In this document: in pieces, positions 1 through 64,000 of the stretch | Numbering within the stretch: position 1 is the stretch's first letter | Layout of the letters: each line of letters starts with the position of its first letter | NCBI RefSeq assembly: GCF_029227915.1 | Contig: NC_079876.1 | Coordinates: 31,159,828-31,223,827, forward strand | Origin: Hydractinia symbiolongicarpus | Taxonomy: Eukaryota; Cnidaria; Hydrozoa; Anthoathecata; Hydractiniidae | Direction: 5' to 3' | DNA: 64,000 nt | Notes under the pieces: generated by a model | Told to the model about the DNA's origin: nothing | The model's database searches: none | What the model saw: only the letters and a program-made list of their open reading frames with translations | Made by a program: the position numbers and the translations under genes

Positions 1-526
1 AATAGAATGCATCGCGATAGTGAAGATATGTTCAAAAGGGCTGATGGTGTAATGGATTATTCCACGGATAACGCTAAATATTAAACAAACTAGATAGCTA
101 AAAAAGAATTCTGGAGATGCCAACGCCTCCTCCAAAATAGAATATTTCGATTCAAAGTGGCGGGAGACGGACTAGAACATGAAACCGCTAATTTGAAAGA
201 TGCGACCGCTTCTTTGAAACATGCGACCGCTTATATTCAACTGTGGCGGATGAAGTAAGATATAGTTGTTCCAATCTGCCACGGTCGAAACAAGCTCGTC
301 TGGCTAAGCGAGTTATCGCATCGTCAAAACTAGTCAAGAAGAATGGGTGAACAGCACAATAAAAAATATTTTTTACATATGTACATCTTTTTTTAGATCC
401 TGTAATAATTTACAAATTTTTATAGTATTATTCAAATGTTTTGTTTCTCAAATTTTAATACCGCATAGTACAATCATTTCGTCCACAACGTGTAAAACAT
501 TCACCATACACCATATATTTATGCTT
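1..526. other. 3' flank of NASP, no gene seen
   Basis: No coding exon could be supported here. Positions 181-233 hold about three degenerate copies of a 24-bp unit containing GCGACCGCTT. The last NASP exon ends at 527, and 340-526 is probably its 3' untranslated region. Confidence 0.5.
454..459 (-). promoter_or_regulatory. candidate poly(A) signal of NASP
   Basis: ATTAAA on the minus strand, about 70 bases past the NASP stop codon. It is a common variant hexamer. No better AATAAA was seen nearby on this strand. Confidence 0.35.
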
Positions 527-3500
527 TTAGACTTCTGAGGGAGTAACTTTTTGTTCAGCATGAGAATTACCGTTAACATCAGAATGATTTGTTTCACATT
601 TCAACTTCTTTGGTTCGGATTTTTCTTCATCGTCCGACGGCCTCTAGCAAATAGAGACAAACTAAATTTTTTATCCTTGTGCAAAGCAGTTGTATTACGT
701 ACATTGTTTTTTAACGTTGTTTTTAAAACAAGGAGAGAGAAGGCAACAAATTCTTGCTCCGACAGACATTTGAAACATAATGGCCATCCATGTAACGTCT
801 ACTATACTTGTGATACCATGGACAGGTCGATTTAAAATCTTTGGGAAAATTGCCAGTTAGCTACAAAGTTTCATAACAATTGATTTTATTGCTATTGGTA
901 GCCCCATATCAAATAATGCTGCAATTTTTTTGCGTACCCAACCTTAGCGGTCGTAAGTCAATGATTAAGAAATTTCCTAACCAGATGCCTTATCGAATCG
1001 TTATTTTTTTTCGACAAAATGTTTTTCCTCACCTTGGCCGAACGAACTTTACTACTGATGTCATGAACCTATGAGAAGAATGAAGTTATAGAAACACACA
1101 GTAAAATTATGAAATTACATATATATTACATAATGCAAAATTAACAAACCTCCGCTGTAGCGATATTTTTCAGTTCCTCAAATCCTTTATCGAAACCATT
1201 CGACTAAGAAATGGAATAGAGGCAATACAACAAATAAAATTGGATTATTTTTTTTAATTTTTTCACACTTTCAAATTATTGACATGTCTAAACTTCGACT
1301 ATGTGGGCCATGTTGGGTTTGGACTATATCAAACAATAAAACTATTTGGCTTTAAGTCAATACGCTTGATGGAGCAGCGACAACGCCATACATAGTGAAC
1401 ACATAAAAACTTTTTTTCCAGTATTTTTTTTAAGTAGGCCTTTCATTCACACAGCAAAAGCTGTCGCCATTAATTTCGAAAACTTCCGTTACCACAGCAA
1501 AAACTCTTGTCATGTGGAAACTTACGTTAAGAGAGTCGAATACATTCTTTGTAGCTTCTTTTATCACTTGAGCTGATTTTTCAGCTTGTGCTTTCATATC
1601 CTCAGCATCTTCGATCTAAAAAAATTTCAACAAGATCAAAATCTAAATCTAAAAAGGTTCTTAATAAAACCCCAAAACAGAACAATATGGTTTACTACGC
1701 CTGTTTGGCCCTGGCATGACTTTTCCATATAAGGTTTTTCCATATAAAAGTGTGAAGACCCTTAATGACTTGAAATTCTGACATTTTGAGGGTTTGAAAT
1801 ACAAAATCAAAACAGAAAATCAGCGAGATAAATTATCAGCAAAATGGATTTTTATAAGAAGCATCCTTTTTGGGGACGTGCGTAAATATTTTTTAACGTC
1901 TACGGATTTTTTCTAAAAATATAAGGAGCGTTGTTAAAAGTACCGACAGTTTTAGCCTCACGCTTCATAACATTGTGTTTTTTTTATCAAAAGACGTTTA
2001 AAAGTTTGAAAATACTTTTGTCATGTTTTTTTTTTACCTTGGCCATCATATCTGACTTAATAAGTTCTTTTAATTCATCAATTTCTTTATTCCATTCTTC
2101 TTGTTCAGAAGTCGCTTTTTCTTTTCCTCCTTTATCTTCAGCAGCTTTCACTTTCTCTTCAAGGTTTGCCACACGTTTCTCAAGTAATTCCACAGCACAC
2201 TTGTACTGTTTAATGGCTTCATCGAATTGTTTATCGAACGATACAGACAAAGCTATATTATAGTGTACTTCTGCGAGTCTTCGATCAGTGGGATCATCTA
2301 AAACTTCTTTATAATATTCCAGACAGTCGGTAAAGTCGTTTTTCGCCTCCATATAATGTTCTAAATAAACAAAAATATACAAGCTCCTATAGCTAAAGAA
2401 AATCATTTGGATAAAAACCGTACCATAAGAATAAATTTTTGTGGACAGATTTAGCCTATTTCATTAGTTTATGGATTTTATCACATAAATAAAAAATGCT
2501 CTAATTGCACACCTGAAATAACACGCTAGCGTTTGTATCAAAAGACTGACACATGAATTAATGAGAAATGACACAATCTTGTTCAATATGAGAAAAAATT
2601 ATTGGTACTTTGTATTTCTCCAAGATTCTTAGAGGATCTTCTTAACAAATGGAATGGCCAACTAGCATCCAAAATTACCTGTTTCAAGGCTTATCTGCGC
2701 TAATCCATATTTTGCTTCTGCTAAAGTTAACTTAGCTTCTTTTTCCTTCTTACTTCCCATCTTTAACATCCTATAGAAGATTGAAAAATAGTGTTGTTTA
2801 ACATACACGACTGCACTTCACAGCTTTACGATCTAACATTTAGTGATCTGAGCCAAATTTTCTCACATTAATCAAATATGGGTAGAATGGAAAGTGCAGT
2901 TAAGTAGAGAAACGGGAACACCTTGCTAAGGGTTTGGGAGCTTAGAATTTTCCAAAAACTTTGGAATTGTCAGGACTTTGAACCCTATTCTATTTAAAGG
3001 GAATCCGACGTGATAAATTATTTCGGAAATTGCAAATATAAAAAGGATAAGTCCATATAAAGATTTAGAGAATTAATTATTCCGTATAAATTATATCATT
3101 TCGGCACCGTAAAAGCTTTCGATACCTGCATGGATTATATAAATATATGGGTTATACAAACAAACTACGAACATTTTTTAAAAATACCTGATACATATAA
3201 AAGCAGTCAATTCAAACATTTCCCAAGCAAGCTGCATATTCGACACATCTTCTTCTCCACTATCCTCCAATTTTGAATCTGCTTCTTCTTTTGTTTCCGT
3301 TGTTGAACTGGATTCTGTTATGCGAACAAAATCTTTACATTTTTTTGACAAGTAGTGATATTAGGAAAGGTGTCATTTTAGGTTAAAAATATGATTTGCA
3401 ACGTGAACACTCAATGGGAAAATAAAAACAAAAAACATACAGGTCTTTTTTAAAAGTGACTTTTTTTAAATGTATTTTTAAAGCATAAACAAAATATAAA

Positions 3501-6500
3501 AAGGGTTTATTATAATTAGTTAAGGATATAGGAAATGCCCATTACCCATTGTTAAGAATACTGTCTGTTATATTCTTGTGATATAAAAGCATGTGAAAGT
3601 ATATATTTTGTAAAAGTCAGATAAATTGATACTTTTACATGCTACCGAATAGGGTAATTTTTTCATAGAATAATGAACTAGGAAGATGTAAATAATTATC
3701 TAACCCCCTTTTTAGGGACTCTCCAGTTTAAAAGGTACAGCTATTCAAATCTACTTTACTTGAGTACTAAAATGGTGTCTTAGTTTTGCTATTTAAAGTC
3801 TAGTTCCAAATTGATACTTTTCGTTGCACTTTTTTACTCATTGTAATAGAATATTGACAAACCATCATTTTTAAAAAAGAAAACTTTTCAATATTTCACA
3901 TGGACTTAATTTCATGAATTTTCCCAAACCAGGGATATTCACGAAACCCACGTGAAATATAATCCACTATTTAAGAATCATAAGCTTTTCAACGATATAA
4001 CGATCATAAATTTGAAAAAAATAACGATTTGGGTATCTATAACCATTCCATTTTTTCAGAATTATTATTTGAAAGGTTGATTTTCCAGATTTCTCAGCTT
4101 GTTACACACACCTTGGTCGACACTGCACTTCATAAACTTGAAGTATAAATAATTCTACCTTTGGATTCATTTTTTGTTTTCGCTATCTCACTGCCATTCT
4201 CATTCTCGCTTTTACTTTGACCTTTCTCAGTGGTTACATTTTCATTCCCAGCATCCTTTGCGTCTTTATTAGAATGTTCATCTTTTGGTTTCTCAGTTTT
4301 TATTTCATCTTCTTGGTTTTCTTGCTCCGTCTCTCCATCTTCATCTTTAAAAAAAATTAACTCTTTTACTTGTAAAACAGAATCTGACAAATGGGTTGTT
4401 ATTTACAGTTCAAAAAGGTAGCAAATGCATATTTAACATGGCTTAATACTTTTTTTGCCCTTATTTTTTTATCAAACAAAAAAGTTAAAATATAGTTTAA
4501 ATTCTAATACGGTATAAAGAAGTTTAAAGGTACAAGGTTATAGTACATATCGAAATTGTACCAACCATCATTTACATCTTCTTCTTCTTCTTCATCGTCT
4601 TCTGGAGCTAAAAACAAACAAGAAACCTAAAATATTGTTTTTTATCAGAACATTGATCTGTATAAATTTTGGAAGGGTTTAAAATGTAAATCTTTCCCAA
4701 GCAGCCTCGTTATGATTACGTTACCACAATATAATATTTTTTTTGTAATAAAGTCGCATAACACCTTTCTGTCAGGAGTGTATTCCTTTAAAGATTATTT
4801 CTGCAGTACAACAATTATTAATTTACATGTATTCAATGATGTTTTATTTATTTAAAGGCCCTATATAGTTTTAATTGTTGAAAAATGATAACATAGATTG
4901 GAGATAACTTTAAAAGTTATTGTCTTTCTTTAACCACCTAACGAACTCGTTTTTTTCAAGGCTATTAAACTAGATTGTGAAAATATACTTAAATTAAAAA
5001 GTCATTTGGATTGTGTATTTTTTAACTTATTGTTCCAATATGATTTCGTAATTCCACATGGTTTGCAGCAAAAGGGCCACTGACGCCCACTTTTAGTCAT
5101 TCATAAATAATTCTTTGACCCTAAATTTTTTTAATTTTTCTTCTTCAAGTTCAAGAAAATTGTCTGGTATACAACAGTTGATAAAAAAAACTCTTTGCCT
5201 ACTGATTGACTGGATTATCTTTTCTTTGCAGAAATGCTAGCCCTCATTTAAGAATTTCTTTTATGCAGCTAAATCATCTGAGGTTCTTGTGCAAGGATAA
5301 AGTTCTTAAAAGCTTTTGCTAATTTAGTTAAATCGACTTTCAAGCCCGATAAAAATCATGGATGCACTCTGTTGCTAGAAATTTAAAAGGGGAAAAAGCA
5401 AGCTGAATTGAGTTGAAAAAATGGTGCTTATCTGCCTTAATTTGCACTACCTATGATTCAGTACAGGAATTGTCCTGTCTTTTTAGTTTAGGAAAACCAG
5501 CCAAAAATTTTTTTGCCTGCATAATAATTACCTTCTTTCATTCCAAGAACACCATTTTCCAATCGTGCCAGTTCCAATAATGTCTTTCCATAATAGAGAT
5601 AAGCCTCTGCACATTCATCTGCAGTCTGGCCATAGACATTTGCCCTATGAAAATTGAACAAAGGTTGAAATAAGCTTAAATAAAAGTTATAGGTTAGGGT
5701 GGTTGGGTGTGAATTAAATAGAGTTAAGGCGAGTGTAAAGGAAAAAAAATTGATTTTTTTTCGTTTTTTTTCCGTAAAATAAGGGCAAAATATACTACAG
5801 TTTTTAATTATGATTTTTTTTTCAAAAATTCCATCTGGATCTCTGTTTATTTTGTTTGTTTATGTTTACTCGCTAATAACGCTGTGATGATCTTTGTAAC
5901 ACTTTCTGTGCCCAAATGCGCATATTTCCTTCAAAACAAAAAAAATTTTGAAGAGCTGATATTTTTCTCACTTTCCAAAGAGAAGAATAGCACGCTTTAG
6001 AAATGGAAAACCTGTAAAGTGTAATTTCAATGCTGCAAGTAGCCGCATGTGAGTAAAACTTCAAAACTCTTTTTCTCAGTGTTTATTTTTTGATAAAATG
6101 GTATCTACAACTGAACTTTCTCTTACAAAACTAAATAACGTTTGTGTAGGAGAGCTGTTTTGAAATAAAGCTAAATAGTATATCTAAAAAGTTTTTTTTA
6201 TTTTTTTTGTAAAAACATGTATAAATTTTTTTTACAGCCGTCTGTGTAAAAAAAAACAAGTTGAAAAAGTAGCATTTGGAAGAATATGAAATAGTAAGAA
6301 AACTATAAAATTTTGAACAAAATAGTAAAACCCTTTTTAGATACAGCTCAGCTGGGAAGAATAGTCAAAAAATTTTGAAAAAAAATCCAGCCGTTTTGTA
6401 AGAGAAACATCAGTTAGGAGAGACTGGGGTAAATTTTGTATACACCTAAACCTCAAACGACCTTAATATTTTTCCAAAGAAATTATATCACTCAATTGAG

Positions 6501-9500
6501 AAAAATAAGAGCTTCCAAAATATCTACATATCATGTTATTAAAATGTTATTTAGAGATATTTGGATTATAAAAATCATGCGCACTTTCCTTTACACTCGC
6601 CTTAAATAAAACCCTTGTATGAATCACACATCCGAATGAAGTCAGCTAGTTAACAACATTACTCAAACACGCACCATAACTAACTGGATGCAATTCATCG
6701 TATCCTCACTAATTTCCAAAATGAAAGTTGGTGCAAATGTAAGATTTCTGTATCATTTTTTAAGTAAAAAAAATTAACAAAGAGGCTGTATTATAATAGT
6801 CTTTAAACTTACAGTTTTTCACACAATCCAACAAAACAATCCAGAGCAACTTGGTATTCACCACAAATAAGATGTCGTTTTCCTGCAGACATTAATTCTT
6901 GCAAAGTCTTTACATCTTCTTCACTGAAAAAAGGTTTTGAGAAGTGTTATTATCAGTCTTTAGCAGCCCAAAGCAGCTACAAAAAAGTACAAAACATACA
7001 CAATAAATATCACTTGCACTTGATCATCAAGATGATTGATTTTTTACAATTCAATAACTGGAGTTCTGGATTAAGGAATTATAATAACGGGGGAAAGAAG
7101 ACTTTTAAAAAAACATTGTTCAAAATCTGAGCATATGGTAAGACCATTTTTAGTAGTAGAACTAGAGCAACTGAAGAAAATGAGATTAATCAGGGCAGGA
7201 ATGTTGTGCAATCGCAAGCACACAGGCCATGTTTGAATGTTCCTGTACGATCATCGTACAACAAAAAAACACTAAACACCTAAGGCATGCGCTAATTGCA
7301 CACCAAAATAAATAATATTCTGTTCAATGAAGGTGTAGTGATTTAATTTTTTTCTTCACTAAATGACATGAATGATTAATGCAAATAATTAAATTGAAAT
7401 TTGTGTGGCTTTTAAAATAAAATTGTTTCAATGACCTGCAAAAAAAACAGGTGCTTTGCAAAATACACAAGCATGCTTATTTAGAGCAGGTGTTTTATTG
7501 GTTTTCCATTCATTACTTTATCCACCTCAAGGTATGTTTGATATTCGATATTTAGTAATCGAAATTGTGAAGTCTTCCTTAAACAGTGCTGTTGAGAGTT
7601 TATAGCACTTTAACAACTTTGCTTCTGATTAGTGTTGGAGTATGAAGCACACCACCATGAAAGACACCATGATAATCTTTGGAAACAACACTACTTGGAC
7701 AAAGTTAGAAAAAAGGAAATACTCGAAGCTGCAGTGGAAAAGTAGATGTTGAAACATAGGACAACAAAACTTGCAGATAACTCCCCCAGAGAAAGCACCC
7801 CAAGTTACTGTAGCAATCTCTGATGAAAGCGATGAGAGTGAAAACAATGATGATAATATGAGTCATGATAGCTTAAGTGATTGTTAGCATAATGACAACA
7901 CTTTTTTTATGACAAGGAATAAGTTGTAAATTATTTATTTTTAAGGCTACTTGCTTGTTTTTGAGAGTTATGCAACTAGAGATGTTCTTGTATTGCTTTT
8001 AAAATTATACAGAATACACTAATATTGTTTTAAAGTTATACAGCAAGTTATACTTGCGCTGTTTAGAAATTGATAGCAAGTTATTCTCCTCCCACTTGAT
8101 ATAATAACAAAACTGAAAAGTTATTTAGTGTTCTTTTAATGTTTTTTGCACAGTCTTCATCACTTTTTTTGTTTGAGTTAAAAAAAATTACGGTATAAAT
8201 TTTTCTTAAAAAAAAATGAATAATGAAAGCATCACACATATATTTGCAACAAAGGCCTCGTCAGAATGGCACTACTCGCAAGTAAATCTTTAAAAATATG
8301 TATCATGTTTCTCATGAGTTATATTAAATAAAAACATAAGACAATAATTTTATTTCACCATTAATTTTTTTTTTAATTTAGTTGCTCTTTTTAATAAATT
8401 TTATATTTTTTAATAAAGTTGATCTTTCTCTCTTAGTTCTTTAAATGCTCTTGCTACTTTTCTTATATGAAATCACTTCCAGCATGTTCTTTCGCAAGCA
8501 CGAGTCAGCATGATATTTAATTATAGTTATTGTAATCAATTACTTTATAACTCAGACAACAATCTGTATAATTTTAAAATATTGCCATAGAAACAGGTCA
8601 CAAAGCTTGCTTTCTTTTTGTTTTTGGGGGATGTTTTAAGATCGAAGCAACAATAATAACGTGAGGGAATTTTTTTATTAAAAAAAAACAGTTTAATGTA
8701 TAATAAATTTTTTATAAAAAATGTAAAAAAATATATATATTTACATCTAAAACCATATTAACAAAAAGTTATTAACTAAAGAGTTTTATAAGTGTAACAT
8801 GCACGTTTTATAATTTTTCTTCGTGCTGTTGCTACGTCGCATAAATTTTTTTTTCAAAGATAACGAATAATGAACGCATCGCACAATTTACTTTTGTCGC
8901 AACAAATCACACGTTTTTCAAAACATGCTAAAATTACTGTTGTTGTATGTGAGTTAAATTAAAAATTATGCCGTGCGTACATTGCACGCCTCACAATGAA
9001 TGAAGAGTATCATGACGTTCGAATCGCACGCCAGCATTTTTCTTCTTGACAAGGCCTGCAACAAATTACCTGCTTTTAAAACATCGCAAAATTGGTGTTA
9101 TTCTATGTGAGTTCTATGATTACCTCGAGAAAAAAAATGGAACAAAAATTTAGATACCGTAAGCAAAAGAAAAAGGGAGAAGGGAAATTTTGAATCTAGA
9201 AAATTAGATATATTTGAATCAGATTAACATGATAAAAGATTATTATCAAAGTCACCTAAAAAGACTTATTGGGAGTCACAAAAAAATGATTAAAATTTTG
9301 TAAAATGCTGAATTTAAGTAAAAAGGATGTCTGTAAATTAACCAATTATAACTCTTACTCTTAGGTTGATTTTCTCATTGAATTAACTTATATCCGAGAA
9401 AATGTAAGTCTTAGGGGCTTTCTAAAAAAATTTGGGCCCTGTTTGCGGAATATCGCCGCTAAGATTCAAACCCCCTCCCCCTGATTTTAGCGGATTTCCG

Positions 9501-10205
9501 TCTGTGAAATACACATATTTGAATAAATCTTGGAAGGCTCAGGGGTGTGTTCTGTAGATAAAAGTTATCGGAATTGATGACAAGACAAATTATGCTCACG
9601 AACGACGAAGAATTTTCAGGCCACAAACACATTTTTTTAATTTCTTATTCCTTAGCGGGTTTTTTTTTAAGCTTCAGACTCCCTTCCCCCCTTAGCGACG
9701 ATACCCCACAACAGGGCCCAAAACTTTTTTTTTGGAAGCCCCCCTTAACATACAAAATTATTATGCTTTTTTGAGATAAACAAGAAGAGAGCACTGCCTT
9801 TACTGCTAGCGACGTTATTTAAATGCCAAAAAACAGTTTTAGAAATGGTTTCACAAGTTTTGGAAATCCTTAACTAATTTGCTGAATTCTTGAGTGTTTA
9901 TTTGCTGAACAAAAACACCAGGTATTTGTGATGCATCACAAGTACCTAGAGGACATCGTTGTCCTCCTGGTGGTGGCCCTGACTGGTAAAAATGTTTAGT
10001 TTCTTTTTCCTTCTTAATCGAAATATTATCCCTGACTGCCACAATGTCTGTTTATGAATTATTGGGAGATCCGGGGAATAACGTGGGTGACACAGTGGCA
10101 ACCCTTACCGCATAGTTTATTTTTAAGCTAATAAAATTTCACTCGTCGTTACCTTGGTTCTGGTTTTGAAGATGATGGCTTTTCTTCTATAACTTCCTGG
10201 ACCAT
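527..10205 (-). CDS. NASP: NASP-type histone H3-H4 chaperone (SHNi-TPR protein)
   Basis: Twelve GT-AG exons on the minus strand: 10153-10205, 6813-6923, 5532-5644, 4566-4607, 4159-4344, 3188-3314, 2679-2770, 2038-2360, 1526-1615, 1150-1203, 1033-1068, 527-643. They join in consistent phases to 447 codons plus a stop. The start [13 protein letters not shown] is the only in-frame ATG before the first TPR. Residues about 20-92 form TPR1 and its partner ([18 protein letters not shown], then [21 protein letters not shown], which matches NASP closely). Residues about 95-195 are the acidic, Glu/Lys-rich insertion that interrupts the TPRs in this family. Residues about 200-350 carry the remaining TPRs ([31 protein letters not shown]) and a coiled coil. 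The C-terminus has [18 protein letters not shown] and PKKLK, a likely nuclear signal. Known family role: binding and storing soluble H3-H4 in the nucleus. One exon is only 36 nt. Intron 1 is 3.2 kb and holds repeats. At 447 residues it is nearer the short (somatic) NASP form than the long testis form. Confidence 0.93.
5724..6605. mobile_element. TTAA-flanked MITE with 17-bp perfect inverted ends, in NASP intron 2
   Basis: The element is bounded by TTAA at 5724-5727 and 6602-6605. The ends GGCGAGTGTAAAGGAAA (5728-5744) and TTTCCTTTACACTCGCC (6585-6601) are perfect inverted repeats. The 882 bp contain no transposase reading frame. TTAA target duplication is typical of piggyBac-class transposases, so a non-autonomous element mobilised in trans is the likely identity. 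The GG start differs from the usual piggyBac CCC start, so the superfamily is an inference. Confidence 0.7.
7640..7890 (+). pseudogene. decayed coding remnant in NASP intron 1
   Basis: Coding-like text is spread over shifting frames. One frame gives [20 protein letters not shown] followed by a stop. Another gives [17 protein letters not shown] third ends [19 protein letters not shown] and an acidic tail with a stop near 7887. No single frame is open, so this looks like a broken gene or transposon 3' end. The family was not recognised. Confidence 0.3.
8860..9125. repeat. two diverged local repeats in NASP intron 1
   Basis: About 8870-8965 and 9015-9120 share ordered blocks: an ATCGCAC segment, GCAACAAAT, a TTTTAAAACAT/TTTTCAAAACAT block, AAAATT, then CTATGTGAGTT/GTATGTGAGTTA. 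A weaker third relative may lie near 8220-8330. The rest of intron 1 (6924-10152) shows nothing else coding except the separate entries here. Confidence 0.35.
9409..9749. mobile_element. foldback MITE in NASP intron 1
   Basis: The left end, from TTAGGGGCTTTC through TTTGGGCCCTGTTTGCGG and ATCGCCGCTAAG, is matched in inverted orientation by the right end (CTTAGCGACGAT, CAACAGGGCCCAAAA, GGAAGCCCCCCTTAA). The imperfect inverted arms are about 60 bp with an internal spacer of about 220 bp. No transposase reading frame is present. Confidence 0.7.
9851..9982 (-). CDS. orphan 43-codon terminal-exon-like frame in NASP intron 1
   Basis: On the minus strand an acceptor (TTTTTACCAG) precedes an open frame starting [20 protein letters not shown] and ending [12 protein letters not shown] with a TGA stop. 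The composition (Pro/Gly start, two Cys, amphipathic end) looks protein-like, but I do not recognise the family. NASP exon 1 ends in phase 2 while this frame needs phase 0, so it does not splice to NASP exon 1 in frame. It may be a decayed exon, the end of an unrecognised gene, or chance. Confidence 0.25.
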   Translation of the reverse strand, partial: SGPPPGGQRCPLGTCDASQIPGVFVQQINTQEFSKLVKDFQNL

Positions 10206-11995
10206 GATTTATCTTATGTTAATACTTCAAAAAGTTAAGCAGTACTTTCATTCAACAACTCAGAGTATAAATTTACTTTCCCGCGTTCTTGAATAAGGTT
10301 TAACCATTACGTCACAGGTAAACCAATAACCAATAGGATTAATAGCTGCGTATGTCTTCTTTGGATGCGAAAACTACAATAGAGCCTAAAAAACATAAAC
10401 AGAGGCCTCCGGGAAACAAACTTTTTGTGTACGTGCGGCCGGATTTGGTTTGGACTTGCCTTGACACTAAACACAAAGCAACACTTCAACTCATTAGTAT
10501 CAATATGCTTTAAAGATTTTTTTCTTGACAGTTAGCCTATGGAATAGTAGAATTACTTTCCCCTTTTTTGTACGCTAGTTAGCCAGATAGGAGAAAAAAT
10601 GGCGCTTTTTTTTCTGTACTTCCTTGTATTGCTTATTGACGTTTTTGATATAGATTTAAAGTAAGGGAACCTAAACAGATGTATGTTAAGGAACACTCTT
10701 GTTGGAAAATCTGTGGCCTAATGACAATTTTTTTTCACAAGAAAGTCATTTTTTTTCTTGATGAGCAAATGTGTGGTACCATCCCCCTGGTAGCTAGCTA
10801 TAGCTATACTTTGATCACATTCAGTCAGGGTAGGTTGATCAGAAAGTTGTTAAAGCAGGAATAAGAATATAATTAATAATTATATACTGCCTTTTAGAAA
10901 TTCTAACCTGTAACTTAGTTTTCAAATTTAATTTATCTTTCAGAGCCACATTAACAACTATCTAAACACATAGCGTACAGAGGTTCTATTTCGCCATAGG
11001 TAGAATTTCGCCAGGAATAAGTAAATTCTGTTCATGCCACAGTTTATGGATTTATCTTTAATAAAATACAAGGTTTGGATAAGCGAAGCAAACTTCTGTG
11101 GACAGCTACACCATATCTTTCCCAGACTCGTGATTCGTTAATCCTTTTTTTCCTCGTGACTAGTACAACTTCGCCATACTTCATTTTGATAGATTAAGGA
11201 GATATACTTTGTAAACCCAATTTTTTTTATCTAGGCCCATCACAAGGGACTTAGAGAATAGTATTAAGCTGAGTTACATAGATTACCCAGAATATCTTGT
11301 TTCTTTTTCACAGTTAAAAACTTAAATGATTAATGGTAAAGCACAACATAATGAGGACCATGAGTGTTACAATGTTAGATAATGGAGAGCATGATGTAAC
11401 TTTAACAATAGACTGCGCCCTACATACTTAATTACTTGATGAGATTTTTCTACTTTTACAGTATGGTAGAGACCAGCAATCCCTCAGCACTCTTCTGTTA
11501 TGTTTCTTGTGAATCATTATCATTGTAAGATTGTTTTGACATCTGCTAGCACTGCCATATGGGAGGTGTGGATGGTCATCAAGAGTATCCAAATACATGT
11601 CCAATGTAGTTTTAAAGGAGTTTGTAATTGTATCAGTGATAATTTTTCTGTCTCTTGTCTCTTGGCACATATGGATTTGCAGTAACTTAACAAACGTCTG
11701 TGTCTATTGATGTGTTCAATATATAGGCATCTTTTTCATCATTTTCTAAGGATAAATAATCAGTATCTGTCCCATTTGAATTTCTTATGAATTTAGAACA
11801 CTTTTATGGGAACTTAGTATGTGAAATTATAGTATTCCGGAATTTTTTTATATAAATTCATACAAATTTTGTAGATGACCCTCTTGTGTTTACCATCCTT
11901 GATTCCCTGTTGTGTGACAGTAGGACAGTATTTGTCAATTTGGTTTATTTCTTTCCACAACTGCTATTAACTATTTAATATTTCATCAAGCAAAA
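10206..11995. promoter_or_regulatory. bidirectional upstream region between NASP and PGM1
   Basis: The two start codons face away from each other across 1.8 kb, so both promoters should lie here. No convincing TATA box or named regulatory motif was identified. On the minus strand 11428-11670 is an open frame containing DRKIITDTITNSFKTTLDMY. This may be a transposon fragment, but it has no recognised domain. Confidence 0.5.
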
Positions 11996-20444
<8,449 letters not shown>

Positions 20445-21044
20445 ATAGCATTTTACAAGTGTAGAAATGTTTACATAATTTGTTTTTATATTATCGTATT
20501 ATTACGTCTTTATCTGGTGCATCGTGTTTTAACTAGTTCCCAGGACTCTGTCCTTGTTTTTATTTGTAACTTGTCTCCAGCTCTCTACCTGTGTGTGTAT
20601 TTTGTTTCTGTTTGTTTTGTTTTTGCGTGTTTCCGTAGTATACCCCGTGTAAATTCCTACTTGTTTACCAGACCTGTGTAGTAAGTTTGTGTCTGTTGTC
20701 AGCGTCCTGGGAACGATATTGTAAGTAAACAATCATAAATTTAACTCACTCAGATTTAATTTGAATTCATTTTTTCTTACATTAAATTAAATTTATATCA
20801 AGAATGAAATTGTTTTTATTGCGTTCAGCTTACAGTCCGTAATCATTGATTGAAAGTTTCGACCCTTGTGAAGTCTAGTTGTGTCTTAACTTCCACTCGA
20901 GACATAACACATATAAATTTTGGCGATGGTTCACACGAGACATAAGCATGGACAAAATTTATACGTGATAGGGAAATTAACTAACGAATGGATAATTAGT
21001 TTTCATATATTAGATCCACTTATTCGCAGAATTATGGTTTAATT

Positions 21045-21140
21045 CACCCTCGTCCCCAGGGATTTTTGCCTTCTTGATATGAGGGTTGACGTCGTCTACT
21101 CTCATATCAAAAAGACAAAAAAAACCTGGGGACGAGGGTG
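21045..21140. mobile_element. 96-bp foldback element with CCTCGTCCCCAGG ends
   Basis: CACCCTCGTCCCCAGG at 21045-21060 is the exact reverse complement of the segment ending at 21140. Further in, CTTGATATGAG pairs with CTCATATCAA. The core CCTCGTCCCCAGGG recurs at about 56307, and its inverted form CCCTGGGGGCGAGG occurs at about 32825-32838, so this is a dispersed family. Confidence 0.75.
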
Positions 21141-22137
21141 GGTTTATTTAAATTTTCAAATTCTTTATTCGCGAAAGAACATCCAGCAGAACTGTGCATC
21201 GCTGAACAACGAACTCAAACAACCAAGCAACTTCTTTTCATTCCCCAATTTGTAATATATTGATGTCATAAGTTATCGCGAGTCGCCTTTTTGTTGGTTT
21301 CCAATGACTTTCTGTTCCTGATTTTCTTTCGTTGATGTAAAGCTGTTTGCCCAAACGTATATCGTAGTCACACGTGTTAAACGCAAAAAATAAGTTTTTT
21401 CGGCGAATTTAAATACATTTATATACAAGTATAAATAAAACCAACTCAAGTTCCATATTGTATTTTACAATAAAATACGCAGTGCGTTTTCTAAAAAGTT
21501 ATTCTAAAAAATTAGATATATGACTTTATTAGACGTTATGAAGGCTTCACGTGCAAAATTAAAAAGAATCGCTTGGAATCAATAAATTTAGGATATTGGA
21601 TAATTACCACTGGTCAGTGAAAACATTTCGTTACGTAAAACCATCTTACGAAACAAAGCTTTGAGGTTATTTGCAAAAATAAATACAAAACAACAGGGAA
21701 ATAGTAACAGATGGCATCACAGTGTAAACTGTGCTTTATGCTAAAAACTAAACATTGGGCAAACTTGTTTCACTTGTGCTTAAGAAATAGTTTGCTCCTA
21801 CACTACATATATTATACAAGAAAATTTGTTAAAGTAAAAAAAAAATTGGTAAATATAAAAGAAAATTAAAAAATCATATGCTAAATAAATTAAAATGATA
21901 TTAAAACATTAAAACTTGCGCTAAATTTTATACGCGCAAATAGATTTCTTTAAGCTGCGAGAAAATGAATACGAGCAAAAATTAGTACGAAAAAGTTAAC
22001 TTTATGAATTCATAATAAGAAAAGATTTTGGTAAAACTTTTAGAAGATACACCTAAAGAAATTTAAAATAAAAATTCCCCTCAAAAAATTGATTACAACG
22101 CTACCTGGTTTCCATGCCACCATAACTTGAAAAATTC

Positions 22138-22143
22138 TTTTAA
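22138..22143 (-). promoter_or_regulatory. candidate poly(A) signal of the EML gene
   Basis: ATTAAA on the minus strand, about 85 bases past the EML stop codon at 22228-22230. Confidence 0.4.
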
Positions 22144-22227
22144 TTAAATATTTTCATATATACATCTTCGTAAAACTTTGTACATATTAGTCAGCTTAAA
22201 TTCGTGTATTTTTAACACCGCATCGAA

Positions 22228-29244
<7,017 letters not shown>

Positions 29245-29354
29245 TGTTGCGAATTATTGTACAATCAGCATATTATACTATAATCTCTAAATGTAAAATG
29301 AATAAAATTTTAAGTGACTTAAAAACAAAATTATTACTATATATATATATACTT

Positions 29355-29394
29355 ACTTACATCATCAGGTATGTGAATACCTGATGATGTAAGT
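29355..29394. repeat. perfect hairpin upstream of EML
   Basis: Arms ACTTACATCATCAGGTA (29355-29371) and its exact reverse complement (29378-29394) are separated by TGTGAA. It is about 110 bases upstream of the EML start codon, so it could lie in the 5' UTR or promoter. It may equally be a small foldback remnant. Confidence 0.75.
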
Positions 29395-30299
29395 ATACTT
29401 ACGAAAAGCTTTGTTTTAATTTAACAAAATACACATATATATTTTAGACATGTCTTATTAATATACATTTACTATGGCGAAAAAGAAACTACTCAAAATA
29501 ATTAATAGTTTGTTCTAAACTAGTATCTCCAAAAAAAGGCAAAACATTTCATTGAAATTTACATGTTCTTATAGCATGGGCATGTTTTGAAAACGCTGCA
29601 TTCATAACGGCAATATTGCTTATGCAATGCAAGTTATGGTTTACACAGAAGAGAAATACAGCGAACAAGTGTGTATATATAAATACATAATATTTTCAGC
29701 CTGTGTTTATGAACAGTGCTGAAATGGATTCAATAGAAATATTACTTGCAGCCTATAGAAGAGAAAAGAAATAACCACAAGTAAAAAATAATATTGTTAG
29801 ATTTAGAGAGAATTATATATAAGGGAACTTATATTTTGGAATGTTCTTGGCTTATGGCAAAAAAAATTACTCAGGTTGTTTTAGTTGTTTAACCAATGAT
29901 TTGAGGTTTAACCCAAACCTTATAAAAAAGATGTGTATATATTCCCTGTTGTTGAAAAACCTTTTTCTCCTACAAGCCTCTTTTAAACTTAATTTTTTCA
30001 CAAAAAGCAGAGGACATGCAATATTTCAAACCTCAACATTACCTCCCCTGGCCCTACAGAACCACAACTTTACATGATCAATTATATATAACTTTCCTCA
30101 GTCTCCTGACAAAGATGATGTTTTCTTGGTTAATTTTTAGCTCTCCTTTATCAATGCGAGGTACCCTGACTCCTCACATTACATTAGGAAATTATCATAA
30201 AGGTTTATCTTGATGTCTAGATATAAAAATAAGACAACAGGCTCTGGGAAAGGGATAGTAATCTGACAACCTACAGTAGTGCATTGAATTACAATGATA

Positions 30300-30302
30300 G
30301 CT

Positions 30303-30336
<34 letters not shown>

Positions 30337-30670
30337 GTGCATATTTTACATGGCTAGCCTCACAAATATCGAGGGATATACCCTGTCTATTATTTCCAGG
30401 AGGGGCCATGGCGTAGATGGAGAGTCCTAGAGTATTTAATGCTCATTTTGAGCTACGCGACCCAATTAGAGCCCGCGCTCTACTAGACAACTCCCGGCAA
30501 CATCCAACGGCCCACACAGTGTGCCATCTTCCCAATTTCCCTCACATGGCTTGGGTTAACCCGGGGCTATGGTAACATTCACTCGCCCATGTTGAATCAC
30601 CGTCAAGAGGAATCGAACCCCAGTCTCCCGCACAGAGTACGAGAGCTATAACCACTAATCTACGGCGCCA
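30300..30670 (-). mobile_element. SINE copy 2, tRNA-derived, with TCTA tail
   Basis: Read on the minus strand it starts TGGCGCCGTAGATTAGTGG, which contains an A-box-like stretch (TAGATTAGTGGTTATAGC). A good B box, GGTTCGATTCC, follows. Next come a tRNA-unrelated body shared with 17715-17923 and a 3' tail of about eight TCTA units (GATA on the plus strand, 30301-30336). Split pol III promoter, shared body and short-repeat tail together define a tRNA-derived SINE. It is about 370 bp. Confidence 0.82.
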
Positions 30671-31346
30671 CAACAAATAAACAATTTAAAATCGTAAAAG
30701 CTGGTGTAGCTATAGCTAGCTAGCAATATACACCTTTTTGAGTGTTTACAATTTCTGCGCTGAGCTCTTCCCGAAGCAGAAAGATGCATAAGCGTGCTGA
30801 AAGATGGTCTTTTCAGCTCAATTCTTTCTACGGAAACATTTTAGAGGCTTTAAACTATTATCTTACTACAACATTCAAAAAGGTCTACAGACGGTAGGTC
30901 TGAGTTTAAACCTGCAAGAATGTTAGCCTTTGTATAGCCTGGATAGATAGCTAAACTTTCACTCAACTTGAATTCCTCCCTTAAAAAAAGAGTGCTAATC
31001 ACACTTGTACAAAATTGTCAAGTCACCATAACGTCACACGACATTTTAAACATTTGCATCTTTCTAAAAGTCAAATTTTATACAAATCGAAACAATAAGC
31101 CATTTCTAAAATAACCTGAACAATATATACTTTTAGGGTTTACCTACAGTATTCCTTACCTTTACCCATTTCCATAATGTTTTCCTGTTGTTATGTTTAC
31201 ATTCATTCTCCGCGATACAGCATCTACCATCTTGAATAGAATGTTTTTAATAAATCATGCCTCCTTTGCACAAACCCAAAATGGTACTTCCTAGTATAAG
31301 GCGGTAAAATGGTTAAAACAATCCGTGTCACTTCGAATTCGCAATT

Positions 31347-31717
<371 letters not shown>

Positions 31718-34103
31718 AACTGGGACACGCTTATGCAAAAAGCACAATCAGGTATGCTAAAGAATTCAAAACTTAAACGTTGTCTCGAGGGATGAAATGA
31801 ATTGGTCCCGTTTTCACATTTAAAAGGACATCGACAAAACTAAAGGTATAATTATACGAGGCAAGTTCAAACAGTATAGTGGCGTTAAGTCTTGTTAATA
31901 CACACATCAGAAAGATTTACCAAGGTTGACAATATGCTTAGCATATGTTTAAAAATTGCCCTATTTGAGCCTGAATATGCTTATTAAAAACATGTAGGTA
32001 GGCCCGTTATGTTTTTAAGTTAAAGAGACGTAAGACTTTTAAATATTTACAGATATTCTACCTAAAATCGTCGTTTTTCGTCACAAAAGCGTCAAATAGC
32101 CAATGCTCCAAAGCTTATAGACTGCATAATCGCTACTTTTGTACACACATATGTCAGGTAGACTGCGTTTAAAACTTGTTAGTTGCATTATCTAGGACGA
32201 TCTCTAGGACACAAATAAATAACGTACGTCGAAGTAGTTTTTCTTGTTTGTAAAAAATATGGGGAATTCATTAAATGAATTTTGCTTCCATTCGTAACTG
32301 TGTTACATGAGTACTGCTTAGTATTACTTTAACTGTGTTACCACTACACCGCTGTCGCTCAATGATTGTACTTGGAGTACCAAAAGAAGAGACACAGCCT
32401 AAAGAAAAAAGAATCGTGTTTGCAGACACAATACTAACTCACACATGGCGAATGATTATACTTATTACATAAAACGTTGATTTGTAGCATCAACTTGGTT
32501 AGCATGCCCATACATGTATTCATATTTGTAAGCAGTAAAATCTAGTTTTTAAGTAACTTAGTACAAGTAATATATAGAGATAGTGTCTCAAATAATTGTC
32601 TAGGCATACTATCTGATCTAGTAACCTTCTTCATCTATTTGTGCAGGTTATGTGCTGGTTGCATTGTTATTGATGAAAGCACAAGTTTATTTTCAGCGTG
32701 GCTTGTTAGTTATCTTGTTTATGACCCAATCCTTTCTCATTCTCGTTTACAACCTCGTTCTCATGGCATTTTGCCTTGTTGATGAAGCTGACCACTCCTC
32801 AATAACAGCTTAGAAGCCACAAGACCCTGGGGGCGAGGTTTTCTCGTTCACTAATATTATTCAACTTTTGTCCTTTGACGGTTTCGGTACCTAATTGTCA
32901 TAATAATTTTTACTCGTCAAACTTTCTTCCTCGCACTGCTCGTCTGTGGAACTCAATACCATGCAGTCTTAGGTGCAAAATATAGGCCCCTCTCCAGTTT
33001 ATTACTTTTAAGACAGACAGAAGAATTTTTCGTATTATTATAAGAGACTTGTCAATAAGTCGTTTATACGTACTTATCGAAGTACTTCTTTTTCAAAGTC
33101 CAAATTATTATTTGGTTCAGACAATAGGTAAATATTTGCCAGCAAAGCAAGCTCATTTGGGTGAACACGGAGTTTTTAGCAGGTATTTTAATAATCGTGT
33201 TGCTTTTTGTTGGGCCTTTTCTATTTATCTTGTGGCAATAGTTATCAACGCAAATAATTAGGTTCAATATTAGATTGCTTGTGTGTAACATGTGTAGTTG
33301 TTCTGATGCAGGAACTTTTACTTGTTGGGTTATAAAGCTCATTGTTCACTATGGTTTAATTTTTTTAACTTACGTTAGCCCAAGTGAGACCGTGATAACA
33401 AAAATTAACTCACAAAATTAACCCGAAGTAACTCGCGTTACGCCACGTTAACCCTATAGCGAGAACCAAGTTTAACGAAGGACTGGGTGAAAATTCCGAG
33501 TGTTCAAAACAAGTCAGTTATACGAAGTTTCAACCCAATACCACATGCAAATGGTCAAAGAGGCATTTTCTATCTTCCAACATCGCACTTTACCATTGCA
33601 GTGCTGCGCATTTTTGAAAAGATCCTTCTTTTCTCAGGAGACAACTAATTAGGTCCTCGAAATTTAAGCTGCGCTATTTTTCTAAAGACGAAGTCTAGCC
33701 CAGTTCATCCCCGGAGCATTTTTCATGATAACTTGGTCCACAAAAGTTACGACGCTTCAACTGTGCTTTGCTTGCTTAATTTTATTTCGAGCTCTATTTA
33801 TGGCTATTTCGGAGAGCCTTCTTGTAAGGGAAAAATGAGTTCCAATTAATTTTCGACATTTTGTTTCGATTTCTTACGTCAAACCGTCAAACAAAGCAAC
33901 CTGACAAAATAATGCTGATTAATATGATTAATTGAAAGTTCATCTACGTGCCGTTGCTACCTACGACCTTTTATATACGAACTCCATTACTTATTACGCA
34001 AGATAAAATAACATCATTTAATACGCTATATCCGCCCCAATGCACATTTAAGCTGTGGCGTCACTACCTGGAGATCAGTAGCAGTGTCCAATGCTTTGTT
34101 ACC

Positions 34104-34222
34104 TGTGACAACGAGGCTTGACTGTGACAACGAGGCTTTGTTAACCGTGACAACGAGGCTTGACTGTGACAACGAGGCCTTGTCAACCGTGACAACGAGT
34201 CTTGACCGTGACAACGAAGCAA
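34104..34222. repeat. tandem repeat with 42-bp higher-order unit
   Basis: The core GTGACAACGAGGCTTG recurs about six times, alternating short (19 bp) and long (23 bp) spacing, so the composite unit is about 42 bp. Both strands are open across it, but the protein would be a low-complexity repeat. Confidence 0.8.
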
Positions 34223-34549
34223 AGGAATCATTAATTTGTAGTCCTTTTTTACGTCGATCTTTTATTTTGTCATTTTCTTATTGTCATCATTTGTAATTTA
34301 GACATGTTACATAATTTAGGGTCATGAATGTTAAGGGCTGCTCATAAACTTTTTTTCGCTTTTAGTTAAATGCTTTATCATGCAAGTGAGCACGGAAACC
34401 AGCCGGTAGCTTCAAAACATGGAAAGTTCTAACACCCATAGAGCACCAGTCGGTTTATTAGACAATGTTGTTCCTACACTGAGCCTTTCAATTATTCTTA
34501 AACAAGAATGAATACTGAGTAATCATAAAATTATGAAATTATGGGAAGC

Positions 34550-34660
34550 ATGGCTGCATAATTAATATCCAATGATGGTTACATATTTAGTATCCAATAA
34601 TAGCTGCATAATTAGTATCCAATGACGCTTGCATAATTAGTATAACTTGATGGTTACAGC
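34550..34660. repeat. roughly 33-bp tandem repeat (TGCATAATTAGTATCCAATGA)
   Basis: About four degenerate units built around GCATAATTAGTATCCAATGATGG. Related units appear again at about 36255-36325 (ATGGCTGCATGATTAGTACT), so the unit is also dispersed. Confidence 0.65.
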
Positions 34661-35414
34661 ACAAGAATTACGTAAAAACAAATTTTGCCCTGCACATTTG
34701 TCAATGCGTTTCTGTTTCATTACGAAAACCGTGGGCTTGCTGACTACTCTGATGAGTTTAAACCAATATTGTATGTAGGGCCCGCACTCTTTCTAAAGTT
34801 TATACTAATTATTTCGCGTTCTATTCAATACATTCACAATTCACTGTCCGTGTTGCGTAAAAGTTGTATTGTCTAGTGAATTTACGCAAGTAATTGAAGT
34901 CTATAATATTTATGTCATTAGCGGCATTTATTTAAAAGTAGCTTTTCACTTCTTCCATTTTCTTTTAACGGAGGAAGGTTTAAAACTTTGAAAAAGCTGC
35001 AATAACTTCTATTCAAATTTCACAACGCTACAAGTTTCAGTTCCAAATGGTTACTAAAATCAAGTTTATCGATCAGTACGTGCATACCCAAGCATTTTAA
35101 TACCCAAGCTTTTTAATACCCAGGCTTTTTTTGCAAGCTGGTAAGCGTACATATATATATTACTTGATGTCTATTTTACAATTTTGTAAAAACAGCCTTA
35201 TATTTTTCATTGTAGTTTGAACCCTTTTTCTCGAATTTGTTACGAACATCTAAAGTAAAAGTGTTCATGGTGCTTCTGACATTACATTTTATAGGCTTTT
35301 ATAGGATTTTATTTTGCATAATTTGGACACGTGATTAATTCGATTTCCCGATTTTGTCAGATTTGGTTCGAAAATCAGAAAAACCTGGATTTTCGGGCAA
35401 TTTTTGGCATTTTT

Positions 35415-35588
35415 TTATGTGATTCACGTAAAAACCGGAATAAATGTTAGGTAATTCTTATTTAGCTTTCAGAAACTTCAAACAGAATGCAAAAATTCGC
35501 TCTGGAACAAAAGTAATTAAATTTTAAGCAGATAGTGGCATTTCTAACAAATTTTAAGCTTTTGATGATGTCACAGAAAATGTGCTTT
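35415..35588. repeat. dispersed repeat family X, copy A
   Basis: Aligns with 42440-42613 over about 170 bp: ACTTCAAACAGAATGCAAAA, ATTCGCTC, ACAAAAGT, TTAAATTTTAAGCA, AGTGGCATTT, AAGCTT, TGATGATGTCACAGAAAATG. The relationship ends near the GTGCT motif in both copies. Confidence 0.8.
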
Positions 35589-35785
35589 TTTACTCGATTC
35601 TCCAACCATCCATTCTCCACCCATCCATCAATTTTATGGTCACTTTTTAGGGAAGACTTAAAAAAAAAGTATCCACAACTTTTCGAAACTAGCCTGACCG
35701 AATTTGACAAAACACTTAAAAAATAAGTCTATAATGCGAGCAATACGTTTGAATTAAGTTGAACAACCCTATGAAAAGTTATTGA

Positions 35786-35823
35786 GGGGGGGGGGGATTC
35801 CGCTCCCCCCTACCCCCCCCCCC
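35786..35823. repeat. G11/C-run inverted sequence
   Basis: Eleven G (35786-35796), then ATTCCGCT, six C, TA, and eleven C (35813-35823). The G and C runs can pair as a GC hairpin or form a quadruplex. It is strongly out of character for this AT-rich region. Confidence 0.85.
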
Positions 35824-37092
35824 AAAAAAAAAATAGGGTGTTCTGGTAATTCATTCGTCACCACAGTTTAAATATGCAAATTCAGTTTGATTTATATAAG
35901 CTCAAGCGTTTTTTTCTTAGTACATGTTTTGCTTATGTTTGTATTCCATATTTATGTTAGTATGCCATCATTAATTAAATGAGTTGAAAATATTTTTTCA
36001 CAAAAACGTTCATGCTTTAATTTTTATAACAACTGTTTTTAAATCCATCACCAAAATGGTTAAAAAGACAAGAGTAATCAAATTTCTTCAATTTCTTGGT
36101 CAAACTATCTATCTATTGATACTAGATTCAAATTCAAAGATGTAATATTTAAAACTTCCTGTGGAGGCATGGTCGAAATTAAGTTCAAATTGATCACATT
36201 CGTTTGCGTAAAAAACCGCCTCAGTCAAACAATCTATTGATTCTAGATCCAAATGCATAATTTGTATCCAAGAATGACTGCCAAATTAGTACTCAATGAT
36301 GGCTGCATGATTAGTACTTAATGAGTCATAATTACTTAAAATGTCTAAACAACATTGAAAATAACAGCACGTAAAAGACGTTATTTGTTGCGTGGACACT
36401 GATTAGTTTCCGACTACTCAGAGATAAAAGACAACCCGTATTACACATAACTTTTATTGAAAAGTAAGGTCAGAAGAAAGAACTGTGATGACCGAAGCGC
36501 TGGTATAAAATATTTTCATTCATTTTTTAGCTGTTCATGGTATTTGATTGTTTTGCTGTAATTTTTAGATATTTTTGTTTTTTTCCTTCTCATACCATTA
36601 AAACACGAAAAGACATTTTGTTGATCATAACATTAAGTCGGTTTTCTTAGAAACATTGTTGTTTGAATACTGATGACTGTATAATGTATATATTATTCAT
36701 AACGCAGTGTGAGTTCCTCAAAGGAGTGAGAGGAGCCCACGCTCCACCACTATTTTCAACAGAGCTCAGGGGAATATCTCCGTATCTCCGTGGATGCACT
36801 TCGATTTCCATGGTCATCAACGACAATGCAAAAACATAAAAACGCCTTTGAGACGAGCTTAGACCTGACATCTTTTCCTAGCTTTCATGATGCGTGACCT
36901 CGTTTTGATACTACAACTGCAATCCACACCAACTTAACAATACATCAATTATTTTTAAAAATTGTGTTCTCATTTATAATTTAGAAACATATTTAAACTA
37001 TATATAATTTATAAATACTGCTGTTAGAAAATAAAAAAGAAAAGAAACTCGAACTTCTGACAGCGAAGATAGATCACGTTATTGATGTCAAC

Positions 37093-38848
37093 ATGAAGCA
37101 AGAGTTTCAGTGCAGTCACATTTTACTGAGATATCATGTGCTATCAGAATTTCACAAGCCAATCGTAAGTATTGTATCCTTGTTTCGAATTTCTTGCTGA
37201 TCTCAGCAGTTTTATAGAGCATAAAATCTAAAAGTAATATTCTTAAACATTTGCTCTCTGTCGCAGTAGTCCTGAAGTTTTTCCTCCATCATTGGAGCTT
37301 ACAAATTTATTTTCTATCATGTTAGAGGTGAAGAACAGTTTATAAACTTGTAATTTCTTCTGTTACAAATAATACTAATCGAATTTTATGCTTTGAAAAA
37401 TAATTTCGTCTCTTTTGTTCCTCCCTCTCTAAAAAGCCCGCCTATATTTCTAAAGATTGAAACACTACTCTCGCGTCGTCAGATATAGAGTAACGATATT
37501 TGTATTTCGAGAGAAACATTTAACTGTTTCAATTAGGCGAAAGTCCTTGACTGAAAACGTGTGCCCTTCGCAAACTATAATTTTTATCTGAGTCTCGTGG
37601 TACTTAATGATAGGGTATATCTCGGTCTATTTAATTCTTAATATTTTGGAAATATATTAATGAACTTATTCTTCTCATTTTGTGAGACAACAATACAAAA
37701 ACGTTTTATGTTCCACGTAAGTGGGTCCGTAAAATCAGTAAATACAGAAGTTGAAAGTCTCTGATCAGTGCAATAAATTATGTAGTTGATCTCACTAATT
37801 TCGAGAGATATCCAATTGTTTCCAGAAATAGTTTCGAGTCTTTAAAGTTCCTATTTTAGTAAGAGAGATTTCTGTTATGAAGTAAAATACACATACGATG
37901 AAGAGTACACCAATGACGAATTGCCGTTAAAAACAAACTGATTTTACGTTGAAAGAGAGTTGTAACGTGATATCATGTTGTGATTACTCCCTTTTCTTCG
38001 TAACAAAATACCATTAAAAATTGCAAAATTGACCGACCACCAATCTCCAGTATTTATTATGTTTTGTGCATGGTGTGATTTCCATAATGGTGAGCTCCCT
38101 TTGTCTTATTTTTTAGTGGCCGATCATTAAACCTATCCTGCTCACCCTTCTTCGTTGTGTGTTTGCCATCTACCTTATCGTTTTCATGACTATCAGTATT
38201 GCATGGGATCATAAATCACCACGATGGTTAACATTTGCAACAAGTTGGAACTACATCCTGGTGTTGTTATACTTTGTGTATGCATTCTTCATATCTGTGT
38301 TTCTTCCCTCAAAAGATGAACCTTCAGTTTCAATGTCTGCTCTTCAAAACGGCAATTCCATCGACATCGAAGACAGTCGACGAATTGGTGATAATTTACC
38401 CATCAGCGTGAAAATATTCTGGGTTTTTTTCAACATCGCTCTGACTTTATGTACCAGTGTTGTGTTGATATACTGGGTACTTCTGCACGACTATAACACT
38501 AATTTAAAAGCTGACTTAGACACCTATTTGAACTTTGACCGCCATGGCATCAATTTAGTACTACTGATTATTGACTTCTGGTTTCATCATATACCTCTTC
38601 GATTTCTTCACTTTGTTTATCCGCTTCTTGTATCACTTATATATCTTGTTTTTAACGTAGTGTATTGGGCCATCACAGATGAACTAATCTATAGCGCAAT
38701 TGATTGGGATAATGATTTAGGAATGGCGATTGGTTATTCGATAGGTAACCTGGTGCTGATTATTATTGCGCATTTTCTTTGGTACTGGATCAATCAAGGT
38801 AAACGAAAGATCAGGAAAGCTCAACAGGAAGCACATTACGTGGCGTGA
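37093..38848 (+). CDS. Rolling-stone-like multipass membrane protein
   Basis: Two exons, 37093-37164 and 38117-38848, joined in phase 0 by a GTAAGT donor and TTTTTTAG acceptor, give 267 codons plus TGA. This is close to the usual length of the Rolling stone family. Exon 1 supplies MKQEFQCSHILLRYHVLSEF. Exon 2 starts WPIIKPILLTLLRCVFAIYL and has about six hydrophobic segments (near residues 34-54, 66-84, 122-146, 168-181, 189-208, 230-252). Family landmarks are clear: VKIFWVFFNIALTLC, VLIYWVLLHDY, HGINLVLLIIDFWFHHIPLR, LHFVYPLLVSLIYLVFNVVY and YSAIDWDNDLG. In Drosophila the founding member is needed for myoblast fusion. The molecular function is not established and should not be transferred to this gene. 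The C-terminus is basic and presumably cytosolic. Another upstream non-coding exon is possible. Confidence 0.88.
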
Positions 38849-39074
38849 TACATCAAGATTCCACTATGTTGCGGACAATAGAGACTATTCAGAACGAGAC
38901 GTCTATCCTTTTTAATACCTTTTTATCCCCAAGAGAGTAAATTTTCCAATGTCTGGAAAACAACTGATGTTTCTATATTTTCTGATATCAATTATTTATT
39001 ATTTAATAATTTTTTAAATTCTTGTTATTTATTTATTTATTTATTTGTTAATCCAAGTTACATATCATATCTAC

Positions 39075-39080
39075 AATAAA
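39075..39080 (+). promoter_or_regulatory. poly(A) signal of the Rolling-stone-like gene
   Basis: Canonical AATAAA about 230 bases past the stop codon on the same strand. A short ATTT repeat at 39025-39052 precedes it in the 3' UTR. Confidence 0.65.
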
Positions 39081-39963
39081 AATTTTTACATCACCTAACA
39101 ACTTGTAATGTCTAACATATTCTCATGAGCTGCAATATGTCCCTTAACTATATTGTCAAAAAGCTTTCAAAGCATCCAAAGGATTTTTCATTAATTCACA
39201 GCGGAATATTTTGATCATTTTCAAACTCAAAAGAAAAGTTCCCTCTAGAGTTGCAAATGCGTCTCAAAGGAAAATGGATTTTTTGTCTTCATCTATGATT
39301 GTGTTCTATAACAATGGCCCACGATAACTTTCATATATTTACGAATGTTAAAAAAGTATATTTTAGACGTTTACAATAAGAAAAAAATATTTGAATTGAC
39401 TATGAAACGTATTGAGACAGGAAGAGCATGATTCGATACAAACAATACGAATGGGTGCAAAATTTTAAAGCTGAAAGGTTTGAAGAAATTCAAAAGTGGA
39501 CGTAATGACAGTTACTATGTCAAGTCAGCGAAGTTGTCCGGATAGATGTGGAGGTAGATATGAGAAAGATTTTGCGTTGAAATCAAGGATTCTGGCTTTT
39601 GGGTAAAAAAAAAATTCCGTCGCACATAATTATCTTCAAAGTTAAGAAATTTTCTCAGCCATTTTTAGATAACGCAGATACTTTTTTATTACAAAAAAAC
39701 TTTCGCAAAAAAAGTCTTCATCGCCTCAGAATAAAACGTTAAGAGCAAGAAGTTTCAAATATGTGTTTTTTAACCAAAAGAAATTTTGGTACTAAAACCA
39801 CGAACACGCTTTTTGAGAATAGTTGAAAGAGGTAATAAGAATGTATTGTAAAGAAATCACATACTTATGTTATCATCTCACTAAATATACCATTTTTGTA
39901 TTTGCATCTCTATTGTGCAAATAAAATGGCTTTCCAAATTGAAAATAAATAAATAAAACAAAT

Positions 39964-40535
39964 TTAACCCTAGGGCGGTCCGTTTGGGAAAAAGCCCAAT
40001 TTTGACACAACTTTTATTCCTACTTCAATTGACTCAAGAATAAAAGGGAACTAGATGCTCACTTCAGACTTATTTGATAGAAAAAGACCTAAACGTTTTT
40101 TGGCATCTAGAAATTTGCGCCCTGGCGTCCGTCAGGGAGGCGCTGGCCTGTTGACTTTAGTTTAACGTAAGAGCGAATTGCGAGTATTAGATTTGTAGCA
40201 AATGCATTGGGCGCACGCTAAGTAGGTGTGCCGTGACACAAAACTGCGTTTCGGTGAATTTGCGCTGCTTTGTTGGCCCGTAACATGAGCAACAATCTCG
40301 GATTTGGCAAAGTTTTCGGAGAGATTTGTTGAATGAATTATTGATTTTGTACGGCCAAAATTTCACAACAAAGCGCTTTTAAACTCTGTCTTTCTTTTCA
40401 AAGGGCAGTGTTTTGGTCTTACTACCAGATCTGAGCAAAATCAGTTCGTTGAAATTGCTTGTGACTCAGCTGGGCAGCCTTTAAAACGACAGTGGCTGTC
40501 CTGTATATATACGGGATCTGCACCACAAGGGTTAA
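39964..40535. mobile_element. piggyBac-like MITE (TTAA, CCCT termini)
   Basis: TTAA lies at 39964-39967 and 40532-40535. The left end continues CCCTAGGGCGGTCCG and the right end in reverse complement continues CCCTTGTGGTGCAGATCC. TTAACCCT is the hallmark of piggyBac ends (TTAA target plus CCCW start). The 572-bp interior is more GC-rich than its surroundings and encodes no transposase, so it is non-autonomous. Confidence 0.78.
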
Positions 40536-41211
40536 ATACGAATAATTTCTTTGTGCCAAGAAATATGGCGTAATGCAAAATTTATCGTCACAATGAATTT
40601 ATTTGGACTTAAGAAAAGTGAGGAACCCTCTAAAATGTGTGATACCTTGGAGGAAAGAAATGCAGATACAATTCTCCTAGGTAAAACGCACTCCAAGTTT
40701 TATAGCGTAAAATTGCGTCGGAAAAGAAATATGTTAATAAGTTGGAACAACCGTGTTAAGTCTGAAGAGTAAGAAGGGGTTCAAATAAAAAAATCGAACA
40801 ATCCAGTTTTAACTTTAAATTTGCAACTTCCTCAAAAATAATCCTGAATTATTGTGAAACTTCTTTTTTGATTTTCTATATCTTACCATTTTGATGCACA
40901 TGCAGGTAGTATAGTTGATAGTCAATTCTTTTGCATCCAATTTGATTTAGATAAATGGATTAAAGAGAGCAAGTTACAATAATGTAAAAAAAAACCTTTC
41001 GAAACTCACTCTATGTTGTCGTCCGATTAAACAAAATGCGTTGGCAATTTTGAACAGGTATTTAGAAAACGACACTTTTCCCGTATAATTGTAGTACAAA
41101 TACAGAGCATATGTATCTATTAAATTAATGCCTAACAAATCTTGTTGATATTGGGTTATAGAAGGCAACAGCAATATCATATTTATTTTTAAAAAGAATG
41201 ACATTATTTCC

Positions 41212-41305
41212 TTCAATTAGCGCCGCCCTTTAATAAGCGCCCCCTTTTAAGAACAAATATTTTATTAGCGCTGCCTTCTAATTAGTGCCGCCTTTTAATT
41301 AACAT
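41212..41305. repeat. degenerate GCGCCGCCCTTTAATTA repeat
   Basis: Four or five decayed units around TTAGCGCCGCCCTTTAAT in about 90 bp. Similar words (CGCCCTTTATTTGA, TAGCGCCCTACT) recur at about 55408-55432. Confidence 0.6.
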
Positions 41306-41601
41306 GTACGCCTTACCACTGCCATGGTAAGCCCATACAAAATTGTTTTTCTAAATACATTAATACCAACAAATTACGCAACTTTTTAATTTCAAATTTG
41401 AACAATCTTTGTACCCACCATAAACAAAATATTTTGAGCACAAGCGCGTTCACAACTTGCATTTACTTGCACTATCGCTCGCTATAATTACTAATTTTAC
41501 CTAAGCTTCTGAACAGAAGGCTACGGAGCGATATTCGTGATAAGGTTGAGGATAGGAGCATTTAACCCATAAATATTAGAGTTTGCGAGATGTTATTAAT
41601 G

Positions 41602-41734
41602 CAATAATAACCGGTTACCCCGGGCTGTACAGCAAAATATCGCCCGAGGTCTAAGTGCCGATCAAGCTTGCGAGGTCGGTGCAATGACTGAGGGCGATAT
41701 TTTCGGTGCAGCACGCGGTAATCGGTTATTATTG
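41602..41734. mobile_element. 133-bp foldback element
   Basis: The left arm, CAATAATAACCGGTTACC then GTACAGCAAAATATCGCCC, pairs with the right arm, GGGCGATATTTTCGGTGCA then CGGTAATCGGTTATTATTG. The pairing is nearly complete over about 44 bp. The spacer (GAGGTCTAAGTGCCGATCAA onward) is about 45 bp. It has no coding capacity. Confidence 0.78.
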
Positions 41735-42245
41735 TATTTGTTAACCGTCAAGTTAGATAAAAACATAAAATAAGAATTTTAGTTTAGTTAATAATATAAT
41801 TCACTACTTTTGTTACACTACTTTTGTTAACACGCGAGGTCAAAATTCGAAACAGTCCTGTCTAAAAACAAACATTCTATTTAGAATTCGAAAGTCCCTA
41901 TAGAACAAAACTTTGTAAACAAAACATTACGATGTTTGACACGTACAGAATAATGTGTAAAGATAAATGCGCAGCTTAAGTATAGTTATACAACGAATAT
42001 TGAAGTAATTTTTTTTAACTAGCTAGCTAGCCAAGAATAACATGGGCTTCAACGAGTTTTATATTGCCTCGGTTAACAATGTCTTGCAGTAGTTATAACT
42101 TTCTCACCTCATGTTTCTGGAGTATCGCGGGGATGGTAAGGGTGCGCGCAATAAATTGTTATAGTCTGGCAATGGTTGCAGCTTTTTCACCACGGACTTC
42201 TAGGCTACAACTTGTGGGGCGAAATACAACTTAATACCCATGACT

Positions 42246-42265
42246 TAACCCTATTCGGTCCGGGT
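42246..42265 (+). other. isolated piggyBac-like end (TTAACCCTATTCGGTCC)
   Basis: TTAACCCTATTCGGTCCGGG resembles the left end of the 39964 element (TTAACCCTAGGGCGGTCC). It sits about 190 bp before repeat family X copy B, so family X may be the interior of a decayed TTAA element. A matching right end was not found. Confidence 0.4.
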
Positions 42266-42439
42266 TTTTTTCAATAACTCCTTATTGCTATATTATATGG
42301 CTATGAAACTTACTGAGTTTCAATATTTATCTATTAGACACCTGCATGTCACATATTCAGGTCTCCTACATTACTCGAAACTACCCCTAAATATCTCTAT
42401 GAAATCCTTATAATGGGGAAAATTTAATAACTCCTGTTT

Positions 42440-42613
42440 TTTTTTGCGATCCACGTAAAAATCGGAAAATATGTTAAATAACTTTTATTGAGCTTTCACA
42501 AACTTCAAACAGAATGCAAAAATTCGCTCGGAAACAAAAGTCATTAAATTTTAAGCAAAAAGTGGCATTTTTAACAAATTTCAAGCTTCTGATGACGTCA
42601 CAGAAAATGTGCT
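42440..42613. repeat. dispersed repeat family X, copy B
   Basis: Same orientation as 35415-35588 and aligned over about 170 bp with scattered substitutions. Identical blocks include ACTTCAAACAGAATGCAAAA and GTCACAGAAAATGTGCT. Confidence 0.8.
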
Positions 42614-44535
42614 AACGCAAGCAAAAATACATTGCTGCCATTTTGTTGTTTTATGACGTACTATAAGTGTACCAAGTTTGATTCAATTTGAACAATAACA
42701 ATAAGCTGCTGGACGGGGTGGTTGAGAGGAAAAGACGCGTATCGGAATAAAGATTGGTACATTTGACCGGCACTGACGCGGTTTATCAGAATACAGGGTT
42801 GTTTGACCTATCGTTATCCTTTTTGGGAGATGAAATGGCGCACGGGGCACATGTGACTAGACTTATAGGTTAAAGGGCAAGTTATAGCACAGTTTTTCGT
42901 TACATGTTAGCCTAGATAGACTTTCTGCACTAAATTGAAATAAGCGTGTTGCTGAGAGATGACAAACACATACATTTATTTACCTACAGGCACTATTTCC
43001 GCAACTTTAAACTAAAAATGTGGAATATATGAGGATGGTGTTAACCCAATTAGAAGTCGCATGATCAACTGGATTGATGCAAAACTTACAAAATGAGGGT
43101 GCATTTAACGATTGCACCTTCGAAAAAATAATTGGTTGTATTTGCTAGTGTAGTATAAAAACATGTGGAGAAAGACAATTGAAGGACGTTACTTGTATTT
43201 TTTATAAGAAACTCACTTCTAAGGTTCAACAGGTCAAATTATATTCGTGCGCACGCACAATTTCTATGTAAACATTTTTCTATGTACATACATGAATACT
43301 TTCAGTATATAGCCGATAAAGCCTGGCAAGTTTGTTAAGGACATCTGCCCTCTATTTCCCGCCGATCCCTTACAACAACGTCAGGCAAAATCAGAAAATA
43401 AATAGCAACATGTCGTTAAAAAACGAAGTATCTAGAAGAAGGGTAAGCTAAAGGACTTAAAAAGCCGATCGTTAACTCCCCTTACCCTAAACTAACAGCA
43501 AAAGACTGTTTTGACTTTTTACACCTTGTCCGACTTCTTATATGTATTTCAATGTTTATGTTTTACAGCTCTGTTGCGGATGCACATTTTATATATATAA
43601 TTTATAAGAATCTTTTTTTTTTGTATAACAACAGTTTTTAAATGCTAAGCTATATAAAATTATGAAATAAAAAGTTTTTTACTCACAGTTTCTATGTTCC
43701 AACTTATAGATTTAGACTTCTTAGATTTCTTCTTTTTTTGTCTGGTATCTAGCTAGTTAAAATAAATTAAAAAGAAAACAGTTTTTTAACTTTAGACTTA
43801 CAACATAAAAACCCAATTGTAAGTTTAATACTTTATTTAAATTACAATTTTATATTGGTAAAAATAGGTAGACAGGGCTAGCTATAAAGTTCCCTGTTTT
43901 CTGCTTTTAACTAGCTAGATTAATTACGAAATTACATTAGTAAAAACTACATTAGTAGGGCAGCTATATACTTTTGGCTAACAATACTCCAGGGCAGTAT
44001 TTCAATATCAAATCAACAAGTTGATCGTTTCCTTGTTGGTGATTTATATATATATACTGAGTATATAGTAGTAGTATACTAGTAGTATATAGTAGTATAT
44101 ATTATATATATACTAGTTATAGGAATGCTGGGTAAACAGACAACAGCAAAAGTAAAATCAATCTAGCGCAAATTCAGCATACAACGTATATACTAACAGC
44201 AGAACAACTTTTTTAGAACATGGACAAGGGACTTTCTGGAACTGAAACTCCATGGTGTAAGTTTTTTGTTTAGGAATAATTTTCCACTTAGATATACAGC
44301 GTGTCGTATCCTTAACGTAACGTATTATTTTGGTCTTAATGATCGCAAGATCGAAAATCCTTTGAAATAACCGAATATGTTCGCCCAAATTATTTCCTTC
44401 CAAAATCTTATTTAAGGTGTTTATACCTTTATGTGTGGTTTAAGTTTTGTGCTTTGAGTCTGTTTTGTACTCCTTCTTAACCATGAGCATAGATGAATTA
44501 GGAAGAGATGGTGTTTAATAATTTATTAAGACTGG

Positions 44536-44999
44536 GTGATTACTTTAAGGGTAGAAACTGTCGCGTGTTTGGTTCTTCGTTGTTTTCGTTCCCAAATCGA
44601 TTCCTCAAACACAAATTTATCGAGTGGTATCCAGGACAAGTTAAATCTCAACTTGACAAAAGATATAAGTATTGAAGATATTGAATTTGGGTTGCAGCTG
44701 ACAAGACTCCAACCCATACATGCCGGTTGGTTGGTCAAGTTCTACAATCACATGACTACTACGGAAGGAGATCGTGGTTGGAAAGGTTCCGGAATCTTTG
44801 ATGCTATTCAGCTCGCCTCAGAGAAAATGCCATCCATCGATGTTGGGTGATGATGACAGGCAAGTGGATGATAATATTCATCTACTAGCCGTTTGCGATG
44901 TCACGGTGTAGAAGAATTTAAATTGTTATGTGCTAGCAAAATTCAGCAATACATTGGTGAAGATGGAGAAACCGATGACGTAACTGACTCTGAGTGATA
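44536..44999 (+). pseudogene. C-terminal remnant of a pogo/jerky-type DDE transposase
   Basis: The frame 44536-44850 contains LTRLQPIHAGWLVKFYNHMT followed by WKGSGIFDAIQLA. This resembles the region after the catalytic core in Tigger/jerky-like transposases, typically a LKPLHAxWL...NGWRKAGI pattern. Upstream catalytic DDE residues are absent and the frame breaks after IDVG. A second frame carries CASKIQQYIGEDGETDDVTD up to a TGA near 44998, a plausible acidic C-terminus. Truncation and frameshift indicate a dead copy. Confidence 0.55.
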
Positions 45000-46209
45000 A
45001 GTTGAAGAAAATGTATTAAAAACAATTTTTCTTTTAAAGATTTGTTCTGTTTTTGTTTTTTACTTTAAACAAAGCAAGAAAAAATTGCGAAAGTGTTTTT
45101 ACGCGCAAATAACTTTTTCTTCGATTCGCAAAACTGCAAAAATTTCGCTTTTTTTGATACGCTAAAGTTTCAGTCTGCAAAAATATCTTTTGTGAGCGTA
45201 TTGTAAATTGTAATTATAACCTCCTACAAAAAATGAATGTCATTATTGACAAAAAAATCAATATGCTATCCTCTGTATAGTCTTTGTATTATTATTCCTG
45301 CTGTCTTCCTGAAAAACTAACATTCCCCTGTTACAATTTTTTTAGTTTATTTTTTGTGTGTCTTTCTCTTCGTTCATTTAAACGATTAACTTTTGAGGCG
45401 GCCACTTTGCTCCCGTTTATCTGCGGTTTTGATAACGGATGCGATAGCAGAAATGTTAAAAGTTATAACTGATCGACTAGTTTTATAAATTTCTTGACTG
45501 ACTAGTCTTAAATATTTTACGCGTACAATCAGTGGCAATAGAGGAAATAGTGCAACCACATATGGAAGCAAATAAACCGTAAACTAGCAGTGACCAATCA
45601 CATGTCAATTTTTATTATTAGTATAATAAAAAGAGTAACATTTATTTGTTAAAATAAGTCAAACAGGTTTTCAACAGTTTCATTTCGGGAAAATCGTGTT
45701 TGCATAAATATTTTGAGATCTAAGTAAACTCGACACTGAAATGAGTTTCATTTTGCCCGAAACAAGAGAATGGAATGAAATGTTTTATTTAAGCCTTGAA
45801 ATAAAACATAATGTAAAGACTCGTGTAAGAACTACAAAACGAATCAATAAGCTCAATCAATTCAATCCAACATTCCGAAGAATGGGGTATAAAAAGCGGA
45901 CCACTCAAATGGTCAAGGTGCAAGAAATTATACACACCAGATAGACGTCTATACAATGTTATCTATCTTTATTGATAATTATTTATTTATGATAAATTAT
46001 CTACCTTTTATTTAATTTGGATGTCCAATATAATGTTTAAGATATTGTTTTTGTCCTCAGTGATCACAAACTTTTCCACCGCCATAAACTCGACTTTCGT
46101 GAAGTCAGTAAATCTACAAACGTAAGCATCAAAATAATGAGAATGAAATACGGATGTGCTATGATAAATATTCACCTATATGTACACACCATCCGGATAA
46201 ACAAGCTGA

Positions 46210-46322
46210 GTTCATCACTAACATATTGGCGCACATAGTGTAGTGGGTTCGTCTGCGGCACCCAGTTCTGGGGACCGCGGATCGAATCCCGCTCACTGCT
46301 TGGCAGTATGTTAGTGATGAAC
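46210..46322 (+). mobile_element. tRNA-like SINE body enclosed by a 16-bp inverted repeat
   Basis: GTTCATCACTAACATA (46210-46225) and its exact reverse complement (46307-46322) bracket an 81-bp tRNA-like core. The core has an A-box-like ATAGTGTAGTGGGTTCG and a B-box-like GGATCGAATCC. The core does not fold cleanly as a functional tRNA and carries no obvious acceptor stem, so a tRNA gene is not called. It is probably a tRNA-derived SINE fragment or the loop of a foldback element. Confidence 0.6.
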
Positions 46323-46857
46323 AAAGTAGTTCTTCTTCAATATATCAATATAATGTTCAACTAATTATAGTTCGGCAACATATTGTAAAAAAAAAGGCGC
46401 GAAATAACTTAATTATATCCGTCTCACAATCTCAGGTTGTCGGGAAAAGATAAAGTTTTGGATTTCACAACATAATTTTAAATCTCTACGTTATTAGTTG
46501 CATACATGTAAGTCTTTCTTTATTGTAAAACGTTAAAGCCAGGCTGTTTTATAAAAATTTCACCTTTTTACCTGCAATCATAGACATCTATAATGAAAAA
46601 AGTGATTACAATGGCTGTTTCTACATGAAAATCGCGCATTTGAAATTCATACCTTTGAAATTATTTGCTAACTGTTGTTGACTTCAACAGGACCAATTTT
46701 TCCTGAAACCTTCGTGAACCCCGACATGGATTTTTTCGTTGAGCCGGATGCGCTGAAGAATTCCACTAGTAACTTAGTTAACATATCACCATTTTGTCAG
46801 TGTTTGAAATAACGAAAATAATGATTTTGGTTCATTAATTTCGTCCATAATTGTGGA

Positions 46858-47064
46858 CTATTATTAAAGTACTAGTCGTTAACCCGTGGAAAAATCCACG
46901 GGGTCGCCCGTCGTGTTCGCTCATCCTTTAAATTTACCCGTCGTAACAAGGTGGATAGAAATATATCGCATTTGATATTCGTGCACATTTTAAAAATTTC
47001 GTGTTTCCGTTACAAGACGCCGATTTCGCGGACACACAGACAGACGGAATACGGCTATTATTAA
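46858..47064. repeat. dispersed repeat family Y, copy 1, with 12-bp direct repeats
   Basis: CTATTATTAAAG occurs at both ends (46858-46869 and 47053-47064), as for a target-site duplication. Inside, the start is TACTAGTCGTTAACCCGTGG and the end has ACACACAGACAGACGGAATACG. Related copies lie at 50225-50355 (inverted) and 57818-57965. Confidence 0.6.
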
Positions 47065-47329
47065 AGAGAAGTGTTTTTCAAGGTTGTCCCTCATTGAAAA
47101 AACGAAGAAGAAGGCAGGGGGTTATGTTTATTCACATTATCATTATATGCGAACATTATTTTTTAAAGTACTGATACGTAAGTTGTACGTACATTCGTTT
47201 ATCAAATCAAAAACTCCCCTAATCGAAACAAAAGAAAATTGAAAATAAACTTAATATTTTTGTTGTTATTTTTCTTATTAAGAGATTGCATTTATAAGAG
47301 TTTTTATTTATTTATATTAACCTTCCATT

Positions 47330-47506
47330 TTAAGCTTTTAGGCTATATGATTGGTATACATTTCCCACAACAGTGTAACCTTTTGTTCCAATGAGGAGAT
47401 TTTCGGTGCGATGGATACCACCCTTGCGTATAATTCCTAAACCAAATTCGATATATTGTTGTGGAACAAAGTATAAGTTTGTGTTGTTTGTGGTTGTTGA
47501 CGAAGG
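47330..47506 (-). CDS. orphan terminal exon of an unrecognised minus-strand gene
   Basis: After an ATTAG acceptor the minus strand is open for 58 codons to a TAA: NLYFVPQQYIEFGLGIIRKG, then RTENLLIGTKGYTVVGNVYQ and SYSLKA. AATAAA repeats follow 15-25 bases past the stop (47303-47316), which fits a true 3' end. The in-frame TAG just upstream means it must be spliced, in phase 0. No upstream partner exon was found. If real, the gene would overlap the receptor locus in antisense. The family is not recognised. Confidence 0.35.
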   Translation of the reverse strand, partial: PSSTTTNNTNLYFVPQQYIEFGLGIIRKGGIHRTENLLIGTKGYTVVGNVYQSYSLKA

Positions 47507-48602
47507 CTAATTATTTTCAATTAAAAATTAAAATGTAGCTAATGAACTGAGCTGATAAACTAGATCTAATTAACTCGCACATTCGTCACTACCTAATCGT
47601 ATGCTCTCCTACGCAGAGAATGGAACGCATGGTATATATCACGCATCAACCCTTCGTCCCTACTACCAAGAGTACGGCGGGTTGCAGGGGTTTTATTACT
47701 TATGACAGCAAAAAGTTTAGTGTTGATATTTTGTTAGAATCCCATGAAAGGAATAAACTGACATAATATTGTTTGTAGACGTTAACATTAAAAAATAATA
47801 ATACAGAAAATGTTCCAACATCTTGACTAAATGGAAAAACGAAAAAATCACTAAACTAAAATTTAGAAGAAAAAAACGTTACAAAATATCAAAAATAATT
47901 TTAAACTTATTTAAAGAGATGTTATAGCACAACCTGGTTCCCAGTGCGTGTTGTCTCCTTTTTATATTAAGATAGTGACAAAAAGAAGCTGGAAATGAGG
48001 TTGGTTATAACAATTCTAATTTAATAGAACTGTTTACGTAGATCTTAAGGTGGTTTTGAGCAATAGTCTGTAGTCAGACAGACAAAAAGAATATTTTCAT
48101 ATTCTTAAATTTTTGATTTGTACCCAAATTAACATCGTCACAAAAAAGAATTATAACTAATCAACATATCCCCGTTTTTTGTTTCCTTTCTTTTTCAATG
48201 GAGGAGAGCACAAATCTTATTGTGTGCAAATTTAGTCTGCGTATCGCACTGAAGCAATTACGACAAAGATGGAGGCTACAATCAAGCCTTATCTCAATCT
48301 TGTAATTGGATTCAAGAAAGTTTTTTATTTGCAATCCTTTAGACGGAGCAATCTCATTTTACTTTGTTATCACACAGCTGGCTTGCTTACTAGAGAAGAT
48401 TGTTGTTCCTAAAAGTTCTGAAGCATTTTATGTAAGAGGAAGTGAATCCAAAGAATATTAATGATAATATAATATATATTTAATGATAATTAGAGAGATA
48501 TTATATGTTGTTGTCACATTTAATGAACTCGTATTGGCATAGTTAAGAAGCGGGACGAAGAAGATACTTTTCACGAATTGTTTTCCACAGGAAGACATCA
48601 GC

Positions 48603-48648
48603 ATGACTCTTCGATGTCTTATTGTATTGATGCAATTTTATTTGGCCG
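48603..48648 (+). CDS. candidate alternative first exon of the receptor kinase (signal peptide start)
   Basis: ATG opens MTLRCLIVLMQFYLA and runs into a GTAAGT donor in phase 1. Exon 59069-59129 accepts phase 1 and continues VLLLLTVRASA, so the join also makes a good, longer signal peptide. It lies about 6.2 kb upstream of the other candidate first exon. The match rests on frame and composition only. Confidence 0.4.
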
Positions 48649-49449
48649 GTAAGTACCATCTTTTTTAAGAAAGTGAAATCATTAATTCGAATTCGGTGAA
48701 GCCCGTGCGTATGCGCGGTTTAAGGCAGACAAATAATATACGATAGGTGCGCTACATACAAGTGTTCTATACAATAATAAAAATGTTGAGAATTGTTTTT
48801 ATTAACAACAGTTTGACCAGGTTGCTAATTAGGGAACTGTAAACTAAATGTTTAATGTCAATGCCTAATATTTACCACGTCCGCTATTTGCAGACTTGGT
48901 CATACTTGCGTCGCGCGTGTTCTGTGATAATGATATGTAAAAAATGATTTTAATTCTCAAAAATACATGCTGCGTTGTTGTAAAATTATGAACAAACAGC
49001 TTACACACTCTATAGCTGTTTAAAAATATCCACTCAAATTTATTATCGAATTATAAGTTCTCTTTCTTCAAACCCCTGACAACATAAAAAAATAAGTTTA
49101 CTCACATTACAGAGAGATTATATATTTAACTGCACAAGTAAAGCCAAGATGGCGGGCTTGTTGTGAAGGCACGCTTTTTGTTCTCAACAGCCGCAACAGG
49201 GCGTAGTGCAAAGAGGATGTTTGGTTGGTTTATTAGTTTTTTATTCTGTTTTAGTGAAAAGGAGTTAAAACGGCTAGCAATGTGGAATAAGAGGAAGGCT
49301 CAGGATAAATACAGAATAAAGGAAAAGTTTTGCCCATTTTTTCCCAACAAAGGTTTAACAACTAAAAAGGGGTTTGTTAAAAAATGAAAGTGAATGAGCG
49401 CTTATTTCTTACTTAATGATATCATCGCGTATAATGAACATGCCCAAAC

Positions 49450-49592
49450 TGTAAGTTACGAAGAGGTCCTTTCGATGTTAAATATGAGTTACGGAAAGGT
49501 ATTTTCTAAAGTATAAGTTACGAAGAAGTGTTTTTAAAAGTATGAGGTACGAAGAGGTATTTTCGACGCTAATTATAAGTTACGGAGTAGCT
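49450..49592. repeat. degenerate tandem repeat (TAAGTTACGAAGAGGTATTT)
   Basis: About five units of 30-36 bp sharing AAGTTACGAAGAGGTATTTTC. Confidence 0.7.
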
Positions 49593-50224
49593 AACACTTC
49601 TATGTTTGTCGGTGAAGTGTTTCTGATTTCACTTAAAAGTCCTAATTAATATTATTACTCCTTTTCCTGTGAAATTCTTCGTGGTTTCTGCCGTGGTTTC
49701 TGTCGTGGTTTGAAAACCTGACATTTATACAGTTGCAATTAATCCAATTGTCTATTACTCATTTTTTAGGAGATAGGAAATACTAAATCAAAAACATTCA
49801 ACTGCGGGAGAGTTTATATGTATTCTGAACTTCAATTAAAAAAATTTTTTAAAAATTGTTAGATTTTAAAAGATATTCATGATATGAAATAAATAACGTA
49901 TTTCTTACTAGCACAAATTTCGTTTAAAATTCAGTGATTAAAGATCCTTAGATAAAACAATTTGTTACTTTGGACCAAAAAAGTTTATAGTCATTTTAAG
50001 CAGCTAAATGAGAATACAAGTTTGAAGAAAAGTGATCACGTACTTTAAGTTTAAAGAGTCACGGGGACATTGTATAAGAACACTGTATATTTGTGAGTAC
50101 ATTGCTAGTCTACCATATTGAAAATGAATTAAGTTAGCGCAGTGTCAGTAAACTTCTCTGTCATGACAAATAACTTTCACTAAAGTCGAAAGTTTATCAC
50201 ATGTTTCCTAACTCTTTCCAAATC

Positions 50225-50355
50225 TATATTATGATACCCGTATACGTCTGTCTGTCACGCAAAATGGTACCGTAAGTAGCGAGACGCACGCAATGCGATA
50301 AAAAATAGACAGGCGAATCCGTATATTTCCACGGGCCACCGACTAGTAATATAAG
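50225..50355. repeat. dispersed repeat family Y, copy 2 (inverted)
   Basis: Reverse complement of the family-Y pattern: the minus strand reads ATTACTAGTCGGTGGCCCGT at its start and GACAGACAGACGTATACGGG at its end. Confidence 0.6.
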
Positions 50356-51083
50356 TTACTAGAATATAATTTAATATGATATAATCCCAATCTTTTTACA
50401 TTTTTGCGCTAATAATAGAATTCCCGCGTTTCAATCAATTTTTTCGGAAAAAGTCGCTAGAATAAAAAGTTGACGGTTTTTGGCAGTCATTTTAGAAGTT
50501 CTTAATCCTTTTTCACTTTGTTTATAAATTACTATTTACCATGAGCCAAAACAACAATAGATTGTCTAAGTAGATTGGCAAAGTTATGTTATCAAGAAGT
50601 TGTTTTATGTTTGATCAAATGCAAGTAATTAAGATACCATTATGCTGTTAATTTAATCAATCTGTGTACTAATTAGTGTCGCCGTTCGAATGCTTACGTC
50701 AGCAAACAAACAATTCTTATTCTATTCATACAGAACATTTTTATATTATATCGTCAATAGCAACAATTTCGCTATCTTGGCGCATATCTGTATAATGTGA
50801 CAGCTACTTCTCCAGAGTTAATTGCATGCGCTGGTCACATGTTTGGTTGTTAAAGCTACAGCCAATACCTCACTCACCACCCTTCCCCTCCCTTACCAAA
50901 TATAAAGCACTCCTTCCTCAATGATGCCTTTACTGGAGGGTAAGAAGGTTACAAAAACCAAGCTTATGTTTAAAGGGTTATATGAGAGGTGTGTATGACG
51001 GATAACAACTGTCATACATGCTAACAACCGCCATACACCTCAGCTTAGCCTCCTGTCTAATTTACAATGACAACAGAAATAAA

Positions 51084-51302
51084 ATGAAACATTTCATCGT
51101 TGCAGTTATTTTATCATTGTTGTGTTCCTGTGTGGTGGTAAAGTTAAATGTACAATCATACGTTTGTTTGGCCTTAAAACTATTTTTTATAGAAAACAGA
51201 ACAGTTACTCAACCACCCTCAAAGCACATGTCGTTTCAACAGATGCAGGCTAATTTATTATCGTTTCCGTATATGACTGTTACCATGGAAACCTCACTTT
51301 AA
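51084..51302 (+). CDS. possible small secreted peptide or first exon
   Basis: The 72-codon frame begins MKHFIVAVILSLLCSCVVVK, a strong hydrophobic signal-peptide-like start. A TATA-like AATATAAAG lies at about 50899, roughly 185 bases upstream. A GTAAAG donor occurs after codon 18 in phase 0, so this could instead be a signal-peptide exon. It does not fit the receptor acceptor at 59069, which needs phase 1. The rest of the frame is unremarkable. Chance occurrence is quite possible. Confidence 0.25.
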   Translation: MKHFIVAVILSLLCSCVVVKLNVQSYVCLALKLFFIENRTVTQPPSKHMSFQQMQANLLSFPYMTVTMETSL

Positions 51303-54300
51303 GGCCTCTTGAATTGTGTTAGATTTGTTTCTTCCGAATGATTAAGAAGTTATTTTTAATTCATTTTCTGCAACTGTCATGGAGGGGCGGGTGTTAAAAG
51401 ATAAGGGGTCAGCCCTCGGCATAGAAGATATTTGTTACCAATTATATTATCTCGCTTATCTGTTTTTTTCTTTCCGTTTAATTTGACCTTATTTTCTGAT
51501 CACATTCTTATCCCATGTTTTGTAAGAATTGGTAACAAATCACGAAATATAACGAAGTCGTTCTTTAATTGATTTATCTTTGAGCCTGTTTAAAGTTTTT
51601 TGGTATATATTTTAAGTTTTTTGGTTTCGACAGGAGACTCGTTTTCGTTAAGTCAAAAAATACTTTTTACTACAACCCAATAAATTTTTTCGTCTTCTGA
51701 GGTCGAGTTAAAAGAAGAAAAGTTGTGAATAGATTTTTTATACGAGCTTTTGATAAATTTCCTTACGTTTTTATTCTTCAGTTAAAAACGTAATAAAAAC
51801 AATGCTAAAAAATTACTTTAAAAAAAGCGCATCAGCTGTTCTGATAAAGAAACGTATATGTGTATATGACAATCAGTGATAAAGAATTATTCATAATTTT
51901 AAAAAGAAATCATACAGGGATAACATTTGATTTTCAAATATTCTTCTGTTCACCATGACAGGAATATATTTGGATTTCAATTTATTTAAACATAGTAACG
52001 TTTTAATCTTTTACTAAAGGACACAATACTAACACATTCTTGTTACAACCCTCTAAAGTATGGCGTATTACTGTCCTTTTTAATCTACGTTTACATAATT
52101 CATCCAACATCATCAACATTGATGTCAACGTATTCAAATAGAATTGTTGTTTTTGTTAATATTTGATATTCTTTGGATTTGATGAGCTTTAGATAACGTC
52201 AAGAAAGGGGGCGTCATTTTTTATGAATATTAATTGAGCTTGTGTCATGACAACGATAAATGAACAGGTTCTGATTGGTGGAAATTTAGAACAAATTAAG
52301 AATGTTCTAGGCTTAGTAGTGAAAAATTTTTTCAACACAAAAAATATTTAATTGAAGTACTATTTATTGGTAATTGTTCAAAACAACACTGGTTTAATAC
52401 TTTGCATATCTTGAAAAATGAAAAAGAAGAACCATTAAATTGTTTCTCGAGCTACATGAACAACGAAAGCAATGAGAACTATTTTATTTGCAGTTAGGGC
52501 TATGATCAACGGACAACGTCTAATATTGTAAAAACCTCAAAATCAGTCACATTAAAAAAATTGTAATTTATCATGTTGCGTGCGTTTTTGTGGATCCCCT
52601 CCAATTGAGAAGTTTTCACTATAACAACTTAAATGAATTTTTCACTTTTTGATAAAACACATCGCCACCTTATATCAAATAGACCAAAAACCCTGATGAC
52701 ATATAGTAACTTATAAAGTCACAGACATAATGAAACTCCGTTCTCAGATACTTTATTTGGATACCTTTCCGAAGACAAATTGTTCAACATTTTACCTCTT
52801 TTGAGAGCGCCTCTTTTCAAAGTAGAGGTCAAGAGGAGAAACTTATATAAATCAGTGTTTTCAGCTTCGTTACCAGGGCTCTTACCGTCCAAAAGTGTGG
52901 GGAAGGAAAAACGCTCTTGGGGCTTTTTCAACTTTCTAGCATTCTAAATTTATTCTAAAAAAAATTGAGTTTTGATTTGAAAAAAACCTGGAAGGTAAAT
53001 AAAGATTTTACGAATACTAATAATAATAAACAATATTGTTAGAAGACATAATCCTCTCTCAGACTGCTTGGCAAACTTCGCAATGAATCATGGGATATGT
53101 AAAAAAATTGTGAGTGCGTGTGTGTTGTAGGCGACTAGCTTTGGCGGGGATTAAACATCATCAGAATTGTTTGAGAAGAGATCAAATAAATGTTTGAATA
53201 TTTATACATCTAAGCCTGTATTGACATATCGAGACAATGTAATTAAGTCTGGATAATTAAGTCATAGTTTAAAACAGCGGGGTTTTGTCTTATAACTAAT
53301 AAATGTATTTATTTGTCATTATAAATGTATTCACTAATTTATTTTATGTAATTTTTTATTCTTTTTCTAAAATTCGTTATAATATTAGTGAGGTAATTCG
53401 GTGATTTTTTTGACCAGTACGACAGCGAAGAACTTAGTCTATTATTTATCAGCAGTTTTATAATGTCTCCTTTGTTCTTAAAAATGATCATCAATGACCA
53501 GTGAGTCGTATTAACATTATGATTTGTCTAATGGCAACTTTCTATTCCTTTTTGTTATTATATTGTTTCTGAAAAACGAGAGATCGCCTATGATCTGGCA
53601 TTTATACTTCAGTTTATAAAATTTAAGTTCTGATTTTATTGTTGTTGTCATGGTGATGCAAAAATGCCCAGTCAAGTCGGATATTTTAGCATCCACATGT
53701 TACTTTGCTTCTCATGTTATTTATTTATTTATCTATACTTTAATCTAAAGATAACATCTTTGATAAGCGTACCTCATGAGTTGAAAGAGAGAGATTGGAC
53801 ATTAGGCCCACTTTTTCACGCAATGCCCGATATGTGATAAGGACTGGGCACCCTTTTTTCATGTGGTGCCCAACATGTGATAAGTACTCGTTGTTGGAAG
53901 TTGTTTGTTGTCCCGACGCGGTCGTTATGAACTGATCTTTTTCGGGGTTGTTTCATCACAGCTGTGTACCACACTCTCCCCTTGGGGTGTAAATTAAGTT
54001 ATGCAAAATGTTAATGAAAAAATGAAAAGTTGTTAATTTTTTTGTTTATGTTACGAAGGAGAGATAACGGTTTAAAATTATAATGTAAACATTCGTAGCT
54101 TTCTTTTAAAGGTTTGTTTGATTTGCTTGTTTATTAGTACGAACCATGCTCGGATATCATGTAAGGTGTTGTGGTTAATAAAATTATTAGCACCTTCGAA
54201 CTTGTGAGTTGGACTTGCACGCGAACTCGCTCTAATCCGATACTTGCTTCTTCATTAGAAATAAATATTAAACTATTTATTTTGCTACTAAAAATCTAAA

Positions 54301-54827
54301 TAATATTACATTATACAACCTAGTTACCATGCCCTTAAACAATACGACAATGTGTACGGCAAGTCTTTGTCGTATACATAAATAAATTGAAAACTGAATC
54401 AATGTTTTTTCTTTGTATTAGCAAGGCAAATCACAAAAAATAAGCAAGGCAAAATTTATGAGAACCATTTAGCTTTAGCGAGTTGTGATAAACCTTGTAC
54501 CGAGTTCTTTTAAGTCAGATGTGCTCTATTAATTTTGTCTCGATTGCTTTAGCATTCATATGTGCATGATTGAGTTTGCCTCGATCGGTATATCTGTTTA
54601 TTTACTCTGTGTGCTTCTGTTGTTTTAACCGTGCAAACATTTGCGCTAAAAACATACAATACAATTTCTCAATTTCGAACGTCGTATAATATCCAACATT
54701 GTTCGCATAACTTTGAAATATGATAAGGCTACACACACTGTGTGATACTTCGTCAGATAAAGAAATTGAAATGTTAAGAAGGACAACACAGAATTTTTAT
54801 CCTTAGAACAGATAAATGTTTTTGAAC

Positions 54828-57800
54828 ATGCGTTTTGGAATTTTCATATGTCTTGGTGAGTGCAAAAGATATTTTCTCTTTATATTTTGATGTGAAAAAA
54901 AAACTTGAAAAATTATTTTTAACCTTTTGAAGTGTTTATTCTGAAAATTATTTTTTTTATCTGAATTGAAGTAGAATTTCCTGAACTGTAATGTTGAGGT
55001 TACTTGAACACAAAAGCTTTTAGAAAAAGAAATTTGATATTCTCATGTTGCGAATTTACAAATTAATTATTTGGAGCTCATGTTGCCATTTCACGAAATT
55101 AAGTATTATTAATATTAAGTATATTATAAATGCATCGAAAATGCGCACGCTTTAAAAAATTTTCCCTCTTAAATAATCTTTACTGCTAGCAAGAACAGTT
55201 CAATAAGTACTCGACGGTTTAGTGTCCAACTTTGATGAAATGATTGGAGTAGAAAGACGAAACTCAAACAAACCTTCGAGCAGTTGAATTTTTGTGTTAG
55301 AACAAAAAATAAAGATTTAAAATGTATTATTAATATTTTTATTATGCACATCAAAGATCTTAATCTTTCATTTTTCAAAATTCCCTCTTTATTTGAATGA
55401 GCGTCCTCCACCGCCCTTTATTTGATTTAGCGCCCTACTTGCTCTTTTCGATTCGATACGGTGCTCATTAGTATGCTTAAGGTAGGGCGCTCTTATTTCT
55501 AAAGAGTTCAAAATCTATGCGCGCTGTATAAATAAATTTGTCCTGACACCAAAGAAATCTTCTTTAAAAAAGGTATTGAGGGAATTTGTATAACAAGACG
55601 CAGAAACACGACAGCAACAGTGTAATGGATATTATTTATTATTTCGTGAAGAACAATATTTTTCTACTTTTTCTTTTAGCATATATATTTCAAAATATTT
55701 TTTTCAGTAGAATTTCTTCCCCCTTTTCAACGAGTTTATTTACAGACAAACTTTAACGTGTGCTGAGTGAACACTTTGCGGGTAAGAAGTGAAATCTCTT
55801 TACCGGTGATTATTCGCACAGTTGTCTCGTGTGACAGACCCATAAAAAAACTGACATGCAGACTATTCACCGCTACCATCAAAGGGAGAGAACAACACGC
55901 GTGTTTCGTCATGTCGCCATTTTAAGTCACGCGCCTCGTTTATTAACATTTGAAAACAGTTTTGTTTTACAAACTACGCAAACGAAATATTTCACGACAC
56001 TTTAACTAAAAGGGGACCACTAAATTCTACGGATGCACTTCAAGTGTGTACTTCACATCAGAGTAAGAAAAGTTGATTGTTCCTTCTTTTTGTTGCACCT
56101 AGGAATGGTGCAACTCTTTGCACCATTCCTAGGTGCAACAAAAACAGGTGCTTGTGTGTAAGGCATTACACAATGCCGAGAAAAGGCGACGCGAAAGGTT
56201 TACATAAATGACACCAGCGTAGGAGAGTGAACAGGTAAAGTGTCGCAAGTTGAACAAGCATATTGTTTACCTCATTTTAAAGACGTCGTTGTGGTAACGA
56301 CCATCCTCGTCCCCAGGGTCTGATAACCATTGAACCGTTCTTACGGAGCGTCAAATAAGTCAAAAATGAAAATGTGATGGAGGGGAAGTTTTCTATATAA
56401 CTGAGATAAGCCACTACTCACATGTCGACCACATGTCCAAAATATGGAGAATACCCTGTATACTCTGACAACAGCAGTAAAGAGAGCGTTAATAAGAATT
56501 ACAAAGTACCTGGTTGAAGCCTAGCTCGAGATCAGAGTTTTTGCCACGCTTTTTTTATCCCTTTTGAATCCTTTATTGTCAGTTGTAAAAGTTAAGAAAT
56601 AAACATCTGTTTTGTAGGTTTACTTTTGTGGTTACCCGTTCATTCATTTATTTATTCATTTATTTATTTATGGATTTATTTATTTATCTGGCGCAACTGA
56701 TTCGTAGTGTAAAAAGTGTAAAACTTCGTTTTTATGAAGCAAGCAAACGCACCTCGTATGTAAACATTGTATGTTTTCAAGATTCTATTGATGATACGAT
56801 ATACGATTTGAGATGAAAAAGATTTTATCATCAGGCCTGTCATTTTTCGAGCCAGCAAGATTTTCAAATTTAAATCTTGTTAAAAATGAATTAACAGATG
56901 TTTTTTACACGTGATCATGTTGTGAAAACAAATTGGACAAACTAACAACCAATAACAAGCTTAGACGAAAGTAATGAGAATCCTCCGTGCAATGCGCATG
57001 CGCTGGTAGATAAGTAATCGTCACGATCTTGATAGTAGTCAATATTAAAGAGAATAAAGAGAGAAAAAAACCTCCGCGTGGTCTATTTCCCATTCATGAA
57101 GTTTTGTGTGTAAGACCTTAAAATCAGAGTTCTTAGGTTCCACGACAATGGTGAGGGCTGGCCCGCCAATTATACCCCTCGACCTTCTCGAAGTAATAAA
57201 AAAATAAAAAAAATTAAAATAACTAAATTAACCATGTTGAGGTTTATCCCGCTCCCCCGCTTTGGGTTAACGTATGGGTAAAGTTTTAGCTTTCACATTG
57301 GTAAGTGAGGCAGATTTGAGACACACCTTGTGTAACATATTGTCAAGTACCAACAACAGTTTTATTAAAGCACAAAGTCTCCTTTCGCAACAAATTTTAA
57401 ATTAAAAATTATATCTTGAGCTGATATAGCTATCTGATGATAGATTAAACCCTCGAATACTGTGCGGGCCGCCTACTGTGCGGACCGTTTAACTCTTTCA
57501 TCTGATCGTTTTATATTTTGACTCATTTTTTCTCGAAATAATTTCAAACGTCTTTGCGCAATTTCTAACAACCTATAAATTCACCACATTAAACTTTGAA
57601 AAAACAAACTCTTTCGAAGTTTATAAAACTTTATTTTTAGCTAAGAAGGTTCAGAATTCTTAAAGGTGTCATACCACAAGCCGTCATGCTGTACTGATAT
57701 ATTAATAAAGTACTTTTTTACCCTTATAATAAATCCATGGTAGTGCGTAAGTAGCTACTCACAGCTACAACATCGGTTCACGGCCATTGAAATACACAGA

Positions 57801-60800
57801 CGTACGCGAGCATTAGTAATATAGACTATTCGTTAGCCCGTGGAAGGAACTCTTGTCACAACAAAGTAGATAAACTATATCCCGTTTGCTATTTCGTGTG
57901 TCTGTAGCACGAAACTTTTTTTGTGCACACACAGAGTACGAATATTAATATAAGAGATTCTCTAATACTTTTTAACAACATTTTTCTTCTCAGGGTTAAG
58001 CGGTTTAGAAATATATCTTCGTGTTCTTTTTACCACATTGTGAAAAACGTCTGCAGTAAATTTCGTGCAAGTCATTAAATCGCACTTATTTTGCGGTGTG
58101 TCTTAATGAGGTGGGTGGGGACTTTTATCTCCCACGTTTGCTCTCACTTTACACGCGAAGCCCAGTAATGAAATTGAAAAAATATTTTTCTATAGGATAA
58201 AAAAGCTTTAAGCTAGATCATATTGTCTGTTTTGTTATCAAAAACGAAGCGTGTTTCATCTCTAATTTTCAAATGCTTTTAGATTCGTAAGGACTAATCA
58301 CACCTATAATGGCTTCTTTGCAGCTTCGTTCATGCTGCATTAATGGAGGCGTCTATTTTAGTGAATAAGGGCGGTCTGTTCATTTGAACAGACTCTTGTT
58401 GTAGACACAAACTCATGCCACAATGAAAGCTTTTGTAAACAAACTCATGCCATAATGGCAGCTTTTGTAAACAAACTCATGCCATAATGGCAGCTTTTGT
58501 AAATAAACAGAATCTGCAATGTTTAAACAACGACAATACTCTACAGTGAAGGATCAACTTTCTTATTTTGCATCTTGCTGTTCTGGCAGTTGACTGTGTG
58601 TAAATGACGACATAAATTGATCTTGCATTGAAATTCTCTATTTTTTTATTTTTCCAGTATTTACTTCTGACGTCGTTTGTCTAAATGTAGCTAAACTTTA
58701 AAAATAATGATAAAAATTATTGTGGAGTTCTACCGGTTACGAATTCTGTTGAAGCTTAGGCAAATGTTCTATTTATAAACTCAGCAGAGAAAGTTTGCCT
58801 TTTTTATTATAGCTATATAAACGACACTTTTCGCCTGAAATTTTTCGTCAGTTAAAATTTTTTGTCAATCTGTAACACTTGATAAGCAACGGGAATGATG
58901 TACGGTGAACGCACACATCGATTCGTGTTCGATTCATGTTCGATTCATGTTCGATTCGTGTACGTAAAACTCGATGTAAATTTTATTGTACACATTTGGT
59001 TTAAAGAAAAATAAAGAAAGTAAAATAAAAATTATGTCGCCGATTAACAGAAAATATATTTTATTTAGTTCTGCTGTTGCTGACTGTGCGGGCATCTGCA
59101 GGCAACTTTTATGACAAGCTATCATCAAGGTAAGTTCGATTTCTTGCGACACCACCGTTTGATGTAGTCGAGACGAAATGACTTTGGCGTCTAAAATAGT
59201 CGAGACGAAATGACTTTGGCGTCTAAAATGATCGAGACGAAATGACTTTGACGTTTGATATAGTCGAAATGAAATGATTTTGACGTTTGGTATAGTCGAA
59301 ATGAAATGATTTTGACGTTTGGTATAGTCGAAATGAAATGATTTTGACGTTTGATATAGTCGAAATGAAATGATTTTGACGTTTGATATAGTCGAAATGA
59401 AATGATTTTGACGTTTGGTATAGTCGAAATGAAATGATTTTGACGTTTGATATAGTCGAAATGAAATGATTTTGACGTTTGAAATAGTCGAAATGAAATG
59501 ATACATTAAACAAATAGGATGATGTAAAAATTACTGAAGCTTGATAACAAATTTGTCTTTGATGATTGCGCCACAATTGGCGTTTGTACCGCCCCGTTTT
59601 GTCCATTTTTAACGTTCTTTTACAAAAGAGTGTGTGCCCATCTCTAATTAGCAGACATCATCAGTGGTAAAAGATTTGTCCACTAATTAATGTTTCTGCT
59701 AATTGATTGTCCATTTATCAAAAAGATTAATATAAATGTTTGACTATATTTTTGTTCTTGTTCGTTAATTAGAAGTTTCCTCTAACTGGGGTGTCCTTTA
59801 ATTAGAGATTCCACTGGATAGCTTATATCAATATATCTACCCTCCATCCCTGAGATTCTTATTTTTATGATTTCTTGTCATTTCATCGAAAAGGTGCAAA
59901 AGCTCTAAAATATAAAGTGAAATGTACCAATATTTTTTTTAACTCTTCAGCTCCAAACATGGTAGCTGCCAGCTCTACAATGGAACTGTATGCTCAAGAT
60001 ATCTTGCTGGCAAAATTATCTATTTACAAGAGGGAAAATCTGTTGAACATATAGAGAAGAGATTGACTCGTTGGTTCAAAAAAAGTAAGTTTTGTGTTTC
60101 GTCGTACTGTTGGAAGGATACGTATGAGACATATGTACAAAACAATATAATAAGGCAACAGACACGTACACATGCTAAACCTTCTGCCATATGTTAACTT
60201 CTGCCTACTCCTCAACAACGTTCCCTGGATTCTCTAATATTAGGTAGCTTAATTTACCAAAAACAGTGCATAACGAAATCTACCATTTTTAGATCGGAAG
60301 ACACGTCAGATTGGTCGAGAATGCTGGCCGCATGCGGAAGCATTAACCTGTATGCACTTCTACCCAGAATGCAACATAGCACAAAATGCACCAATCAAGA
60401 CAACGTTATGCTCTTCGCATTGCTCATTTTTGAAACAAGGCATCTGCAAAGGAGAATTTAAACGAGCAAAACATTCATCGTATCTTCAGAGGTTTATTCC
60501 TCTCTGCGAAGAAGTGTCTTTTATTGAAGATTCGAAAGGAGAGTTTTGTTTCTTTCTACCCACATTCGATTTGAAAAAAGGTGAGCTGGTCTTTGAATTG
60601 TAGTTTTAATTTTGTTTATTTATTTCACAGTATGTTTCTTTGGTATACCATCTTGCCCTTTTCCACTCCTATCCAACGCCCGACCTTTTTACGCCATTAG
60701 TCACTGACGTTATTTTATAAATATCTACATTAAACTCTCATAAATATATACATTTAGGAATTGACCAATTTAACACCGCGATGTAAAAATCTACTCTCAG

Positions 60801-63800
60801 AATGGTCAATACGGTTATAGACGAGTTAAGGGTCGTTGTCCTGAATACTTAGGTATAATTAAAACATTTTCTTATTCAAGGTCCAGTTATATATGCAGAG
60901 AAAAAGAAAAGGTTCTACAGCACAGAGGGAAAGACAGCAGAGTTAAAATGCATCTTTGGAATTAAAAACTTTGTATGGACCAAAGAGACAAGCATGATGA
61001 TAACAGAAGGCACCTGGTATAGACATAACAAAAGAGTGATTGGAAACAAAAGAATGCGAACAAGAACAAGACAGAAAGGGAAAGCGAGGTAAAAAAATAT
61101 GTTATTTCGTAACTGTTCAATTTCCTTACTAACCTTGATTAAAGAAACCCACCCCGACTAAAAATGAAAAGTAAGAAATTCAAATTAACCCTATCTTAAT
61201 TTCTTTATAAATGTTTGTACTCTTTGTTTATTAGACTCTTTATGTTGTTAAAAATTCATAAAGTCAGTCGAAAAGATCGCGGCAACTATCGCTGCATGAT
61301 CACTTTCGGTAACAAAACAGTTCGTGGGCATGCACAGTTGATTGTGAACAATCGAGAGGTTGTTGTTCGACCAATCAAAGGAAAGTGTACGTCTTACAAC
61401 GGTGGAGTGTGCTCGGCTTATTTCAACACCGAGGAAGGAAATAACGTGGTTTACGAGGAAACAATGAACCCGATACATCTAGTGAACACGCAGTTAGAAG
61501 AATTTATAAAGAAGCTAAAGAGCTCAAAAGAGGTATCTGAAAGGTAAGAAACTTACAATTTTAAAATAGTTACGAAATCAGTGGTAGACTTTTTAATTTA
61601 ATGGCTTACACAAAATTCAATGTTTTGATAATGGGTTGAAAACAATGAATTTTTACGCTCATTCCTGTATAGAGAAAGACCACAGGATTTAAATAAATCT
61701 ACTTGAAGTAACGAAATATTTAAAATTAAAAAAAAGAGATTTCGGTATCTTTTAGATCTTTTTTAAAATTCGTATGAATTTCAATAATAGCCAATGTTCC
61801 CACTTTTTACCTATACTGTCATACTATGCTCCAGCTGTCTAAGAAAGATTGCTTGTTTTTTCAGGTGCAAAGAATTCGGCCAAGCTGTTCTCTGTTACAA
61901 CAAGTTTAAAAAATGTCACAACGAAACATTGAAGGTTACACCAAGCCTTTGCCGAAATGATTGTCACTTATTCAGAAACAAATACTGTAAAAAGGAACTG
62001 GAGTTGATCAGTCAGGAAAAAGCTATTTTGGCGATGTATTTTCCCGATTGTGATGTCTTACCTGAACCAAATCCAGACTGTATTCCTTTATCGAGTAAGC
62101 ATGACAATTCACACTCTTCTAGAGGCGTTACGTGTGCAATATTTCGGCTGCTTCTTCATGTCACTAACACTACCTGATATTTAAAAACATATTTTAAAAT
62201 TTTCTTTAAGAAATTTTATTAAAATCTATTCGAATTTGAGTATTTTTAAGAATTTGATGTCGGGACATAAAATTCTCACAGATGTTGAATTTTATTCAAA
62301 CTTTTTGATTTAGACAATCCAACAATTACAAAGAAGAACAGCATCCATAATGATGTGACTGGTAAGCTGTGGATAAACGTTATCGAATTTGCCCCAAAAT
62401 TTGAAACATTAATAATAGCAAATATTAAAACAGAATGACCAATCAATTTAAAGTCCATATTAATAAACGTCCCTGTAAAGGTGTAAGTAAAAACTTAATT
62501 AAATGTCAACAATAAAGCATTACTTTCTTCTTATTAAATAGAAATGCATTGCTACGACGAAGACTCGCCAACAAATTATCTAGGTTCCGTTTCCATGACA
62601 CAAACCGGACTATTATGCGACAATTGGCGTCATTACCCTGGCTACACCGACATTGACCACGACTACTGTCGAAACTTTGGCGAAAACCGTCCATGGTGTT
62701 TTGCTAATGGAAAGAAAAAATACTGCAGCATAAAATCGTGTCGTCCGACATGCTATAAAAACCGCGGCGATGATTATTACGGCAAGGTCTCGTATTCGAA
62801 GTCGGGGAAAAAATGTTTGCCGTGGAATCGTGTCGCTGAAGACTTCTTGCAAAGCAATATTGACCATTCCTACTGTCGGAATTTTGAGAATGACATGGAA
62901 GCTCCGTGGTGTTATGTTAATTATCAAAAGACAAGAGAACTGTGCGACATACCAAAATGTGTTTCGAAAGGTATATAACTGATATATTTTCTTCTGGCAG
63001 AGTTTAAGTTTTAATAAAAATTAAGAATTACCTTGCTTTTTCTCCAAAGAGAGGGATGAAACATTGAAACTAAGCTGTCTGTCTCATCCCAGAGATCTCC
63101 AAAATGGAAATCTTTGCACCAATTTTTTTGTGGTGGCAAAATAGGATACACACCAAACCAAATGTTACTTGAGAAAATATGCTTAAACTTTTAATTGCTT
63201 AATAAAATAAATTCAGTACTAAATTTACTTCGCGTAGCCAACAGTTGCCATATTTTTTGAAAAGCAATTGTCCACTACCTATAATTTTTTCGGTTTTAGT
63301 TCAAAAATCAAACACTTCCGTTTCACTTGTGGTTTACATAGTACCAGCTATCGTTGGCGCAACTGCCGTCCTGTTTTCGCTGTTCCTGTTTATATTCTAT
63401 ATGAAAAACAAAAAGCTTTTAAAGATGAAGAAGTCAAACGAACTAATGATATGTGAAAGTGAAACAATGGATACACCAGGGGTAAACACACTGTCCACAA
63501 CAGGAAGTGTCGAATATAAAAAAGAATCACCCACGATGGAGTGTATGGAATTATTGGAAGCTCCTCCGGTGGAACACAAAGCTGCTAATGGAAATAAGAA
63601 GGTAAAGAGCGGAGATTTTTGCAAAGTTGTAGGATGCGGGATTTTTTTGAAATTGTAAGGCAGATTTCAGTGGCAAGAACCTAAACTTTAATTTTAAAGG
63701 CCAGAACTAACTTTACGAGACCGAAAATGGTAATTCATGCCGTTTAGATTCGCAGAAAAAAATGAAAAATTCTTTCCGGCGTATTGTTTTTGTTGTTTTT

Positions 63801-64000
63801 TAACTAACCTTTTTTCATTAATAAAAGTGCTTATATAACTTATAGTTCCAAAGCGTTCCTGAAGTAAAAGAATCGCGTTTTGCAAACTTGGTGAAAATTG
63901 GTGATTGTAAACTTGGGCAGCTATGGCAAGGTGAATTTGTGGAAACTAAAAACAAAATGATACCGATTGTGATGAAGAGAATCAAAGCAGAAACACGTGC
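54828..64000 (+). CDS. ROR/MuSK-related receptor tyrosine kinase, 5' part (Fz-Ig-Fz-Kringle-Kringle-TM-kinase)
   Basis: Exons 54828-54855, 59069-59129, 59951-60084, 60293-60580, 60881-61088, 61235-61543, 61865-62094, 62314-62361, 62542-62970, 63300-63601 and 63846 onward join in consistent phases to about 730 codons, cut by the window end. Signal peptide: MRFGIFICLVLLLLTVRASA, cleaved before GNFYDK. Residues about 33-165: Frizzled-type domain with ten cysteines (GSCQLYNGTVCSRY ... CSSHCSFLKQGIC). About 172-275: Ig domain (LKCIFG, Trp, DRGNYRCMI). About 285-415: second ten-cysteine Frizzled-type domain (GKCTSYNGGVCSAY ... CRNDCHLFRNKYC). About 437-575: two complete kringles in one exon, each with six cysteines (DYCRNF/PWCF; SYCRNF/PWCY). 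TM at about 585-612. The kinase begins with a ROR-like loop, IGDCKLGQLWQGEF, and the ATP-binding lysine in PIVMKRIK. ROR proteins are Wnt-binding receptors and MuSK organises synapses. The ligand here is unknown. The catalytic loop lies outside the window, so activity cannot be judged. Confidence 0.88.
56091..56140. repeat. perfect 23-bp-arm hairpin in intron 1 of the receptor
   Basis: TGTTGCACCTAGGAATGGTG plus CAA (56091-56113) and its exact reverse complement (56118-56140) are separated only by CTCT. It is an almost closed hairpin, 50 bp long. Confidence 0.9.
56640..56688. repeat. ATTT/ATTC microsatellite
   Basis: CATT/TATT tetranucleotides with interruptions inside intron 1 of the receptor model. 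Confidence 0.7.
57818..57965. repeat. dispersed repeat family Y, copy 3
   Basis: ACTATTCGTTAGCCCGTGGA at the start and CACACACAGAGTACGAATAT near the end match the layout of the copy at 46858-47064, with more decay. TAATATA words flank both sides. Confidence 0.5.
58405..58508. repeat. 32-bp tandem repeat, three copies
   Basis: CAAACTCATGCCATAATGGC plus AGCTTTTGTAAA repeated three times with few changes, in intron 1 of the receptor gene. Confidence 0.85.
58918..58962. repeat. short tandem repeat GTTCGATTCAT
   Basis: Four copies of an 11-bp unit, GATTCATGTTC and variants, about 100 bases before exon 2 of the receptor. Confidence 0.8.
59165..59503. repeat. 32-bp minisatellite, about 11 units, in receptor intron 2
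   Basis: The unit TAGTCGAAATGAAATGATTT plus TGACGTTTGATA recurs every 32 bp. The first three units are a variant class (GAGACGAAATGACTTTGGCG). The minus strand is open in more than one frame because 32 is not a multiple of three, giving a spurious 190-codon frame with a 32-residue period. It begins about 35 bases after the donor of the signal-peptide exon. Confidence 0.95.

Follow-up and report, generated by a model that had tools for sequence, protein, structure and literature searches.

The window analysed here, a stretch of 64,000 nucleotides from Hydractinia symbiolongicarpus, carries on its plus strand, from 59951 to 63998 and beyond, what appears to be one gene. It would encode a type-I membrane receptor whose ectodomain assigns it to the ROR/MuSK class. 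Nine exons in the window join into a single open frame, with GT/AG borders and matching phases at 8 of 8 junctions (Table 1). This agrees with the single gene proposed in the initial annotation, whose features lie on this strand and at the positions it gave, including the borders of the first Frizzled-type (Fz) domain at 59951-60580. The joined window protein has 700 aa. The kinase exon runs past the end of the window, and the remainder was read from a neighbouring stretch whose 328-base overlap is identical; the frame is stop-free through the kinase exon and reaches 937 aa. The joined exons give the domain order Fz-Ig-Fz-Kr-Kr-TM-kinase.

Table 1. Exons of the putative receptor gene and a doubtful upstream exon (window coordinates).
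Feature	Position	Strand	Details
Earlier signal-peptide exon (MRFGIFICL...)	54828..54855	+	doubtful, outside the gene model; donor 4.7 bits (analysis's own matrix)
Fz1, first half	59951..60084	+	AG before 59951, GTAAGT after 60084; joined Fz1 36.6 Pfam bits
Fz1, second half	60293..60580	+	phase 1 in and out; donor GTGAGC
Ig domain, first half	60881..61088	+	phase 1 in, 2 out; joined Ig_3 30.6 bits (cut-off 30)
Ig second half and Fz2 first half, single exon	61235..61543	+	phase 2 in and out
Fz2, second half	61865..62094	+	joined Fz2 36.1 Pfam bits
Linker exon, 16 residues	62314..62361	+	AG/GT, phase 1-1
Kr1 and Kr2, single exon	62542..62970	+	phase 1-1; Pfam Kringle 74.6 bits for the exon alone, 2 stretches; 12 cysteines
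Transmembrane helix and juxtamembrane segment	63300..63601	+	most hydrophobic 19-mer IVPAIVGATAVLFSLFLFI, mean 2.52
Kinase exon, start	63846..64000	+	phase 0 acceptor; rest in neighbouring stretch, L009:174-1040 = C2:31223673-31224539

The frame of the first Fz1 exon begins at 59952, base 59951 completing a codon from an exon further upstream. The gene start initially annotated at 54828 does not fit: as a direct neighbour of Fz1 this exon was rejected, since its donor leaves phase 1 and the exon at 59951 needs phase 2, so that either the start lies elsewhere or one or more exons are missing. Ten ATG-to-donor stretches within 45-59.9 kb of the window are in phase 2 and are candidate 5' exons. 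The most signal peptide-like of them marks a possible start at 46033, 14 kb upstream, with this likeness and a donor of 2.5 bits, inside the range of the donors used (0.2-7.8), as its sole support.

With regard to the ectodomain, two ten-cysteine Fz domains lie around one Ig domain and two six-cysteine kringles share one exon; a TM helix follows, and then a glycine loop of ROR-like type, all as initially described. Cysteine spacing is 7-40-8-6-12-3-7-19-13 in Fz1 and 7-44-8-6-11-3-7-20-9 in Fz2, and every expected cysteine is kept (20/20 in Fz, 12/12 in the kringles). In the proposed domain search on the joined protein, Fz1, Ig, and Fz2 each pass the Pfam cut-off (Fz 32.1, Ig_3 30, I-set 23.7, Kringle 34.3 bits) when cut out and joined, I-set reaching 25.9 bits. 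In the whole 700-aa protein, Fz scores 46.1 bits in 2 stretches, while both Ig families fall under their cut-offs (Ig_3 23.9, I-set 19.1), so that the Ig domain is the weakest of the domain calls. No single Fz or Ig exon passes alone (Fz 28.2 and 22.7, Ig_3 15.3), the first-half exons of Fz1 and Ig being without any Fz or Ig match; it is therefore the exon joins that create the domains.

In a PDB search at E up to 10, all five Fz1 matches and five of the seven Fz2 matches belong to ROR2, MuSK, or fly Ror2, while the remaining two for Fz2 are weak yeast entries (E 0.09 and 0.29), and no Frizzled receptor occurs among the matches of either domain at that threshold. Kr2 matches the ROR1/ROR2 kringles, and the top single-kringle chain for Kr1 among the matches listed is ROR1. 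All 44 other matches of the kringle exon in the same genome begin at residue 54 at least, beyond the bulk of Kr1. A third Fz was sought in six frames of the window, over open stretches at least 20 codons long, with a profile of Fz1, Fz2, and four PDB sequences. Nothing else rises above 9 bits besides the four known Fz exons, whose scores of 51-110 bits arise by construction, since two of the six profile sequences are Fz1 and Fz2 themselves.

The term "duplicated" in the initial annotation does not hold as a recent event for the Fz pair. A recent tandem duplication of one Fz was rejected: Fz1 and Fz2 are 22% identical, not above the identity of either to the human ROR2 Fz (25% for Fz1, 23% for Fz2), and their internal introns lie at different places, in phase 1 and phase 2, respectively. 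Fz1 and Fz2 do not group in three small Fz trees; these do not settle the order of events, because support at nearby nodes is 44-72% and even the human ROR2 and fly Ror2 domains stay ungrouped. Identity between Fz2 and the MuSK Fz is 24-30%, varying with the alignment. Kr1 and Kr2 are 35% (BLAST) or 39% (alignment) identical, and an unrooted kringle tree of seven sequences splits them from the other five at 81%.

The whole kinase domain lies in one exon (288-aa frame) after a phase-0 intron and matches PK_Tyr_Ser-Thr with 195.3 Pfam bits. Its motifs comprise a GDCKLG glycine loop, IVMK (the Ala of VAIK replaced by Met), HKDLAARN, and KSE where DFG is expected, in an ungapped column; the Lys, the HKD, and the alpha-C Glu are retained in the kinase fold. 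Because DFG is lost, a working tyrosine kinase is unlikely, and the domain is probably a pseudokinase, so that the initial description as a receptor tyrosine kinase probably does not apply in the sense of an active enzyme. The stop falls about 20 residues past the last kinase match, which makes the C-terminal tail very short.

Among the best 60 of 1101 matches of this domain to PDB kinases, the single-copy kinases PTK7 (131.9), ROR1 (129.8), FGFR3, and FAK are level; the top row among the matches listed is an EGFR chain, whose score counts two copies. Kinase trees leave the domain outside ROR/MuSK, on a very long branch (1.9) beside PTK7 at 63% and, with one more kinase of the same genome included, at 52%. 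ROR, MuSK, and the C2 and C6 kinases of this genome (see below) cluster at 96% to the exclusion of the window kinase. The ROR/MuSK class originally assigned is upheld by the ectodomain, but not by the kinase, which no tree places with ROR or MuSK; the receptor may be filed as ROR/MuSK-class by its ectodomain, and not as a ROR. When the kinases of the same genome are ranked, the ROR-type gene comes first, with an SH2 kinase just 4.5 bits behind, in an exon-wise ranking that favours intronless kinases. The next matches of the kinase in this genome, at C8:6539162 and 6545261, were rejected as receptor relatives, both being SH2 kinases.

An ordinary Ig-Fz-Kr ROR-type gene lies 1.2 Mb away on the minus strand (C2, about 30045.6-30055.9 kb) and has a tail of about 230 residues beyond the kinase. 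A third Fz-kinase, at C6:13.034-13.038 Mb, shows one Fz match and one kinase-exon match 3 kb apart; its motifs are intact. Because these two stand elsewhere, the window receptor is judged to be a separate, divergent gene; the position of the ordinary ROR-type gene elsewhere on the chromosome answers the suggestion that the locus is an ordinary ROR with extra exons. A kringle exon of phase 1-1 and a one-exon kinase after a phase-0 intron are common to the window gene and the ordinary ROR-type gene, which speaks for the ROR/MuSK class. A search with the window protein showed no kinase within 30 kb at each of three of the four other Fz-plus-kringle loci (C3:28.04 Mb, C11:20.45 Mb, and C11:26.79 Mb). 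These three resemble the window receptor in having Fz-type stretches followed by a kringle, but with a single kringle per exon, and they indicate that the Fz-kringle module serves in other proteins of the genome. At one of them a hydrophobic segment accompanies two Fz-like stretches, and at one there is a TSP1-like repeat.

The window receptor resembles ROR1/ROR2 and the ROR-type gene of the same genome in the order Ig, Fz, kringle, TM, kinase, in the ROR/MuSK-type CRD, and in HKD. The Ig-Fz-kringle-TM of ROR corresponds to its inner block, with Fz1 added in front and two kringles, so that two of each module stand against one Fz and one kringle in ROR. ROR has DFG/DLG at the activation loop, whereas the window receptor has KSE and also IVMK; ROR ends in a long tail (rich in Pro in the human proteins, according to the available text of PMC13259870) and the window receptor has almost none, and the trees do not place the window kinase in the ROR clade. 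The GDCKLG loop is like the GXCXXG of ROR1, which is not a family-wide ROR mark, because ROR2 and the ROR-type gene of this genome lack it; the same available text gives GXCXXG as a ROR1 pattern and HKDXXXXN as that of PTK7, ROR1, ROR2, RYK, and STYK1. MuSK and the C6 Fz-kinase resemble the window receptor in having Fz ahead of TM and kinase, but they keep GXGXXG, HRD, and DFG in place of GDCKLG, HKD, and KSE, and the C6 kinase is split by introns while the window kinase is not. MuSK also has Ig domains plus, in non-mammals, a kringle, as further points of likeness, and a juxtamembrane NPXY is its mark; the window receptor differs in having one Ig and two Fz, and no NPXY motif appears in the translation of its juxtamembrane exon. 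PTK7 (CCK4) likewise has a dead kinase with HKD, is on a par with ROR1 among the PDB matches, and is the tree partner, but its ectodomain consists of Ig domains only (seven, in the available text of PMC13259870), as against one Ig, two Fz, and two kringles. More generally, receptor tyrosine pseudokinases have a kinase fold in which catalytic motifs are lost, and the window receptor shares this, with DFG and the glycine loop altered and Met for the Ala of VAIK.

The best explanation, given somewhat better than even chances, is a single type-I Fz-Ig-Fz-Kr-Kr-TM-pseudokinase receptor that would act as a Wnt-type co-receptor scaffold and is not the ordinary ROR-type gene of this genome. What the sequence itself shows is the chain of exons, the domains, the loss of DFG, and the very short tail. 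The receptor would reach the cell surface, where one or both Fz-type CRDs would help bind a Wnt-type ligand or a partner receptor, with Fz2 and Kr1-Kr2 in the position of CRD-Kr in ROR. The kinase domain, predicted from its motifs to transfer no phosphate, may be a scaffold or dimer partner that signals via a partner such as an ordinary ROR or Frizzled, as is described for ROR1/2, PTK7, and RYK, the pseudokinases among human Wnt co-receptors. With its additional Fz the receptor would gain another docking site. Since no open lipid groove exists in the CRDs of human ROR2 and MuSK, this site would more probably serve to assemble partners than to take up a second Wnt with its lipid. The available text of PMC11219042 describes this for the human ROR2 CRD and reports that the ROR2 CRD suffices for WNT5A signalling and that ROR2 without its intracellular part still signals. 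Lipid-dependent Wnt binding may nevertheless occur, because ROR1 does use a hydrophobic pocket, according to the available text of PMC13259870.

A bolder version, put forward tentatively, is a dedicated two-CRD co-receptor that would join two partners (for example, a Wnt-bound ROR and Frizzled, or two ligands), with the kinase fold as a docking surface, in a Wnt-receptor line outside ROR/MuSK/PTK7/RYK. In such a line, a ROR/MuSK-type ectodomain would be joined to a kinase that groups with neither ROR nor MuSK in any of the trees built.

The same architecture could also belong to a negative regulator, a rather unlikely reading, in which the two CRDs would trap Wnt or form pairs with ROR/Frizzled, blocking signalling in a decoy or dominant-negative manner. 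The absence of DFG and the early stop past the kinase, against the long tail of the ROR-type gene, would suit this role, but a decoy would not need a membrane-anchored, stop-free kinase fold that retains HKD and the alpha-C Glu. It is less probable again that the ectodomain has left Wnt biology for another ligand (matrix, another cell, or self). MuSK, with agrin/LRP4, offers a precedent, and the three Fz-kringle loci of the genome at which no kinase was found in 30 kb are in keeping with it, but nothing points to any particular ligand.

That the Fz1 exons form a separate small secreted Fz gene, leaving Ig-Fz-Kr-Kr as the receptor proper, is very improbable. Unspliced read-through past 60580 meets a stop at 60601, so that a transcript in which this intron is kept would encode a short Fz protein; in addition, the 5' exon of the receptor was not found, and two ATTAAA (60729 and 60858) lie between the Fz1 and Ig exons. 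On the other hand, the junction 60580/60881 is GT/AG and phase 1/1 across an intron of 300 bp, its donor of 7.8 bits is the best of the eight used (analysis's own matrix), and there is no AATAAA in 60581-60880. From none of the three ATGs there can the Ig exon be reached in phase 1, as every frame stops soon and 0 of the 10 GT within these frames have the required phase. A non-functional gene or an assembly error is the least credible reading, since the degenerate kinase stands against 937 open codons and the complete Fz and kringle cysteines, and the locus lies within one 40 Mb contig without any N in 54000-64000.

In the available text of the literature searched, which held few subscription journals and no preprints, no description of an Fz-Ig-Fz-Kr-Kr kinase architecture was found. 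The words ROR, RYK, and PTK7 are absent from PMC12221298, and a ROR2 of the sea anemone Nematostella is named in the available text of PMC12549020. The available part of PMC8662651 regards the CRD-FZ ectodomain as older than family-specific kinase motifs and dates the Ror and Musk motifs to bilaterians. Should the host be an early-branching animal, the pairing of a ROR/MuSK-type ectodomain with a kinase of no clear placement would fit that argument as far as the available part sets it out, whereas the C2 and C6 kinases, clustering with ROR/MuSK at 96%, would oppose its bilaterian date. If expressed as modelled, a two-Fz, two-kringle receptor without DFG would exist in an animal that also has an ordinary ROR-type gene and a Fz-kinase with intact motifs. 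This would bear on the open questions of whether ROR-type CRDs bind Wnt lipid or serve as assembly sites, and of how Fz-kringle kinases diversified.

The receptor gene, on the plus strand, encodes a protein in which two Frizzled-type domains (Fz1 and Fz2, or CRDs) flank an Ig domain and are followed by two kringles (Kr1 and Kr2), a TM segment, and a kinase. Nine exons were taken from the ORFs of 50-64 kb and from direct reading of the sequence. GT follows the donor and AG precedes the acceptor at each of the eight junctions, and the phases match throughout. By phase alone, such agreement would have a chance of (1/3)^8 or ~0.00015, but exon ends were picked with the frames in view, and the figure serves to check consistency rather than as a probability. 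The Pfam gain on joining is a more independent check of the exon joins: taken singly, none of the Fz or Ig exons passed the cut-off, and all three domains (Fz1, Ig, and Fz2) did once cut out and joined. In the whole protein, Fz was above the cut-off (46.1 bits, two stretches) and the Ig families were under it (Ig_3, 23.9 vs. 30). With Kringle matching twice in one exon, the domain order Fz-Ig-Fz-Kr-Kr of the initial annotation is borne out. Each Fz domain has ten cysteines and each kringle six. If the intron after Fz1 is retained, the frame closes inside eight codons (60581-60603), giving a possible Fz-only isoform. Just 5′ of the Fz1 exon (59150-59510), a short tandem repeat with units like GATTTTGACGTTTGGTATAGTCGAAATGAAAT was seen by eye, and several minus-strand frames are open there.

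The window ends within the glycine loop, and the following 20 kb of the same contig (C2) were used for the remainder, where one frame holds the entire kinase domain, a short tail, and the stop. A kinase domain is thus present as annotated (Pfam PK_Tyr_Ser-Thr, 195.3 bits), but its catalysis has in all probability been lost, given KSE at the DFG position, the other altered motifs, and the statement in part of a recent review, PMC13259870, that STYK1 would not be expected to bind Mg, as it lacks DFG. The KSE column stands without gaps from the catalytic loop to the activation-loop tyrosine, and the same holds where phmmer aligned the kinase with ROR1 and PTK7. According to the same part of that source, among eight human receptor pseudokinases GXCXXG occurs in ROR1 only, and HKD is common to PTK7, ROR1, ROR2, RYK, and STYK1; the glycine and catalytic loops of the window kinase resemble these.

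Features of the window and of related loci in the same genome; motifs are from an alignment of the window kinase with eight other kinases
Feature	Location	Observation
Presumed NASP-like gene	window 2-5.9 kb (-)	by eye
Presumed phosphoglucomutase-like gene	window 12-19 kb (+)	by eye
Presumed EML-like WD-repeat gene	window 22-28 kb (-)	by eye
AT-rich simple repeat	window 31380-31730	long run, alternating Ile-Tyr in every frame
Presumed multi-TM (rolling-stone-like) gene	window 38.1-38.8 kb (+)	by eye
Double-kringle exon	window 62542-62970	two Kringle matches (Pfam)
Kinase exon	C2:31223673-31224539 (L009:174-1040)	begun in window at 63846
Glycine loop		GDCKLG vs. GXGXXG of active kinases
VAIK position		IVMK
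Alpha-C Glu		retained
Catalytic loop		HKDLAARN
DFG position		KSE
YxxDYY position		YPEDYV
APE position		SPE
DVWSFG position		DIYMMG
ROR-type gene	C2 ~30045.6-30055.9 kb (-)	1.2 Mb from window gene
Third Fz-kinase	C6:13.034-13.038 Mb (L044)	Fz exon, 35.8 bits
Fz and kringle locus	C11:20447.5-20452.5 kb (L037, L038)	two Fz-like stretches scoring 29.6 and 20.8 bits, below the Pfam cut-off in both cases; kringle, 62.8; hydrophobic stretch
Fz and kringle locus	C11:26792.2-26795.7 kb (L041)	Fz-like exon (27.4 bits), kringle, TSP1-like repeat in row
Fz and kringle locus	C3:28.04 Mb	two Fz-like half exons, of which one was scanned (23.7), and two kringle exons

With regard to the receptor class, the proposed ROR/MuSK affiliation suits both Fz domains but is not supported by the kinase trees. 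When compared with PDB chain sequences (phmmer, E up to 10), all five matches of Fz1 and five of the seven of Fz2 were ROR2, MuSK, or fly Ror2 (7me4), the other two being weak yeast matches. No Frizzled or Smoothened chain was among them, and such structures do exist (4F0A, 1IJY, and 5L7D are named in part of PMC11219042). Kr2 matched ROR1 chain 5z55 (6e-15, one stretch) and ROR2 chain 9fse (8e-25, two stretches). The top ranks for Kr1 were plasminogen and HGF, multi-kringle chains with summed scores; among the single-kringle chains listed, ROR1 was best (29.1 bits), followed by a plasminogen kringle (27.6). In Fz trees of 6, 8, and 9 sequences, Fz1 stood apart and Fz2 near MuSK and fly Ror2 (support 45-72%). 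In the nine-sequence kinase tree, the window kinase had a branch 1.87 substitutions per site long and adjoined PTK7 (63%) outside the ROR/MuSK group (90%); with the C6 kinase added, these values became 1.92, 52%, and, for the ROR/MuSK/C2/C6 group, 96%. The PTK7 and FGFR3 rows, having been taken from alignments, lacked the glycine loop. The trees do not support ROR membership of the window kinase and, the branch being so long, neither prove nor exclude it.

The organism's own assembly (480.9 Mb, 76 contigs) was also searched; GC is 33.2% in the window vs. 35.85% for the Hydractinia symbiolongicarpus genome in part of PMC10411563. At E up to 1e-5 the window kinase exon matched 57 places; apart from its own, C2:30046351-30047178 scored best (117.3 bits, 29% identity) and an SH2 kinase next (112.8 bits), in a search that scores exons singly and so ranks intron-split kinases too low. 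The former locus carries a ROR-type gene of ordinary layout, Ig-Fz-Kr-TM-kinase-long tail, with one Fz (39.3 bits joined), a single kringle, and a one-exon kinase (DFS at the expected DFG; HKDLAVRN); the Ig-like half exon and TM stretch were recognized by eye. Among the best 60 of its 831 PDB matches, this kinase scored highest with ROR2 (247.7) and MuSK (242.8), with TrkC and TrkA level with or above ROR1, and its grouping with human ROR1/2 had only 56% and 45% support in the two kinase trees, so the label owes as much to architecture as to the kinase. Both genes have a phase 1-1 kringle exon and a kinase exon starting in phase 0. The third Fz-kinase comprises, besides its Fz exon, a TM exon with the juxtamembrane part NPLMELL...YPLDCVEYIRDLGEGQFGKVFQG (a MuSK-like stretch) and an intron-split kinase with intact motifs (VAVK, HRDLATRN, DFG, YHSDYY) that groups with ROR/MuSK (96%); no kringle was seen there in the 9 kb analysed or by the genome-wide Kringle profile search.

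The double-kringle exon matched 45 places, and the other 44 matches all start at residue 54 or later, so no second double-kringle exon was found by this search. The Kringle profile matched at least 50 places (at least 47 above cut-off) and the Fz profile at least 30 (at least 25). Among window exons, the latter returned only the second Fz1 exon, under cut-off, and thus overlooks split domains. Besides the window, four loci have Fz and kringle matches on one strand within 7 kb; with the window protein as query over 30 kb per locus, a kinase was found only at the ROR-type locus. The first C11 locus in the table possibly encodes another two-Fz protein. Kringle exons of identical score at C2:6035403, 6066545, and 11613250, and in pairs on C13, could stem from recent copying or from a repeated gene family.

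With a putative signal peptide, the receptor would be displayed on the surface, where it would meet a ligand and a partner. By analogy, with its CRDs and kringles both in two copies and a probably dead kinase, the receptor is best read as a co-receptor that would assemble partners, the main rival being that it is a decoy. It was reported in part of PMC11219042 that WNT5A signalling needs the human ROR2 CRD, which is also minimally sufficient for it, and that signalling is still possible for ROR2 minus the intracellular region. The same part describes the human ROR2 CRD as having no open lipid groove, like that of MuSK, whereas part of PMC13259870 has ROR1 using a hydrophobic pocket. As to origin, Sossin, as cited in part of PMC4812194, places a Frizzled/kringle precursor for Trk/MuSK/Ror at the eumetazoan base, and part of PMC8662651 argues that the ectodomain is earlier than the kinase motifs. 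The initial annotation knew of no account of this architecture, and nothing in the literature searched describes a kinase receptor with Fz-Ig-Fz-Kr-Kr. The separate parts are already known; what is new is this domain combination with a probably dead kinase.
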